The notes under the pieces: generated by a model | Databases searched by the model: none | The model's input: only the letters and a program-made list of their open reading frames with translations | What the model was told of the DNA's origin: nothing | Source of the DNA: Lactiplantibacillus xiangfangensis | GTDB lineage: Bacteria > Bacillota > Bacilli > Lactobacillales > Lactobacillaceae | Assembly: GCF_001438845.1 (NCBI RefSeq) | Contig: NZ_JQCL01000068.1 | Span: forward strand, 1 to 64,000 | Length of the DNA: 64,000 nucleotides | Reading direction: 5' to 3' | Shown: positions 1-64,000 of the stretch, one piece after another | Layout: the number at the start of each line of letters is the position of its first letter | Position numbering within the stretch: the first letter of the stretch is position 1 | Position numbers and translations under genes: made by a program

Positions 1-55
1 AAATGAACTGGTTTCCTCATAAAGTTCCTCATCAACAGCCGTTGACAAAGAGCCA

Positions 56-3000
56 TTAGTTTGGTGTAATTTCAAGTAATAAATCATCCGTTTGAATGAC
101 ATCACCCGCATTGACGTAAGTGTGTTCGATCACACCATTTTCTGGTGCCTGGATCGTCGTTTCCATCTTCATTGCCTCAGTTACAAGTAACGGTTGTCCC
201 TTCTTGACAACGTCGCCCTTCTTAACTAGCAATTTCAATACGGATCCGCTCATCGTTGCCCCAACTTCATTTTCGTTAGTTGGTTCAGCTTTCCGCGTGC
301 TAGAAGCTGTCTGGTGAATTGAATTGTCCTTGATCGTGATTTCTTGATTTTGACCGTTAATACTGAAGTATAACGTCCGAATGCCATCCACATCAGGATC
401 ACTGATCTGGTTAAGCTTCAAAATCATCACTTTACCTCGTGCCAATTCAACGTTGACAGTCTCACCTAGGCGCATCCCTTGGAAAAAGGTTGGCGTATCC
501 AATAAGGAAACGTGACCATACTGTTTATGCTGCTTGATGTAGTCCAAGAAGACCTTCGGATACAAAATGTAGCTTAACACTTCTTGGTGTTCAGGTTCGT
601 GGCCAATCTTAGCCGCTAATTCTTGCTTGACCGCCTCAAAATCAGCCGGCTTTGCTAAACTTCCTGGACGGACCGTCAATGGTTTCCGGTCCTTCAAAAT
701 GATCTTTTGTAGCTTCTTTGGGAACCCGCCAACGGGTTGACCAATGTTACCAGCAAAGAAGTTGATCACTGAATCTGGGAAGTCCAACTTATCACCATGA
801 TCATAAACGTCTTCAGGGGTCAAATGGTTTTCCATCATAAACAACGCCATATCACCCACGACTTTAGAACTTGGCGTTACCTTGATAATATCGCCAAACA
901 TGTCGTTAACGGTGGCATACATTGCCTTAACTTCTTCCCAACGCTCGCCTAGCCCCATAGCTTTTGCCTGTTGCTGCAAATTCGAGTATTGACCACCAGG
1001 CATCTGCGTCTGGTAAATATCAGTCTGAGGACCCGTCATCCCGTTAGAGAAGTCTTGGTAGTAAGGCCGAATGCCTTGCCAATAGCGGTTAATTTCTTCA
1101 ACGTTGTTAATATCGACGTTTGGTTGCCGGTCGTTATGCGCCAAAGCGTAGTATAGCGAACTCATTGACGGCTGACTCGTCGTCCCAGATAACGCACTCG
1201 TGGCAACATCGACAACGTCGACCCCGGCTTCAACGGCCCGGGCATACGTGAAGATTCCGTTACCAGTGGTGTCATGGGTATGCAGGTGAACCGGCACGTC
1301 CAAGGCATCCTTCAACGTTGAGACCAGCTCGTACGCCCCTTCTGGCTTCAAGACACCGGCCATATCCTTAATCGCAATCATATCAGCACCCGTTGATTGT
1401 AAATCAAGCGCGAGTTGCCGGTAGTAAGCTAAGTCATACTTTTCACGGTTAGGGTCCATAATGTCCCCGGTATAACAAATCGTCGCTTCGGCCACTTTCC
1501 CCGTTTCCTTAACGGCTTGAATACTCTTTTCCATCTGAGGAATCCAGTTCAAACTATCAAAAATCCGGAAAACATCGATGCCGCTCTTAGCAGCTTCTAA
1601 AATAAACTCGCGAATCACGTTATCGGGATAGTTTTGATACCCCACCGCGTTACTTCCACGGAACAACATCTGGAAGAGTGTCCGTGGCATAGCGGTCCGT
1701 AGTTTCTTTAGCCGGTTCCACGGGTTTTCGTTCAGGAAGCGGTAAGCAACGTCAAAGGTCGCGCCACCCCACATCTCATACGAGAATAACTGTGGCAAAG
1801 CTTTTTGTGACGCTTGAGCCACGGCTAGCATGTCCTTAGTCCGCATCCGGGTCGCAAATAAACTCTGGTGGGCATCCCGCATCGTCGTATCCGTCAATAG
1901 CACTTGTTTCTGCGCTAATAACCAACTTTGCAAGCCCTTGACACCCTTGCTGTCCAAAACGTCCTTAGCCGTAACGATATCCTTGCTAATCGGCTTGAAG
2001 TTATCTTCAAACGCCACGTCTGGATAGTATTTCTTAGCATGCTGAGCAACGTCAGCAAAGCCATTCACCGTGACGTTCCCGATGTACTTCAACATTTTAT
2101 CTTCTTGTTGCGTACCGTCTGGGAACTTGAACAGTGACGGCGTACTGTCGATAAAGCGGGTATTCGCTTCACCCGCTTGAAAAATTGGGTTATCGATCAC
2201 GTTCAACATGAACGGAATGTTTGTTTTAACGCCACGAATGTCAAATTCAACGAGGACCCGCCGCATCTTGTGCGCAGCCGCCTTAAAGTTACGGGCTGCA
2301 ACACAGGCTTTAACTAACAGCGAATCAAAGTATGGTGTGACCACTGCACCTGAATAAGTATTACCTGCATCCAATCGAACCCCGTTACCACCTGGTGACC
2401 GGTAAGTTTCGATTCGACCCGTATCAGGCATAAAGTTGTTGGCAGGATCTTCCGTCGTGACCCGGCATTGAATGGCCGCACCCTTGTAAGTCAAGGCATC
2501 TTGGTGTGGTAAGTGTAAGTCTTCAAATAAGTCACCACCCTGGGCAATCTTAATTTGCGCATGCACAATATCAATTTCAGTAATCATTTCAGTAACGGTA
2601 TGCTCAACTTGAATCCGCGGGTTAACTTCCATGAAATAGAACTGGTCGCCTTCAACCAAAAATTCGACCGTGGCCGCATTTAAGTAATGCACGCTCTTCA
2701 TCAAATCAACCGCAGCGTTACAAATCTTTTGCCGCAGTTCAATCGGTAATGAAACCGCTGGGGCAAATTCAATCACTTTTTGATTCCGCCGTTGAACTGA
2801 ACAATCCCGTTCAAATAAGTGCATGACGTTACCGTGAGAATCTCCTAAAATTTGTACTTCAATGTGCTTAGGATGCGCAACAAATTTTTCTAAGTAAATT
2901 TCATCATCGCCAAAGGATTGCTTAGCCTCAGAACGCGCACGGTCGAAAGCTTCCTGTAATTCGGAGGCTTCACGGACGATCCGCATCCCGCGACCACCAC

Positions 3001-3490
3001 CACCCATGGCGGCTTTAATCATAATTGGAAAACCGTATTTTTGAGTGAATTGTAAGGCTTCGTTCAGACTAGTAACGGGATGTAAGGTACTTGGAATGGT
3101 TTGAACACCCGCGTCCTGCGCAACTTTCTTCGCAGTGATTTTATCCCCAAACATTTCTAGTTGTTCAGGTGTAGGGCCGATAAAGGTCATTCCTTCTTCC
3201 GCAACCCGCCGTGCAAACGTTGCGTTTTCAGATAGAAAACCGTAGCCTGGATGAATCGCGTCAACGTGATTTTCCTTGGCAATCCGAATGATATCTTCAA
3301 TATCCAAGTAAGCCGCAATTGGCGCGTCGCCTTCACCTACTAGGTAGGCTTCATCGGCTTTAAAACGGTGAACTGAAAACTCATCTTCTTTGGCGTAAAT
3401 TGCAACAGTCTGCAAGCCAAGTTCATGACAAGCCCGGATAACCCGGGTCGCAATTTCACCACGGTTAGCAATTAATACTTTCTTCACCAA
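56..3490 (-). CDS. pyc: pyruvate carboxylase
   Basis: Biotin enzyme that carboxylates pyruvate to oxaloacetate with ATP and bicarbonate, feeding aspartate and other four-carbon needs in the cytoplasm. The 1144-residue length is that of a full single-chain pyruvate carboxylase. The biotin carboxylase half is at the N-terminus, with the ATP-grasp glycine loop GGGGRGM at about residues 163-169 and EVNPRIQVEHTVTE near residue 290. The carboxyltransferase (HMGL-like) domain starts near residue 535 with DTTMRDAHQSLFATR. The C-terminal biotinyl domain carries EAMKMET, with the biotinylated lysine near residue 1108. It lies 28 bp downstream of ftsW on the same strand, so the two are probably cotranscribed. 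Start ATG at 3490. No sign of damage. Confidence 0.97.
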   Translation of the reverse strand: MVKKVLIANRGEIATRVIRACHELGLQTVAIYAKEDEFSVHRFKADEAYLVGEGDAPIAAYLDIEDIIRIAKENHVDAIHPGYGFLSENATFARRVAEEGMTFIGPTPEQLEMFGDKITAKKVAQDAGVQTIPSTLHPVTSLNEALQFTQKYGFPIMIKAAMGGGGRGMRIVREASELQEAFDRARSEAKQSFGDDEIYLEKFVAHPKHIEVQILGDSHGNVMHLFERDCSVQRRNQKVIEFAPAVSLPIELRQKICNAAVDLMKSVHYLNAATVEFLVEGDQFYFMEVNPRIQVEHTVTEMITEIDIVHAQIKIAQGGDLFEDLHLPHQDALTYKGAAIQCRVTTEDPANNFMPDTGRIETYRSPGGNGVRLDAGNTYSGAVVTPYFDSLLVKACVAARNFKAAAHKMRRVLVEFDIRGVKTNIPFMLNVIDNPIFQAGEANTRFIDSTPSLFKFPDGTQQEDKMLKYIGNVTVNGFADVAQHAKKYYPDVAFEDNFKPISKDIVTAKDVLDSKGVKGLQSWLLAQKQVLLTDTTMRDAHQSLFATRMRTKDMLAVAQASQKALPQLFSYEMWGGATFDVAYRFLNENPWNRLKKLRTAMPRTLFQMLFRGSNAVGYQNYPDNVIREFILEAAKSGIDVFRIFDSLNWIPQMEKSIQAVKETGKVAEATICYTGDIMDPNREKYDLAYYRQLALDLQSTGADMIAIKDMAGVLKPEGAYELVSTLKDALDVPVHLHTHDTTGNGIFTYARAVEAGVDVVDVATSALSGTTSQPSMSSLYYALAHNDRQPNVDINNVEEINRYWQGIRPYYQDFSNGMTGPQTDIYQTQMPGGQYSNLQQQAKAMGLGERWEEVKAMYATVNDMFGDIIKVTPSSKVVGDMALFMMENHLTPEDVYDHGDKLDFPDSVINFFAGNIGQPVGGFPKKLQKIILKDRKPLTVRPGSLAKPADFEAVKQELAAKIGHEPEHQEVLSYILYPKVFLDYIKQHKQYGHVSLLDTPTFFQGMRLGETVNVELARGKVMILKLNQISDPDVDGIRTLYFSINGQNQEITIKDNSIHQTASSTRKAEPTNENEVGATMSGSVLKLLVKKGDVVKKGQPLLVTEAMKMETTIQAPENGVIEHTYVNAGDVIQTDDLLLEITPN

Positions 3491-3518
3491 AATCCCCTCA
3501 TTTCCAAATTATATCGTC

Positions 3519-4685
3519 TTAACCAGCTTGCCGGACAGTGTTGGCCCGCTTCATCTTCTCAAGCGCACTAATGTTTAACACTAGCCCAAGGGAGAGGGTC
3601 AATACCACCATACTGGAACCACCGTAACTAATAAACGGGAACGTGACCCCGGTGATTGGAATCAGTCCGACAATGCCACCGATATTGATAAATGCTTGGA
3701 TGGTCATATAAGCGGCCACCCCGTAACATACTAAAGAATTAAACGTATTATCGGAACGGACGCCAATAAAAATCATCCGACCAATCATTACTGCTAGTAA
3801 TATCATCACAAAAACGACACCTAGCAATCCGAGTTCCTCTGCCGTGATCGACATAATGAAATCGGTATTCGGTTCGGGTAAATAGCCGCGTTTTTGCAAG
3901 CTATTCCCAATGCCGACACCTAGCAACCCACCGTTAGAGATTGCGTAATAGGAATTGACCAATTGCGTCCCGGCACCAGAAGCCGTTTCAAAGGGATTGA
4001 GAAACCCGACAAACCGCCGTAACTGGTACGAGTTCGCAAACGCACTCTGTGGCAACTTGCTAACAAGCGGGACTAATATCCACTCAAACACCGCAACCAC
4101 CCCGGCAAAGACCCCAACACCCACGTAAAATGAAATTCCGCTAGCAAATAGGATCACCGCCGCAATGGCTAAGTTGATCGTTGCGCCACCTAAATCAGGT
4201 TGGATGAAAATTAAAAAAATCATCGCAAACAACATCATAAATTGCGAACCCAATTCACTGAACCGTGCGACGCCAAAATGTGCTTCCCGTTGCGCAATAA
4301 TAGCAGCCAGGTAAATAATCAGGTAAAACTTACAGAACTCGGCCGGCTGAATCGATACTGGTCCTAAAATAATCCAGCCAGCAGCCCCGTTGATTGATTT
4401 CCCAATTAATCGCAATACGACTAGAACGGCTAACATTGCGAACCCTAACGTTCCTAAAAGTTTCGTCTGTTTGAAAAACTCAATCTTTAGGTTCATGCAG
4501 GTAAAGGTGACGAACAACCCGGCAACCACCCACATCAGTTGCTTAAACAGATACCCGGTTGGGGTTATCCCGTTCTGGGCGGCAACAAAAGAACTCGACG
4601 AGTAGACCATCACAATCCCAATTCCACATAAAATTAGATACGGGATAAATAAGCCATAGTCCAAATAGTGTAACTTTTTCATCAT
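3519..4685 (-). CDS. ftsW: FtsW/RodA/SpoVE (SEDS) family glycosyltransferase
   Basis: Polytopic membrane protein of the SEDS family, which polymerises lipid II into glycan strands in partnership with a class B PBP. The 388 residues are mostly hydrophobic, with about ten membrane segments. SEDS signatures are visible, such as the QPAEFCKFYLIIY stretch near residue 115, QPDLGGA near residue 162 and GGSSMV near the C-terminus. Two adjacent ATG codons open the frame, so the start is ambiguous by one codon. I call it FtsW rather than RodA because of its length and because ftsW next to pyruvate carboxylase is, as I recall, the arrangement in lactobacilli. The sequence alone does not separate the two paralogues with certainty. 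An extended -10 lies about 80 bp upstream. Confidence 0.88.
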   Translation of the reverse strand: MMKKLHYLDYGLFIPYLILCGIGIVMVYSSSSFVAAQNGITPTGYLFKQLMWVVAGLFVTFTCMNLKIEFFKQTKLLGTLGFAMLAVLVVLRLIGKSINGAAGWIILGPVSIQPAEFCKFYLIIYLAAIIAQREAHFGVARFSELGSQFMMLFAMIFLIFIQPDLGGATINLAIAAVILFASGISFYVGVGVFAGVVAVFEWILVPLVSKLPQSAFANSYQLRRFVGFLNPFETASGAGTQLVNSYYAISNGGLLGVGIGNSLQKRGYLPEPNTDFIMSITAEELGLLGVVFVMILLAVMIGRMIFIGVRSDNTFNSLVCYGVAAYMTIQAFINIGGIVGLIPITGVTFPFISYGGSSMVVLTLSLGLVLNISALEKMKRANTVRQAG

Positions 4686-4763
4686 GAGCTAAAATCCCAC
4701 CCTATTAAGTTGTTAAATTCAACGCTGTTTCGTCAAGACAGCGCCTACAGTTCACTTGGAGTA

Positions 4764-4771
4764 ATTATAGC
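4764..4771 (-). promoter_or_regulatory. extended -10 promoter element of ftsW-pyc
   Basis: On the minus strand a perfect TATAAT (4764-4769) is preceded by TG plus one base, the extended -10 form. No good -35 is seen at 17 bp. It is about 80 bp upstream of ftsW, in the 345-bp gap between ftsW and typA. The rest of that gap holds the typA terminator and nothing else I recognise. Confidence 0.5.
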
Positions 4772-4945
4772 ATAGTCCCTTTTAACACAGCATGTGAAAC
4801 CGGGAATTTGACGCTTTTTTTGGTTCACTTAGACGCTGTAACCACCCCATTACCGGTCCCGACTAGAACCATTATTGGGGCTTTTACTAACTGCAAGGTT
4901 CAGCCAACCATCCCTTTGCATTCGTTTCGGCCCTAAATCGGCCAC

Positions 4946-4988
4946 AAAAAAAGGACTTCAGAAATTTTACTTTCTGAAACCCTTTTTT
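4946..4988 (-). terminator. rho-independent terminator of typA
   Basis: Hairpin with arms AGGACTTCAGAAA and TTTCTGAAACCCTT (with one mismatch) around a six-base loop, flanked by A- and T-runs. It can terminate on the minus strand just after typA and may also act from the other strand. Confidence 0.8.
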
Positions 4989-5030
4989 CAAGTGCAATGA
5001 TGCACTCATTGTTAAGATAATTAATTAGTC

Positions 5031-6869
5031 TTACTTGTTCATCTTACGTTTCTTAGATTCTTTTTCACGTGAGCTCGTGTTCAAGATACGTTTCCGTAAA
5101 CGAACATGATCTGGCGTAATTTCACAGAATTCGTCACTGTTCAAGAACTCTAAGGATTCTTCCAACGTCAAATGCGTAGGAGTCTTGATTGTTGCAGTCA
5201 AGTCCTTGTTAGAAGAACGAACGTTGGTCATGTTCTTACCCTTGGTGATGTTAACCGAAATATCGTTTTCACGACTGTTTTGGCCGACAATCATCCCTTC
5301 GTATACGTCAGTACCTGGGTCGACAAAGATCGTCCCACGTTCTTCGATACCCATCGTTGCGTAAGTAGTGGTCTTACCTTGGTTAATTGAAACTAAGGCA
5401 CCGTTACGACGACCAGGGTTCCAGTTCTTGATAACTGGTAAATACTTAGAGAAGGTATGGTTCATGATCCCATATCCACGTGTTAATGATAAGAATTCGG
5501 TTGAGTAACCGATCAAACCACGTGAAGGTGCTAAGAACGTCAAACGCGTCTGGTTGTTACCAGTGCTTTCCATGTTCTTCATTTCAGCCTTACGCTTAGC
5601 TAAGGTATCAATGATTGAACCGGTGTATTCGTCTGGCGTATCGATTTGAACAGATTCAAATGGTTCGCAGCGTTGGCCATCCACGTCACGGTAGATAACT
5701 TCTGGACGAGATGCTTGTAATTCATAACCTTCACGCCGTAACGTTTCGATTAAGATTGACAAATGCAATTCCCCACGACCAGAAACGACCCATGAACCAG
5801 GTTCGTCGGTGTCATCAACACGGAGTGAAACGTCGGTTTCAAGTTCAGACTTCAAACGTAATTCCAATTGACGGGCCGTCACAAACTTCCCTTCCTTACC
5901 AGCAAATGGTGAGGAGTTCGTACCGAAAGTCATTTGTAAAGTTGGTTCGTCAATCCGTAAGATTGGCAAAGCTTCTTTGTGAGCAGAGTCCGCAACGGTT
6001 TCACCAACGTTGATGTCTTCCATCCCAGAAACGGCAACCAAGTCACCAGCGCGTGCTTCGTCAATTTCAAGACGTTGTAACCCGAAGAACCCGAATAACT
6101 TAGTAACCCGGAAGTTCTTAACGCTACCGTCAAGTTTCATAACAGAAACGCTGTCCCCAACTTTGATAGTTCCCCGGAAAACCCGGCCAATCCCAACACG
6201 ACCAACATAGTCGTTGTAGTCTAATAAGGCCACTTGGAATTGTAAAGGTTCATCAGAGTTATCAATTGGTGATGGAATCGTCTTAACGATGGTGTCAAAG
6301 ATTGGCTTCATCGTGTGTTCCTGCTTAGCAGGGTCTGATTCGTAGCTTGAAGTCCCGTTTAAGGCTGAAACGTAAACCACTGGGAAGTCCAATTGTGATT
6401 CGTCGGCACCTAATTCGATGAAGAGGTCTAAGACTTCGTCCACAACTTCTTCAGGACGGGCACCCGGACGGTCGATTTTGTTGATAACGACGATTGGGGT
6501 TAAATGTTGTTCCAAGGCTTTCTTTAAAACGAACCGTGTTTGGGGCATCGTTCCTTCAAAAGCATCAACAACTAACAAAACACCATCAACCATGCGCATG
6601 ATCCGTTCAACTTCACCACCGAAGTCGGCATGTCCTGGGGTATCCAAAATGTTAATTTGCTTGTCGCCGTAGCGAACAGCCGTGTTCTTTGAAAGGATCG
6701 TGATACCGCGTTCCTTTTCAATGGCATTAGTGTCCATGGCCCGATCACCAATCGTCGTGTGTTCGTCAAGGGTATCCGATTGTTTAAGCATTTCGTTAAC
6801 CAACGTTGTTTTACCGTGGTCAACGTGGGCAATAATGGCAATGTTGCGGATATCATCTCTAAATTTCAA
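5031..6869 (-). CDS. typA: ribosome-associated GTPase TypA/BipA
   Basis: Translational GTPase of the EF-G/LepA class that binds the ribosome and aids 50S assembly and growth under stress. The G-domain motifs are all present near the N-terminus: AHVDHGKTT (P-loop), RGITI (switch I), [12 protein letters not shown] (G3) and INKIDRPGA (G4). Domain II, III and V regions and the TypA C-terminal domain follow, giving about 612 residues, the family norm. I place the start at a TTG (6869) because AAAGGAAG sits 7-8 bases ahead of it. The upstream ATG at 6887 directly abuts GAAGG, too close to be used, and the added residues are not family-like. It has its own terminator, so it is probably monocistronic. 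Confidence 0.95.
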
Positions 6870-7021
6870 AATTGATCTTCCTTTCATCCTTCAAAATTCT
6901 TACTATCTTCAGACAGCAGAAATCTTACATATATTAATACAAACCGTCGTTACTATCAAGTTACAAGGGTCAGCTTAATAAGCTCGTAACGACGTTTTCA
7001 CTGGTTTTCATCCGGTGGCAT

Positions 7022-7049
7022 AAAAAAACTGTGACGTATGGGTCACAGT
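7022..7049 (-). terminator. terminator of the UPF0223-suhB transcript
   Basis: Perfect eight-base-pair stem ACTGTGAC/GTCACAGT followed on the minus strand by a run of seven T, 10 bases after the suhB stop codon. Confidence 0.85.
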
Positions 7050-7058
7050 CCCATCATT

Positions 7059-7835
7059 TTACTTGACGATTGCCAAGACGGCGCGTTGTGCGCGCTTAGT
7101 CGCTACTAGTACAGCACCAGATGATAACATATTTACGGGCGTGCCGTCAACTTGCGTCATAACGAGTCCTAAACTTTCAGCCAATACGCGGCCGGCCGCA
7201 AAATCCCACGGACGCAAGTAAGACAGGTAACCAACCAGCTCACCAGCAAGCACCTGGCCGATTTGAACCCCGGCGCTACCGAGAATCCGCGCACCCAAAC
7301 TAGTGGCAATCACCGTTTGCATGTTAAATCGATCATTGATCAGTAGTGGCGCGCTCGCACCAAATAACCCGTCAGCTAAGTCCAAGTCTGCCGGTGCCGC
7401 CAATGGTTGCCCATTTAACGTTACCCCGACTTCTGGACCACCAGCGTACAATTTATCGGCCATCACGTCGTAAATATAACCTAGCGTTGGTTGTCCATCG
7501 ACGTAGTACCCCACCATCATGGCAAAGTGGTTCCGCTGGTGCACAAAATTCATCGTCCCGTCGATTGGATCCACGATCCAGACGTGACCACGCATCGTTT
7601 TAACCTGGTCGCCCCGACCCTCTTCAGCCAAAATATGTGCATCGGCATCTAATTGCCGAATTTGTTGCACAAGAAAGTCTTCGTTGCTGTGATCCACGTT
7701 AGTGACTAAGTCCCGACGACTCGTTTTTTCCGCCACCGTTAGCTGGACACCCATCTTACTTAAAACGTGGGTGCGCGCCACGCGCATCACGTGCTGCATC
7801 GATTGATTTAATTTTTCCAATTGCGCTTTTTCCAC
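7059..7835 (-). CDS. suhB: inositol monophosphatase family protein (SuhB/YktC-like)
   Basis: Mg-dependent, lithium-sensitive-type sugar or inositol phosphatase of about 258 residues. The metal-site motifs are clear: EEGRGDQ (first acidic ligand), DPIDGTMNFVH (the family signature DP-D-GT) and WDFAAGRVLAES (the C-terminal WD motif). The substrate cannot be told from sequence; inositol-1-phosphate, NADP or fructose-1,6-bisphosphate activities all occur in the family. The frame can start at a GTG directly abutting the upstream stop (7844), but I prefer the GTG at 7835 because AGGTGAT lies six bases ahead of it. Bacillus has the same pair, UPF0223 (YktA) and YktC, close together, which supports the operon with the next gene. 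Confidence 0.85.
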   Translation of the reverse strand: MEKAQLEKLNQSMQHVMRVARTHVLSKMGVQLTVAEKTSRRDLVTNVDHSNEDFLVQQIRQLDADAHILAEEGRGDQVKTMRGHVWIVDPIDGTMNFVHQRNHFAMMVGYYVDGQPTLGYIYDVMADKLYAGGPEVGVTLNGQPLAAPADLDLADGLFGASAPLLINDRFNMQTVIATSLGARILGSAGVQIGQVLAGELVGYLSYLRPWDFAAGRVLAESLGLVMTQVDGTPVNMLSSGAVLVATKRAQRAVLAIVK

Positions 7836-7844
7836 GTTGATCAC

Positions 7845-8132
7845 CTAACTTCGGTACGAGAACCGCTGTTTATTAGTTGCTTGTGCCGCCTGAATCGTTC
7901 GGTAGATACTGTATCCGGACGCCGCTTCAAACGCACGCCCTAACTGTTTTTCTTCCGACTTGGCTGGCACGACCGTTTTAAATCCGCGGTAAGCTGCTAA
8001 TAACTCCGCGGTCGGCAGACTTTCCTCGTTAGCCGTTTCAACACATTGATACAGCGTTGTTACCGTAACGATTTCATCAGTTGTCCACGTTTCATTGAGC
8101 GGGTATTGGTAATTATCATTTCTGATCGTCAT
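7845..8132 (-). CDS. UPF0223 family protein (YktA-like)
   Basis: Small cytoplasmic protein of 95 residues that matches the uncharacterised UPF0223 family by the core pattern YPLNETWTTDEIVTV, then a VVPAKSEEKQL stretch and the ending SGYSIYRTIQ. Function unknown. I start it at ATG 8132, which overlaps the end of the upstream gene by 17 bases and has GGGGAG about ten bases ahead. The 22 extra residues of the longer frame are just the upstream gene read in another frame. Tightly followed by suhB with no gap. Confidence 0.85.
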   Translation of the reverse strand: MTIRNDNYQYPLNETWTTDEIVTVTTLYQCVETANEESLPTAELLAAYRGFKTVVPAKSEEKQLGRAFEAASGYSIYRTIQAAQATNKQRFSYRS

Positions 8133-9054
8133 CCTGTTCAAACTCCCCGGCTTCGACCCGATCAAGTTCATCACGAACCTGAGCCGCAATCTCAGCATAT
8201 TCTTTTTGTTCCTCGTCCGATAACACCAAGTTCGCTAACCGCTTGATGCCGTTAGCACTGATCAACACTGGTGAAGACAGTCCCACTAGTTGATGCGTGG
8301 CACTTTCCTGGACGTTAGTAACGGTACCGATAAACGGTACCTGATTGTAAAAAGCATTTAAAACCTGTACTAATGCTAACACACTCAACGTTGGATTGGT
8401 AACAATCGCTGGCGCATCAATTTGTTCCGCAGCGGCCGTCATTTCTTCCATCCCAAAACTCGTATCCTGATTAGCCAAATAAGTCATCACTGGCGCCGGG
8501 CCAATGTACGACCGGCTCCACGAAATCAAGTGTGCCTGAGCCGTCCCCACGACAAACGCGTGGACATCGTTTGCGCCAACGTTTAACTGCCGACGCAACC
8601 CTTGTTCTAACAACCGGCTTTGAGCTAGCGTCCCTAATCCTAGGACTTTCTGATGATCGACACCGCTGAAACGGGCCGCCAAAACACTTAAAACGGCATC
8701 ATTTGAACCAGTTAAAATCAATTTTCCATTAAATCCAGCACCCATTGCGGCGTTCACAAACGTCCGAAATAGTGGCAAGGTCGCCCGCAGATCACCCTCT
8801 GCATCCCGATCAGTTGCTAACGGGACTAAGTTGCCGATTATGAGGCAATCAGCTTGTGAATAGTCTGGCTTGACTTCAGCGGCCAACGTAAATTGCCGGC
8901 ACGTCAGACTAGCGGTCACCAGTCCTTGGTAACGAGAAAATTCATCACTATCAGTAGCGACGACTAATTTTAAAGGCAAATCTTTCGCCATTGCGATCAA
9001 TATTAATTGTTGTACGAATTCGAATAAGCCACGAATAATAACAGTATTGTTCAT
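8116..9054 (-). CDS. lactate/malate dehydrogenase-like protein lacking catalytic residues
   Basis: 312 residues that align along most of their length with L-lactate or L-2-hydroxyisocaproate dehydrogenases. The middle part is very recognisable: a GFNGKLILTGSND stretch stands where LDH has GFNG-LVAANPVD, and VLGLGTLAQSR where LDH has VVGSGTSLDTAR. HAFVVGTAQAH stands where LDH has HAYIMGEHGDT. The catalytic aspartate and the catalytic histidine (GEHGD) are both gone, and the N-terminal GxGxxG nucleotide loop is replaced by IIRGLFEFVQQ. From these losses I infer it is not a working dehydrogenase. Start ATG 9054, with GGGAGGA seven bases ahead. The 3' end overlaps the UPF0223 gene. The acidic C-terminus (EAGEFEQDDDQK) is not LDH-like. 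Confidence 0.75.
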   Translation of the reverse strand: MNNTVIIRGLFEFVQQLILIAMAKDLPLKLVVATDSDEFSRYQGLVTASLTCRQFTLAAEVKPDYSQADCLIIGNLVPLATDRDAEGDLRATLPLFRTFVNAAMGAGFNGKLILTGSNDAVLSVLAARFSGVDHQKVLGLGTLAQSRLLEQGLRRQLNVGANDVHAFVVGTAQAHLISWSRSYIGPAPVMTYLANQDTSFGMEEMTAAAEQIDAPAIVTNPTLSVLALVQVLNAFYNQVPFIGTVTNVQESATHQLVGLSSPVLISANGIKRLANLVLSDEEQKEYAEIAAQVRDELDRVEAGEFEQDDDQK

Positions 9055-9124
9055 GTTAATCCTCCCAACTTTCGCTAATAATTGTACCTAATATGTCAAC
9101 GAATACAAGTAAACGTTAATAAAA

Positions 9125-9154
9125 AGTTTACTCTTTTGTAACATTCAGCGTCAA
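9125..9154 (-). promoter_or_regulatory. promoter of the LDH-like/UPF0223/suhB operon
   Basis: Minus-strand TTGACG (9149-9154) and TAAACT (9125-9130) with an 18-bp spacer, about 70 bp ahead of the LDH-like gene. The rest of the 351-bp gap (9055-9405) holds the pdhD terminator and no other signal I can name. Confidence 0.5.
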
Positions 9155-9350
9155 ATTCTTTACTAGTCCCGCTTTCCATTTTAACCATCTTCATCCTAAG
9201 TCTAGCCTTGATATTCTTTGTTAATTTACTGACTAAAGCATGTCAGGACATCAACGATAACTGAAGCCAAACTTATCACGCCGTTAAACAGCTTGACTAC
9301 TGGTATTACTATCAGTGCCAATCTGACTAGGTCATATTAGTGCTATGTAA

Positions 9351-9390
9351 AATAAAAGCTTGAGACCAACTGCGTCTCAAACTTTTATTA
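9351..9390 (-). terminator. terminator of the pdhABCD operon
   Basis: Stem AATAAAAGcTTGAGAC / GTCTCAAaCTTTTATT around a short loop. It is nearly symmetrical, so it may act in both directions. It lies 15 bases after pdhD. Confidence 0.8.
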
Positions 9391-9405
9391 CAGATATTGG
9401 TATCT

Positions 9406-10818
9406 TTAAATGTGAGTTGGGTATCCCATGGCAACATCAGCTGCTTCTTGGATAACTTCACCCAATGTTGGGTGTGGATGAATCGTCAATGCTAAGTCTT
9501 CCACGTTCATGCCACCATTGACCGCAACACTTAATTCAGAAATCAAGTCACTTGCGCCAGGACCAGCAATTTGGGCCCCAACAACCGTGCCTTCATCCTT
9601 AGTTGTGACCAAACGGAAGAAACCGTCCATCGAGTTCAAGGAGATCGCCCGACCATTCCCAGCAAATGGGAACTTCGAAGCGATAACTTTCAAGCCCGCT
9701 TTTTCCGCTTCGGCTTTGGTCATACCGACCGTTGCCAATTCTGGATCCGTGAAACATACGGCTGGAACTGACACGTAATCATTAGCCGTCTTCTTGCCGC
9801 TAATCGCGCCGGCTGCAACTTTACCTTCTGCAAAGGCCTTATGAGCCAATGCAGGACCGGCCACAATGTCACCGATGGCAAAGATGTCTTCCGCCGCCGT
9901 CCGCCCCTGCTGATCAACTTCGATCAAGCCACGGTCCGTTAACTTCACGTCAGTGTATTCCATCCCCATGTCATCCGTGTTTGGCCGCCGTCCAACCGTC
10001 ACCATCACGTAATCGGCATGGATTGAACTTTCTTTGCCGTCCACAGCATAGGTCACAGTAACCCCGCTATCATCTTGTTCAGAGTTCTTTGCCATGGCGT
10101 TGGTGATAACCGTAACGCCCTTCTTTTTAAAGCTGTTCAAAACAAGCTTGACCATATCTTTTTCAAAGTTTGGCAAAATTTGTGGTGTTCCTTCTAAGAT
10201 GGTGACGTGTGCCCCTAAGTTAGCGTAGGCACCAGCTAATTCAGAGCCAATGTAGCCCCCACCGATAACAACTAATTCTTTAGGAACTTCTGGTAAGTTC
10301 AAGCCACCAGTGGAATCAACCACCCGTCCCTTGAATTTAAAACCAGGAATTTCTACTGGCCGTGAACCGGTCGCAATAATCAGATGTTTAAACTTATAAG
10401 TTTGACCCGTATGATCGCCGTTCATTACTCGCAACGTATGGTTATCATGCATGTACGCTTCACCACGAACAATTTCAACCTTGTGCTTTTTAAGCAACAT
10501 TTCAACGCCGCCAGTTAAGCGGTCAACGACTTGATGATCTTTCCAGTCCTGAGTGACTTTGAAATCAAGGACGGGGTCTTGGATGTTTTTAATCCCAAAA
10601 ATTTTACTATCTTTTGTTTCTTGTAACCGGTGACCCGCACTAATCAATGCTTTTGATGGGATACAGCCGACGTTTAAACATACCCCGCCGATGTATTCTT
10701 TTTCAACGATGGTCACCTTTTGGCCGAGTTCCGCCGCACGAATGGCTGCTACGTAACCCCCAGGGCCCGCACCGATAATCATCGTGTCGCGTTCTTCCGC
10801 AAAATCTCCTACAACCAT
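9406..10818 (-). CDS. pdhD: dihydrolipoyl dehydrogenase (E3 of pyruvate dehydrogenase)
   Basis: Flavoprotein that reoxidises the dihydrolipoyl arm of the PDH complex, passing electrons to NAD. The 470 residues are the usual length. FAD-binding [15 protein letters not shown] is at residues 17-31. The redox disulfide motif [13 protein letters not shown] gives the two active cysteines near residues 47 and 52. The NAD-binding [17 protein letters not shown] is near residue 185, and the HPHPTLGE active-site base motif is near the C-terminus. Last gene of the pdh operon, seven bases after pdhC. Confidence 0.97.
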
Positions 10819-10825
10819 TCTGACA

Positions 10826-12139
10826 TCATCCTTCCATCAAAAGTAATTCTGGATCGTGTAGTAATTGTTTCAGCGAGTTCATTGCCTTTTGAGCCGTTGC
10901 ACCATCAATTAAGCGGTGGTCAAAGCTCAAGGATAATTTCTGCATCTTACCAACGACAATTTCATCATTTTCGTTGACGTATGGTTCTTTGCCAATCCGA
11001 CCAACCCCGAGAATCGCAACTTCTGGTTGGTTGATTACTGGTGTGAACCAGCCACCACCGATCGACCCAATATTACTGATGGTCATCGAAGCGCCACTCA
11101 TTTCGTTGGCCTTTAACTTGCCATCGTAAGCTTTTTGCGTATTGTCAGTAATTTCCTTGGCAATGGCAAATAGTCCCTTACCTTCAGCGTGCTTAATGAC
11201 TGGCACTAACAAACCACGGTCAGTGTCCGTTGCGACCCCAACGTTAAAGTAGTGTTTGTAGACGATTTCATTGGTTGAGCCATCAATGGAAGCGTTAAAT
11301 TCTGGGAATTGTTGTAAGACCGCAACTAACGCTTTAACAATGTATGGCAAGAACGTCAAATGAATATCACGTTCAGCAGCCACTTGTTTGTACTTCTTAC
11401 GGTGTGCCATTAGTGCGCTGACTTCGACTTCATCGAATAACGTGACGTGTGGCGCCGTGTGCTTGCTGTTAACCATCGCTTTAGAAATGGCCTTCCGAAT
11501 AGGGGTCATCTTTTCGCGAGTTTCTAGTTCTGGTGTATCCGAAACGTATGGTTTAACTGGCGTTGGTGCCGGTGCGGCTTCAGTCTTCGCAGGCGTTGCT
11601 GCCGTGGCAGCCTCAGGCGCTGGCGTGCCAGTTGCCACTGGTGAACCCGTGTAGCTATCAATATCATGCTTCGTAATTTGACCATGAGCCCCAGTTGGGG
11701 GCACTAAACTGATATCAATATCTTTATCACGTGCATACTGCCGTACGGACGGCATTGCTAAGATTCGCTTGTTAGGATTACTTGGCGTCACCGGTGCACC
11801 CGTAGCAGGTGCCGGTGCGGGCGTCGCTGGAGTTGGCGCAGCCGATTGCGCAGTTGGTTCAGCGGCGGCCGGAGCTGCAGCTGGCGCGGCGTTTTCTCCG
11901 GAGCCATCATCGATTGTCACGAGCACGTCACCGATTTTAGCCGTTTCACCTTCAGGAATTAAAATATCAATAATTTTACCACTTACTGGTGATGGTAATT
12001 CTTCAACTGATTTATCGTTTTGAATTTCAACAAGAGAATCGTCTTCCTTGATTTCATCGCCAGGTTTTACGAGCCATGATGCAATTTCGCCTTCTTCGAG
12101 GCCTTCACCAAGCTCTGGTAGTTTAAACTCGTAAGCCAT
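10826..12139 (-). CDS. pdhC: dihydrolipoamide acetyltransferase (E2 of pyruvate dehydrogenase)
   Basis: Core of the PDH complex, transferring acetyl from lipoyl to CoA. It has one lipoyl domain at the N-terminus with the lipoylated lysine in NDKSVEE (K43). A long Ala/Pro/Thr-rich flexible linker follows, then the E1/E3-binding domain ([15 protein letters not shown], near residue 125) and a second Ala/Pro linker. The acyltransferase domain ends with the catalytic FDHRLIDGA, His near residue 408. About 437 residues. I use the ATG at 12139, where AAGGAAG sits seven bases ahead, not the ATG at 12157. A single lipoyl domain is normal for Firmicutes. Confidence 0.96.
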
Positions 12140-12200
12140 TGGATAACTTCCTTTCATGACAGCCGTTAGCGACTGTTTATCAGTACCACGTGACTTTAAA

Positions 12201-13178
12201 CTAGTAGTTCAAGATTTCGCGTGTCTTTGCTTCGATTTCGTCTTCTGCTGGTAGCCAGTCGTCTTCAGCTAGCCCAAACGGATAAACCGTATCTGGTGCG
12301 TAAACCCGCCCAACTGGGGCACTTAAGTAAAGGGCGCCCTTTTCAGCAATCAAGGAAGCGACGTTTGCCGCAATCCCTGCTTGACGCTGTGCCTCTTGGA
12401 TGGCAACGGCCCGGCCCGTCTTTTGAACGGACTTCAAAATGGTCTCTTCATCTAATGGGGACAAGGTCCGCAAATCGACCACTTCAACAGAAATGCCTTC
12501 CTTTTCAAGCTTTTCCGCAACCTTTAAGGATTGGTTAACTTGCGCACTGTATGCGATCAAGGAAATGTCAGTTCCTTCACGAACGACATTCGCTTTATCT
12601 AACGGTACTGTGTAAGCTTCGTCAGGAATATCTGCTTTCATGGAACGGTACAATTTTAAGTTTTCAAGGAAGAAAACGGGGTCATTATTACGAATTGAGG
12701 AAATTAAAAGTCCCTTGGCATCGTACGGGTTAGATGGTGTTACCACGCGCAATCCAGGAATCTGTGCGAGGTACCCTTCTAACGAATCCGCATGCATTTC
12801 CGGGGTATGCGTCCCACCACCGTATGGTGAACGAATGGTGATTGGCATGTGGCGTGTCCCACCAGTCCGGAAACGTTCCCGCGACATCTGACCCGCAATT
12901 GAGTCTAAGGTTTCAAAAATGAAACCTAAGAATTGAATTTCAGGAATCGGGCGGAAGCCTTCGAGCGCTAACCCAATGGATAAACCGCCAATTCCAGATT
13001 CAGCTAAAGGAGTATCGAAAACACGGTCTTCGCCAAATTCAGCTTGTAGGCCATCGGTCGCCCGGAAGACCCCACCGTTTTTACCAACGTCTTCACCAAA
13101 AACCAAAGTCTTTTCGTCAGACCCTAGTTCTAATCGAAGTGCATCGGTAATCGCTTGAATATACGTTTTCTTTGACAT
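12201..13178 (-). CDS. pdhB: pyruvate dehydrogenase E1 beta subunit
   Basis: Beta chain of the thiamine-diphosphate E1 heterotetramer that decarboxylates pyruvate. 325 residues, standard for the family. It shows [12 protein letters not shown] near the N-terminus, the ThDP-contacting region, and the C-terminal transketolase fold with the [11 protein letters not shown] stretch. The start is ATG 13178, with AAAGGAG about ten bases upstream. That ATG begins one base after the pdhA stop, so the two subunits are translationally linked. The 24 residues of the longer frame are only the overlapping pdhA end. Confidence 0.96.
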
Positions 13179-13179
13179 G

Positions 13180-14292
13180 TTACTTCGACTCCTTTGCTTG
13201 GAATTCCGTAATTTGTTGTTGAATGTTTTGTGGTTGTTCTTCAAAAACATTCTTCAAAAATTCGGTCATTTTTTGCTTTGGTGCATCGTCCGCTTGTTTA
13301 ACGGCATCTTTAATGTCTGCTTTAACTTGTTCAACGTAGTCATTTTCTTGATCTTCTGACCAAGCGCCCTGATCCGTTAAGTACTTACGGTAACGGATCA
13401 GTGGATCGTTATCGAACCAAGGTTGTTCTTCATCCTTAGTCCGGTAACGCTTAGGATCATCACCCGCGTTAGTATGTGGTCCGAAACGATAAGTCAACGT
13501 TTCAATTAGTACCGGACCATTGCCAGCAGCGGCAAATTCACGAGCAGCCTTCGTCACTTCGTATACGGCTAAGAAGTCCATCCCATCAACTTGAACGCTT
13601 GGAATTCCAGCTGCGACGGCTTTTTGTGCTAATGTCCGTGCTGCGGTTTGTTTCCGCCGTGGCACTGAAATCGCATAGCCGTTGTTTTGAACAATGAATA
13701 CGGCGGGTGCTTGGAACGCGCCGGCAAAGTTCATTCCTTCATAGAAGTCCCCTTGCGACGTCCCACCATCACCAGTGTAACTGTAAGCGACCTTATCCTC
13801 AGTCCCGTTCTTCTTAATTCCAAGCGCGACCCCGGCAGCTTGGACATACTGTGCACCGATAATAATTTGTGGTGGCATTGCGTGTAAATCTTCAGGATAT
13901 TCGTTTCCTAACACGTGTCCACGCGACCACAGGAATGCTTTGTAAACGGGCAAGCCGTGTTGGATTAACTGTGGGATATCACGATAGGCCGGCATTAAGA
14001 CGTCGGTCTTCTTCATCGCACTGTTACTCCCCATTTCACTAGCTTCTTGTCCTTCGGTTGGTGCGTAGAAACCAAGGCGCCCCTGCCGAGTTAACGCGTT
14101 TGAGCGTTGGTGCAAAGTCCGTTCCCAAATCATTAGTTTCAAGAAATCGACTAACTGATCATTTGAATATTTAGAGACAATTTCAGGTTTGATTACTTTA
14201 GCTTGACCATCCATTACTTGCACGGGTTCATAATTTTTCCCCAGCTCATCACGGAGCGCGCTAAAATCAACAATTGGTTTTTCGTTGTCCAT
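13180..14292 (-). CDS. pdhA: pyruvate dehydrogenase E1 alpha subunit
   Basis: Alpha chain of E1, first gene of the pdh operon. About 370 residues. It has the thiamine-diphosphate motif [13 protein letters not shown] ending in VQNN, and the phosphorylation-loop-like region [16 protein letters not shown] typical of branched-chain/pyruvate E1 alpha. I prefer ATG 14292 because AAAGGG lies eleven bases ahead. A GTG at 14301 is too close to it, although a start there cannot be excluded. With PDH, this lactic acid bacterium can make acetyl-CoA and NADH from pyruvate in air. Confidence 0.96.
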
Positions 14293-14372
14293 AAATGACA
14301 CATCCCTTTCATGAACGTACGGATAACGGTATTAAACGCGTTGTCCGTAATCGTTTTCATAATTACAAGTCT

Positions 14373-14401
14373 AATTTACCATTGCTTTTCATCTTTTGCA
14401 A
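14373..14401 (-). promoter_or_regulatory. promoter of the pdhABCD operon
   Basis: Minus-strand TTGCAA (14396-14401), a 17-bp spacer ending in TGG, and TAAATT (14373-14378), about 80 bp ahead of pdhA. The spacer end gives a partial extended -10. The 302-bp space to def also carries an extended -10 for def (TG-C-TAAACT at 14523-14531, plus strand). Confidence 0.6.
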
Positions 14402-14410
14402 GCCCTTTCA
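14397..14410. promoter_or_regulatory. cre-like (CcpA) site over the pdhA -35
   Basis: TGCAAGCCCTTTCA matches 12 of 14 positions of the catabolite-responsive element TGWNANCGNTNWCA, failing at the third base and the central G. It covers the -35 of pdhA, a position where CcpA would repress. It is a near-palindrome (TTG-AAG / CTTTCAA). Pattern match only. Confidence 0.4.
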
Positions 14411-14594
14411 AACGGCATGGATTCGGCCTTTTAGTTGAGTTAGATTGTGAACTACTTAATTTGTTAGTCAATATCGCTTTCATTAATTTTCGGGAGTCTT
14501 CCTACAATTTATAGCGTGCTTATGCTAAACTAGTTTGTAAGTGTAAACAGCTCGGTCTGTTCAGATCACAGCAAAGTTTTGGAGGTAATTTGGA

Positions 14595-15155
14595 TTGATT
14601 AAAATGCGAGATATCATCCGCGAGGGTAACGATACGTTACGCGCGGAAGCTAAACCAGTTAAGTTTCCACTCAGTGAGACTGACCAAAAGTTAGCTAATG
14701 ATATGATGGGATACTTAGAAAATAGCCAAGATCCCGAATTGGCTAAGAAGTACGGGCTACGTGCCGGAGTCGGTTTAGCCGCTCCGCAAGTAGACGTTTC
14801 AAAGCAAATGGCCGCGGTTTTAGTTCCTGGCGACAAAGACGGTGATGACCCCATTTTTAAGGACGTCATTATTAACCCGGTCATCGTTAGCCACTCGGTC
14901 CAACCAGGTGCCCTAACGGAAGGCGAAGGTTGCCTTTCAGTTGACCGCGACATCGACGGGTACGTCATTCGTCATGATCGGATCACGTTGCGTTACTACA
15001 ACATGGCCGGTGAACAAAAGAAAATTCGTCTGAAGAACTACCCCGCCATCGTTTGTCAACACGAGATCGATCATCTCCATGGCATTCTCTTCTACGATCA
15101 CATCAACGCCAGCAACCCATTTGCGGCCGATGATGACTTAGTTTTGATTTCGTAA
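14595..15155 (+). CDS. def: peptide deformylase
   Basis: Removes the formyl group from the N-terminal methionine of new proteins. 186 residues with all three motifs: GVGLAAPQ (residues 58-65), EGCLS (111-115, metal-binding Cys113) and HEIDH (156-160, two His ligands and the catalytic Glu). The insertion between motifs I and II makes it a type II Gram-positive deformylase. The start is TTG 14595, nine bases after GGAGG. The ATG at 14604 is eighteen bases away and less likely. Single gene, closed by a terminator. Confidence 0.96.
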
Positions 15156-15169
15156 ATTTTAGTTCCATC

Positions 15170-15207
15170 AAAAAACGGTTGACCTGAATTTGGTCAACCG
15201 TTTTTTT
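15170..15207. terminator. bidirectional terminator between def and the facing gene
   Basis: Near-perfect stem AAAAAACGGTTGACC / GGTCAACCGTTTTTTT with a seven-base loop between two convergent genes. Its right edge overlaps the stop codon of the minus-strand gene. Confidence 0.9.
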
Positions 15208-15697
15208 AACGACTCGGATTCAATCGCCGTAAGTCTTCTAAGTATTCTAACGTTGCTTCATTCATTAAGTACGCAACGTCAACGTGCAACTGCCCGTCAC
15301 GTAGCCAAGCATCGGTGACCCGTAACGCCGGACCAGCATCTTGAAACGCCGTTATCTGCTGTGCCGTTGCGTACACCTGTAACTGATTATTGAATAATCG
15401 GCGGACCTCCGCTAAATCAGCCTTCGCCATTCCTGGCGTTTCAAGGACGTATTCAAACGCCATGACGCCTCTGCCCCAAACATCCGCAACCGGGACAGAA
15501 TGAATAGTGCCATGAACTTCTTGTACTTCCACGGCACTGGCTAAGTGGTTTAACGCTGCCTGCATGCCCGCATCGGTCGTTCGCTGACCAGCCCGGCGAA
15601 TTTTTAACGCCGCTCGTTTCAAAACTTGTCGCCGTAAAATTTCATAGATTAGGATGGCTAATCCCAGTCCAATAATCATCGTTATGACTGTCCACAT
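15206..15697 (-). CDS. uncharacterised membrane-anchored protein
   Basis: I do not recognise a family. The 163-residue product opens with one hydrophobic segment (MWTVITMIIGLGLAILIYEI) followed by a basic stretch (RRQVLKRAALKIRR). This suggests a single N-terminal membrane anchor with the soluble part in the cytoplasm. The soluble part is mixed alpha/beta in look, with an acidic-helical end (NEATLEYLEDLRRLNPSR). The start is ATG 15697, with GAGGA seven bases ahead; the seven residues further upstream in the frame are dropped. It stands alone, convergent with def and divergent from rpoY. Confidence 0.7.
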   Translation of the reverse strand: MWTVITMIIGLGLAILIYEILRRQVLKRAALKIRRAGQRTTDAGMQAALNHLASAVEVQEVHGTIHSVPVADVWGRGVMAFEYVLETPGMAKADLAEVRRLFNNQLQVYATAQQITAFQDAGPALRVTDAWLRDGQLHVDVAYLMNEATLEYLEDLRRLNPSR

Positions 15698-15855
15698 AAT
15701 TGGTTCCTCACAATTCAATTGTACACTCGTTCACAATTTACCAATTTTAAGTGCCTTTTTATCTAGATTTAGCATAGCATGTTTTATATAAAAGTTCGCA
15801 TTCAACTGACCTGATTTTGTAGAAAGTTAACATTGTATACACCCATCTCAAATTA

Positions 15856-15864
15856 TGCTAAAAT
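15856..15864 (+). promoter_or_regulatory. extended -10 promoter of rpoY-rnjA
   Basis: TG-C-TAAAAT (15856-15864) about 110 bp ahead of rpoY. The long 5' leader that follows holds two hairpins, a GTTGTG/CACAAC stem near 15874-15889 and the U-run hairpin listed separately. Confidence 0.5.
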
Positions 15865-15925
15865 GTAAGATAATTGTTGTGTTTACACAACCTGGTGTAC
15901 GGATCAAACTTTTATTTTTGCTACT

Positions 15926-15959
15926 ATTTAGAACGTTAGCTTCTAAATAAATCTTTTTT
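15926..15959 (+). promoter_or_regulatory. terminator-like hairpin in the rpoY-rnjA leader
   Basis: Eight-base-pair stem ATTTAGAA / TTCTAAAT with a seven-base loop, then AAATC and a run of six T, ending just before the rpoY ribosome binding site. It looks like a weak intrinsic terminator inside the leader, so it could attenuate the RNase J1 operon. The five-base gap before the T-run makes it non-ideal. Confidence 0.45.
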
Positions 15960-15975
15960 ATAGGGAGTTTTGTTA

Positions 15976-16194
15976 ATGATTTACAAAGTATATTACCAAG
16001 AAACCAAAAAACGGAACCCACAACGGGAAACGACTCAGTCCCTCTACTTAGAAGCAGATACTGAAGTTGCAGCTCGCGTATTAGTGGAAGATAATACCGA
16101 ATTCAATATTGAGTTTATCGAACCGTTAGAAGGTAACTTCTTGGATTATGAACAAAAAAATCCAGAGTATCAACTAACGGAGTTTAATAAATGA
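15976..16194 (+). CDS. rpoY: RNA polymerase epsilon subunit
   Basis: Small RNA polymerase accessory subunit found in Firmicutes (formerly DUF1447, YkzG). 72 residues beginning [18 protein letters not shown], which matches the family well. It binds core polymerase near the beta' side. The start is ATG 15976, eight bases after GGGAG; a TTG six bases earlier is less well placed. Its stop overlaps the rnjA start by four bases (ATGA), the same coupling seen in Bacillus. Confidence 0.94.
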
Positions 16195-17867
16195 AACGGT
16201 TAAACGTTAAAAATAACGAAACCGCCGTTTTTGCAGTCGGCGGTTTGGGAGAAATTGGGAAAAATACTTACGGTATCCAATTTCAAGATGAGATTATCCT
16301 GATTGATGCCGGTATCAAATTCCCCGAAGATGAACTTCTCGGAATTGATTACGTCATCCCTGATTACTCTTATCTAGTTGCAAATCAGCAAAAAATAAAA
16401 GCATTGGTGATTACGCACGGTCACGAAGATCACATTGGTGGGATTCCCTTCCTACTTAAACAGATCAACGTCCCAATTTACGCTGGTCCCCTTGCCTTAG
16501 CCTTAATCAAGGGTAAGCTTGAGGAACACGGGTTGTTAAAAACCACCGAGTTACACGAAATTAATGAAGACACCGTCTTAAAGTTCCGCAAGACCCGGGT
16601 TTCGTTCTTCAGAACGACCCACTCAATTCCAGATACGTTGGGAATTGCCGTCCAAACACCACCTGGCACCATTGTGGAAACTGGGGATTATAAGTTCGAT
16701 CTGACACCAATTACGAACCAGCCGCCGAACTTGCAACGAATGGCACACTTAGGTGAACACGGTGTCCTCGCGTTACTTTCAGATAGTACTAACGCTGAAC
16801 GGCCAATTTGGACCAAATCAGAACGTTGGGTCGCCCATTCAATTCGTCATATTTTTGAAGGCGTTGATGGCCGAATCATCTTTGCCACCTTCGCTTCTAA
16901 CATTTCACGGATTCAAGAAGCCGCCCAAGTTGCGTTAGAGCATCATCGTAAGATTGCGGTTTTCGGTCGTAGTATGGAAGCTGCTATCGTCAATGGTCGT
17001 GAACTTGGCTACTTAGATATTCCAGACGAAGCCATCGTTGATGCCAACGATATTCGTTCGTTACCTGCTAACAAGGTCATGATTCTATGTACTGGCTCAC
17101 AAGGCGAACCCATGGCTGCCCTTTCGCGGATTGCTAACGGAACCCACCGACAAATTTCGGTTGAGCCTGGCGACACGGTTATCTTCTCTAGTTCACCGAT
17201 TCCTGGGAACACTTTAAGTGTTAACCACGTTATCAACGAATTGGAAGAAGCCGGCGCACACGTTATTCATGGAAAAGTAAATAACATTCATACTTCTGGT
17301 CACGGTGGTCAGGAAGAACAAAAGCTCATGTTACGTTTAATGAAGCCGAAGTTCTTTATGCCAATTCACGGTGAATACCGGATGTTGAAGATTCATACTG
17401 AGCTTGCTGAACAGTGTGGAGTTCCACTTGACCACAGCTTTATTCTTGAAAACGGTGACGTCCTTGCCTTAACCAAAGATTCAGCCCGGGTGGCTGGCCA
17501 CTTTGGTGCTGGCGACGTTTACGTGGATGGTTCTGGCGTTGGCGATATTGGTAACGTTGTGTTACGTGATCGTCAGATTCTTTCTGAAGAAGGTTTGGTC
17601 GTTGTCGTTGCAACTATCAACCTTAAGAAGAAAGAAATTCAAGCTGGACCTGATATCTTATCCCGTGGTTTTGTTTATATGCGTGAATCCGGTGACTTGA
17701 TCAACGAAGCCCGTCGGCACGTATTCCGGACAATTCGTCGAAAGATGAAATCTGATAAAGCTAGCGAAGCAACGATTCGCAATGCAATCATTGATGACTT
17801 ACAGAGTTTCTTATTTGATAAGACTGAACGGCACCCAATGATTTTACCGATGTTAATTATGAACTAA
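16191..17867 (+). CDS. rnjA: ribonuclease J1
   Basis: Metallo-beta-lactamase fold RNase with 5'-to-3' exonuclease and endonuclease activity, a main mRNA decay enzyme of Firmicutes. 558 residues. The zinc motif HGHEDH is at residues 76-81, the second His/Asp ligands lie around STNAERP, and the beta-CASP domain follows, with [10 protein letters not shown] and the C-terminal PIHGEYRM ligand. The C-terminal domain is complete. Ends in its own terminator. A J2 paralogue is expected elsewhere in the genome. Confidence 0.96.
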
Positions 17868-17873
17868 ACACTT

Positions 17874-17900
17874 GCCGGAACGATCCTGTTCCGGTTTTTT
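17874..17900 (+). terminator. terminator of rpoY-rnjA
   Basis: Stem CCGGAAC / GTTCCGG with a loop of about five bases followed by six T, immediately after rnjA. It lies inside the long open frame of the next gene and so argues for that gene's later start. Confidence 0.88.
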
Positions 17901-17949
17901 GTGGTGTAAGGGTCGGTTACGGCCGACTCGATCTTTGCGAGGTGTAAAT

Positions 17950-18909
17950 TTGATTGCTGTATACGACATTATAATTAATGAACTAGCTGGCTCTGGCCGG
18001 GGAAAAAATGTTTGGGAAACGGTTAAACCAATTCTTGAACAACGTCAGATAAAATTTGACTATCACGTCTCCGAATATGCCGGTCACACCACCCGACTTG
18101 CGGCCAAGTTCGCTGAAAGCGTCCCTGAACGTCAGGAGATTACCCCAGTCCTACTAGTTATCGGCGGCGACGGAACTTTAAATGAAGCCTTAAACGGCCT
18201 TATGCAAGTCCCTCGCACGCATCGAATCCCATTAGGCTATATTCCAGGTGGTTCCGGGAACGATTTTGCCCGGGCGCTAGGTATGGCCACCGATCCTGAG
18301 ATTGCCCTCGCCCAAGTTTTAAATAACATGCGGCCACGTGATCTCAACATCGGCTATTATCACGAAACGCTAAAAAACGAACACCGTTACTTCGTTAACA
18401 ACGTTGGGTTAGGTTTTGATGCCCAAATCGTTGATGACACTAATCGGAGTAAACAAAAGGGCCGACTAGGCAAATGGGCCTACTTGAGTAACGCCCTAAA
18501 AGCTTACTCACAACAAGAAGGCTTTCCGCTGACCGTGCACGTCGGTCGGAAACGCGACTACTACAAGCACGCCTTTTTATGTACCACGTCAAATCATCCT
18601 TATTTTGGCGGTGGCGTCAAAATTCTTCCACAAGCGGACTTACACGATGATCAATTAGAACTAATCGTTGTTGAAGAACCGCATTGGTGGACCATTATGT
18701 GGCTGTTTTTCCTATTGCTTATGGGTGGCCGGCACCTTAATTCACGTTTTGTGCACCACTACCGCAGCAACCAGTTGCACCTACTCGTCAATTCGGTAGA
18801 AGTTGGTCAAATGGACGGTCAGATTATCGGTAATCGGAACTACGATCTCTACTTTTCATCCAAACCGTATCCATTTTGGATTGATACTAGTATTCACAAT
18901 CATCATTAA
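17950..18909 (+). CDS. diacylglycerol kinase family lipid kinase
   Basis: Cytoplasmic lipid kinase of the DagK/YegS type, which phosphorylates diacylglycerol or a similar lipid to recycle it into phospholipid synthesis. 319 residues. It has the ATP-site motif GGDGTLNEA (residues 72-80) and the GGSGNDFARALG motif (about 100-111), both diagnostic. The start is TTG 17950, seven bases after GAGG. The longer frame begins within the rnjA terminator and is not credible. It could be the Bacillus DgkB equivalent, but paralogues of this family are common, so I give no symbol. Confidence 0.88.
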   Translation: MIAVYDIIINELAGSGRGKNVWETVKPILEQRQIKFDYHVSEYAGHTTRLAAKFAESVPERQEITPVLLVIGGDGTLNEALNGLMQVPRTHRIPLGYIPGGSGNDFARALGMATDPEIALAQVLNNMRPRDLNIGYYHETLKNEHRYFVNNVGLGFDAQIVDDTNRSKQKGRLGKWAYLSNALKAYSQQEGFPLTVHVGRKRDYYKHAFLCTTSNHPYFGGGVKILPQADLHDDQLELIVVEEPHWWTIMWLFFLLLMGGRHLNSRFVHHYRSNQLHLLVNSVEVGQMDGQIIGNRNYDLYFSSKPYPFWIDTSIHNHH

Positions 18910-18916
18910 TCCAATT

Positions 18917-18957
18917 AAAAAGATCCCGCACTTTTTAAAGTGACGGGATCCTTTTTT
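18917..18957. terminator. bidirectional terminator between convergent genes
   Basis: Stem AAAAAGATCCCGCACTTT / AAAGTGACGGGATCCTTTTTT between the lipid kinase gene and the small minus-strand gene. Confidence 0.88.
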
Positions 18958-18963
18958 ATTATA

Positions 18964-19167
18964 CTAGTCCTCTGAAGCGTTAATTGCTTCCAGAAGCATA
19001 TCAAGTTGTTCACATTTTTGGGACAAGTGACTCACCCGCTCCTTTAAGTGCGGGTAAATCGTTATGACCCGTGAGCGATCCTGCTGGCGCACAACCAGCC
19101 CTTTTAGCCGGTCTAATTCGGTATTAGCTTCTTGGTACTCTTCCAGGATCTCAAATCTGTTACTCAC
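18964..19167 (-). CDS. small coiled-coil-like hypothetical protein
   Basis: 67 residues, highly charged and helical (EYQEANTELDRLKGLVV, then SHLSQKCEQLDMLLEAI), so probably a short coiled coil. No family recognised. The start is GTG 19167, eight bases after GGGAG, which is the main evidence that the gene is real. No signal peptide or membrane segment. It stands between two terminators, so it is probably its own unit. Confidence 0.6.
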   Translation of the reverse strand: MSNRFEILEEYQEANTELDRLKGLVVRQQDRSRVITIYPHLKERVSHLSQKCEQLDMLLEAINASED

Positions 19168-19278
19168 TTTAAACACTCCCTTAAAACAATGTCCTAGTTT
19201 TCCATTAGAAAAACAGCAAATTTAATATACCACATTCTTAGTGAAGTTTAAATCATAAAATTTGATTTTCTTAAACAT

Positions 19279-19321
19279 AAAAACAGCCATGCTCCCGCCT
19301 ATCGACGAGAACTGGCTGTTT
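19279..19321 (-). terminator. terminator of the LysM/P60 gene
   Basis: Nine-base-pair stem AAACAGCCA / TGGCTGTTT, with A- and T-runs outside, just after the stop codon of the wall hydrolase gene. Confidence 0.75.
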
Positions 19322-19333
19322 CACTAATTGACG

Positions 19334-20782
19334 TTATTTAAGCGTACCGGCAAAACTTGGCATGAAGTATGAACTAATTGTTGAAACCTTCACGTTTTGA
19401 CCAGTTTGTGGTGCGGCCACATACTGGTTGTTACCAATATAGATGGCATCGTGATACGTTGAACCACGAGAACCCCAGAATAAGATATCTCCTGGTTTGG
19501 CATCAGCAACTGAGTGCGTCGTAACGTAGCCTTCTTGTGCAATGGTGCTGTGTGGCAATGAGATGCCCGCAGCGTGTTGGTAAACATACGATACCAATCC
19601 AGAACAGTCCATCCCAGAAAGGCTAGCACCACCCCATACGTATGGAATGTTGGCGCCGGCTAACTTCAATGCTAAGCCCGTAACTGAACCAGTTGCTAAG
19701 TCGGCATTGTTATTAGCGGCTGCATTGTTGTTAGTACTAGTGTTGGCCGTGTTAGTCGTTGACGCAGCACTTGAACTCTGTTGACTAGCTTGACTCGTTG
19801 CAGTTGACGATGAAGTTGCAGCTGAACTGGATGCCTGGCTGGCCGTCGAAGTTGTACTGCTACTCTGAGCAGCTGATACGGGTGCTTGTGAGCTGGCACT
19901 CGTTGCTGAACTCTGACTCTGCGTCTGAGTTGTCGATGAGCTTGCTGCTGAAGCAGGTGCTTGACTGGCTGCACTGGCAGTACTACTACTGCTAGTCTCA
20001 GCAACGGCAGTCTTGTAAACCGTCTTCTTAGGCGCTTGTGAGCTGGCGCTCGTCGAATTAGTCGTGGCGACTGAACTAGCACTCGTTGTACTAGTAGAAT
20101 CATCCTTAGCGACTGAGGTCGTACTTGCACTAGTGGCATCCTGACTTGCCGAGCTCGTACTGGTTGACTGACTACTTACCGAAGCTGCACTGGTACTTTC
20201 AGTGCTACTAGTTGCGGAAGCTTCTGAACTAGAACTCGTTGCAGAAACTGCGCTAGTCGAATCCGTTTTAGCAGATTCGCTAGTAGCCTTAGTGGCATCC
20301 TTAGCAACAGCTGGTGTTGCAGCACTCTTTGTTGTGGCCCCTGGAACTTGAATGGACTGTCCAACAAGAATCACATCACCGGATAACCCGTTTAACGTCT
20401 GTAAGGCGTGTACGGATGTGTGATATTGATCAGCAAGTGCCCAAAGCGTATCCCCAGCTTTAACGGTATATGTACCTTTAGCTGTTGAAACTGACTTGGT
20501 TTTAGTCGTACTGGTAGTTGCTTTAGCGTCCTTTTTTGAACCGCTAACCTGAATTTTTTGACCAACAAAAATTAAATCAGTCTTTTCGTCAAGCGCTTGA
20601 ATCTTATTTAACTTTTCAATGCTTTTGACGGAAACACCATGTTCTTGAGCGAGACTCCAAACGGTATCGTTAGACTTAACGGTGACCGAGGCAGCATTGG
20701 CAGCTTGTCCTGTAGCAAGCAATAATCCAACGGCACCAACCGTACCGGCTAGAACCTTGCCCGTTGTATGTGCTTGTGACAT
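19334..20782 (-). CDS. LysM-NlpC/P60 peptidoglycan endopeptidase
   Basis: Secreted wall hydrolase that probably cuts the gamma-D-Glu-diaminopimelate bond or a similar bond in peptidoglycan stems. 482 residues. Signal peptide at 1-31, LysM domains at about 33-79 and 104-147, and a Ser/Ala/Thr-rich linker of over 200 residues. An NlpC/P60 domain follows from about residue 370, with catalytic Cys in MDCSGL (C393) and His in YHDAIYIG (H444). The start is ATG 20782, eight bases after GGAG. The low-complexity linker resembles those glycosylated in L. plantarum wall hydrolases, which is inference here. A WalR-type box upstream fits a wall-stress regulon. Confidence 0.92.
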   Translation of the reverse strand: MSQAHTTGKVLAGTVGAVGLLLATGQAANAASVTVKSNDTVWSLAQEHGVSVKSIEKLNKIQALDEKTDLIFVGQKIQVSGSKKDAKATTSTTKTKSVSTAKGTYTVKAGDTLWALADQYHTSVHALQTLNGLSGDVILVGQSIQVPGATTKSAATPAVAKDATKATSESAKTDSTSAVSATSSSSEASATSSTESTSAASVSSQSTSTSSASQDATSASTTSVAKDDSTSTTSASSVATTNSTSASSQAPKKTVYKTAVAETSSSSTASAASQAPASAASSSTTQTQSQSSATSASSQAPVSAAQSSSTTSTASQASSSAATSSSTATSQASQQSSSAASTTNTANTSTNNNAAANNNADLATGSVTGLALKLAGANIPYVWGGASLSGMDCSGLVSYVYQHAAGISLPHSTIAQEGYVTTHSVADAKPGDILFWGSRGSTYHDAIYIGNNQYVAAPQTGQNVKVSTISSYFMPSFAGTLK

Positions 20783-20825
20783 TAAATTCACTCCTTTTAG
20801 AAACATCAAATCGAGGCGATCAAGT

Positions 20826-20842
20826 TGTAATCTAGTTGTAAT
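20826..20842 (+). promoter_or_regulatory. WalR-type box upstream of the P60 hydrolase
   Basis: TGTAAT-CTAGT-TGTAAT exactly fits the WalR (YycF) consensus TGTWAH-N5-TGTWAH, in the orientation opposite to the gene. It lies between a minus-strand extended -10 (TGC-TACAAT, 20882-20890) and the start codon, a place more likely to repress than to activate. Confidence 0.55.
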
Positions 20843-20881
20843 CTTAAGAAAAGCTTAACGTCTTTTACAAATCATAATTTT

Positions 20882-20890
20882 ATTGTAGCA
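20882..20890 (-). promoter_or_regulatory. extended -10 promoter of the P60 hydrolase gene
   Basis: Minus-strand TACAAT preceded by TGC, about 100 bp ahead of the start codon. The remainder of the 377-bp gap (20783-21159) is AT-rich and holds the prs terminator. I see no other feature there. Confidence 0.5.
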
Positions 20891-21113
20891 CAATTTAGAA
20901 AAATACAAACTAGAATTACTTATTTTTTTACGAAACAGCGAGTTTATTTCGAAAATTAATTAATAATCGGCGTTCTATACAAATGACCGTCAAATCGGCG
21001 TTTATTACGTTAAACGAATAGCTAACAATACGATAATCTATCATTTAAACGGTCTATGAAAACGTTCACTATCAGTATACAAGCAACCGGTTACTAACTT
21101 TTCCAAACAAACT

Positions 21114-21143
21114 AAAAAAGAACTCAGCTTTTTATCACTGAGT
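21114..21143 (-). terminator. terminator of prs
   Basis: Six-base-pair stem ACTCAG / CTGAGT with a ten-base loop followed on the minus strand by TCTTTTTT. Confidence 0.75.
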
Positions 21144-21159
21144 CCCCCGTTAGATTTTC

Positions 21160-22125
21160 TTAAAGTTTAGGATCAAATAAACCATCAACTGGTTGTTGTT
21201 CATGAATCAATTTAATTGCATCACCCAACAATGGTCCCACGGATAGTTGTACTAACTTGTTGAACTGTTTGCTCTCTGGAATTTGAATCGTATCAGTAAC
21301 AATTACCTTTTCCAATGGCGAAGCTTCCAACTTGGTTGGTGCATCCTGTGAGAAAATGGCATGGGTTGCACAGCCATAAATTTTGGCGGCCCCTGCCTTT
21401 TTTAAGGTCTTTGCGGAAACGTCAAACCGGGTTCCCGTATCGATCATGTCATCAATCACGATTGCAATGCGATCCTTAACATCACCAATGATGTTGTCTG
21501 GCACAATGTCATCATCGTCAGGGTGTCGATTGTCGATAATTGCAATCGGCGCGCCTAATAATTCAGCCATCTTCCGTGCACGTGACACCCCAGCGTGATC
21601 TGGTGAGACCACAACTAAGTTTTCAGTGATGCCCCGATCCTTGAAGTAGCTGGCCAAGATTGGCGCAGCTTGCAAGTGATCGACTGGAATATCGAAAAAT
21701 CCTTGAATCTGAGCAGCGTGCAAATCAATCGTTAAAATTCGCGTTGCCCGATCCTTTTCAAGTAACGTCGCAATTAGTTTTGCGGTGATTGGTTCCCGCG
21801 AGCGTGCTTTGCGGTCTTGACGTGAATAACCATAGTATGGAATCACCACGTTGATTTCACTAGCACTAGCCCGGCGCAACGCGTCAATCATAATTAATAG
21901 TTCCAGAATCGTATCGTTAACTGGGTCCGAAATCGATTGAATAACGAAAACCTCGGCACCCCGAATACTTTCCTCAATATTAATCTGAATTTCCCCATCA
22001 CTAAAACGCTTAACGGAACTTTTTCCGAGTGGAATTCCAACACGCTCAGAAATTTTCTTCGCTAACGGCAGGTTAGAATTTAACGCAAACAATTTTAGTT
22101 TGGCATAAGATTCGTCTGTTGACAT
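21160..22125 (-). CDS. prs: ribose-phosphate pyrophosphokinase
   Basis: Makes PRPP from ribose-5-phosphate and ATP for purine, pyrimidine, histidine, tryptophan and NAD synthesis. 321 residues. It has the PRPP synthetase signature ending in [18 protein letters not shown], the [17 protein letters not shown] stretch and the PRPP-binding loop [11 protein letters not shown]. The start is ATG 22125, five bases after GGAGG; the frame's earlier ATG lies in the ribosome binding site itself. Many Firmicutes carry two prs genes, so a paralogue may exist elsewhere. Confidence 0.95.
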
Positions 22126-22164
22126 AACGACCTCCATAAAAATATTTTCATGACATATACCATG

Positions 22165-22172
22165 ATTATAAC
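22165..22172 (-). promoter_or_regulatory. extended -10 promoter of prs
   Basis: Minus-strand TATAAT (22165-22170) preceded by TG plus one base, about 40 bp ahead of the prs start. Confidence 0.5.
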
Positions 22173-22263
22173 AGTATCGATGACTAAAAAACTGTTAGTC
22201 ACCATTTTTTTATAATAATTAGCCTTCACCCAAATGATTGTTAATGGCATCTGTTTTTCAAAG

Positions 22264-24774
22264 CTAAGCTTGGGGCATGAAATCTTCCGGTTTGATCCCT
22301 TGCATCCCAATCATCGGGTCGATTTTACCCGCAACCACTAACGCCGGCGTAAGCTCGTGCGGCCCACTATCGGCTGGTTGAGCTTCCGGTTCAGCAGGTG
22401 CTGATTCTGATTCAGGCGCTGGTTCCGTCGAAGCCACCGCACTAGTCGGTGTTGCATCAGGAACTGCAGGTGTCGCTTGATCACCGTCAAAGACCTGCTG
22501 TAGCCTTTTAGTCAGCGTTGTCTGCCGGTTGACCGACTCATTCGTCACACTACGTTCAAATGACTGCATATCACCGAGCAAGATCAACGTTTCTTCCGCC
22601 CGTGTAATTGCCGTATACAGTAAGTTGCGTTGTAACATCCGTGCGAACTGGGGAACTAAGGGCAAAATCACCATCTTAAACTGGCTCCCCTGCGACTTAT
22701 GGATCGACATACTGTATGCCAACGTTAGCCGGTTCCAATCCGCGCGGCCATAAGTCACTTCATTCTGGTCAAAGGCAATAGTTATTTGGTCTTTCTTCGA
22801 CTCATTATGCTTATCGCTTGCCAGGTCGATGCCAACAATTTTACCAATATCACCATTAAAAACGTTGTCTTCGGGTGAATTGACTAAGTGTAATACTTTG
22901 TCACCCACCCGAAAATCTTGCCCGTTGTATTCTAAGTGTTTTTGGCGGGCCGATTTCAACGGATTGAAAATATTTTGAACGGTTATATTCAACTGATCAA
23001 TCCCAGCTGCGCCCCGATACATCGGTGCCAAAATTTGAACCTGTTCAGACGTAAAGCCTTTTGACTTAGCCTTGGCGACTACCTGCTCTACGATGTGATT
23101 GACCTGATACGCGTTACAAGCAATAAAGGAACGGTCCTTTTGATTGACCGTAAAGTCCTCCGGTAACCGACCATTCTTAATGGCGTGGGCCAACGGAATA
23201 ATACTAGAACTGTCATCCTGCCGGTAGATCGTATTCAATTCAATTTGCGGTAGGCTCGGACTCTCCAGTAAATCATGAAAAACTTGTCCAGCGCCCACTG
23301 AAGGTAACTGATCCTTATCACCAACCAAAATGACCTGCATATGGCTCGGAACCGCCTGCAACAATATCTGGAATAGCGTCGTATCAACCATCGACATTTC
23401 ATCAATAATCAGTAGGCCACCGTCCAAATCTTTGGTTGGTTCCTCGGGACCGTCTTCACGACCAGTCAATCCTAATAACCGGTGAATCGTGCTAGCGGGT
23501 AGCCCGGTCGTTTCGGCCATGCGTTTCGCAGCCCGTCCGGTTGGCGCAGCCAAGAGAATTGGAAACGGTTTGTCCTTATACTGATTAATGTCTAGCGAGA
23601 CGTCGTGCAGCTCCGCAAACAAGGCCACTAAGCCACGAATAATCGTGGTCTTACCAGTCCCAGGACCACCCGTCAGTAGAAAGACGTGTGACGTGATTGC
23701 CGACTTCAACGCCTGCGTTTGCGAGTTGTCATAGGTTAAGTGGCTCGCTTTAGCAACGTGTCCGATTGCACGTTCTACCGCTTTCTCGGTCACATTACCA
23801 TCATTGTCCGCTTCAACTAAGCGTTTTAAGTGTTCAGCAATTTTCCATTCAGACTCGTATAGGTCACTCAAGTAAATCCGATTTTCATCGCCAACGATTT
23901 TATTTTCCTTTGCCAGCGTCACCAACTGATCGGCTAACTTCTGCGGATCAATCTGGACGTGTCGAGCTGACTCTAATAACTGCATCGTTGCATTCAGTAA
24001 CGGTTTGGCCGTCGTATAAGTATCACCATTCTGTACGCAAACCTCATTGATTTCCGTTAACAGTGCCGCCTTCAACCGACTATCCGCCTGGGGGTCGATC
24101 TTCAACTGGGTCGCAATCTGATCAGCCTTTTTAAAACCGACCCCTTTAATGTCTTCAACTAAGCGATACGGGTTTTCTTGGATCACGTTCAGCGTGTCTC
24201 CCTGATAGCGTGCATAGATTGCGGCCGCTAACCGGCTCCCAAATCCATACGCATTTAACCCAATAATCGTCTGTTCTAGTCCGTTATTGACCCGTAAGGT
24301 TTCTAACAACGTCTTTTCGACACTGGCCCGCAACCCGATTGGTTTCAAAAGGGTCGGGTCTTCTAAAATTTTATCAATTGCATCCTCACCCAGCGTATCC
24401 ACGATCCGCTCGGCGGTTCGCCGACCTAGTCCCTGAAAGTCGCTACCCGACAAATACGCAATCAAACCACTGCGTGACGTCGGCGTTTGGTTTTGATAAT
24501 TATCCGCTTGAAATTGAACCCCGTACTTCGGGTGACGGACACTCCGCCCCGTAAAACGATAAGTGGTTTCTTCCTGAATATCAGCAAAGTTCCCCGTAAC
24601 GACAATTTCATCTTCGTGCCAATCAATATTTTGCTCGCTGACCTTAACTAGTAAAACTTTATAAAAACTGTCAGCGCTACTAAAAAAGACGGCCGCCACT
24701 TTACCAACAATAAAGTGGGTGACCGACTCGTTAGTCGGATTATTTGAAAACAAATTTACTTGATCACTCGTCAC
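22264..24774 (-). CDS. recD2: RecD2-type ATP-dependent DNA helicase
   Basis: Superfamily 1B 5'-to-3' helicase without RecB/RecC partners, involved in replication fork repair and mismatch tolerance. 836 residues. The long N-terminal region typical of RecD2 carries helix-hairpin-helix-like stretches (GLGRRTAERIVDTLG and GVGFKKADQI). Walker A is GGPGTGKT at residues 369-376, the Walker B region reads IIDEMSMVDT, and the late motif is SIHKSQGSQF. The last 75 residues are an Ala/Pro/Glu tail followed by GKIDPMIGMQGIKPEDFM. It is five bases or so from the TPR gene, and the TPR/RecD2 pairing is also found in Bacillus. Confidence 0.94.
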   Translation of the reverse strand: MTSDQVNLFSNNPTNESVTHFIVGKVAAVFFSSADSFYKVLLVKVSEQNIDWHEDEIVVTGNFADIQEETTYRFTGRSVRHPKYGVQFQADNYQNQTPTSRSGLIAYLSGSDFQGLGRRTAERIVDTLGEDAIDKILEDPTLLKPIGLRASVEKTLLETLRVNNGLEQTIIGLNAYGFGSRLAAAIYARYQGDTLNVIQENPYRLVEDIKGVGFKKADQIATQLKIDPQADSRLKAALLTEINEVCVQNGDTYTTAKPLLNATMQLLESARHVQIDPQKLADQLVTLAKENKIVGDENRIYLSDLYESEWKIAEHLKRLVEADNDGNVTEKAVERAIGHVAKASHLTYDNSQTQALKSAITSHVFLLTGGPGTGKTTIIRGLVALFAELHDVSLDINQYKDKPFPILLAAPTGRAAKRMAETTGLPASTIHRLLGLTGREDGPEEPTKDLDGGLLIIDEMSMVDTTLFQILLQAVPSHMQVILVGDKDQLPSVGAGQVFHDLLESPSLPQIELNTIYRQDDSSSIIPLAHAIKNGRLPEDFTVNQKDRSFIACNAYQVNHIVEQVVAKAKSKGFTSEQVQILAPMYRGAAGIDQLNITVQNIFNPLKSARQKHLEYNGQDFRVGDKVLHLVNSPEDNVFNGDIGKIVGIDLASDKHNESKKDQITIAFDQNEVTYGRADWNRLTLAYSMSIHKSQGSQFKMVILPLVPQFARMLQRNLLYTAITRAEETLILLGDMQSFERSVTNESVNRQTTLTKRLQQVFDGDQATPAVPDATPTSAVASTEPAPESESAPAEPEAQPADSGPHELTPALVVAGKIDPMIGMQGIKPEDFMPQA

Positions 24775-24786
24775 TAAGGAACCTCC

Positions 24787-25482
24787 TTACACTTCCGTTG
24801 ATTGGTCATCGCCATTTTGCTGGGCGGCCAACGTCTTTTCAATATCTGACAACTGTTGTTGGTGTTCTTTAAAGTAAGCTGAATCCAATCGTTGGGCCTT
24901 GGCAAACCAATCCGCGTACGGTTGACCAATCACCATCGCCGTTAAGCCGACGTTGAAAGCGGCCCGTCCAGAATGCGTGTCAGCTTGATAAGCTTGTTGA
25001 TAGTAATCGTATGCTTGATTATTATTGCCTAATGCAAGTAATATATCTGCTACTAGCAAATTGGTGTCTAAGCTATGTGGCTGTGCTTCTTGTGCGGTGA
25101 GCGCCCAAACTAACGCATGCTGATAATCCTTTTTAGCCATCAACGACTGTCCAATCATTAAGTACGCATCAGTTTTTAGTTTTGGATCTTTAATTTGCTG
25201 ATAAAATGGCAGGGCTTTGTCATACGCTTGGGCCTGATAATAGACATTACCCAGTGCGTAACGAAACAAGTCCGCCACTTGTCCATCAGCTGCAAACTTT
25301 CCTAAGGCCTTCATTGCCAGTGCTTCCGCTTGTTCAAAATCTTGACCAGCCGTCAACAATACCGTTAACTCATAATAAGCTTGATAGGCTTCCGGTTGGG
25401 CGTCAATTTTTTGAATGAGCTGATGCACTAATGCTTGCTGCTCAGCTTTACTTGGCCGTGACGTTGAATTGTTTTTTGTCAT
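24787..25482 (-). CDS. tetratricopeptide repeat protein
   Basis: 231 residues forming about five TPR-like helix pairs, for example RYALGNVYYQAQAYDKALPFY and LVADILLALGNNNQAYDYYQ. TPR proteins act as protein-binding scaffolds and the partner is unknown. It is in an operon with the mutase gene upstream (12 bases) and recD2 downstream (12 bases), the same neighbour as Bacillus YrrB. A link to RecD2 is context only. Start ATG 25482, with GGGGG ahead. Confidence 0.85.
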   Translation of the reverse strand: MTKNNSTSRPSKAEQQALVHQLIQKIDAQPEAYQAYYELTVLLTAGQDFEQAEALAMKALGKFAADGQVADLFRYALGNVYYQAQAYDKALPFYQQIKDPKLKTDAYLMIGQSLMAKKDYQHALVWALTAQEAQPHSLDTNLLVADILLALGNNNQAYDYYQQAYQADTHSGRAAFNVGLTAMVIGQPYADWFAKAQRLDSAYFKEHQQQLSDIEKTLAAQQNGDDQSTEV

Positions 25483-25494
25483 CGGGCATCCCCC

Positions 25495-26160
25495 TTAAAT
25501 GGTATCAGTCGGATCAGGTCGCCGTGATAAGTACGACGTATCGTTCCAATCTAGTAGTTTATAACTCTTGCCACGATCACGTGTTTCCAAAATCGTCGTA
25601 GAGGTATTGGATAAACCGCCCCGATCCCGTAAGGTCGCTAGTGACGCACCAAGTAACGTATTAACAAGTGCGTTCAACGCCGCACCGTGGCTAACGATCA
25701 ACACGTTGTCCTCGCGCTTTGGATTAGCAGCGACAATTTGCCGAATTGCTGGTTGCATTCGCTTCAATAACTGTTGAAAACTCTCACCCTGAATCGCCGT
25801 CGGATCGTACTGGTCTGGATGGTTACGAAAAGCTTCAAATTCAGTGGGGTATTGGGCCTGGACATCGGTAAACGCCATGCCTTCCATTTTGCCTAAATTG
25901 AACTCGCGTAACCGACTTAAAACCGTCACTGGTAAATCTGGCTGGGTCAAGTCATGTTTGAGCGTCATCGCAGTATCACGAGCACGCTTTAGCGGACTGA
26001 CGTAAATGTGACTAAATTTCAGATCTTGTAGCGCCGAAGCTAACTGATGAATTTCTTGGTAACTCGCTGGTAACAACGGTGAATCTCCTTGAGACCCTTG
26101 GTAACGTCCCTCTAAGTTCCATTCCGTTTTACCATGACGAATAAATAATAGTTTTGTCAA
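25495..26160 (-). CDS. histidine phosphatase (phosphoglycerate mutase-like) family protein
   Basis: 221-residue member of the branch 1 histidine phosphatase family. It has the phosphohistidine motif FIRHGKTEWN (His9), the second arginine in PLKRARDTA and the late VSHGAALNAL with the other catalytic His. The family covers phosphoglycerate mutases and many small-molecule phosphatases. The short length and the LEGRYQG sequence after RHG suggest a broad phosphatase (GpmB/PhoE type) rather than the glycolytic mutase. First gene of the operon with the TPR protein and recD2. Confidence 0.85.
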   Translation of the reverse strand: MTKLLFIRHGKTEWNLEGRYQGSQGDSPLLPASYQEIHQLASALQDLKFSHIYVSPLKRARDTAMTLKHDLTQPDLPVTVLSRLREFNLGKMEGMAFTDVQAQYPTEFEAFRNHPDQYDPTAIQGESFQQLLKRMQPAIRQIVAANPKREDNVLIVSHGAALNALVNTLLGASLATLRDRGGLSNTSTTILETRDRGKSYKLLDWNDTSYLSRRPDPTDTI

Positions 26161-26209
26161 ATCATTACTTCCTCATCTAGGCCACAATCGACCCTACTAT
26201 ATAACTTCT

Positions 26210-26238
26210 ATTATGCCAGTTTTCAAGTCAGTTTTCAA
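26210..26238 (-). promoter_or_regulatory. promoter of the mutase-TPR-recD2 operon
   Basis: Minus-strand TTGAAA (26233-26238), a 17-bp spacer ending in TGG, and CATAAT (26210-26215), about 50 bp ahead of the start codon. Confidence 0.65.
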
Positions 26239-26354
26239 AAGTCGGGTTACTACTTTAAACTAAAATTATGTAAACTAGAATTGATGTCTTTCATATCAAC
26301 CAGCTAGTTTCTAGATTCCCCTTAATACTCAAACTTAATCTTCCATGACAAACT

Positions 26355-26389
26355 AAAAACGCCCGGAATCAACAAAATTCCGAGCGCTT
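26355..26389 (-). terminator. terminator of the LPXTG adhesin gene
   Basis: Stem GCgCTCGGAATTTTG / AATTCCGGGCG-type pairing read on the minus strand, followed by five T, 13 bases after the gene. Confidence 0.75.
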
Positions 26390-26401
26390 CAATGAAATCG
26401 T

Positions 26402-29400
26402 TTAACGTTCACGTTTAAACAAACGCTTCATCCCTACCATCAAACTACCTAAAACAATTAGGATCAATCCGAACACCGTTGTCGCAGGTTTCTGCTCATT
26501 AGTTTGCGGTAACTGACTTGCACCTGCTACCGGTTGACTCGGTTTGATTCCCCTCAACCAGCTCGAGTCAATTCCTGTTGGGGTCGCTGCGGACTGGGCC
26601 GACGCAACCTTTGAATGAGCGGCTGGCTGACCATTAACAACCGGCGCTACTGTTGGCTTTTTGGATAAGATCGGCGTTGAAACTGCAGGCCTAGTAGCTG
26701 GTACTGGGGTTGCCACGGACACCGTCGGCTGATTAGTCGCACTTAGCTGGATTGGTGTTCCTGATTGGTCAATCTCAATTGCTGGTGCTGCTTCAGACTG
26801 AGCCGCCGATTCCGGCGCACTGCCTGTGGCCGAGCCAGCGCTTGAACTTGATCCAGTACTCTCGCTGGAACCCGCGCCTGCGCTCGAGCTAGTGCTTTCA
26901 CTAGAGCTAGAACTTGCCCCTGAATTGGTCGTTGAACTGGAACTAGCACTTGATTCCGCGCCACTAGTCGGTTCGTCGTTAACAACGTCTGACGGGCCAG
27001 CCGGTGTGTAGACCACCGTAACCACTTTATCTGGAGTTGACGCCGTAACCGTATCCTCCGCGGGAATGACACTAACATCTGGCACCATGTTATGAATCGT
27101 CGGTGGCGTGACTGCGTCAAACCCGGTTGACGCAGTTGGCGTCCACGGACCGTACGTTGTATCACCGGTGACCAAGTCGCGTAGTGCACTGCGCGTAAAA
27201 TTAAGTGTCTGTTGCATTGGCGCCGCAACTAAAGTTCCAGTTGGACTGACATAATTAACCGTTCGATTGACTTGCTGTTCCAGCGTCACGTCAGCGGGAA
27301 GGCTTGGTGTCGCCGGTGTCAGTACTGCCGTTTTGTGTGCCAGTTCAACTTCATAGGTCGCAGTTGGCGTTGGGTCTTCAAACAACGCCCCACCAGTCGG
27401 ACAATTATTGGTCATCAACTGGTAGCCCTTTGCCTCGTAAGCCGCAATTGTCGCAGCCGGATCATAACTAGCCACACTCTTGTAAGCCCCCGTCACCGGA
27501 TCACTTGCCAATACTTGATCCGTCGTCACGTCCCGGTACTGAACCGTTCGGGTTAATTTATTGGCCGTGTATTGATAGTCAATCGTTCCGGCTGCAAGTG
27601 GTAACGTTCCACTAACTGGCAGACTCGTCGCAGCTAATTTTTGATACGTATATCCCGGAATCGTTAGCGGTGTACTCTGATAAGTTGCCCCGACATACCC
27701 TCCAATGGTCGTACTTGGTGCAATCGTTTGTCCCGCCGCATCGACATAGTTAATTGTCAGTCCGCCAGCAGCTTGCCGCTCAAATGAAAATGTCAGTGCT
27801 TGCGGATCCTGCGTATACTTTCCAGTAGGTGAACTACTGCGTTCCGGATCAAATCGATAACCCGCGATCGTCGTCTCGGGGGTCAAATCATACGTTGAAC
27901 CAATGGTCGTCCCCTTGATAAGCTCAGCGGGTTGAAGGGGCATTCCCGTCGTTTCATCATCATACTTAACGTTTAGCTCTGGATTCGTCAGCCAATTGGC
28001 CGGTTGGTAAACCATAATGTCATACTCAAAGGTCACGCTGTTAGGATAATTCAAATCAACAAAATTCGTATAAAACTCTTGTGCCGTGGTGAAATCGTAA
28101 TAACCTCGCAACCCGTAAGCAAACCAGTTCACGTTCGGATACGTCGGGTAAGCGGTTGCAATTTGATACTGCCCGTTTCCTAAACTCGTCAAATCGGGTT
28201 CCTGTGGGTGCGTCGTATCAGTTGCAGCTAACGTCGGACTACCACTCAAAGTCGCTTGGTAGTGCCCCGTTAAAGACTCCCCAGCCATCCCAGTTAACGG
28301 CAACGCTGTAAAGGTCGCCGGTTGACCAATGACCAAGTTTACCGGTGTCGTTGCGTAATTGACCCGCTCGCCTATTGCTACTACCATTGTGGGCTTAGTG
28401 ATCCCCCCCAACGGTGAAAAATCAGTCAATGAGTTATCCGACAAATTAATATCAGCACCACCATTAGCTGAAGACGTATTGCCAATCGCAGTCAACCACG
28501 GCCCAATCTGAGCAAGCTGCGCGTTAGTCATGCCTTGGGGATTATTTTGATAATCCGTCAGATCAGAATTAATTGACCCACATAATTGAACCATTGAAAT
28601 TGTGGTCGGGTCAATAAATATCAGCGGTTTCAAGTTCATCAATGACATATCGTGAGTCTCAACAGTAATTTGATTAAAACGATCATTTTCCAATGGCGAT
28701 AAGTCGATGCCCGGATTCTGAGTTTTGGTGAAGAGGCTAATCGTCGTTGCGGCCGGTAAACTTTGTAAGTACTGCATCCCATTAAACGACGTCACCATTA
28801 GCGGCACGTTAGTCGTCCCAATATTGAAGCTACTACCGGTAAAATGACGAATGCTTCCCAACGTCACGGATCCGGTCAGCTTCAAATCACTTAAGACGTT
28901 AGCTTCAAGACCAGGGTCAGCAAACGTGACAACGGTCGTGTCAGGTAACGCGGCTAAGCTGGCGGCTTGACTAGCCGCACTCATCATCGCCTGGCTACCA
29001 GCACTCGCGGTCGCCTGACTAGTAGTTTGGCTAGTGGTTGAGGTTGCCCCGGAAGCAGCTGAGACCGTCCCGGCACTTGCCGTACTGCCAAAGGCGCTGC
29101 TAGGCGCACTAACTGCTAAACTCGGTAACACAAAACCCGCTCCAGCAGACGTCGTTGCAGTCGTGGTAGTTGTCGTAGTTGTAGTCGTAGTCGCTGCACT
29201 GGCTGGCGTCGCGGTCCCCGAACTAGTCGTCGCCGTGGGGGCAGCCGCACTGGTTGTTGCACTAGTAGTACTGCCCGTTGATAAGGTGACGGCCGTTGCA
29301 CTGGTCGTCGAATTAGTGGTCACTGAACTAACAGTTGTCGGTGGCGTGGTTACTGAAGTCGTCGTTGTAGTGGCAGCTGCAACGGATAACGTCCATAGTC

Positions 29401-29521
29401 CCGCCCCTAAGCCGGCACTGCTACCCAATAAAATCAACGTTGTTCTCCAATTGCGTTTAAACTGCTGATGCTGATTTTGTTGCGCTATTTTTTGAATCTT
29501 TTGTAATTTTGTTAAACGCAT
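26402..29521 (-). CDS. LPXTG-anchored MucBP adhesin with internalin-like region
   Basis: Large cell-surface protein of 1039 residues. The long N-terminal signal sequence has a basic start and a hydrophobic core (LILLGSSAGLGAGLWTL). A Thr/Ser/Ala-rich low-complexity stalk runs to about residue 190. Residues 200-380 are leucine-rich-repeat-like (IDLSPLENDRF, INLSDNSLTDFSPLGGI). Several MucBP-type modules follow, for example LTINYVDAAGQTIAPS near residue 580, then a Ser/Ala-rich spacer. The C-terminus has the sortase motif LPQTNE, a hydrophobic segment and KRLFKRER. The LPQTxE form is what L. plantarum sortase substrates use. MucBP modules suggest mucus or glycan binding. It is a single-gene unit with its own promoter and terminator. 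Confidence 0.9.
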   Translation of the reverse strand: MRLTKLQKIQKIAQQNQHQQFKRNWRTTLILLGSSAGLGAGLWTLSVAAATTTTTSVTTPPTTVSSVTTNSTTSATAVTLSTGSTTSATTSAAAPTATTSSGTATPASAATTTTTTTTTTTATTSAGAGFVLPSLAVSAPSSAFGSTASAGTVSAASGATSTTSQTTSQATASAGSQAMMSAASQAASLAALPDTTVVTFADPGLEANVLSDLKLTGSVTLGSIRHFTGSSFNIGTTNVPLMVTSFNGMQYLQSLPAATTISLFTKTQNPGIDLSPLENDRFNQITVETHDMSLMNLKPLIFIDPTTISMVQLCGSINSDLTDYQNNPQGMTNAQLAQIGPWLTAIGNTSSANGGADINLSDNSLTDFSPLGGITKPTMVVAIGERVNYATTPVNLVIGQPATFTALPLTGMAGESLTGHYQATLSGSPTLAATDTTHPQEPDLTSLGNGQYQIATAYPTYPNVNWFAYGLRGYYDFTTAQEFYTNFVDLNYPNSVTFEYDIMVYQPANWLTNPELNVKYDDETTGMPLQPAELIKGTTIGSTYDLTPETTIAGYRFDPERSSSPTGKYTQDPQALTFSFERQAAGGLTINYVDAAGQTIAPSTTIGGYVGATYQSTPLTIPGYTYQKLAATSLPVSGTLPLAAGTIDYQYTANKLTRTVQYRDVTTDQVLASDPVTGAYKSVASYDPAATIAAYEAKGYQLMTNNCPTGGALFEDPTPTATYEVELAHKTAVLTPATPSLPADVTLEQQVNRTVNYVSPTGTLVAAPMQQTLNFTRSALRDLVTGDTTYGPWTPTASTGFDAVTPPTIHNMVPDVSVIPAEDTVTASTPDKVVTVVYTPAGPSDVVNDEPTSGAESSASSSSTTNSGASSSSSESTSSSAGAGSSESTGSSSSAGSATGSAPESAAQSEAAPAIEIDQSGTPIQLSATNQPTVSVATPVPATRPAVSTPILSKKPTVAPVVNGQPAAHSKVASAQSAATPTGIDSSWLRGIKPSQPVAGASQLPQTNEQKPATTVFGLILIVLGSLMVGMKRLFKRER

Positions 29522-29570
29522 GGTTCAAACGACCTTTCTAAAAGCTCAGCCAGTTCATCGAAAAAATTAA

Positions 29571-29599
29571 AGTATACCAATACCGCTTTATTTAGTCGA
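29571..29599 (-). promoter_or_regulatory. promoter of the adhesin gene
   Basis: Minus-strand TCGACT (29594-29599), a 17-bp spacer ending in TGG, and TATACT (29571-29576), 50 bp ahead of the start. It is an extended -10 type. An inverted repeat (29585-29596 with 29639-29649) flanks it on the upstream side. The rest of the 290-bp gap is AT-rich and has the ktrA terminator. Confidence 0.55.
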
Positions 29600-29741
29600 A
29601 ATTAGCCTAGCCCTTACTTTACCAATAGGTATACCATCACTAAATAAGCATCACAATTATCAGGCTTGTACACGTCTTGTTTTATTAATTTACATTCGCT
29701 TACCTAGTTAGGAAAGCTTCCTTAACCAAATTCATTGCATC

Positions 29742-29788
29742 AAAAAAGTAGCTTTCGAGAAAATGAACGTTTCCTGAAAAGCTACTTT
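29742..29788 (-). terminator. terminator of ktrB-ktrA
   Basis: Stem AAGTAGCTTTtC / GaAAGCTACTT with flanking A and T runs, 24 bases after ktrA. Confidence 0.8.
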
Positions 29789-29811
29789 GATAAGAAGATC
29801 GTTACTAAGTC

Positions 29812-30474
29812 TTATTTTTTCAACGCTTCATCCAGTGCGTTGACCCCTTTAATCGGGCCGACCACCGTTAAGACGTCATCCGTGGCCATCATATCCGTTG
29901 GCTGCGGTGCCACGTTGATACTTTTACCATGTTTAATGGCAATAACCGTTAAGCCAAACCGTTCCCGTAAGTTTAAATCAATTAGATTTTGATCAACAAA
30001 GTTAGGGTCCGTAATTTCAATGGCCGCAAGTGTGTATTCATCGCTGAGGTCGATAAAATTCAAGATATGATTAGACAACAGTTTTCGCACGATGCCGTGT
30101 CCCATGTCACGTTCAGGGAAAACGACCTGATCCGCACCGACACGCTGTAATACCCGGCCCTGATCACTCGTTTCAGCCTTCGCAATCACCTTTTTAGCGC
30201 CCAGCTCCTTGCTAAGCATCGTCGTTAAGATACTGGCTTCCATATTATTACCAATTCCAATAATCACGTAGTCAAAGGAATCCACGTTTAAATCACGTAA
30301 AACTTCCTCGTCGCGGGTGTCAGCAATCATCGTTTGCGTTGCGATATCCATCAATTCGTTAACCGGCCCTTCATTAATATCGACCGCCAAAACGTCTTGA
30401 TGTTCCTCAACCAGGGTGCGAACAACGCTCTCACCGAATCGGCCCAGTCCAAAGACCGCAAAACTTTTTTTCAT
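29812..30474 (-). CDS. ktrA: potassium uptake regulatory subunit KtrA (RCK domain)
   Basis: Cytoplasmic gating ring subunit of a Ktr/Trk potassium transporter. 220 residues. The RCK_N Rossmann domain has VFGLGRFGES (GxGxxG at residues 9-14) and acidic DIN after the second strand for nucleotide binding. The RCK_C domain is at about 135-220. It is 12 bases downstream of the membrane subunit gene and in the same operon. Nucleotide or c-di-AMP control is known for the family; nothing here identifies the ligand directly. Confidence 0.93.
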   Translation of the reverse strand: MKKSFAVFGLGRFGESVVRTLVEEHQDVLAVDINEGPVNELMDIATQTMIADTRDEEVLRDLNVDSFDYVIIGIGNNMEASILTTMLSKELGAKKVIAKAETSDQGRVLQRVGADQVVFPERDMGHGIVRKLLSNHILNFIDLSDEYTLAAIEITDPNFVDQNLIDLNLRERFGLTVIAIKHGKSINVAPQPTDMMATDDVLTVVGPIKGVNALDEALKK

Positions 30475-30486
30475 TATGGGACACTC

Positions 30487-31839
30487 CTAACCTATCAAAA
30501 TATTTTCTGCCGGATAACGAATCATGTTAACTTTGGCCTGGCGTTTAGACAACGCGTACAGTGAGGTAAAAATGCCGACCCGTCCAATAAACATCAACAA
30601 CATAATTACCAGTTTACCAATAACCGTTAAGTGTGGGGTGAGCCCTAAACTTAACCCCACCGTCCCAAACGCTGATAAAACTTCAAATAAGACGTACTCC
30701 AAGCCAAAACCATTAGGTATTTTTTCAGTCTGCGTCAAGATCAACGTTGCAATCGTAATCACGATGCTGGCTAAAAAGATCAGTAACAAAGCGCGGCTGA
30801 TATTCTCTTGATTGAAGCGCCGGTGACTAAATTCGACGTCTTGCCGCCCCCGAATCTGCGCAATACTTTGAAACATCAAAATCCCAAAGGTCGTCGTTTT
30901 GATCCCCCCGGCGGTTGATCCAGGCGTCCCACCAATAAACATCAAAATCATGAGCACGAATAAACTCCCGGCTTGTAGTTGTCCAGTTGGCATCGTAATC
31001 AACCCAGCCGTCCGGGGCGTCACACTTAAGAATAGCGTGTTAATCGTCCGCGTAAACCACGGCGTACCCGTCGGGAGTAACTTTAAATCACGTTCGGTCA
31101 CGAGTAACAGTAAAAAGCCAATGACAAACAGGCTTAGCGTCGTCAGTAAGGTCAGTTTCGAGTTTAACGTCAACCGTTTACGTTCGTGATAAAGCAGTAA
31201 GTCCCGCCAAACTAAGAAGCCAAGTCCCCCAGCGACAATTAAGATCATTGTTACGATCAAAACGTAATTGTCACCACGAAAGCCAAGCAGACTATCGCCA
31301 AATACGTCAAAACCGGCGTTACAAAATGACATCACCGCGTGGTATAAAGAAACGTATAACCCGCGGCCCCAACCGTAACGGGGAATAAAGTCGACTGCCA
31401 GCAAGCCCATGCCACCCACTTGAAACAGTAGCGATAAGCCAACCACGTAGCGCATCACACTCTTAGTGTCACTTAAATTTTCCAAATTCAACGACGCCTT
31501 GACCATCAGTTGGGTCGAAAGCCCAATTTGTCGGCGCATAATGTTAAATAGTAACACGGCAAACGTCATGTAGCCCAAGGCACCAACTTCGGATAAGCCC
31601 AAAATTACCAGTTGGCCAAACGCTGTCCAGTGATCAGCGGTGCTAACAACGGTCAGTCCGGTAATGCAAGTCGCCGAGGTCGCCGTAAATAACAAGTTGA
31701 TAAAACTAGTCGTGTGCCCGCTTTGCGTTGCCCATGGTAAGCTCAGTAAAATACTCCCAATCGTGATCAAGACAATAAAGCCCGCAACCATTTTTTTAGA
31801 TAATGTATCAAAAAGTTTAATCCGTGCAAATCGTTTCAT
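30487..31839 (-). CDS. ktrB: potassium uptake membrane subunit KtrB (TrkH family)
   Basis: 450-residue polytopic membrane protein of the TrkH/KtrB superfamily that forms the potassium pore. The four pore loops with selectivity glycines are visible: TSATCITGLTVV, SFCNAGFDVFG, TPRTAGLITM and SAFGTVGLSLG. The GGTPGSTAGGIKTTT stretch between the third and fourth repeats is a family hallmark. A short basic N-terminus precedes the first helix. It pairs with ktrA directly downstream. Confidence 0.94.
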   Translation of the reverse strand: MKRFARIKLFDTLSKKMVAGFIVLITIGSILLSLPWATQSGHTTSFINLLFTATSATCITGLTVVSTADHWTAFGQLVILGLSEVGALGYMTFAVLLFNIMRRQIGLSTQLMVKASLNLENLSDTKSVMRYVVGLSLLFQVGGMGLLAVDFIPRYGWGRGLYVSLYHAVMSFCNAGFDVFGDSLLGFRGDNYVLIVTMILIVAGGLGFLVWRDLLLYHERKRLTLNSKLTLLTTLSLFVIGFLLLLVTERDLKLLPTGTPWFTRTINTLFLSVTPRTAGLITMPTGQLQAGSLFVLMILMFIGGTPGSTAGGIKTTTFGILMFQSIAQIRGRQDVEFSHRRFNQENISRALLLIFLASIVITIATLILTQTEKIPNGFGLEYVLFEVLSAFGTVGLSLGLTPHLTVIGKLVIMLLMFIGRVGIFTSLYALSKRQAKVNMIRYPAENILIG

Positions 31840-31930
31840 TTTTATCCATCCTAATTGCTATACTTCCCTTAGCTTAAGCAACCCGGCGCTGAAAAGCAAG
31901 GTTGAAATCTAGTTACCAATGTGGCTACTC

Positions 31931-31976
31931 AAAAAAGAGCCGTTATCAGCGACTTAACGCTAATAACGACTCCTTT
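31931..31976 (-). terminator. terminator of the PTS/aldolase operon
   Basis: Stem GAGtCGTTATtAGCGtTAA / gTCGCTgATAACGgCTC read on the minus strand, followed by six T, 32 bases after the IIB gene. Confidence 0.85.
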
Positions 31977-32007
31977 CGGTTAACTTTCAATCTTTAATAG
32001 ACTGTCA

Positions 32008-32481
32008 TTATTTCAACAAATCTTTCATTTCAACTTTTTCATTTTGCGGCATAATCTGAATAAACACATGAACCTGTTTATCCATTAGACGTTGGAATGA
32101 AGCCTTTTCATCCTCACTAACTGAAATAGTATGATACAGACGTTCACGACCTTTTTTAGCTCCCATACCACCAAGATCAATTTGAGAAATATCGATGCCA
32201 TGGTCAACTAAATATTCCAAGGTTTGTGGTACTTTTACCAGTACGATGGTTGGCGCTTCCAAAGGACTGGATAAGAAAGTAACCGCATCCTCTTTATTGA
32301 ACACACCAATCGCCATTGTTTCTGGAATGGCATTCTCGAGAACGTTAATCATAAAATCATCTTTAGCAACACCATCATCAACTACCAAGACCTGTTCAGC
32401 ATTTGTAACTTTACTCCAAGCTGTCATGACTTGACCATGAATTAAACGATCATCAATCCTTGTTAAGACTAAGTTTTGCAT
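32008..32481 (-). CDS. PTS mannose-family EIIB component
   Basis: 157-residue phosphotransfer protein of the mannose/sorbose PTS family. The phosphorylated histidine is in DDRLIHGQV (His15), the standard site that receives phosphate from IIA and passes it to the sugar at the membrane. The rest follows the IIB(man) fold, with VDDGVAKDD and IDLGGMGAKKGR stretches. It overlaps the IIA gene by 29 bases, and its GGGAGG ribosome site lies inside that gene. Last gene of the operon. The sugar cannot be read from the sequence. Confidence 0.92.
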   Translation of the reverse strand: MQNLVLTRIDDRLIHGQVMTAWSKVTNAEQVLVVDDGVAKDDFMINVLENAIPETMAIGVFNKEDAVTFLSSPLEAPTIVLVKVPQTLEYLVDHGIDISQIDLGGMGAKKGRERLYHTISVSEDEKASFQRLMDKQVHVFIQIMPQNEKVEMKDLLK

Positions 32482-32884
32482 GTTTATGTCCTCCCTGATT
32501 AGACAGATTAATTAATTCAATGCCTTTGTTTTCATTCATCAATGCAGTATTTGTGAGCTCATCAACGGTTGAGCTTTCAGTTCTAGTCGTCACAACACTA
32601 ATTAACATTGGTAAGTTCATTCCAGTAATTAAATCAAAATCAAATTTGCTCTTCAAAAATCCAGCAGAGTTATACGGAGTACCACCCTTTATGTCACAGA
32701 AGACAAGACTCTTCTTCTTAAAAGTCTTCAGTTTCGCCTCAATCTGATCTCGATAATCATCTGGTGACTGTCCTTCTTTTAATGATAGCGCTTCTACATG
32801 TTCCTGTGGACCCGCAATCATTTGCAAACTGGCTAGTAACCCTTCACAGAACGGGCCGTGACTAATTAGTAAAATATCAACCAT
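32453..32884 (-). CDS. PTS mannose-family EIIA component
   Basis: 143-residue IIA domain protein. The phospho-accepting histidine is His9 in LLISHGPF. The CDIKGGTPYNSAG stretch is a typical IIA(man) motif near the active site. It takes phosphate from HPr and gives it to IIB. Separate IIA and IIB chains contrast with E. coli ManX, where they are fused, while IIC and IID, usually separate, are fused in the neighbouring gene. Confidence 0.92.
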   Translation of the reverse strand: MVDILLISHGPFCEGLLASLQMIAGPQEHVEALSLKEGQSPDDYRDQIEAKLKTFKKKSLVFCDIKGGTPYNSAGFLKSKFDFDLITGMNLPMLISVVTTRTESSTVDELTNTALMNENKGIELINLSNQGGHKHAKLSLNKD

Positions 32885-32896
32885 TAATTAATCCCC

Positions 32897-34579
32897 CTAT
32901 TTTACAATACCTAAAACGTTTAGGTAAGATAGTGCAATCCCAACGACAAAGATACCAATGATAATCCAAGTAGGGTTTACTTTTTTAGCAACTAACCACC
33001 AAATTAAAACGGTAATCCCTAGTGGAATTAATCCTGGTGCCAACGTATTCAAGATTGCTTGTAACTTCATCGTACTCTTGCCGACTTCCCAAACCAACGG
33101 CGTCTTCACCGTAACTCGAGTTGCAGCCATAGCACCAACAACCATCAATCCAACAATACTAAAGGCGTTAGTAACTTTGTCAATCACACCATTTTTCAAG
33201 ATCTGGATAACAGAACTCTTACCTTGACGATACCCAAACATGAATAGGAAATAACCTAGTGAATAGATAATCAGTTCAAAGACAACCGTGAACAAGATAG
33301 GGCCAAGATAATTCCCAGCCAATGCCATAGATGCCCCAACACTAGCTAAAATTGGGAAAAGAATTCCTTGTTGAACCGTATCACCGATACCAGCTGCAGG
33401 ACCCATTAAACCGGTCCGAACACCATTGATATCATCTTCAGAAACTGCTTGGCCATTGGCACGAGCCTCTTCCATTGATAAAGCAACACCATGGATGATT
33501 GGTCCAACCATGTGTGGTTCAGTGTTAAAGAACACCATATACTTCTTTAATTCTTCTGCTTGGCGTTTAGGGTCATCATACAATTTTCTAATTGGATGAA
33601 TCATCATGTTCGTTAAGCCCAGAGCTTGTAATCGTTCATAATTATAAGCCGCTTCATCTGATTGTTCCCAAAGCCAAGTCTTAACTAAATCACGGTGAGT
33701 TAATTTCCGTTTGTAATCATCCGCACTGATTGTTTCTGGTTCTGCACTCGCAGTAGCAACATCAGTTGCAACTGCTTCAGTTTGACCAGTCCGATTGTTT
33801 AAGCTCAAACGACGAACTTGTTTCTTAGCAGTTTGATGCGCATTTTTCTTGCCACTAGTCTGGCTAACAAAGATTAAGAACGCAATCGCTGCAGAGAAGA
33901 TTGCAATCGCCATAATGTCTAATTTCAGATAAACTGCTAAGAAAAATCCAATAATGAAAAATGCATTTAAGCTACGTTTGCCAAGATAGTTTAATAACAT
34001 CGCAATCCCAAGTGCTGGCATTAGGCCACCAACAACTTCAAGTGCAGTCGTTAAATCTTTTGGAATCGCGTTAATAAGTGCAGTTGCCCAAGTTTTACCA
34101 AATAAAACTAAACAGAATGCTGGAATCCCATAAACGACAAATGATACGATAAATGATGGAACATAATTCAACCAACGAATTGCACCAACGTTACCTTTAT
34201 CCAACTCTTGATCGGCACGGTGTACCCAGAAAGAGTTAATTGTTTGGTAAATTTGTACCATCAATAAACCTAACAGACTAAATGGAATAGCGAAAGTAAC
34301 GGCTAGTTTAGGATTAGCACCTGAAAGAATTGTTAAAGCAGTCCCATAGATACCTGCAACCATAGTGTTACTTGGCATTACCCCACCGGCATTGATCCAG
34401 CCAAGATAAACCAACTGGATATTAGCACCAGCTAACATCCCTAACATCGGGTGTCCCATAAAGACCCCAACGATAATCCCGGTTGTTAAAGGATACGTCA
34501 TACAACGTGTAATCGGTGCAAAGAACCACCATTGAGAAATTATTGCTAAAAACGCAACTAAAAGCGCTGATAATAACAT
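32897..34579 (-). CDS. PTS mannose-family fused EIIC-EIID permease
   Basis: 560-residue membrane protein carrying both sugar-translocating subunits of a mannose-family PTS. Residues 1 to about 240 are the IIC (EII-Sor) domain, with GIIVGVFMGHPMLGMLAGAN and the VMPSNTMVAG stretch. Residues about 245-290 are a polar linker with no membrane segment. From about 290 the IID domain follows, with the diagnostic FNTEPHMVGPIIHGVALSMEE and GLMGPAAGIGDTVQQG, ending in membrane helices. IIC and IID are usually separate genes. The frame is unbroken and both halves look complete, so this is a fusion and not an annotation slip. Start ATG 34579. Confidence 0.9.
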   Translation of the reverse strand: MLLSALLVAFLAIISQWWFFAPITRCMTYPLTTGIIVGVFMGHPMLGMLAGANIQLVYLGWINAGGVMPSNTMVAGIYGTALTILSGANPKLAVTFAIPFSLLGLLMVQIYQTINSFWVHRADQELDKGNVGAIRWLNYVPSFIVSFVVYGIPAFCLVLFGKTWATALINAIPKDLTTALEVVGGLMPALGIAMLLNYLGKRSLNAFFIIGFFLAVYLKLDIMAIAIFSAAIAFLIFVSQTSGKKNAHQTAKKQVRRLSLNNRTGQTEAVATDVATASAEPETISADDYKRKLTHRDLVKTWLWEQSDEAAYNYERLQALGLTNMMIHPIRKLYDDPKRQAEELKKYMVFFNTEPHMVGPIIHGVALSMEEARANGQAVSEDDINGVRTGLMGPAAGIGDTVQQGILFPILASVGASMALAGNYLGPILFTVVFELIIYSLGYFLFMFGYRQGKSSVIQILKNGVIDKVTNAFSIVGLMVVGAMAATRVTVKTPLVWEVGKSTMKLQAILNTLAPGLIPLGITVLIWWLVAKKVNPTWIIIGIFVVGIALSYLNVLGIVK

Positions 34580-34617
34580 GTTTTGCCCTCCTTAGCTCAA
34601 TGTTAATTATTTAGTAA

Positions 34618-35328
34618 CTAAAGAATTGAAAAACCTAAAGCTTCAACATCAGAATGAAATCCTTGAACTGTTTCTAGTGACAATTCTTTAGTGTCTTTAC
34701 CTACCATTGATAATTTGTTAAGGACTGCATTCGTAACTGTGATAATATCAACACCAATTGATTCGGCTTGGAAAATATTTAATACTTCACGGCAACTAGC
34801 CCATAATAACCAAGCTTGGTCATACTGATTAGTTAACTCCACGGCGGCCTTCATCAATGGCATTGGATCAACACCAGTATCAGCAACCCGACCAGCAAAT
34901 ACAGAAACAATATTATGTGAGCCCGCCTTTAGAACTGGTAAAACTTCCTTAACTTGGTCCAATGTTAAAATAGCGGTTACATTAACTTGAATACCTTGTG
35001 CTGATAATTTTTTAATTAACGGTACTGAGGATTCACCTTTAGTGTTAGTAATTGGAATTTTCACAAAAACATTTTTACCCAAAGACGAAATCTTAACAGC
35101 TTCTTTTTCCATCGTATCAAAATCATCACCGAAAACTTCAAATGATACTGGCATCCCACCAACTGCCTTTAAAGCATCTTGTGCAAAATTAACATAATCT
35201 TTTACACCAGCCTTTTTCATCAGAGATGGGTTCGTTGTAAACCCTGAAACTGGCCATTTATCCTTAGCTTCAACCATTCCATCAACCGAAGCACCATCAG
35301 CATAAATATCGATATTAAACTTTGACAT
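34618..35328 (-). CDS. transaldolase / fructose-6-phosphate aldolase family enzyme
   Basis: 236-residue class I aldolase of the small transaldolase (TalC/FSA) group. The Schiff-base lysine is in FVKIPIT (Lys90), the conserved Asp is in IYADGAS (Asp11), and TTNPSLMKKAG is the family's early signature. Such enzymes cleave or join ketose phosphates such as fructose-6-phosphate, so it probably acts on the phosphorylated sugar brought in by the PTS encoded just downstream. The start is ATG 35328, eight bases after GGAGG. First gene of the operon, divergent from the LacI regulator. Confidence 0.88.
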   Translation of the reverse strand: MSKFNIDIYADGASVDGMVEAKDKWPVSGFTTNPSLMKKAGVKDYVNFAQDALKAVGGMPVSFEVFGDDFDTMEKEAVKISSLGKNVFVKIPITNTKGESSVPLIKKLSAQGIQVNVTAILTLDQVKEVLPVLKAGSHNIVSVFAGRVADTGVDPMPLMKAAVELTNQYDQAWLLWASCREVLNIFQAESIGVDIITVTNAVLNKLSMVGKDTKELSLETVQGFHSDVEALGFSIL

Positions 35329-35351
35329 ATTGAAAACCTCCAAGTTTTAAT

Positions 35352-35373
35352 TTTGCGGTAACGTTAACGCAAA
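35352..35373. promoter_or_regulatory. 22-bp palindrome, candidate operator near the aldolase gene
   Basis: TTTGCG-GTAACGTTAAC-GCAAA, symmetrical around ACGT except for one mismatched pair, with the central CG typical of LacI-family operators. It lies 24 bp ahead of the aldolase start, between promoter region and ribosome site, as expected for a repressor site. Confidence 0.6.
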
Positions 35374-35382
35374 TTGCCTATT

Positions 35383-35413
35383 TTTTGATAATGTCGCGAG
35401 GACATTATCAAAA
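35383..35413. promoter_or_regulatory. perfect inverted repeat with 13-bp arms
   Basis: TTTTGATAATGTC and GACATTATCAAAA, exactly complementary, around a GCGAG loop. It lies upstream of the aldolase gene. It could be a second operator or a hairpin at the start of the operon mRNA. It is not followed by a clean T-run on the minus strand. Confidence 0.6.
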
Positions 35414-35451
35414 TAAGAATTGCTATTTACTTTGTTAATAATTAAGCTAAC

Positions 35452-35480
35452 TTGCGAAAACGTTTCCACAACTTTATAAT
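35452..35480 (+). promoter_or_regulatory. promoter of the LacI-family regulator with cre-like overlap
   Basis: TTGCGA (35452-35457), 17 bp, TATAAT (35475-35480) facing the regulator gene, about 60 bp upstream. A cre-like or LacI-operator-like half-palindrome GCGAAAACGTTTCC (35454-35467) covers the -35 and spacer, matching 12 of 14 cre positions. Confidence 0.55.
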
Positions 35481-35542
35481 CCTATTAAACAACGTATAAT
35501 CAATACTGTCAAGATTATTTTTAGCAAGGGCGGAAAACACGT

Positions 35543-36568
35543 ATGAATAAAAAAAATAATGTTTCAATCAAAGATGTCGCAAAGGCAAGCGGCGTCTCAA
35601 TCACCACTGTATCTAGAATCATCAATAACACTGGGCGCTTTTCAAAAGTTACGCAAAAGAAAGTTATCCAAACAATCAATGACTTAGGCTACGAGCAAAA
35701 CAAACTGGCAGTCAGCTTAAGATCTAATAAGTCTAACACTGTTGGTATTATGGTCCCAGACATTACCAACGAATTCTACTCTGCAATTGTTAAAAAATGT
35801 GAACAGTTACTCTTTTCAAATGGTTACTCCAGTATCATCTGCAACACCGAACGGAGTAGTGAACGTGAAGCAGCTTATTCACAAGTCTTAATGGAGCATC
35901 GTGTTGACGGCTTGATTATTATTTCAAGTGCAATTGATGATTCAAAAGTCATTAAAACAACGACAATTCCGACAGTTTATATAGACCGTGACCCCCACTC
36001 TCACAATGAATTAATTGTTTCCTCGGACCATTATACTGGTGGTGAAATTGCGACAAAATTTATTTTGAATCATCAATTAAATCCTTTCTTAATTATGACT
36101 AAAACGAAAACTTCCTCTACCATGGAACGGGTACGTGCTTTTAAGGATGTCCTAAAAGAGCATCAAATTACAGACATCGAGTCAAGAATTCTCTCACTAG
36201 ATTTAACGTCAGATAAGTTTTTGGAAACGGTTCCATCTTTAGACAGCTATCTTCAAAAAATTGTTTCACTCAAAAAGCCTGCTGGAATTTTCGGTATAAA
36301 TGATAACGTTGCTTACATGATTATCAGAGCTGCCCAGCGACTAAACATTAACGTCCCCAAAACCATTAGTGTCATTGGTTTTGATGGAAACTCCTTCTCT
36401 GAGATATCAGCACCAAAAATTACGACTATCGTCCAAAACACAACTAAGCTGGCACAAGAATCCTGTCGACTGCTATTACAACAAATGACTACTCAAGATA
36501 AAGACGTTTCCCCGGCTATCATCAAAGTACCAGTACAATTAGTCATTAAGGAAAGCACGGTCCACTAA
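35543..36568 (+). CDS. LacI-family transcriptional regulator
   Basis: 341-residue repressor. The N-terminal helix-turn-helix is textbook (SIKDVAKASGVSITTVSRII), with a hinge helix at about residues 50-60. The periplasmic-binding-protein-like sensor domain starts NTVGIMVPDITNEFYSAIV and has the late VIGFDGNSFSEISAPKITTI signature. It is divergent from the aldolase/PTS operon, and palindromes lie between them, so it most probably controls that operon and itself. The inducer is unknown and could be the sugar phosphate. Confidence 0.93.
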   Translation: MNKKNNVSIKDVAKASGVSITTVSRIINNTGRFSKVTQKKVIQTINDLGYEQNKLAVSLRSNKSNTVGIMVPDITNEFYSAIVKKCEQLLFSNGYSSIICNTERSSEREAAYSQVLMEHRVDGLIIISSAIDDSKVIKTTTIPTVYIDRDPHSHNELIVSSDHYTGGEIATKFILNHQLNPFLIMTKTKTSSTMERVRAFKDVLKEHQITDIESRILSLDLTSDKFLETVPSLDSYLQKIVSLKKPAGIFGINDNVAYMIIRAAQRLNINVPKTISVIGFDGNSFSEISAPKITTIVQNTTKLAQESCRLLLQQMTTQDKDVSPAIIKVPVQLVIKESTVH

Positions 36569-36715
36569 CTAAAATCGACCACACGCCTTGATACAAAAGG
36601 TATGTGGAATCAAACATTAGATTACTTTCAAATTAAAGGTTGAAACTTAAATTTAGGGGTTAGTTACTGTTGTATCAATGACTGGACTAACAAAATTGGC
36701 TGTTTGTAAGCTATT

Positions 36716-36771
36716 CCGGTCGCCACTGATTTCACCTGCCACGACAGATTTATCATGGTCGACCTCTAGTT
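36716..36771 (-). repeat. short deletion form of structured module 2
   Basis: On the minus strand this begins CTAGAGGTCGACC, includes CTGTCGTG, and ends ATCAGTGGCGACCGG. It aligns with both ends of the full module at 43231-43395 but lacks the two internal hairpins. It lies about 50 bases after module 1 copy A, in the same relative order as the complete pair. The 764-bp gap 36569-37332 otherwise holds module 1, two terminators and AT-rich sequence without a gene I can support. Confidence 0.6.
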
Positions 36772-36820
36772 AAGGTGATTTTTCGATGAAAATTGATTTA
36801 GCTTACTTTTAATCAACCCT

Positions 36821-36994
36821 AGCGAAGCCGGCAGAACCAGTGGGCAGTGTCGGTCATGTCGCCTTGCATATCCTGCCAGGTGACATGGCGGGGCGTCTTG
36901 GAAGACTTGGGCTTTAGGCTTACAAGCGAGGCGGAAGCCCGTACCTTGGCTGCAGCCGACCCCACAGCCCACTGATTCTGTCCGGCGGAGCGAT
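36821..36994 (-). repeat. structured intergenic element, module 1, copy A
   Basis: About 174 bp with an outer inverted repeat (36827-36849 with 36965-36985) enclosing several hairpins. CATGTCGCCT (36855-36864) pairs with AGGTGACATG (36878-36887), GTCTT with AAGAC (36895-36906), and GGGCTT (36909-36914) with AAGCCC (36935-36940). Read on the minus strand it starts CGCTCCGCCGGACAGAAT and carries the shared box GCAGCCAAGGTACGG, closely matching copies at 43021 and 60850. Much more GC-rich than its surroundings. Short open frames across it on the minus strand are not credible genes. Confidence 0.7.
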
Positions 36995-37082
36995 GAAGAA
37001 TCCTATTTTTTATCGTTAACCTTTGATATGACAACGATTGTGTCTAATTTAATACTTTAAACCTTGAGTTTTAAATTTATTG

Positions 37083-37127
37083 AGCATTACCAAGTAGTTG
37101 GGTCAGTCTACTTAGTAATGCTTTTTT
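37083..37127 (+). terminator. plus-strand terminator after the LacI gene region
   Basis: Fifteen-base stem with one mismatch, AGCATTACcAAGTAG / CTACTTaGTAATGCT, followed by TTTTTT. No T-run on the other strand, so it is directional. It lies over 500 bp after the LacI stop with no gene between, so it ends either a long 3' tail or a non-coding transcript. Confidence 0.8.
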
Positions 37128-37225
37128 AGATTCATCGAAGAAATAAAATCAATCAAGCAGCGGATAATTATAAGCAATGGTCATGTTTTTTATACTGAAC
37201 TCGGCTTGAATTCTCAATTCAAAAT

Positions 37226-37265
37226 AAAAAAGGAAACCAATTCAAAATTGAATTGATTTCCTTTT
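37226..37265 (-). terminator. terminator of mnmA
   Basis: Stem AAAGGAAAtCAATTCAA / TTGAATTGGTTTCCTTT read on the minus strand, ending in a T-run. It is about 70 bases after mnmA. Confidence 0.75.
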
Positions 37266-37332
37266 AGAGTCTCTCAGCAACAGTCGTTGCCCAGGAACCA
37301 CTTTTGTTTAACCTTACCAAAGATCTAATTCT

Positions 37333-38574
<1,242 letters not shown>

Positions 38575-38916
38575 TTACTTTTCAATTAAGACATCACGGT
38601 CAATAAAGCTCTGCAAAATAAACCGTAATTGCTCAACGGCTTCCGGATGCGCGTCATTTTTGAAAATGTTAGCGCGTTGCATCCCGTTCCCCGTTACCGT
38701 CGACATCTTAAAGCCAGTTAAGTCCGCGTTAACGGCCAGCTTAACTTTAAACGCTGCTTGATACGGCGTGTTGGGGTCCAAAGAACGTTCAAAGCTAAAC
38801 GCGCCGGAACGCCCCTTAACAAATCCCAAATCCATTAATGTATATTTTTTAACGTTGGCGCTCAATGCGTAGGTCTGCGTATCGCCATCAAGTTTCACTG
38901 TTGCGGTGTATGCCAT
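38575..38916 (-). CDS. DUF1831 domain protein
   Basis: 113-residue cytoplasmic protein, AYTATVKLDGDTQTYALS at the start and FILQSFIDRDVLIEK at the end. It matches my memory of the DUF1831 family, a lactobacillar protein encoded between cysteine desulfurase and MnmA. Function unknown; the context suggests a role in sulfur transfer or tRNA thiolation. It is 20 bases downstream of the desulfurase gene. Confidence 0.8.
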   Translation of the reverse strand: MAYTATVKLDGDTQTYALSANVKKYTLMDLGFVKGRSGAFSFERSLDPNTPYQAAFKVKLAVNADLTGFKMSTVTGNGMQRANIFKNDAHPEAVEQLRFILQSFIDRDVLIEK

Positions 38917-38936
38917 ACCCCCGCACCTCCCTTTAA

Positions 38937-40088
38937 TTATTTTTTCAACAACCGGTTAACGGTCTTCGTTAAAACCGTGATAAATTGATCAAGGTCTTCC
39001 TTAGTCGTGTACCGACCAAAGCTTAGCCGAATTGACTCGCTGATCCGTGGTGAATCTTCACCAAACATCGCGATCAAAACGTGTGAAGGTTCCAAACTCC
39101 CAGCGGTACATGCTGAACCACCAGAAACCGCAACACCGCCCAAATCTAAGTTAGTTTGGAGCGTGTACGTTGAAATTCCCTTGATCCACAAATTCAAAAC
39201 GTGTTGAAGGTTGTTTTCACTGAGTGAGCCGTTCACCTCAAAATCAACACCGTTTTGGTGCAACTGGTCAACAACGTATTGCTTAAATTCGTGGTACTTC
39301 GCCTGACGATGGGCCTTTTCAGCCGACGTCAATTCCGATACCGCCTTAGCAAAACCAGCGATGGCTGGGACATTTTCGGTACCAGCCCGGCGCTTATCTT
39401 CCTGCTCGCCACCCTTAACAAAGCTAGGGAAGTTAATCCCATTGCGTTTGTAAAGAAAACCGAGGAACTTCGGCCCGTTGATCTTATGCGCTGAAGTTGA
39501 CAGCATGTCGATATGGTCCCGTTGAACGTCGATGTCCAACAAACCATATGCTTGAACAGCATCCGTATGGAACCAAGCCTGATGATCCTTTAACAGCTCA
39601 CCAATTTCATGAATTGGCATGTGTGAGCCAACTTCGTTATTGCCCATCATAATGGAGACTAGGATGGTATCTGGCCGCAGTGCGGCCTTTAAGTCTGCCA
39701 TACTGATATCACCATTTTGATCAACTGGTAAGTAGGTGACTTCAAAACCCTGCTTTTCCAAAAAGGCTGCTGACTTTAAGATGGCTTGGTGCTCAACAGC
39801 CGTTGTGATAATGTGCTTACCGAGACTTTGACGCGCTAGCGCAGTCTGCATCACGGCCGTATTGTCACCTTCAGTGCCCCCACTGGTAAAAATAATATCA
39901 TCATCTGGGGCGTTAATACTTTGGGCAATGATGTGCCGACTATCGTCCAAAACTTCACGGGCCGCCCGCCCAAATGCATGGGTACTGGACGCGTTCCCAA
40001 AGTTATTGGTCATTTGATCGGTCATTGTCTGAATGACGGACGCTGCCATGGGCGTTGTCGCGGCATTATCTAGGTACACTTGCTTCAT
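38937..40088 (-). CDS. iscS: cysteine desulfurase (IscS/NifS family)
   Basis: PLP enzyme that takes sulfur from cysteine to form a persulfide for tRNA thiolation and probably for other sulfur compounds. 383 residues. PLP lysine in TSAHKINGPK (Lys202), PLP-binding TEGDN near residue 72 and HTDAVQA near 174, and the persulfide Cys in the loop SGSACTAGS (Cys327). The loop form fits a group I (IscS-like) enzyme. With MnmA two genes away, its main role here is probably tRNA U34 thiolation. Confidence 0.94.
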   Translation of the reverse strand: MKQVYLDNAATTPMAASVIQTMTDQMTNNFGNASSTHAFGRAAREVLDDSRHIIAQSINAPDDDIIFTSGGTEGDNTAVMQTALARQSLGKHIITTAVEHQAILKSAAFLEKQGFEVTYLPVDQNGDISMADLKAALRPDTILVSIMMGNNEVGSHMPIHEIGELLKDHQAWFHTDAVQAYGLLDIDVQRDHIDMLSTSAHKINGPKFLGFLYKRNGINFPSFVKGGEQEDKRRAGTENVPAIAGFAKAVSELTSAEKAHRQAKYHEFKQYVVDQLHQNGVDFEVNGSLSENNLQHVLNLWIKGISTYTLQTNLDLGGVAVSGGSACTAGSLEPSHVLIAMFGEDSPRISESIRLSFGRYTTKEDLDQFITVLTKTVNRLLKK

Positions 40089-40145
40089 TACAATACTTCC
40101 TTCTAAAAAAACTTATTTCAAGTTCAAACAACGAATCGTCTAAGC

Positions 40146-40841
40146 CTATTTATTTTGTGCTTTAAACAATGCTAGTAACATTGCGGCTGATTGCTTTCCC
40201 GCTTCAAGGATAAACTCGTCAAACGTAACACCAGCATCTTCGTCACCCACGTCAGACATGGCACGAATGACAACGTACGGTGTGTTAAATTGGTGGGCTG
40301 CTTGACCAATGGCTGCCCCTTCCATTTCACTCGATAATGCGTCTGGGAAGTGTGCCAAGATCTTATCCGTGGCTGCTTTACCAGCAACGAATTGGTCCCC
40401 GGACACAATTAAACCAGTCTTTGCATTTAAGCCGGTCGCCTTAGCAGCGGCCATGATTGCTTTAACCCAGTGTTCATCGGTTTCGTAATACAGGGGTTGT
40501 TGTGGTAACTGACCGTATTCATAGTCAAACGCCGTTGCGTCCACGTCATGGTACGCCGTCTTAGTGGCAACGACCACGTCACCAACGGACAAGCCGGCAC
40601 CAATTCCGCCAGCAGAACCCGAGTTGATCACAACGTCAACGTCAAAGTTCGTAATCATGAGGGCCGTCGTCATCCCTGCCTGAACTTTACCAATTCCGGA
40701 TTGAACTAACACAACTTCTTGTTGATCGATTGTGCCATCGTAAAAGGTGATGTCCTTAATGGCAACGACCTTTTCACCTTGTAACGCCTCTCGCAACGTT
40801 TTTAGTTCTTCTTCCATCGCACAAATAATACCAAATTTCAT
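40146..40841 (-). CDS. mtnN: 5'-methylthioadenosine/S-adenosylhomocysteine nucleosidase
   Basis: Cleaves MTA and SAH, removing inhibitors of methylation and polyamine synthesis, and feeding the LuxS cycle. 231 residues. Starts MKFGIICAMEEELKTL, as the family does, with the NSGSAGGIGAGLSVGDVV phosphorylase-fold loop near residue 75, the catalytic Glu in SSEMEGAA and the Asp in RAMSDVGDE. Start ATG 40841. Heads a tight set with the small gene and Nudix gene upstream. Confidence 0.95.
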   Translation of the reverse strand: MKFGIICAMEEELKTLREALQGEKVVAIKDITFYDGTIDQQEVVLVQSGIGKVQAGMTTALMITNFDVDVVINSGSAGGIGAGLSVGDVVVATKTAYHDVDATAFDYEYGQLPQQPLYYETDEHWVKAIMAAAKATGLNAKTGLIVSGDQFVAGKAATDKILAHFPDALSSEMEGAAIGQAAHQFNTPYVVIRAMSDVGDEDAGVTFDEFILEAGKQSAAMLLALFKAQNK

Positions 40842-40858
40842 GTCTACATCCTACTTTC

Positions 40859-41113
40859 CTATGGGGTTAAAAATAATATTAAAAAGACCGCGATAATTCC
40901 TAATACTAGGCCCAAAATGACCCAGTTTAGTTTTCGCGCAAGCCGTTTGGTCTTAGCTTCTTCAAGCGCCCGGTTATTTTCTGCAGCGTACGCTTGCCGC
41001 GAAGCCGACGTACGCCCCGATTGATCGGCATAATCCGAATCATCGTCGTCCGGCTTGGTTTCAGTTTGGCGCCGCCGGTATTGCCGCCGCGTCATTCGAT
41101 CTTCATCTGCCAC
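40859..41113 (-). CDS. small C-terminally anchored membrane protein
   Basis: 84 residues: a hydrophilic, highly charged N-terminal part (RRQYRRRQTETKPDDDDSDYADQ) and one hydrophobic segment at the very end (LNWVILGLVLGIIAVFLILF). So it is a tail-anchored protein with its soluble part in the cytoplasm. I do not recognise a family. Its start overlaps the stop of the Nudix gene by a few bases and mtnN follows within 18 bases, so it is part of that operon. Confidence 0.75.
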   Translation of the reverse strand: MADEDRMTRRQYRRRQTETKPDDDDSDYADQSGRTSASRQAYAAENNRALEEAKTKRLARKLNWVILGLVLGIIAVFLILFLTP

Positions 41114-41667
41114 TAGCCTTCAACTCCTAACTCAGGGTGGCTCTGCCAATACCAGATTGCCATAACCGTCTTTGCATCTTGGATCGTACCCGCTGCAACT
41201 TGTTGCAACGCCGTTGGTAAATCCAAGTAGACTAACTGAATCTGTTCATCGGCATCCTGTGGCAAAGCTGTCTTAACCGCCGTTAAGCCCGTTGCCACGT
41301 AGAGTTTCATGAATTCATCCGTAAAACCGGGAGACGTGTAAAACTGCGCCACCGGTTGAATTGAAGCCGCTTTGAGGCGCGTCTCTTCATTTAATTCACG
41401 AACTGCGGCCGCGTCCATCGACTCACCGGCTTCAACTTTTCCTGCCGGAATCTCTAAGGTTACGCCGTTAGTCGCCGTTCGCCACTGTTTTTCAAGAATC
41501 AGCTGCCGTGCACTGGTGACCATCAAAACGGCAATGGCTGGTTGATGGCGCACAATTTCACGTGTCGCCGTCGTCTGATTCGGTAACGTGACTTCTTGCT
41601 TTTCGACCTGCACTAAGCCACCCTGAAAAACTGTCTGGCGACTTTGGACTCGTTCTTCAAAATTCAT
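41113..41667 (-). CDS. nudF: ADP-ribose pyrophosphatase (Nudix hydrolase)
   Basis: 184-residue Nudix enzyme that splits ADP-ribose to AMP and ribose-5-phosphate. The Nudix box GKVEAGESMDAAAVREL followed by NEETRL is intact. It is preceded by IPA and followed at a distance by the YTSPGFTDE stretch, which is typical of ADP-ribose pyrophosphatases. The start is ATG 41667 (MNFEERVQSR), with AGGAAGAGGG about ten bases ahead; the 22 residues upstream in the frame are not family-like. Confidence 0.92.
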   Translation of the reverse strand: MNFEERVQSRQTVFQGGLVQVEKQEVTLPNQTTATREIVRHQPAIAVLMVTSARQLILEKQWRTATNGVTLEIPAGKVEAGESMDAAAVRELNEETRLKAASIQPVAQFYTSPGFTDEFMKLYVATGLTAVKTALPQDADEQIQLVYLDLPTALQQVAAGTIQDAKTVMAIWYWQSHPELGVEG

Positions 41668-41787
41668 GCCCAGAACCCTCTTCCTGTGGATTGCTTTCTC
41701 AATAAGGATACCGATTTTTAGCAACGAATGCAATTTTCAGTCCGATTCTAAACATAAATTACAATATTTTTAACGAACCCGACCATC

Positions 41788-41819
41788 AAAAAGGGATGGT
41801 GCCTAGAGCCCCATCCCTC
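41788..41819 (-). terminator. terminator of dapF
   Basis: Seven-base-pair stem GGGATGG / CCATCCC with TTTTT after it on the minus strand, 32 bases past dapF. Confidence 0.82.
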
Positions 41820-41851
41820 ACTAACGATTACGTTCGCCGCAGTACTGCTTA

Positions 41852-42853
41852 TTACTTAGCAGTAGTTAACGATGCAACGAAGTCTTCATAAGCGGCTTGT
41901 TCGCCGGTTTCAGTCGCACTGGCTTCACTGTAATCCGCAGCTAACGCTGATTCTACGGGTAGCGTGACGATCCGGACGAAGGTCGCGTTACCAATCAATT
42001 CCATCCAGTACTCTTCGTCAGCACCTTGGTGTACAACGGTTTTAACCATCCCACCAGGATTGGTTACCTTAATTTCTTGGTTGAAATCGGTGCTTTCTTG
42101 ATGTAATAAAACGTACATCAATGAAGAAGCGGACATGGCCGTTCCACAGGCATTCGTGAACCCGACGCCCCGTTCAAACGTCCGGACAAAGATCGCATTT
42201 TTGCCTAACACTTCGACAAAGCTAACGTTGACACCGTCTGGGAAAATGGCGTTCTTGCCGTCATTCATCCATTGACCGATTCGTCCCAATTCAGGACCAA
42301 CCAAAGTGTCATGATCCACAAAAGCAATCAAATGTGGATTAGGCACTGCAACGGCGGAGAACTTCAAATCAGCAGATAACGCTGGAATTTTTTCGTTAAT
42401 GATGGTTGCTGCTTCATTATTAGCATGCATCCCAATCGTCTTAGCATCGAATGACACCGGCGAAATTTCAGCACTAAAGGCTGGCACGTTCTCAGCCAAA
42501 TCGGCAACTGCTTGAACCTTTAAGTCAGCATACATCGTCTGTACTTTGAACGCTTCTTGACTGTTTTGGGTGCCTAAATAACGCGCAACGGTCCGTAAGC
42601 CGTTACCACACATGCTAGCTTCGGTTCCGTCGGCGTTGATGACACGCATCCGACCAAGTACTTGGGAATGTTCGGATTTATCAACGACTAAAACCCCATC
42701 GGCACCATCATAAAGGCCAGCACCATCCCGCTTACAAATGTTAATTGCAAGCTGTTTTAAATCCGCATCAGATAACGGTTCTGGAAATTGTGTTTGATCC
42801 AATAAGTAGAAATCATTACCGGAACCGTGAACCTTGATCATTTTCACTGCCAT
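41852..42853 (-). CDS. dapF: diaminopimelate epimerase
   Basis: Converts LL- to meso-diaminopimelate for peptidoglycan and lysine. 333 residues. Both catalytic cysteines are present in their motifs: ASMCGNGLRTVARY and TNACGTAMSAS. Start ATG 42853 (MAVKMIKVHGSGNDF), with AGGATG six bases ahead; the nine residues before it are dropped. It has a C-terminal tail of about 30 residues (Ala/Glu-rich) beyond the usual domain. It stands apart from other dap genes, as a single gene with its own terminator. Supports a meso-DAP type cell wall. Confidence 0.95.
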   Translation of the reverse strand: MAVKMIKVHGSGNDFYLLDQTQFPEPLSDADLKQLAINICKRDGAGLYDGADGVLVVDKSEHSQVLGRMRVINADGTEASMCGNGLRTVARYLGTQNSQEAFKVQTMYADLKVQAVADLAENVPAFSAEISPVSFDAKTIGMHANNEAATIINEKIPALSADLKFSAVAVPNPHLIAFVDHDTLVGPELGRIGQWMNDGKNAIFPDGVNVSFVEVLGKNAIFVRTFERGVGFTNACGTAMSASSLMYVLLHQESTDFNQEIKVTNPGGMVKTVVHQGADEEYWMELIGNATFVRIVTLPVESALAADYSEASATETGEQAAYEDFVASLTTAK

Positions 42854-43020
42854 CAGCATCCTATCTTTATATAAATTCACTAATTTACTACTTCATTATC
42901 ATACTTATTTTTTCATGAAAATTCAATTACCAAGGACTAAAACAACGCTATAACATAGAAATAGTTTGTCATTAGCCCTTATTGACCGCTTTCAGCCTTA
43001 AATTTCAAACCTCGCCCCAT

Positions 43021-43192
43021 CCGCTCCGCCGAACAGAATTGCGTGCTACGGGGGACGGTCGCAGCCAAAGTACGGTCTGCTCCCTCAATACAAAGCCGAT
43101 AACCCACGTCTTTGTATTGTCCCGCAAGATTGGCGCAAGAATCATTCGCCAATCTTGCCGACACAGCACACCAACTCTGTTCGACTCCGCTA
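43021..43192 (+). repeat. structured intergenic element, module 1, copy B
   Basis: About 172 bp. An outer imperfect stem (43030-43047 with 43164-43183) encloses two perfect hairpins. CAATACAAAG (43086-43095) pairs with CTTTGTATTG (43110-43119), and GCAAGATTGGCG (43124-43135) pairs with CGCCAATCTTGC (43147-43158). The 5' part has the shared boxes CGCTCCGCCGAACAGAAT and GCAGCCAAAGTACGG. The internal hairpins differ in sequence from copy A but keep the same layout. It lies in the 674-bp gap between dapF and ileS. Confidence 0.75.
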
Positions 43193-43230
43193 AAAATGAA
43201 TTTACTATTGCTATTATGATTGGCTAATCA

Positions 43231-43395
43231 GAGGCCGGCACTGATGACATCGGTCGTGAAGGTGGCTTTTGACCGGTGACTTTCCGGTCTTAGGCCACGG
43301 ACGGTCCGGGACAATTGCGCCTTATGCAAGTGCCCCGGACCGTCTCTCAGGCTAGCTCCGGTCCCACGACCGCATGTTATCAGTGACGACCGGGT
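43231..43395 (+). repeat. structured intergenic element, module 2, full copy
   Basis: About 165 bp directly after module 1 copy B. The outer stem CACTGATGACATCGGTCGTG (43239-43258) pairs with 43365-43385. Inside are two strong hairpins: 43262-43276 with 43284-43298 (GTGGC..GACCGG), and 43300-43310 with 43334-43344 (GACGGTCCGGG / CCCGGACCGTC). Again an outer stem with two inner hairpins, a three-way junction shape. A deleted form is at 36716-36771. Confidence 0.75.
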
Positions 43396-43460
43396 CTAAA
43401 AATTCGAATGTTACTATAACAACACCCAAGTCTTATTTTTACCTTTCAGTCTTTCAAATC

Positions 43461-43500
43461 AAAAAAGCCCCGCCATCAAACACCGTTTGACGCGGGACTC
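43461..43500 (-). terminator. terminator of ileS
   Basis: Stem AGTCCCGC..TCAAAC / GTTTGA..GCGGGGCT read on the minus strand with six T after it, 55 bases past ileS. Confidence 0.85.
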
Positions 43501-43554
43501 CATCATTCAAGCACAATCATCAATATTGTGCCGTTAGTAATCAAAGATCAGCGA

Positions 43555-46353
43555 TTAAGCTTCTAATCCAGTTTCAACTGATTCTGGGTAGTTTTCACGT
43601 ACAATCTGAGCACAACGCGCACAGAGTTGTGGGTAGGCGTTGTCACTGCCAACGTCAGTCTTGATCATCCGGCAACGGGAACAAACTTCGCCGTCCGCAT
43701 GACTAACCTTGATGGCAACGTGATCGCCAAAGGTTTCAGCATCACTAGGTGCATCACTCAAAGTGTGAACGTCCAAAGCAGAAACCATTAACATTTGCCG
43801 TACGTTAGTGTTCAAGCTGTCTAAGAAGGTTTGCGTTGCATCATCGACGTATAAGTCAAGATGTGCTTCCAAGGACTTCCCAATCAACTTAGCGTCCCGG
43901 GCTTCTTCTAAAGCCTTTAAGACGTTGCTACGTAAGTCCATGAATTGCGTCCATTCTGCCATTAAATCATCAGCATTGGCGTAATTTTGAACGACTGGCA
44001 TGTCCGTCAATTGTGCAAATTCTTCTGGTTCCTTCAAGAATGGCCAGATTTCTTCGGTCGTATGTGGCAACATTGGCGTGAATAACTTCGTTAACGCAAC
44101 CAAGGTGTCATAGAAGACCGTTTGCATTGAACGCCGTGAATGGCTGTCTTCAGCATCGATATACATGATATCCTTTGCAACGTCTAAGTAGAAGTTAGAT
44201 AAATCAACCGTTAAGAAGTTGATGAGTTCCTTGTAGATGTCGAGGAAGTCGTAGTGATCATAGTGGGCCTTCGTCTTCGCAACGAATTGGTCCAAACGAA
44301 CGGCCATGTATTGGTCAACTGAAGCTAAGTCGTCGTAAGCGACCCGGTCAGTTTCTGGGTCAAAGTCGGCAACGTTTCCTAACATGAAGCGAACCGTATT
44401 CCGGAACTTCTTGTAAGAATCAGCCACTTGTTTGAAGCTTTCCATAGAAACCCGTACGTCGGAGCTGGTATCAACGGAAGCAACCCATAGACGGACGATT
44501 TCAGCACCCATTTGTTTGATAACGTCGATTGGCGCAATCGTGTTGCCTAATGACTTACTCATCTTACGGCCTTGGTTATCCAAGGTGAAACCTTGTGATA
44601 AGACTTGCTTGTATGGTGCGTGTCCAGAAACAACGACACTGGTAATCAAACTAGAGTTGAACCAGCCACGGTATTGGTCTGAACCTTCCAAGTATAAATC
44701 CGCTGGGTAATCAAGGTATGGCCGTTCAGCCAAGACACCTTGGTGTGATGAACCGGAATCAAACCAAACGTCCATAATGTCATCTTCCTTGGTAAATTCA
44801 CCATGAGGAGAATGTTCATTAGTATAGCCTTCTGGTAATAAGTCCTTGGCATCACGTTCAAACCAAACATTCGAACCGTATTGCTTAATCAAGTCAGCAA
44901 CGTGGTTGATCGTTTCTTGTTCCATAATGGCAGTGCCATCTTCAGCGTAAAAGATTGGTAGCGGCACGCCCCAGACCCGTTGCCGTGAAATGACCCAGTC
45001 ACCACGGTCACGAATCATATTGTAAAGGCGCTTCTTACCCCATTCTGGGAAGAATTCGACGTCATCCATCGATTTCAAAATCTTATCGCGCACGTCCCCA
45101 ACGGAAGCAAACCATTGTGGCGTTGCCCGGAAGATGATTGGCTTCTTAGTCCGCCAGTCAAATGGGTAGCTATGTTCGTAAGGCATGTACTTTAAGAGTA
45201 ACCCGGCATCCTTTAACTTATCCAACGCAATTTGGTTGGCGTCATCGTAGAAGACACCAGCAAAGTCAGCACCGGCTTCAGCCGTTAAGTAACCCTTATT
45301 GTCAACTGGTGCAAAGACTGGCAAATCGTACTTCATACCGATCCGGTAGTCATCTTCCCCATAACCAGGCGCCGTATGCACTAGCCCAGTCCCAGAGTCG
45401 AGGGTAACGAAATCGCCTAACATCGTGACTAATTTCCGACTGGCATCAAATGGATGTTCACAAATGACCCGGTCTAAATCGGCCCCTTTAACGGTCTTCA
45501 AGACTTTAACGTCTTCCCAACCGAAGCGTTCAGCGTTTTCGTCAACTAATTCAGCCGCCAAAACAAACTTGCGGCTTTCACCAGCGGGTTGAACAACCGC
45601 GTAGTCGAACTTAGCATCAATCGTAATCCCTTCAGAAGCAGGAATCGTCCATGGTGTCGTGGTCCAGACAACCATGTAAGTATCGTCATCTAAGACACCC
45701 TTGCCGTCAGTAACCTTTTCAGCGAAAAATGCGGATGGTGACGTAATGTCGTGGTATTCAACTTCGGCTTCAGCCAAAGCAGATTCGGATGACCATGACC
45801 AGTACACTGGCTTCTTACCGCGGTAGATCAGGTTTTGTTTAGCAAATGCACCGAAGACACGAATTTGAGCGGCTTCGAATTCTGGCTTCAAAGTCAAATA
45901 TGGGTTGTCCCATTCGCCAGCAACACCTAAGCGTTTAAATTCTTCACGTTGGCGATCCACTTGTTTCAACGCGTATTCGCGACAAAGTTCGCGGAATTCG
46001 TTGGTGGTCATCTTTTTACGGTCATAACCGGCCTGTTTTAATTTCTGTTCAATTGGCAAACCGTGTGTATCCCAACCAGGAACGTACGGTGCGCGGAAAC
46101 CGTTCATTGACTTGTAACGAACGATAAAGTCCTTGGTGATCTTATTTAGGGCATGACCCATGTGAATATCACCGTTAGCGTAAGGAGGGCCATCGTGTAA
46201 AATAAAGCTCGGCTTACCTTCATTCAATTTTTGACGTTGTTCATAAACTTTGTTTTCAGTCCAAACGTCTTGGCGCTCGACTTCTTTAACTGGTAAATTA
46301 CCACGCATTTTAAACTTGGTTTTACCGAGGTTTAACGTATCTTTAACGCGCAT
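43555..46353 (-). CDS. ileS: isoleucyl-tRNA synthetase
   Basis: Charges tRNA-Ile, with an editing domain against valine. 932 residues, full length. The HIGH motif is in [16 protein letters not shown] (about residue 57), the CP1 editing domain follows, and KMSKSLGN (about residue 590) is the KMSKS motif. The C-terminal zinc finger has [10 protein letters not shown] and CARC pairs. The type (short, zinc at C-terminus) is the common bacterial form. Preceded by a T-box leader with an isoleucine-type specifier, so expressed when uncharged tRNA-Ile builds up. Confidence 0.97.
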
Positions 46354-46405
46354 TTGATCACTCCTTAAATAATTTTTACCAAATCAATTTTAAAATTAAC
46401 GGCAC

Positions 46406-46436
46406 AAAAAAACTCCGCCCTGCAAGGGACGAAGTT
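46406..46436 (-). terminator. T-box terminator ahead of ileS
   Basis: Stem AACTTCGTCCC / GGGCGGAGTT followed by TTTTTTT on the minus strand. The 5' arm overlaps the antiterminator side of the T-box, so the two structures exclude each other. Confidence 0.9.
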
Positions 46437-46640
46437 ATCGTGGTACCACCCAATTTTAGAATTGTTTAGATTCTCTCTTAGCATGGATTAACGGTCATGA
46501 ACCGGCCACGCTTACTTGGTTCAACGTGACATTCAGAGATGATCTGCAACCTAGTGAGGGACGATTGCCTTTCCATTATCGGCAACTCTCTGGGCGTTTC
46601 ACTAAGTTGTTTACTGTTCTCTTCAAAAATTTAACTGATA
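46406..46640 (-). promoter_or_regulatory. T-box riboswitch leader of ileS
   Basis: The T-box core is at 46437-46450 on the minus strand (TGGGTGGTACCACGA), just ahead of the terminator. Upstream on the mRNA are a stem I-like region (start near 46590) and a specifier candidate ATC followed by A at 46541-46543 in GATCATCTCTGAAT, which codes isoleucine. It reads the charge of tRNA-Ile. The 295-bp gap between divIVA and ileS is almost all this leader. Confidence 0.92.
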
Positions 46641-46648
46641 TGACTTAA

Positions 46649-47350
46649 CTAGGCTTGGCCGTCGTTATCGTCATCTGGGAAAACAACCACCGTTTGTTGT
46701 TGGGCTTGGTCGCCTCCGTCAGCAACTGGCGTTTCACCACTAGTTGCTTCCGTAATTTCAACGGTTGCTTCTGAGTTTACACTCGCATTACTCTGATTGT
46801 CAAGACTATCTTCTTTTAAAACGTGTTGAATTTCAGCGTAATCAGCGGTATTCGTTTCGCTAAGTAATTGATCCCAATCCTTGCTCTTAACTACTTCTAA
46901 CTGCGATTCTAGCATAACTTGGAGGCGTTGACGGAAGACCCGGGTCTGTTTCTTCAGGTCATCAGTTTCAACAGAAAGGCGCTTAGCCTTCTGTGAAGCC
47001 TCATCGATCATCTGGTTAGACTTGTCCGTGGCTTCACTAACAATATCTGAAGCTTGCTTCTGTGCTTCACGGGTAATGATGTCAGCTTCCTTCTTCGAAT
47101 TCGTCTTGACTTTGTCAGCAGCTTCCTGCGCAACCAAGATCGACTGGTTCAAAGAATCCTTCAATTCATTGAAATACTTAAGTTTACCTTCACTAGCGTC
47201 TAAACGTTCCTGGAGGTCCTTATTTTGTTTTAAGGTAATTTGATAATCCTTGATAATCCGTTCAAGAAAATCGTTTACCTCGTCAATATTGTAACCACGA
47301 AGCTTCGTGGAAAACTCTTTGTTATGAATGTCATCAGGACTTAACACCAT
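46649..47350 (-). CDS. divIVA: cell division initiation protein DivIVA
   Basis: Membrane-curvature-sensing coiled-coil protein that recruits division and wall partners to septum and poles. 233 residues. The N-terminal membrane-binding domain reads LSPDDIHNKEFSTKLRGYN followed by IDEVNDFLERIIKDY, the family signature. Long coiled coil at about 30-165, and an acidic Gln/Thr-rich tail ending FPDDDNDGQA. Last gene of the division cluster, 19 bases after ylmH and before the ileS T-box. Linkage to ileS is common in Firmicutes. Confidence 0.95.
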   Translation of the reverse strand: MVLSPDDIHNKEFSTKLRGYNIDEVNDFLERIIKDYQITLKQNKDLQERLDASEGKLKYFNELKDSLNQSILVAQEAADKVKTNSKKEADIITREAQKQASDIVSEATDKSNQMIDEASQKAKRLSVETDDLKKQTRVFRQRLQVMLESQLEVVKSKDWDQLLSETNTADYAEIQHVLKEDSLDNQSNASVNSEATVEITEATSGETPVADGGDQAQQQTVVVFPDDDNDGQA

Positions 47351-47369
47351 GCTAAATTTCCTCCAATAT

Positions 47370-48155
47370 CTATTTGCTATGAATAATATTTAACGTTATC
47401 CGTAACCGATCCTTTTTTGTTTCGCCGCCAATTTCCGCTAACCGGACCCGCCCGTAGTGGGTCACGCTCAGCATATCTAGCAACGCTAACTCGTAGTCGG
47501 CTTTTGGTAAATCCGCCCAGTTCAAGCGAACCTGCTTCCCCTCGATCAGCTCCTTGGCATGGTGCCGTGAAAGGTTAAAGGCCGCCTTGACCACACTATC
47601 CGCCCGCAGTGAACTGACCGTTGTTGTGACACTCTCCCAGTCATTTTCAGGAACTAAGGCATTCGCTAACGGTATCGCCGTTAAGTGCACCTTCGTTTTT
47701 CCAAAATGATCGATCTGATCATCAAAATACTGTGCCATTTCATTTTCGCAGAAGAATTGCCAATCGTCACCGTCCGAAACAATGTCGCCAAACACGTCGC
47801 GTTCGACCCCGGAATTTGCCAGGGTCCCTAGAACTTGACCGTGCTTTAACGTCGCAAATTTTACCGGATAGACGATGTTATACAGGGTAATTTGAAAGTC
47901 GGCTTCTTCGGGTTGGTAGTAGCTTGGATAAAATAAAATCCGTTGCAACTCCGCACCCGGATAGCCGCCAAAGGCCCGCATTCGAACGTCGTCTAACTGG
48001 TTAACCATTGTCTGAGCAATGTACACTTGGCGCGGGTTTAAAAACGCAGTTAAAATTGGTCGGTACTGGTCGGCTGCTTGGCGCAGCCACCCAGTGACCT
48101 GTTCAATAAATGGGGCTTCACTATCGCGAAAATGTTGTTTTAAATTTTCATTCAC
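47370..48155 (-). CDS. ylmH: YlmH family RNA-binding protein (S4 domain)
   Basis: 261-residue protein of the YlmH family. The C-terminal S4 RNA-binding domain is seen at about residues 185-255 (SRHHAKELIEGKQVRLNW). It is a conserved neighbour of the division genes in Gram-positives; recent work links YlmH to rescue of stalled ribosomes. Twenty-five bases downstream of ylmG in the same run. Confidence 0.9.
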   Translation of the reverse strand: MNENLKQHFRDSEAPFIEQVTGWLRQAADQYRPILTAFLNPRQVYIAQTMVNQLDDVRMRAFGGYPGAELQRILFYPSYYQPEEADFQITLYNIVYPVKFATLKHGQVLGTLANSGVERDVFGDIVSDGDDWQFFCENEMAQYFDDQIDHFGKTKVHLTAIPLANALVPENDWESVTTTVSSLRADSVVKAAFNLSRHHAKELIEGKQVRLNWADLPKADYELALLDMLSVTHYGRVRLAEIGGETKKDRLRITLNIIHSK

Positions 48156-48180
48156 GATACTATCCTCGTTATACTTTTAA

Positions 48181-48453
48181 TTAATAGATTCCGAACATTT
48201 GTAACAGGTAAAGCAAGCCGTTTTCAGCAAACTGTAAGACGACCAAGGCAATGATTGGGGAGAAGTCGATTCCCGCAATGGCAGGAATAAACCGCCGGAA
48301 GATGCTCAGAAATGGATCACAGATCCGCCCTAAAAATTGTCCAATTTTTGTGTTATAAGCGCCAGGAAACCAGGACATTAAAATAAAAACGGCGATGGCT
48401 ACCTGGTAGAGCTGAAATAACCTGCTAATGATGTTTAGTACCAGTACGCTCAC
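48181..48453 (-). CDS. ylmG: YggT family membrane protein YlmG
   Basis: 90-residue protein with two membrane helices (VLNIISRLFQLYQVAIAVFI and a C-terminal FSPIIALVVLQFAENGLLYL). The conserved SWFPGAYNTKIGQFLGRICD between them is the YggT pattern. Role in division or membrane organisation not settled. Three bases after sepF. Confidence 0.9.
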   Translation of the reverse strand: MSVLVLNIISRLFQLYQVAIAVFILMSWFPGAYNTKIGQFLGRICDPFLSIFRRFIPAIAGIDFSPIIALVVLQFAENGLLYLLQMFGIY

Positions 48454-48456
48454 TCC

Positions 48457-48888
48457 TTACAAACTGTTGGGATTGAATTGACTCGTCGTACTGCCAGAAA
48501 CTTCATAATTTTCTGGAATACAAAGAAAAATTTCATCCCCGATGCGTTCAATTTCACCGTTAATGGCGTAAACCGTTCCGGTCAAAAAATCAACAATGCG
48601 GCGGGCCATTTGATCATCAACGTGATCAAAATTTACGATTACCGCTTGATTTTTGAGTAGTTGACTCGCAATTTCTTTAACGTCTGAATAAATTTTCGGT
48701 TCAAATAACGCAATCTTACTATTCACCGACTTACCACCTTGCATGGGTACGACTTTTGGCGCGGTCCGGGTATTGGCTGCTTGATTGGTTGACGCTTGCG
48801 GCGCAGCCTGACTAGGCTGTACCGGCTGGTCATCTAATTGATCATCACCGACGCCAAAAAAGTTACTAAAACTAAATCGTCCGGCCAT
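48457..48888 (-). CDS. sepF: cell division protein SepF
   Basis: 143 residues. The N-terminal amphipathic membrane-binding helix (MAGRFSFSNFFGV) is followed by a disordered Gln/Ala/Pro linker and the C-terminal SepF (DUF552) domain from about residue 60. There the pattern LLKNQAVIVNFDHVDDQMARRI and later RIVDFLTGTVYAIN is clear. SepF anchors FtsZ to the membrane and bundles filaments. 23 bases after ftsZ. The YlmE gene that often separates them in Bacillus is absent. Confidence 0.95.
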   Translation of the reverse strand: MAGRFSFSNFFGVGDDQLDDQPVQPSQAAPQASTNQAANTRTAPKVVPMQGGKSVNSKIALFEPKIYSDVKEIASQLLKNQAVIVNFDHVDDQMARRIVDFLTGTVYAINGEIERIGDEIFLCIPENYEVSGSTTSQFNPNSL

Positions 48889-48911
48889 CTATGATCGCTC
48901 CCTTCAGTGTC

Positions 48912-50216
48912 TTACTTACGCCGCCGTTTGAAGAATGGCGGTGTATCTAATGAGTCCCCATTATCATCATTGTTGTTATCATCAGTCTGACCATTGTCGT
49001 TAAAGACGTCAAAGTCAGCCTTCTCAACGTTTTTAAATTCGGAACCATTGTTGTTGTTATTTACTGGTCGTGAACTGCTTGGTTCGCGACGAATGTCCCA
49101 GTTGCCGAACGGATCGTTACTATTCGCTGGTGCTTGGCTTTGTGCCATGTTAACAGCTTCACTGGCTGGCTTTTGTTCACTAGTGCTAGAGAACATGCCA
49201 CCCCGTTGTTGACTCGTTTCAGTCCGGCTGGAAGTGGTTCCCATTTGAATTTCTTTTTGTTTTTGATCAATCCCGGTCGCAATAACGGTGACCCGAACTT
49301 CGTCGCCTAAGCTTTCGTCGATTGAAGTCCCGAAGATGATGTTAACATCAGTCGTTGCCGCTTGTGACACAATGTCTGAAGCAGCTTGGGCTTCATAAAG
49401 TGACATGTCTGGGCCACCAGTGATGTTGAGCAAGACTTGTTCGGCCCCATCGATGGAAACTTCCAACAATGGTGACGAAATGGCTTGCTTGGTTGCATCG
49501 GCGGTCCGGTTTTCGCCGCTGGCAGAACCAATTCCCATTAAAGCAGAACCTTGGTTTTGCATCACGGTCTTCACGTCAGCAAAGTCCAAGTTAACGTAAC
49601 CTGGTGATGTGATCAGGTCAGAAATTCCTTGAACCCCTTGACGTAAAACGTTATCGGCTTCTTGGAAGGCTTCCATCATTGGTGTCTTCTTATCAACGAT
49701 TTCCAATAAACGGTTGTTCGCAATGACGATCAACGTATCAACGTTGTCCTTCATCTGCGCAATCCCCTCAGCTGCATTCCGCGCCCGTCGAGGTCCTTCA
49801 AACGTGAATGGCCGGGTTACGACCCCCACCGTCAAAGCGCCTGAATCCTTCGCAATTTTAGCAACCACGGGTGCAGCCCCGTTACCGGTACCGCCACCCA
49901 TACCAGCGGTGACAAAGACCATGTCAGCGCCCTGTAAGGCTTCCGTTAAAGCTTCTTCGCTTTCTTGCGCGGCTTTTGAACCAACGTCCGGGTTAGAACC
50001 GGCACCCAACCCACGGGTCAGTTTCGGTCCTAATTGAATCTTGGTTTCCGCATTAGAAGTTTGTAATGCTTGTACATCGGTATTGGCGACGATAAATTCG
50101 ACACCCTTGACGTCTTCAGCAATCATCCGATTAACAGCGTTGCCACCACCGCCACCGACACCGATGACTTTAATATTTGCCCCTGAATTCTGGGTTGAAT
50201 CTAAAGAAAATTCCAT
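48912..50216 (-). CDS. ftsZ: cell division protein FtsZ
   Basis: Tubulin-like GTPase that builds the Z ring. 434 residues. The nucleotide-binding [14 protein letters not shown] is near the N-terminus, and the tubulin signature is at about residue 105. It reads [10 protein letters not shown] rather than the usual GGGTGTGAAP, with Asn for the sixth residue. Synergy loop NLDFADVK follows. A long Gln/Asn/Ser-rich linker leads to the conserved C-terminal peptide [11 protein letters not shown] that binds SepF and FtsA. 28 bases after ftsA. Confidence 0.97.
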
Positions 50217-50244
50217 TATTTTTCCTCCGTCATTCCTATCCTAA

Positions 50245-51591
50245 TTAATCAAAGAAGTGGTTGAAAAAGCCCTTAATGTGGTCAAGAGCACCCTTCCGAT
50301 CTGGATTGTCCTGTTTTTGTTCAGGTTGTTGTTTGGTTGTTTGGGTCGTTTTTTCAGTACTCGTCCGGGGTGCACTAGCAATTGGATCGACGACTTCTGA
50401 GAAGTCATGCGCAACGCTTGCCCGTGTATCACCCGTTAACGCACTCTTTACGAGTAACGCGACTTCGCTTAAGGCCGCTTGGTATTTGATGACGGCTAAC
50501 GCCTCATCAAACGACGGATGTCTTAAGCCCATCTGGTTCGGTGTAAAGACCCGAACCCGGGTACCAAAGAGTTGACTAGCCAATTCTGTCACACCAGGAA
50601 TCGCTGCAACGCCACCAGTTAAAACAATGCCGCCCGGCAATTCTAACGCTCGGATTTCATCCAAGTGTTGTTTGACTTTTCCAAAGACTTGGTCAAGTCG
50701 GGCTTCAATGATTTCTGCTAAGTATTGCTCGCTAATCTGCGTTGGGGTACTTTGACCGACAACGTCAACTGGGAACTCCTCATCATCAGCGGCTTGCTGA
50801 GCATCGGCATAGCCGTAGTCCCGTTTAAGCTTCTCTGCATTTTCAATCGAAGTATTCAAAACGACCGAAATATCTTTAGTGATATACTGGCCGCCTTCTT
50901 GATCAACATAAGTATACTTTAACTGATGATCATGAATGACCGCCGCCGTAGTCTGGCCGCCACCCATATCAATAATAATCGACCCGAAGTCCTGTTCACC
51001 ATCATTTAACACGAGTGAGCTCAACGCCAACGGTGCAATCACGATTTGTTCAATCTGCAGTCCCGCTTTTTCGATGGCTTTGCGCGTGTTGTGAATAATG
51101 GTCTTAGGTCCGGTAAAGAGGGTCCCGTGCATCTCTAAACGCACACCGACCATTCCCCGGGGGTCCTTAATTCCGTCAAAGCCGTCCACGACAAACTCAT
51201 CTGGAATCACGTCCAACACTTCGCGCTCCGGTGGCAAGCTCTGTACTAGCGCCGCTGCAGCCACGTTTTGGACATCCTCATTATTGATTTCTTTTGATTC
51301 ATCAGCCACGGCAATCATGCCGCGACAACGTTCAATCTTTACCAGGTTAGCGGGAACGCCCGCAATCACCTTTTTTATTTCGATACTTGCTTTTTCTTCA
51401 GCTTGGCGTACTGCCGATTGAATCGCACTGGCGGCCTTGTCAATATCAACAATGACACCGCGACTTAAACCATTAGAACGTTCGCTACCCACACCAATAA
51501 CGTTCATTTGTCCCTTTACACGTTCAGCAACAATGACTTTTATTGAGGTGGTTCCTATATCAAGTCCGACATAAATTCCTGAATTATCCAT
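50245..51591 (-). CDS. ftsA: cell division protein FtsA
   Basis: Actin-like protein tethering FtsZ to the membrane. 448 residues. It starts GIYVGLDIGTTSIKVIVAE (phosphate 1 motif) and has IIDMGGGQTTAAVI (phosphate 2) near residue 205 and GGIVLTGGVAAIPGV (adenosine) near 335. After a polar linker (KTTQTTKQQPEQKQ) the C-terminal amphipathic helix IKGFFNHFFD is the membrane anchor. A 134-bp gap upstream, AT-rich, probably contains a promoter for ftsA-ftsZ. Confidence 0.97.
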   Translation of the reverse strand: MDNSGIYVGLDIGTTSIKVIVAERVKGQMNVIGVGSERSNGLSRGVIVDIDKAASAIQSAVRQAEEKASIEIKKVIAGVPANLVKIERCRGMIAVADESKEINNEDVQNVAAAALVQSLPPEREVLDVIPDEFVVDGFDGIKDPRGMVGVRLEMHGTLFTGPKTIIHNTRKAIEKAGLQIEQIVIAPLALSSLVLNDGEQDFGSIIIDMGGGQTTAAVIHDHQLKYTYVDQEGGQYITKDISVVLNTSIENAEKLKRDYGYADAQQAADDEEFPVDVVGQSTPTQISEQYLAEIIEARLDQVFGKVKQHLDEIRALELPGGIVLTGGVAAIPGVTELASQLFGTRVRVFTPNQMGLRHPSFDEALAVIKYQAALSEVALLVKSALTGDTRASVAHDFSEVVDPIASAPRTSTEKTTQTTKQQPEQKQDNPDRKGALDHIKGFFNHFFD

Positions 51592-51725
51592 AATAGAGGA
51601 ACCTCCTAGTACTTTTACATAAATATAAATTTTTATAGATTTTAGTTACATACCTAGTTAACCCCTAGTTTACCATATCCTAAGCGCTTTTAAAAAGAGC
51701 ACATCCACCATTCTCGAAGAATATT

Positions 51726-52589
51726 CTACTTCTTGAATGAATACGAATACGCGCCGACTTCTAAGTTAATAATTCCCTTAGTTTTCATCTTTGCGACGAT
51801 ACCCGGATAATACGTCATCTTGCTTGCAAACGTTGAGATTGTCGCATAGACTTCGTTCCCATCATTCATGTATAAATGGATGCGCTGCGGATTGGACGTT
51901 GTCGGTGCAAACTTAATTTCTGAGATTGCATGTTTAACTGCCGAAGGTAACTTTGCGTACTGGGCAATCATTTTTTCAAGCCGGGCCCCACTCTTAAAGT
52001 TCGCGTAAATGGGTGAACCACCGCCAGGTTGCAAATAACTCGTCTTTAAAATCAACCCATTTTCCAAGACCCGTTGATAATGATTGCCGTCTACCAAGTA
52101 ACCGGCAACCCGAATTTCATTAACTTTGATGTGAATCTGGTTTAAGCCAACCAACTTAGTCGTGACTTTGCCAATCTGCGGATTTTGTTGTTTCGCTTGG
52201 TGACTCGTACGCTGGTCATGACCAATCACAGCCCAAATTGAAACCCCTGGCTGAATTTTCGTGGCCCGCGTCACCTGCTTTACCGTCAACCCATCCGTTC
52301 CTGACACCTTGACTTGTTGGACGTGACTAAGTGGTGAAATAAAATACCCTGCAATCACGATGCCCATTAAAAACAAACTAATGAGTAGCGCCGCACGTTT
52401 AACCACTAAGCGGCGGCGCTGGGTTTTTAACTTTGGTAACTTATCACCGATCCGCAGTTGTTTACCCCACCTACTAAAATGGCTTTTCTTTGACTGGGCC
52501 TCATTTTGTTCAGCGCGTCGCTGATAGCGTTCCCAAGGGGTTAGTTGTTCCGGCCTTTTGTCCTTAGGTGCTCGCTTAAAAATGGCCAT
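51726..52589 (-). CDS. ftsQ: cell division protein FtsQ/DivIB
   Basis: Bitopic division protein of about 287 residues. The basic N-terminal cytoplasmic part contains [14 protein letters not shown], then one membrane segment ([19 protein letters not shown]). An extracellular POTRA domain starts [17 protein letters not shown], and the beta domain follows. It forms a complex with FtsL and DivIC to activate septal synthesis. I use the ATG at 52589, with GGGTGG ahead, not the GTG at 52598. Confidence 0.93.
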
Positions 52590-52625
52590 CACACCCACCC
52601 TTTCATCTTCATAAGGTTACGTTTT

Positions 52626-53717
52626 TTACTTGACCACGGATTCGAGGACTTTCAATAACTGATCAGCTGCATCGGGCATTCCGAGCTTCTTCGCATTATT
52701 AGCCATATCTTCACGATGGTCGGCATTAAGCATTAAACCATCGACCGCTTTGAGCAGGCTCGTTGCCGTTAAATCGGCTTCTTTAACTAGTTCAGCCGCC
52801 CCAGCGTTAACTAAACTCTGTGCGTTCTTCGTTTGATGATCATTCGTCACGTAAGGACTAGGCACCAAGATTGATGGAATTCCTAGCGCCGTAATTTCAG
52901 CAATACTCGTTGCGCCCGCCCGGCCTAAAATCACGGCGATTTCCGGCAGGATTGCTGGCATATTTTTGATGTACGGTTCAATCTTAACATTGGGTGCTAA
53001 CGTTGTCTTTGAGAGACTATCCATGATTTTGTCATAGTGCACTTGACCAGTCACAAAGAGCGTCTGATAGTCCCGTTTATTAAGCTCTGGTACCGCGGAC
53101 GCAGTGGCAGCGTTGATTCGAGCTGCCCCCCGACTTCCCCCAAAGATCAAGACCGTGGGAACGTCGTCTTTTAGTCCGTATGCTTGCAAAGCCGCAGTTT
53201 TTTGAATGTTAGCCACTTGTTGCGCACGGGGGTTCCCGGTCATGACGACCTTCTTTTCTGGGAACTGTGACCGCGCACTCTCAAACGAAATGGCAATCTT
53301 ATTCACGAAGTGGCTCAAAAACTTGTTGGTCACACCCACAACGGAGTTCTGTTCGTGAATCACCGTGGGGATGTGCATCTGGCTGGCCGCGAAAACGACC
53401 GCACCACTCACGTAGCCACCGGTCCCAACCACGACGTCCGGCTTGAATGCCTTGATGTACTTGCGAGCCGTGACCACACTCTTTAAGAACAGGTAAACCG
53501 TCTTGAAGTTTTGTGGGGATAACGACCGCTTGAAGCCTTGAATCTTAATAGTCTTAAACGCGATGCCGCGTTCTGGGACAATTCGACTTTCAAGGCCCCG
53601 ATGAGTCCCCACGTAGAGAACTTCGGCGTGTTTATCGTGTGCCTTTAGCGCTTCGATCAAGGCTAATGCCGGGTAAATGTGGCCCCCGGTACCGCCGCCA
53701 GAAATCATTAGTCGCAT
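52626..53717 (-). CDS. murG: UDP-GlcNAc:lipid I transferase MurG
   Basis: Adds GlcNAc to lipid I to make lipid II on the inner membrane face. 363 residues. N-terminal glycine loop [14 protein letters not shown], a second loop [11 protein letters not shown] near residue 193, and the C-domain donor-site [20 protein letters not shown]. Its start overlaps the murD stop by one base, showing translational coupling. Confidence 0.96.
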
Positions 53718-55096
53718 TAGTTTTCTTCCGCCTTTCCAGTTAACTTCTCAATTGCTTTAATAAACCGGTCGCCCCGCACTTCAAAGTTCGGGTACTGATC
53801 CCAGCTGGCACAAGCGGGTGACAACATAATAATGTCGCCTGAATTACTCCGCTTCCAAGCTACTGGAACCGCCGTTTCACAGTTTTCAGTAAATTCAATG
53901 TCGTCGATGCCGGCAAGTTTTCCGGCATCCGCCATCTTTTGCGCCGTCTCACCAAACACGATGAGGGTCTTAACATGGTCCTTTAACGCGGGTGCAAGCT
54001 TTTCAAACGTATTGCCCCGGTCCAAACCACCAGCCAATAAGACAACGGGTTGGTCAAAGCCTTTCAACGCCATTTCCGTTGAAACGATGTTCGTCGCCTT
54101 AGAGTCATTGTAGAACTGGCGACCTTCATAAGTTTCAACGTACTGAGTCCGGTGACGAACGCCAGAAAACGTCTTCAAGACTTGGACAATGCCACTCGTT
54201 GCGACCCCTTGCAACTTAGCAACCGTAATGGCTGCTAAGGCGTTTTCAACGTTATGGTCTCCCGGAATCTTGATGGCCTTTGCATCCATAATGTATTCAT
54301 CTTTAAAGTACAACTTGCCGTTTTCTTCATAGGCGCCAGCCTTACTATTGCCCTGACGTGAAAATGGTACAACTTGTGCCTTAGACTGCTTACTGAGGTC
54401 ACGCCATTCTTGACTGTCCCAGTTGATGACTAAATAATCATCAGCCGTTTGATTCATTGTAATGCGCATCTTCGCCTTAACATAATTGTCGCGATTTCCA
54501 TGCCAGTCCAAGTGGGTTGAATAAATATTCGTAATAACGGCAATGTGGGGACGTAACGTATCAATCCCACAAAGCATGAAACTTGAGAGTTCCGTTACCA
54601 TCGTATCGGCGGCTTGCGCTTTTTGAGCGACGGTTGAGGCCGGAACCCCGATATTACCAGCGACGTAAGCCTTGCCGGCATTGTTTCGTTGGTTCAACAT
54701 CATGGTAATTAACGTCGTTGTCGTGGTCTTACCGTTCGTCCCGGTAACCCCGATCAGTTCGCCTTCCAAAATTTGGGCTGCTAATTCAACTTCAGTGATA
54801 ACGGGAATGTGCTTTTCAAGCGCCCCGCTCACAATCGGATTTGAATACGGAATGCCTGGATTTTTGACGACCACCTTAAAATCTTCATCCAATAAAGATA
54901 GCGGGTGTCCCCCCGTAATGACCTTGATGCCTTCGCTTAACAGCTCCTGTGCGTCTGGATTATTATCAAAATCCTTCTTGTCATTGACCGTGACAAATGC
55001 CCCTAGCTTGTGCAACAAGCGAGCAGCGTTGACCCCACTCTTTGCAAGTCCTAAAACCAAAACTTTTTGGTTGCGATACTGTTCAACCGACTTCAT
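53717..55096 (-). CDS. murD: UDP-MurNAc-L-alanine:D-glutamate ligase MurD
   Basis: ATP-dependent cytoplasmic ligase adding D-Glu to the peptidoglycan precursor. 459 residues. N-terminal UDP-binding [16 protein letters not shown] loop [15 protein letters not shown], and the C-domain motif [22 protein letters not shown]. The start is ATG 55096 ([10 protein letters not shown]), with GGGAG ahead; the first eleven residues of the longer frame are left out. Confidence 0.96.
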
Positions 55097-55219
55097 ATAC
55101 CAAGATCTCCCTAATTTATTGATAGACACAATATATTTATTTTAATATTCAGTGGACTAAATGCCAATAGGCGTATCATCGGTTTGTAAATCCGCCATTG
55201 ATACGCCCAAAGTTAGTCA

Positions 55220-56185
55220 TTAAATGATTGTTGCCACACTGATAATGGCAGCCACTAAACCAATCGACCAGAATACGATGTCGATTTTCCACTCACTCCA
55301 ACCCTTCATTTCAAAATGATGGTGAATTGGACTCATTAAGAAGATCCGTTTTCCCGTTAACTTGAATGAAGCAACTTGTAACATAACCGAAGCCGTTTCG
55401 ATAACGAAAATAATCCCGATAATAAGTAGTGACAATTCGTGATGGACCAAGATGGAAACGGCAGCTAGCGCACCACCTAAGGCTAACGAACCCATATCAC
55501 CCATGAAGATCTTTGCGGGTTTGTGGTTGTAGACAAAGAAACCTAGCAAGGAACCAACCACTGCAATACAGAATAACGCGACGTTATATTGTTGTTGGGC
55601 CCACGCGATAATCGCGTACGCACCAAAAGCAATCGTTGCTTGACCAGCAACTAGCCCATCTAAGCCATCCGTCAAGTTGACGGCGTTGGAAAACCCAACG
55701 AGCCAAATAATGACGAAAATCATGTACCAAATACCTAGCGACCAATCACCGACACCGGGAATTCTTAGGCCCATCGTCAAATGTTCATTCTGGTAAACAA
55801 GTGTAAAGACGACCGCACCAACGATTTGCCCAAGCAACTTTTGCCATGCTTTTAGCCCTTCATTTTGCTTCCGCCATAACTTAATACTGTCATCCCAGAA
55901 TCCTAGCGCCCCGTAAAGCACTAAGATGAACATTAGAATCCAGGTCGTTGGTTGTAACAAGCCTTGCCAAAAACCAACCCACAAGGTCGTGACCAAGATG
56001 GCGATAATAAATAACAACCCGCCCATCGTTGGGGTCCCAGATTTCTTTTCGTGCCATTTAGGGCCCTCTTCGCGAATCATTTGGCCCTCTTTACGCGCGC
56101 GGAAATAACGAATTAAAGACGGCATTAACGCAAACACGATGATAAACCCACTAATTAGGGCCGCTACCCATGATAATAAACTCAC
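55220..56185 (-). CDS. mraY: phospho-MurNAc-pentapeptide transferase MraY
   Basis: Integral membrane enzyme that makes lipid I. 321 residues with about ten membrane helices. The acidic motifs are present: [12 protein letters not shown] (DDxxK), [12 protein letters not shown], and [11 protein letters not shown]. The [14 protein letters not shown] stretch near the C-terminus is the family's histidine motif. The reaction takes UDP-MurNAc-pentapeptide and undecaprenyl phosphate. Confidence 0.96.
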
Positions 56186-56214
56186 AACAATTCTCCATTC
56201 TAAAACTTAATTAA

Positions 56215-58356
56215 TTACTTTAACGTCACGCTCAAACTTTCCTTAGCGTCGATCGGATTACCAGCCGAAATACTCTGGGCCTTCACGTAGCCCGTACCGC
56301 TAGTCGTCAACTTCAGCCCCGTTAGACTGGCAAAGTCAGCGACTTCACTGGTCGACCAACTCGTCAAATCAGGCATATACATCTGTCCGTTAGTCACAAG
56401 GACGACTCGCTGACCGCTAGAAAGGACGGTACCAGACGAAATGGACTGTTTCACAATCCGCTTACCCTTACCTACGACAACCGGTTTAATGCCGCTTTGC
56501 TTTGCATCTTTGGCAGCGGTCGTCGTACTTTTACCCGTCAAATCAGCCATCTTGATTGTTGCCGTCTTTGACTCACTGGCTTTTTGTTCCTCAAGTGCCC
56601 GTTGCATAACGGTCTTGAAAATACTTGCCATTTCATCAGTTGCCGTCGTACTCCCGAGTGTTGGCTGCTTCATGGTGATATACATAATGTATTTGGGATT
56701 TTTAGCCGGTGCCATCCCAACAACGGAATACAGGTAAGAATCATCGCCCGTTGCGTAGGTACTCCCGTTGCTGACTTGGGCCGTCCCGGTCTTCGCTGCG
56801 ATCCGATAACCCTTGATTTTATATGCGCCCCCAAGCCCGTAAGACTTATACACAACGTCTTGCATGTGTCCCAATACTTGAGAAGCCGTTTTGGCAGAAA
56901 TCGGTTGCCCGACAACTTTGGGTTTTGCTTTAAAGACCGTCTTGTTGGTGTTCGGATTCGTCACTTTGGAAACAAAGTATGGCTGTAGCATTTTACCACC
57001 ATTTGCAACGGCCGTAAATCCGCGCAGCATTTGCATCGCCGTGACCTGAACCCCCTGCCCAAACGAAGTATCCGCTTGTTCAATCGGATAAGTAAACTGA
57101 ATTGAGCCCGTTTGCTCATTCGCTAAACCACTATTCGTGCTCGAACGCAGGCCGAAGCGCTTAATGTACTTTAGCCAAGTTTTGGCACCCATCGTTTGTT
57201 CCAAGTGCGCCATCGCAACGTTACTAGATAAAGCAAATCCCTTGGCATATGTGATGTTGCCCCAACCACTCGTATTCCAATCGGGAACAATCTTGTTATC
57301 AATTCGATAAGTCCCAGTGGGAACCGTCACGTTAGGGTTGTAATTACCACTGTCAATGGCTGCTGACATCGTAAAGACTTTCATCGTTGAACCGGGTTCA
57401 TAGGTATCCTCGACGAGCAAGTTACGCCACATCTTACTCAACCCACTCTTGGTTTGCGAGTTAAACGTTGGGCGTTGGGTCGTTGCTAGAATTGCACCCG
57501 TTTTAGCATTCATCAGGGTTGCCGTCATCGACTTCGGATTAACCTGATCCGCGACCGCGGACATTTTTGTCTCCAAAATGGTCTGAAGCTTGCTGTCGAT
57601 CGTCGTATAAACGTTCTCGCCGTCTTTGACCTTTTTACCGGTATCGACGTTACCTTGATACCCACTCTTTGTAACGGTCTTGCGGCCATCTGTCCCAGAT
57701 AACTGTTTATTGAAAGCTAATTCAATTCCCATTGATCCGGTTAACCGCGTTGATTCCGAACCTTTGACCGGCTTCGCATTGGTAAGTCCCACGAGCTGGG
57801 ACGCAAAGGTCCCGTTCGGGTAGAGACGTGCTTCCGACTCAATAAAGTGCAATCCCGAAACTTTTTGCGCTTCGATTTTTTCCTTCGTCGTCAACGAAAT
57901 ATTTTTTCCGGCCGTTCCAAATTCAATTTGGAACTTGCCAGTACCATCTTGGAGCGTTGCTAACGCCTTTTTGTAACTAATCGGCAAATATTTCGACAAT
58001 ACCTTTGCAACCTGACTATCATTCTTGACGTACAGCGCCTTACCATTAGCATCCTTCTGGTTTTTCGCCATAATGGCATAGATGGTGTAAGTACTCGTAT
58101 CTTCAGCAATTGGATCGCCGTTTGCCGTATAAATCGTCCCCCGTTTTGCCGTAATGGTCTGATCCGTCGTATACAACTTTTTGGTTGCTTCCACGAGGTT
58201 CGTCCCGTTGGCGTGGTGGGAAATTGCGATATACGAAAAACGAATGATCAAAACACCAAATACGAGGATCGCTCCAAAAAATAGCCATTGGCCAAAGATT
58301 CTACGATTTTGTTTCGGTGACCGTTTCGAAGTCATTCGTTGTTTCTTATTATTCAT
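56215..58356 (-). CDS. ftsI: class B penicillin-binding protein (FtsI/PBP2x type) with PASTA domains
   Basis: Septal transpeptidase partner of FtsW. 713 residues. Short cytoplasmic end, one membrane helix (FFGAILVFGVLIIRFSYIAI), then the dimerisation domain starting AKRGTIYTANGDPIAED. Transpeptidase motifs are SxxK in EPGSTMKVF, SSN in ALSSNVAMAH and KTG in AAKTGTAQVS. Two C-terminal PASTA domains (KMADLTGKSTTTAAKDAKQS, then MPDLTSWSTSEVADFASLTG) mark the Gram-positive PBP2x group. Overlaps ftsL by four bases. Confidence 0.95.
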   Translation of the reverse strand: MNNKKQRMTSKRSPKQNRRIFGQWLFFGAILVFGVLIIRFSYIAISHHANGTNLVEATKKLYTTDQTITAKRGTIYTANGDPIAEDTSTYTIYAIMAKNQKDANGKALYVKNDSQVAKVLSKYLPISYKKALATLQDGTGKFQIEFGTAGKNISLTTKEKIEAQKVSGLHFIESEARLYPNGTFASQLVGLTNAKPVKGSESTRLTGSMGIELAFNKQLSGTDGRKTVTKSGYQGNVDTGKKVKDGENVYTTIDSKLQTILETKMSAVADQVNPKSMTATLMNAKTGAILATTQRPTFNSQTKSGLSKMWRNLLVEDTYEPGSTMKVFTMSAAIDSGNYNPNVTVPTGTYRIDNKIVPDWNTSGWGNITYAKGFALSSNVAMAHLEQTMGAKTWLKYIKRFGLRSSTNSGLANEQTGSIQFTYPIEQADTSFGQGVQVTAMQMLRGFTAVANGGKMLQPYFVSKVTNPNTNKTVFKAKPKVVGQPISAKTASQVLGHMQDVVYKSYGLGGAYKIKGYRIAAKTGTAQVSNGSTYATGDDSYLYSVVGMAPAKNPKYIMYITMKQPTLGSTTATDEMASIFKTVMQRALEEQKASESKTATIKMADLTGKSTTTAAKDAKQSGIKPVVVGKGKRIVKQSISSGTVLSSGQRVVLVTNGQMYMPDLTSWSTSEVADFASLTGLKLTTSGTGYVKAQSISAGNPIDAKESLSVTLK

Positions 58357-58736
58357 TTGTAAACATTCCTTATGTTACCGTTGTTTAGCGATAAGCCGTA
58401 CTTCTTTGCAACTTGGTTTAACCGGCTACGACTTGAAAGTTCACTAATTTCTTGGGCGTGAGACGTATTGCTTGCCTCCACCTTGGAAACTTTCGCTTGC
58501 ACCGCCTGTAAGCTACTTTGAGAATTACCAATGGCAATGTTGGTTGAAACTAAAATAATTGCCAAACTGAAAACCACCAAGCCAAGTGTCACACTCAAAC
58601 ATTTCTCAAACGCAGAAAATGGTACCCGCTGCGTTTTGATTGCAGGATTGGGGGTTACAACGGTTTTATGTACCGGGGTTGTGGTAGCACCGGGATTCTG
58701 CTTCGGCAGCTCCCGTGCCAATCCATTCTGGGCCAT
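58353..58736 (-). CDS. ftsL: cell division protein FtsL
   Basis: 127-residue bitopic protein. A basic, Pro/Thr-rich cytoplasmic start, one membrane helix (LSVTLGLVVFSLAIILVSTN), and an extracellular coiled coil (LQAVQAKVSKVEASNTSHAQ). It pairs with DivIC/FtsB. The sequence is poorly conserved in the family, so the call rests on shape and its place between rsmH and ftsI. Confidence 0.92.
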   Translation of the reverse strand: MAQNGLARELPKQNPGATTTPVHKTVVTPNPAIKTQRVPFSAFEKCLSVTLGLVVFSLAIILVSTNIAIGNSQSSLQAVQAKVSKVEASNTSHAQEISELSSRSRLNQVAKKYGLSLNNGNIRNVYK

Positions 58737-58772
58737 TTTGAATCACTCCTTAACATTCATCTATTTCATTAA

Positions 58773-59729
58773 TTAATCTTTAACACGTAACCGTTCGATG
58801 GCACGCAGTTTAGCACTACGAGCCCGCCGATTAGCCGTCACTTCTTCATCACTTGGCACAATTGGCTTCCGGTTAACGAGCCGGTAATCGGGCTGCATCC
58901 CCTCAGGAATGACTGGTAAACCAGGTGGTAACTCAGGTAACTCACTGTGTTCCTTAAAAATCGTCTTAACAAGCCGATCTTCCAGGGATTGGAACGTGAT
59001 GACGCTGACCCGGCCATGGACACCAATCAAATCAACCGCTTGTTCCAGTGACGTTTCTAATACACCCAGTTCGTTGTTTACCGCAATTCGAATCGCTTGG
59101 AAGACACGTTTGGCTGGATGACCACCCGTCCGCCGTGCGCGGGCAGGAATGGCTGATTTAATGAGATCAACCAGTTCACCAGTCGTTTCAATCGGTTGGC
59201 TTTCGCGTTGCCGCTCGATTGCCCGGGCAACCTGCTTAGAAAATTTCTCCTCACCATACCGGTAAAAGATTCGAACTAAGTCGGCGTATGGCCAAGTATT
59301 AACGACCGTTTGCGCGGTTAAGTCCTGGCTTTGATCCATCCGCATATCAAGTGGCGCATCGTGTTGATACGAGAAGCCGCGGGCGGCATCGTCAAACTGT
59401 GGTGATGATACCCCCAAGTCATAAACGACTCCGTCGACTTGGTCAATGCCGCGGTCCGCTAATTCGTGCTTCAGATTGGCAAAATTACTTTTAACAAATG
59501 TCAGTTGGCCACTCTCTAAATAACTGGCCAAATTGGATTGATTATAGTCAATCGCCGTCTGGTCCTGATCAAAACTAAATAAGTGTCCGTTTGGTCCCAA
59601 CTGTTTTAGGATTTCGCGGGAATGTCCCCCGCCACCTAACGTACAATCCACATAAATGCCTGCAGGATCAATATTTAACGCCGCAACCGCTTCATGTAGT
59701 AAGACGGTGGTATGTTCAAATTCTGCCAC
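58773..59729 (-). CDS. rsmH: 16S rRNA m4C1402 methyltransferase RsmH
   Basis: SAM-dependent N4-methyltransferase acting on C1402 of 16S rRNA. 318 residues. SAM loop [14 protein letters not shown] near residue 30, [20 protein letters not shown] near 105, [20 protein letters not shown] near 200 and [12 protein letters not shown] near 250 are all family signatures. Formerly mraW. Second gene of the division cluster, 33 bases after mraZ. Confidence 0.96.
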
Positions 59730-59762
59730 TGTTGCGCCCCCTTCCCATAAAATCCTTATGAA

Positions 59763-60200
59763 TTAAAAATCAATCAAATTTTCAGCGAGATCATCAAAGT
59801 TCTCGGCGGTCTCCGTCTCAAAGGTTTGCCACTTAGTCGCACTCCAAATTTCAAAACGGTCCGATACCCCAACGATCACACATTGTTTTTCTAACTTAGC
59901 GTAGTTGCGCAGGGATGCGGGAATCATAACTCGCCCCTGCTTATCAAGTTCACATTCAGCCGCTGCTGCGTAAAAGAACCGGACAAACGCCCGTGCATCC
60001 TTTTTAGTGAGCGGTAAATCGTCTAATTGCGCTTGTAATGTGGCCCACCGCGCGGCTGGATAGCCAAAGATGCAACCATCCATCCCCCGCGTGATCACAA
60101 AACTGTCGCCAAGTAACTCACGAAACTTGGCTGGGATGATCAACCGACCTTTCGTGTCCAAGGCGTGTTCAAATTCACCGAAAAACATCTTGGGCGCCAC
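59763..60200 (-). CDS. mraZ: transcriptional regulator MraZ
   Basis: DNA-binding AbrB-like protein that controls the division cluster. 145 residues with two MraZ repeats: [20 protein letters not shown] at the start and [20 protein letters not shown] near residue 80. The start is taken as GTG 60200, ten bases after AAAGGGG. The ATG four codons later matches the usual family start but has no ribosome site of its own. Three MraZ-type repeats lie just upstream, so it probably controls its own operon. Confidence 0.93.
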
Positions 60201-60236
60201 GGTCAGTCAACCCCTTTCATTAAACATAATTCAAGT

Positions 60237-60263
60237 CTACCACACCCCCCCACTTCCTACCAC
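60237..60263 (-). promoter_or_regulatory. MraZ box: three direct repeats with 10-bp period
   Basis: On the minus strand GTGGTAG, GTGGGGG and GTGGTAG start exactly ten bases apart (60257-60263, 60247-60253, 60237-60243). The MraZ operator known in other bacteria is a set of GTGGG-like repeats with the same period. It is 37 bp ahead of mraZ. Confidence 0.75.
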
Positions 60264-60297
60264 ATCGTTTTATTACTTTTCCAAATTGTTAACAAAA

Positions 60298-60303
60298 TGT
60301 CAA
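60298..60303 (-). promoter_or_regulatory. candidate -35 of the mraZ promoter
   Basis: TTGACA on the minus strand, merging with the T-run of the upstream terminator. I could not find a matching -10 at 17 bp; a TAATAA lies at 22 bp, so the promoter is uncertain. Confidence 0.35.
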
Positions 60304-60341
60304 AAAATCCCCGCCTAACGTTGATTCGTTAGGTGGGGATT
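60302..60341 (-). terminator. terminator of the DUF3397 gene
   Basis: Stem AATCCCCaCCTAACG / CGTTAGGcGGGGATT followed by TTTTTT on the minus strand, 29 bases past the gene. It isolates the division cluster from its upstream neighbour. Confidence 0.88.
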
Positions 60342-60369
60342 AGTGGGGGGCTTTCTATCATTTAGCCCG

Positions 60370-60735
60370 TTATTTGAATAATAAGTTAATTACTAAAGCA
60401 ACCAAATAAACGACGATTGCTAATAGGTCAATTAGCCGCCAATAAAGCCTGAAAAAGCGCCGGTAAATAATTTCCCCCCGTTGAATGACTTCCAAGACGG
60501 TTAAACCGATTCCTAAAACCATCATTGAAATCACTTCGTACGGCACGATTGAGCTTTCCGTGGCTTGAAGGGTCAGGAAATGGGTGAACAAAATCAAAAA
60601 CGGCGGCCAAAAATCAATTAACGTTAAACCATTGGGCCAAATTTTTCGGGTCAGCCGTCGCAATCCTAAAATAATGATTGAAACGAGCGCCAAAAAGATA
60701 AGTTGCCCAAACCAAGTGGTCAATAACTCATTCAT
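60370..60735 (-). CDS. DUF3397 family membrane protein
   Basis: 121-residue integral membrane protein with about four helices (FGQLIFLALVSIIILGLRRL, FWPPFLILFTHFLTLQ, VISMMVLGIGLTVLEVI, LIDLLAIVVYLVALVINLLF) and few polar loops. The pattern and its place ahead of mraZ fit the DUF3397 family of lactobacilli. Function unknown. Single gene with its own terminator. Confidence 0.78.
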   Translation of the reverse strand: MNELLTTWFGQLIFLALVSIIILGLRRLTRKIWPNGLTLIDFWPPFLILFTHFLTLQATESSIVPYEVISMMVLGIGLTVLEVIQRGEIIYRRFFRLYWRLIDLLAIVVYLVALVINLLFK

Positions 60736-60849
60736 CGTAAATTCCTACTATGACAAATCCAAACAAGTGGCCTTACTTAAAACGGATTCGCACGTTTCCT
60801 TTCTTTAATTCTGTTAAGGGTTAAAAGGTCAATTTAAAAATTAAATACT

Positions 60850-60909
60850 TCAGATCGCAGTTCGGCTGAGACCGTCCCTCATAGCACAAGGCTACCCGAC
60901 GGAGCGCTT
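60850..60909 (-). repeat. structured intergenic element, module 1, truncated copy C
   Basis: On the minus strand the 60-bp stretch starts AAGCGCTCCGTCGG, passes GTGCTATGAGGGACGGTC and ends CAGCCGAACTGCGATCTGA. This follows the first 60 bases of copy B (43021-43080) base for base except scattered changes and one gap. The hairpin part and closing arm are missing, so it is a remnant. The rest of the gap up to corA has the corA promoter. Confidence 0.65.
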
Positions 60910-60936
60910 AATTCAAAAATAACCATCGCTGCTACT

Positions 60937-60965
60937 TTGACAATTAGTATCGGTTTAATTATAGA
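60937..60965 (+). promoter_or_regulatory. promoter of corA
   Basis: TTGACA (60937-60942), 17 bp, TATAGA (60960-60965), about 70 bp ahead of the start codon. A perfect -35 and near-consensus -10. Confidence 0.75.
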
Positions 60966-61037
60966 GATTATAGGACTGCTTTTCAATCACTGCCGTCAGC
61001 CCTATAATGGAAAGTAAAGTTATCGGAGGTGGCACAC

Positions 61038-61994
61038 GTGCTGCAATACTTTACTACCGGGCCCAACGGGTTATTAACAACGGCTAATGATCCTAACCAA
61101 CCTTACTGGATCAACGTCGAACGACCGACCATTAATGAAATCAATCAGTTAACAAACGCGTTTCATTTTCCTAAGGACTATTTAACGGCCGTCTTAGACG
61201 ACGCGGAAGTCTCCCGGACGGAACAATTGGACCAACCGACCGCCACCGAACCCGTTTTAATCGTGATGCAATACCCTAAACTGACGACTAGTGACCTCGG
61301 CTATTTGGAATATCAGGTCTATCCGTTTGCTTTGATTTTGACGGATCAAGTCGTTTTAACCATCAGCAATTACCCGGCCAGCTTCATTCAGGATTTCGTG
61401 ATGGACCCGACTTCGTCTAAGCTCAGTTTAGATAACCACGAAGACTTCGTGCTAGCCATCATGTGGTATATCGAGCACGCTTACGTCAGCGCCTTAAATT
61501 TGATCAATCAACGAACTAACTTACTGGAGCGGCATTTAAATCAGGCCACGCATAACGAAGAGCTATTTCGCATTATGGCTTATCAAAAATCGCTGATTCG
61601 CTTCGACGCGGCCCTCACACAAAACGGCCCCGTTTTAGCCGCGGTTGAAGCGTCCGCTACCCACTTCAACGCGCCCCACCACGTCGCGTTTACAACCGAC
61701 ATCATGGTGGAAACGAAACAAGCGGTCGACATGACCCACACGAACAATCAGATTCTCCAACAGTACAGCCAGATGGTCAGCGCCGTTATTTCCAACAATT
61801 TAAATGACGTGATGAAGTTTTTAACCTCACTCACCATGGTGCTAACCATCCCGACGATTATTGGCGGCATCTACGGCATGAACGTTAAGCTGCCGGGTGC
61901 CGGTGTGGTGCACGCATTTACTTGGATCATGCTGGGCATCATTATCTTGTGTATTATCGGGATTGAATATTTACGTAACCACGACTATTTTTAA
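61038..61994 (+). CDS. corA: CorA-family divalent metal transporter
   Basis: Membrane channel for magnesium and similar ions. 318 residues with a large N-terminal cytoplasmic domain, a long stalk helix and two C-terminal membrane helices. The pore signature is YGMNVKLPG (GMN at the end of the first helix), and the end is basic and short (LRNHDYF). The start is GTG 61038, eight bases after GGAGG; the GTG at 61029 lies within that ribosome site. It could transport Mg, Co or other ions. Confidence 0.92.
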   Translation: MLQYFTTGPNGLLTTANDPNQPYWINVERPTINEINQLTNAFHFPKDYLTAVLDDAEVSRTEQLDQPTATEPVLIVMQYPKLTTSDLGYLEYQVYPFALILTDQVVLTISNYPASFIQDFVMDPTSSKLSLDNHEDFVLAIMWYIEHAYVSALNLINQRTNLLERHLNQATHNEELFRIMAYQKSLIRFDAALTQNGPVLAAVEASATHFNAPHHVAFTTDIMVETKQAVDMTHTNNQILQQYSQMVSAVISNNLNDVMKFLTSLTMVLTIPTIIGGIYGMNVKLPGAGVVHAFTWIMLGIIILCIIGIEYLRNHDYF

Positions 61995-62070
61995 TAGTTA
62001 TTTGAAAAATAGTCGATTACACGTTAAACTATGAAAGAATTACTTAAAAAGTGTGGTGCAAACGAAAACT

Positions 62071-62193
62071 ATGAAGAAAAAGACAACCTTCCAAAAAATC
62101 ACGATGGTCATCGTGTGGTTAATGATTATTTCGACCGTTGGGTCACTAGTTTTGAGCGCGTTATCCGGACTAGGACTTTTAAGCTTCAGCTAA
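62071..62193 (+). CDS. DUF4044 family small membrane protein
   Basis: A 40-residue product beginning MKKKTTFQKITMVIVWLMII and then STVGSLVLSALSGLGLL: basic start plus one membrane helix. It matches the small DUF4044 proteins I know from lactobacilli. The ribosome site is poor (GTGTGGTG about ten bases ahead). A longer frame that starts at 62031 in another phase and runs into the terminator is not credible. It lies after corA and before a strong terminator, so may be on the corA transcript. Confidence 0.75.
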   Translation: MKKKTTFQKITMVIVWLMIISTVGSLVLSALSGLGLLSFS

Positions 62194-62205
62194 TCATACG
62201 AAATC

Positions 62206-62263
62206 AAAAAATGCACGGTGCAGTTGATCCCAAAACGGGATTTAATTGCACCGTGCATTTTTT
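62206..62263. terminator. bidirectional terminator between DUF4044 and ftsK
   Basis: Outer stem AAAAAATGCACGGTGCA / TGCACCGTGCATTTTTT with an inner hairpin (ATCCC / GGGAT) between, separating convergent genes. Very stable. Confidence 0.92.
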
Positions 62264-62273
62264 ATTATTGCGG

Positions 62274-64000
62274 TTAGTTTGGATCGTCTTCCGCATCATC
62301 AGCGGATTTTTGACGGTAGACTTTCCGTGGCTTGCTGCCCTCGGACGGTCCCACAACGCCCCGTTCTTCCATTTCATCAACAATTCTAGCCGCTCGGTTA
62401 TACCCAATTCGGAACCGGCGTTGTAACATCGATACACTGGCCGATTGTTGGTCAGTCACTAGTTCAACGGCTTCCGCATAATACTCGTCTTCACCATCAC
62501 GCGGATCATCGCCCGCTTCCGGTTCGTCGTCTTTGACAAGCATACTATCATCGTACTCTGCTGACTGTTGATTCTTGATAAAGTTAACGACTTCTTCAAC
62601 GTCATGGTCAGAAATATAGGCGCCTTGCACCCGCAACGGTTTATTCATCCCCATTGGCTGGTACAACATATCCCCGCGACCAAGCAGTTTTTCAGCCCCG
62701 TTACTATCAATGATTGTCCGCGAATCGGTCCCGCTAGAAACGGCAAACGCCATTCGTGAAGGCACGTTAGCTTTGATCAAACCGGTAATAACGTCAACCG
62801 ACGGCCGTTGCGTGGCTAGGATCATATGAATTCCAGCCGCCCGGGCCATTTGCCCCAGCCGGATAATGGCGTCTTCAACTTCACTGGACGTCACCATCAT
62901 TAAGTCGGCTAATTCATCTACAACGACCACAATGTATGGCAACACTGGCCGGTTTTGGCCGTCCGCCGCGTTTTGCTGGCGAATGTACTGGTTATAGCCT
63001 TGCATATTACGTTGCTTGGAATCGGCAAATAGCTCGTAGCGCCGTTCCATTTCGGCCACGACTTTATGCAAAGCCCGCGCCGCTTTTTTCGGTTCCGTCA
63101 CAACTGGCGTCAGTAAGTGCGGAATGCCATTGTAGATACCAAGCTCCACTTTCTTCGGATCAATCAGCATAAACTTAACTTGATTAGGTTTAGTATTCAT
63201 CAATAACCCCGTGATCATCACATTAATGGCCACTGACTTCCCACTCCCGGTAGACCCGGCAATCAGTAAATGGGGCATCTTAGATAGATCCGCCACTACT
63301 AAGTTTCCAGAAACGTCTCGTCCTAACGGCACGGCCAACGGTTTAGTTGGGTGCGCCGGTTGGGCCTCGACAATGTCTCTAAACGAAACGGTCGACACTT
63401 GCTTATTAGGCACTTCGATCCCGATTAAGGACTTCCCCGGAATCGGCGCTTCAATCCGTAAATCTTTAGCCGCTAACGCTAACGCCAAGTCATCTGCTAA
63501 GTTAACCACCTTGCTGACTTTGACCCCCACTGCTGGGTGCAGCTCATACTTCGTTACGGACGGCCCCAAGCTAACGTTTTTAACTTCCACCTGAACCCCA
63601 AAACTAGCCAAGGTCGTGGTCAGCTTCTCCGAATTACTTTCAATCGTCGCGTATTCCGCACTTTGGTCCGTCTTAGGAATCTTAGTTAGTAAGTCTGAAG
63701 ATGGCAAGTCATAATTGGATTCGTCAGCGACTTCGGTTCCCATCAGACTGGCTTCATCAGCCGCTGAGGTCGGCGCGTTACTCGTTGGGGCCTCATGTTC
63801 ACTGGCAACCGTAATTGCTGGCGCACTGCTCGTTGGTGCCGCTGATTCGACTGGCTTTGCCGCCTGACTCGCTTGCGGTGCAGCGCTAGTTGGAGTCGGC
63901 GCTTTTTTAGGTTGGTCTTCCTGACTAGCCCTAACTTGTTGATGCACCCGCCAGCGGGCAACCTGGACCCGGATCTTGCGTGAAAGCCACTCGGCCCCCA
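62274..64000 (-). CDS. ftsK: DNA translocase FtsK/SpoIIIE (partial, 5' end outside the window)
   Basis: Septal DNA pump that clears chromosomes from the closing septum. The frame stays open to the window edge: it continues upstream of the GTG at 63947 through 17 more codons (ending [15 protein letters not shown] before it) with no stop, so the N-terminal membrane domain lies outside. Visible parts are an Ala/Pro/Ser-rich linker, the alpha/beta motor with Walker [15 protein letters not shown] and Walker [15 protein letters not shown], and the C-terminal gamma winged-helix domain ([20 protein letters not shown]) that reads KOPS/SRS-type sites. Tail acidic. Confidence 0.95.

Follow-up and report, generated by a model that had tools for sequence, protein, structure and literature searches.

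A divergent pair of structured units between dapF and ileS of Lactiplantibacillus xiangfangensis looks like a decaying copy of a mobile element

The window analysed here is a stretch of 64,000 nucleotides from L. xiangfangensis, in which the spacer between dapF and ileS holds two adjacent structured units, A (module 1) and B (module 2). The features of the locus and its relatives in the window are given below by window position, with unit scores from two models, R1 and R2.

41852-42880, minus strand: dapF, flanking, pointing away from unit A (TIGR00652, 157.5 bits)
43020-43202, minus strand: unit A, module 1 (R2 180.7 bits, E 7.7e-48, the copy itself being in the R2 alignment)
43194-43024, minus strand: unit A as matched by R1, which was built only from B-type units (58.0 bits, E 6.1e-17)
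43086-43119, minus strand: unit A hairpin with a perfect 10-bp stem, 43086-43095/43110-43119 (sequence; covariation in alignment A3)
43124-43158, minus strand: unit A hairpin with a perfect 12-bp stem, 43124-43135/43147-43158 (sequence; covariation in A3)
43203-43223, no strand: AT-rich linker separating units A and B (alignment; no conserved sigma-70 promoter found)
43224-43395, plus strand: unit B, module 2 (R1 147.4 bits, E 3.6e-45)
43239-43385, plus strand: unit B outer stem, 43239-43258/43365-43385, with one bulge (sequence, fold)
43464-43501, minus strand: terminator-like hairpin with a T run after ileS, ahead of the element (MFE -23.7, z -4.59)
43555-46353, minus strand: ileS, flanking, with its 3' end facing unit B (TIGR00392, 937.8 bits)
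36633-37068, minus strand: second copy of the element, inverted, with degenerate terminal repeats (end-repeat scan)
36810-36994, plus strand: type A unit within that second copy (R2 133.8 bits, E 4.3e-35)
60770-60908, plus strand: decayed type A fragment (R2 17.5 bits, E 0.0018)

The units lie head to head, A being best read on the minus strand and B on the plus strand. An earlier note had reported two adjacent structured modules here, and they are real: both fold better than all of 200 dinucleotide shuffles each (0/200 as good for 43005-43195, z -6.23, and for 43225-43400, z -7.95). The inner stems that it had called perfect in module 1 are so when read from the sequence, and its outer stem of module 2 pairs, with one bulge. 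It had also described the two modules as folding alike, each with an outer repeat enclosing two hairpins; the outer stem holds in both, the hairpins number three rather than two in the family folds of both units, and a second short stem enclosing two of the three hairpins is found in unit B only, the consensus fold of unit A being without it. As a further correction, the minus strand gives the better fold for module 1 and the plus strand for module 2. The observation itself is thus confirmed, and the element is larger than was described. A B-type unit measures about 185 nt and has five helices; the window's unit B is without 12 nt of the last hairpin, as seen in both the alignment and the R1 match, and its R1 score of 147.4 bits compares with 186–204 bits for eight other Lactiplantibacillus copies.

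The fold is conserved and its covariation is very strong. Alignment A3 comprises 47 rows of unit A on the minus strand, and A4 comprises 46 rows of unit B on the plus strand; in their consensus folds, two-sided changes that kept pairing were found at 37 of 56 and 29 of 59 pairs, respectively. When 67 units of four other genera were aligned to R1, 92.9% of the cells were paired vs. 69.8% when shuffled and 35–40% when slid, covariation was 0.637 vs. 0.199, and 55 of the 59 pairs showed two-sided changes; this alignment leans to R1, but RNAalifold, run on it without the structure of the model, recovers an almost identical fold. The compensatory stem changes across copies that the earlier note had named as a check are therefore strong in A3, in A4 and in other genera, as well as at the orthologous insertions treated below. 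A loop motif, AGACCG...GGCT, was recovered with loose patterns in 47/47 rows of A3, 45/46 of A4 and 38/67 of the other-genus rows, and in 0/67 shuffled rows. Since R1 matches unit A over its full length, R2 matches the window's unit B (E 2.6e-4) and the loop motif is common to both, the two head-to-head modules are most likely related to each other. No credible match to a known family was obtained: the gathering scan of the window with Rfam 15 returned only a T-box elsewhere, the E-value scan gave within the element a single microRNA match at chance level (E 0.73), and six other-genus loci gave none at E ≤ 0.1. The T-box is the leader upstream of ileS (46422-46635, minus strand; RF00230, 100.2 bits), as expected for that gene. 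A protein-coding reading was dropped without a formal test, the indels between units not being multiples of three by eye.

Searches of the same and related genomes, also proposed in the earlier note, returned many relatives. A DNA search of the own genome (G000), with 40 of 113 candidates scored, gave at least 65 matches at E ≤ 10. These lie on both strands of numerous contigs; long matches are 71–84% identical, and many of the weakest are palindrome echoes. With the models, at least 124 matches were found at E ≤ 0.01 for R2 (150 of 840 candidates scored), at least seven of which are echoes overlapping a stronger opposite-strand match, and at least 81 at E ≤ 1e-10 for R1 (125 of 1129 candidates scored). 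Single-module DNA searches gave further copies; full, solo-A and solo-B forms are all present. Three divergent pairs (C53:99401-99789, C23:351549-351948, C97:51875-52276) possibly form a second subfamily, in which R2 scores 106–136 bits for one unit and 78–91 for the other; the 36.8-kb copy of the window scores likewise.

Alignment of the copies shows a conserved core, with outer parts that can be aligned in some only. End repeats within 150 bp of the core were found on both sides at 9 of 61 own-genome copies, on one side at 20 and on neither at 32, and one copy (L013) is flanked by a 7-bp repeat, TTATTAA, noted by eye. In the sister genome G001 both ends were present, with two mismatches at most, in 16 of 18 aligned copies, the remaining two having one end; the reversed string used as a control gave 4/143.

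DNA matches at E ≤ 1e-5 were obtained in 8 of 21 genus genomes. In G001 the element occupies 19 loci. The copy used as query measures 541 bp, with ends CTAAAGGTTGAAA, and ten other near-full matches are 92–99% identical to it. Of the 17 two-ended loci, 10 are flanked by an exact direct repeat of 7 bp or longer (8 bp or longer in nine), with a 2-base boundary shift allowed, compared with 1/272 for mismatched flank pairs; three more loci match at 7 of 8 positions and four are without a direct repeat. The same 13-bp ends also bound a 1567-bp IS4-family element (G001:C1:64426-65992) that encodes a 457-aa transposase (NF049925 IS4, 460 bits vs. a cut-off of 250). Terminal inverted repeats, target-site duplication and ends in common with an intact transposase-encoding element, by which MITEs are recognised, are thus all present in G001, and seven loci there carry internal deletions between intact ends, deletions of the kind that create solo units. 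On these sequence patterns mobility in G001 appears established, and the Lactiplantibacillus pair can be assigned to a non-autonomous IS4-type transposon (MITE) carrying two units of a structured family. That we are dealing with a mobile element plus a new family is, in our judgement, nearly certain. In G007, many contigs stop within about 30 nt of the CTAAAGGTTGAAAG end (L204-L207, L211, L213, L215-L219), a placement that near-identical young copies of a diverged element would cause by breaking the assembly.

Nine genus genomes were searched for the transposase at E ≤ 1e-20. G001 holds the full protein and a relative 53% identical over 374 of 457 residues, G014 and G018 hold pieces, and none was found in G000 and five other genomes, so the window copies are probably stranded. 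At the dapF-ileS copy terminal repeats were not found, and this copy looks like an immobile, decaying one with its ends lost, for which we infer an IS4 origin. Copies elsewhere in the window, as claimed in the earlier note, comprise a clear one near 36.8 kb (133.8 bits) and, near 60.8 kb, a decayed piece (17.5 bits). The left end of the former, an end repeat at 36633-36645, has one mismatch and its probable right end at 37056-37068 two, the entire window giving six end-repeat matches with at most two mismatches. Placement of the right end is uncertain, the inverted repeat I1 pairing the left end with 37002-37031 instead. A unit B remnant was seen by eye in this copy at about 36716-36730.

Across the genus, R1 matched 12 of 21 genomes at E ≤ 1e-10, with 18 to at least 125 matches each (125 candidates scored per genome), some of which may be A-type units or antisense echoes; seven of the 21 genomes have between about 80 and at least 125 such matches apiece. 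G005, G009 and G014 each gave at least 125 R1 matches at that threshold among the 125 candidates scored, and their true numbers may be higher. At the family level, R1 matched 52 of 301 Lactobacillaceae genomes from 10 of 40 genera at E ≤ 0.001 (8 candidates scored per genome), and in a class-level draw of 299 genomes (8 candidates scored each) it matched the own genome of the window only. Carriers of the exact pattern were L. nangangensis, L. pingfangensis and an uncultured Lactobacillus MAG. Five plasmids of beer bacteria carry the unit, four from Loigolactobacillus backii and one from Pediococcus damnosus; other plasmid and phage DNA-similarity searches gave no match, and viral contigs no exact pattern match. 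The solo unit on beer-isolate plasmids of these two species (L356:3001-3191, L357:3001-3191) sits between genes for a carboxymuconolactone decarboxylase and a MerR regulator.

Whether the fold is read from RNA or from DNA was approached through its strand sense. Raw folding preferred the minus strand in 142 of 145 unit A copies and the plus strand in 157 of 167 unit B copies; most of the strand energy difference, however, is recovered after shuffling (module 1, 13.4 raw and 10.5 shuffled; module 2, -12.1 and -8.2), which leaves an excess over composition of 2.9 kcal/mol for unit A and 3.9 kcal/mol for unit B in samples of 60, and no excess in other genera (-0.45, p 0.52). Folding energy was hence set aside as stand-alone evidence, being mostly base composition. 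For single transitions in orthologous pairs, G-U outnumbers A-C by 32 to 14 (p 0.011; 15:5 in a stricter set, p 0.04), and the G-U:A-C ratio is 84:32 in A3 (22 vs. 5 by pairs), 53:31 in A4 (18 vs. 12 by pairs, p 0.36, not significant) and 152:56 in A5 (30 vs. 8 by pairs), the last alignment having been fitted to the sense model. With a strand-neutral fold built without G-U, module 1 gave 183:67 (17 pairs vs. 8, p 0.11), an excess that is about zero in G001 and G002 copies, and module 2 gave 16:14 over only 7 pairs. We consider it fairly probable that the element acts as RNA.

A fold working as single-stranded DNA, recognised by an integrase, an HUH enzyme or a nucleoid protein as with attC and REP, would also tolerate G-T on one strand, so the strand bias fits that reading too. 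It would likewise agree with the linker, where sigma-70 scans found no conserved promoter (mean scores fell below shuffled in G001, G002 and G014 and above in G000 and G012), and with the divergent pairs outside Lactiplantibacillus, none of 22 being surrounded by a target duplication of at least 6 bp. Movement in G001, however, fits ordinary transposon rules, and a Y1 transposase (PF01797) does not track with the structured family: seven of the 18 carriers tested have it, as do six of the 11 non-carriers, and it is absent from G000, G001, G007 and G012. On this ground HUH/RAYT mobilisation was rejected. We regard the DNA reading as unlikely, and RNA rather than folded single-stranded DNA as the likely form of action. 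The earlier note had offered a non-coding RNA family, a non-autonomous mobile repeat or a repeat of chromosome structure; the first two look right at once, with RNA action likely, and its interpretation is in that respect supported.

The head-to-head order recurs beyond the genus. Around R1 matches in four other genera, divergent neighbouring pairs were seen at 23 of 40 loci, with gaps of about 50–510 bp, and convergent pairs at none of the 40, some of which overlap an earlier locus set. Exceptions are a same-strand pair (L324) and two same-strand units about 0.9 kb apart (L317); two loci (L326, L330) hold an extra unit and the remaining ones show one unit. In a tree of 54 units, made after removal of 8 antisense echoes, each of six pairs from genus g25 contributes one member to the group of Lactiplantibacillus unit A (ultrafast bootstrap 100, SH-like 0.99) and its second member to that of unit B (bootstrap 91, with SH-like support of only 0.54). 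The two unit types are therefore probably older than the split of the two genera, as far as this grouping indicates, and transfer between genera is possible.

Such a pair could be a mobile two-gene RNA system, in which two related RNAs act in trans with a dedicated protein of the host or the element; the divergent pair would then predate the two-genus split and occupy about a hundred sites per genome, with the IS4-type transposon as one vehicle, and we give this a low probability. A simpler version, two free small RNAs expressed from a divergent promoter in the linker and acting in trans, would profit from the 23 head-to-head loci, the lack of convergent ones and the apparent age of the two-type pair; the linker, however, varies in length and sequence between genera and holds no conserved promoter consensus. 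The divergent linker promoter was scanned for and not supported, and this version appears quite improbable.

Template switching at quasi-palindromes is a known mutational process, and during replication it could repair imperfect palindromes and keep the arms complementary without selection or function. The units are sufficiently palindromic for R1 to match unit B in antisense as well (30–42 bits, 8 copies). This process predicts equal numbers of G-T and A-C intermediates, in contrast to the 32:14 found; moreover, loop columns are conserved more often than stem columns (in A5, 22 of 60 unpaired vs. 24 of 118 paired columns are at least 90% conserved), and the divergent order recurs in four other genera, all of which makes it a very unlikely account.

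Selection could be assessed most directly where two species share the same insertion. Seven of 12 close cross-species pairs were used, in which 13 double changes kept pairing and one broke it, compared with 2.6 and 2.8 in a neutral simulation whose maximum was 8 kept doubles in 400 runs; one-sided changes that break a pair numbered 16 vs. 63 expected, and those that keep it 29 vs. 34. Five pairs (L006/L190, L028/L188, L062/L225, L077/L099, L079/L174) were left out because element divergence (13–38%) exceeded flank divergence or the alignment was partial, and some of them could be gene-conversion cases; keeping L017/L239, at 12.7% element divergence, was a judgement call. With all 12 pairs the doubles are 38 kept and 8 other, and the one-sided changes 40 kept and 24 broken. 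Deeper orthology rows (L003 twice, L011, L014) were excluded, since by our own rough estimate chance alone should produce a few shared intergenic regions. Among g21 units sharing at least one orthologous flank, kept doubles numbered 4, 5, 1 and 5 vs. 0, 1, 0 and 1 broken, the first three comparisons sharing sequences; flank-sharing units of g16 gave 3 kept vs. 1 broken, and those of g25 none of either. These counts support the view that the folds have been kept by selection after insertion. A plain selfish repeat, its structure a fixed ancestral sequence spread by copying, would agree with the 92–99% identity of full G001 copies and with internal deletions yielding solo units, and is nonetheless highly improbable, since changes that compensate each other at an insertion shared by two species cannot have come from the source copy, unless gene conversion replaced whole copies.

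The genes around the element were tabulated for 143 aligned elements from five Lactiplantibacillus genomes, leaving out 9 that overlap an ORF and 4 for which two neighbours could not be called. The 130 elements kept comprise 59 with convergent, 59 with co-oriented and 12 with divergent neighbours. Simple ORF calls were used for a background of 244 spacers of 50 bp or more, drawn from the window and 57 further loci: 51 are convergent, 130 co-oriented and 63 divergent, while the 33 elements in those same loci number 13, 18 and 2 in that order. A stricter gene call places 16 of 44 elements between convergent genes in those loci; with either call the excess there is smaller than in the 130-element set. 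The co-oriented neighbours run leftward relative to the element 40 times and rightward 19 times, an asymmetry between the two unit sides. A riboswitch or leader for one gene class was rejected: a constant upstream, co-oriented position was not found, 59 of the 130 elements lying between convergent genes.

The explanation we favour overall, with reasonable though not high confidence, is a decaying copy of an IS4-type MITE that carries a divergent pair of a new structured family. The sequences of G001 support transposition there by the enzyme of an intact IS4-family relative, which acted on the shared CTAAAGGTTGAAA ends and left duplications of about 8 bp; the window copy would have arisen in the same way. 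In the older genomes one or both ends are gone from many copies while selection maintains both folds, which most probably work as RNA once a unit is transcribed. Since the units are head to head, read-through from either side would carry one sense unit, so that both orientations could work, and together with the convergent-gene excess this order suggests a structured 3' element that might block, protect or process transcript ends. The excess is equally expected from selection against promoter insertion, and the terminator-like hairpin of ileS itself precedes the element, which counts against this explanation; we put forward the 3'-end role as the likeliest one, but tentatively, as weakly supported and rather doubtful. 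A simple terminator scan of 42860-43560 gave no terminator-like site and also missed the ileS hairpin.

The kind of element is known, namely structured mobile intergenic repeats; its size, its fold, its recurrent divergent two-type pairing and its spread over 10 genera are new. Like other IS4-family MITEs it has terminal repeats in common with an intact IS4 element, target duplications and no transposase gene, but its cargo is a conserved pair of structured units that is kept in copies with lost ends, and the units also occur in genera where target duplications were not found. The bcr repeats of the Bacillus cereus group, BOX and RUP of pneumococcus, ERIC and Correia likewise have many intergenic copies and fold, and some are mobilised by IS elements. 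The present unit differs from them in its length of about 185 nt, in the five helices of its B-type fold, in its occurrence in 10 genera and in its frequent arrangement in divergent two-type pairs. REP/BIME repeats with RAYT are also palindromic and intergenic and can form inverted pairs, but REP repeats are given as 20–40 bp in PMC3733652, far shorter than the unit described here, with which the Y1 transposase does not track. Rfam families resemble it in having a structured, RNA-like fold with covariation, none matching above its curated threshold. In the literature searched, whose coverage stops short of subscription journals and bioRxiv, no description of the element was found in the available texts; the term match in PMC2267715 is one table row, on L. 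johnsonii, and PMC8632094 holds no occurrence of the searched terms. If the units act as RNA, they would constitute an abundant structured RNA family, without a match in Rfam 15, in a well-studied family of food and gut bacteria, and would join structure-selected non-coding transposon cargo with large bacterial RNAs of unclear role. The named carriers are fermentation and beer bacteria.
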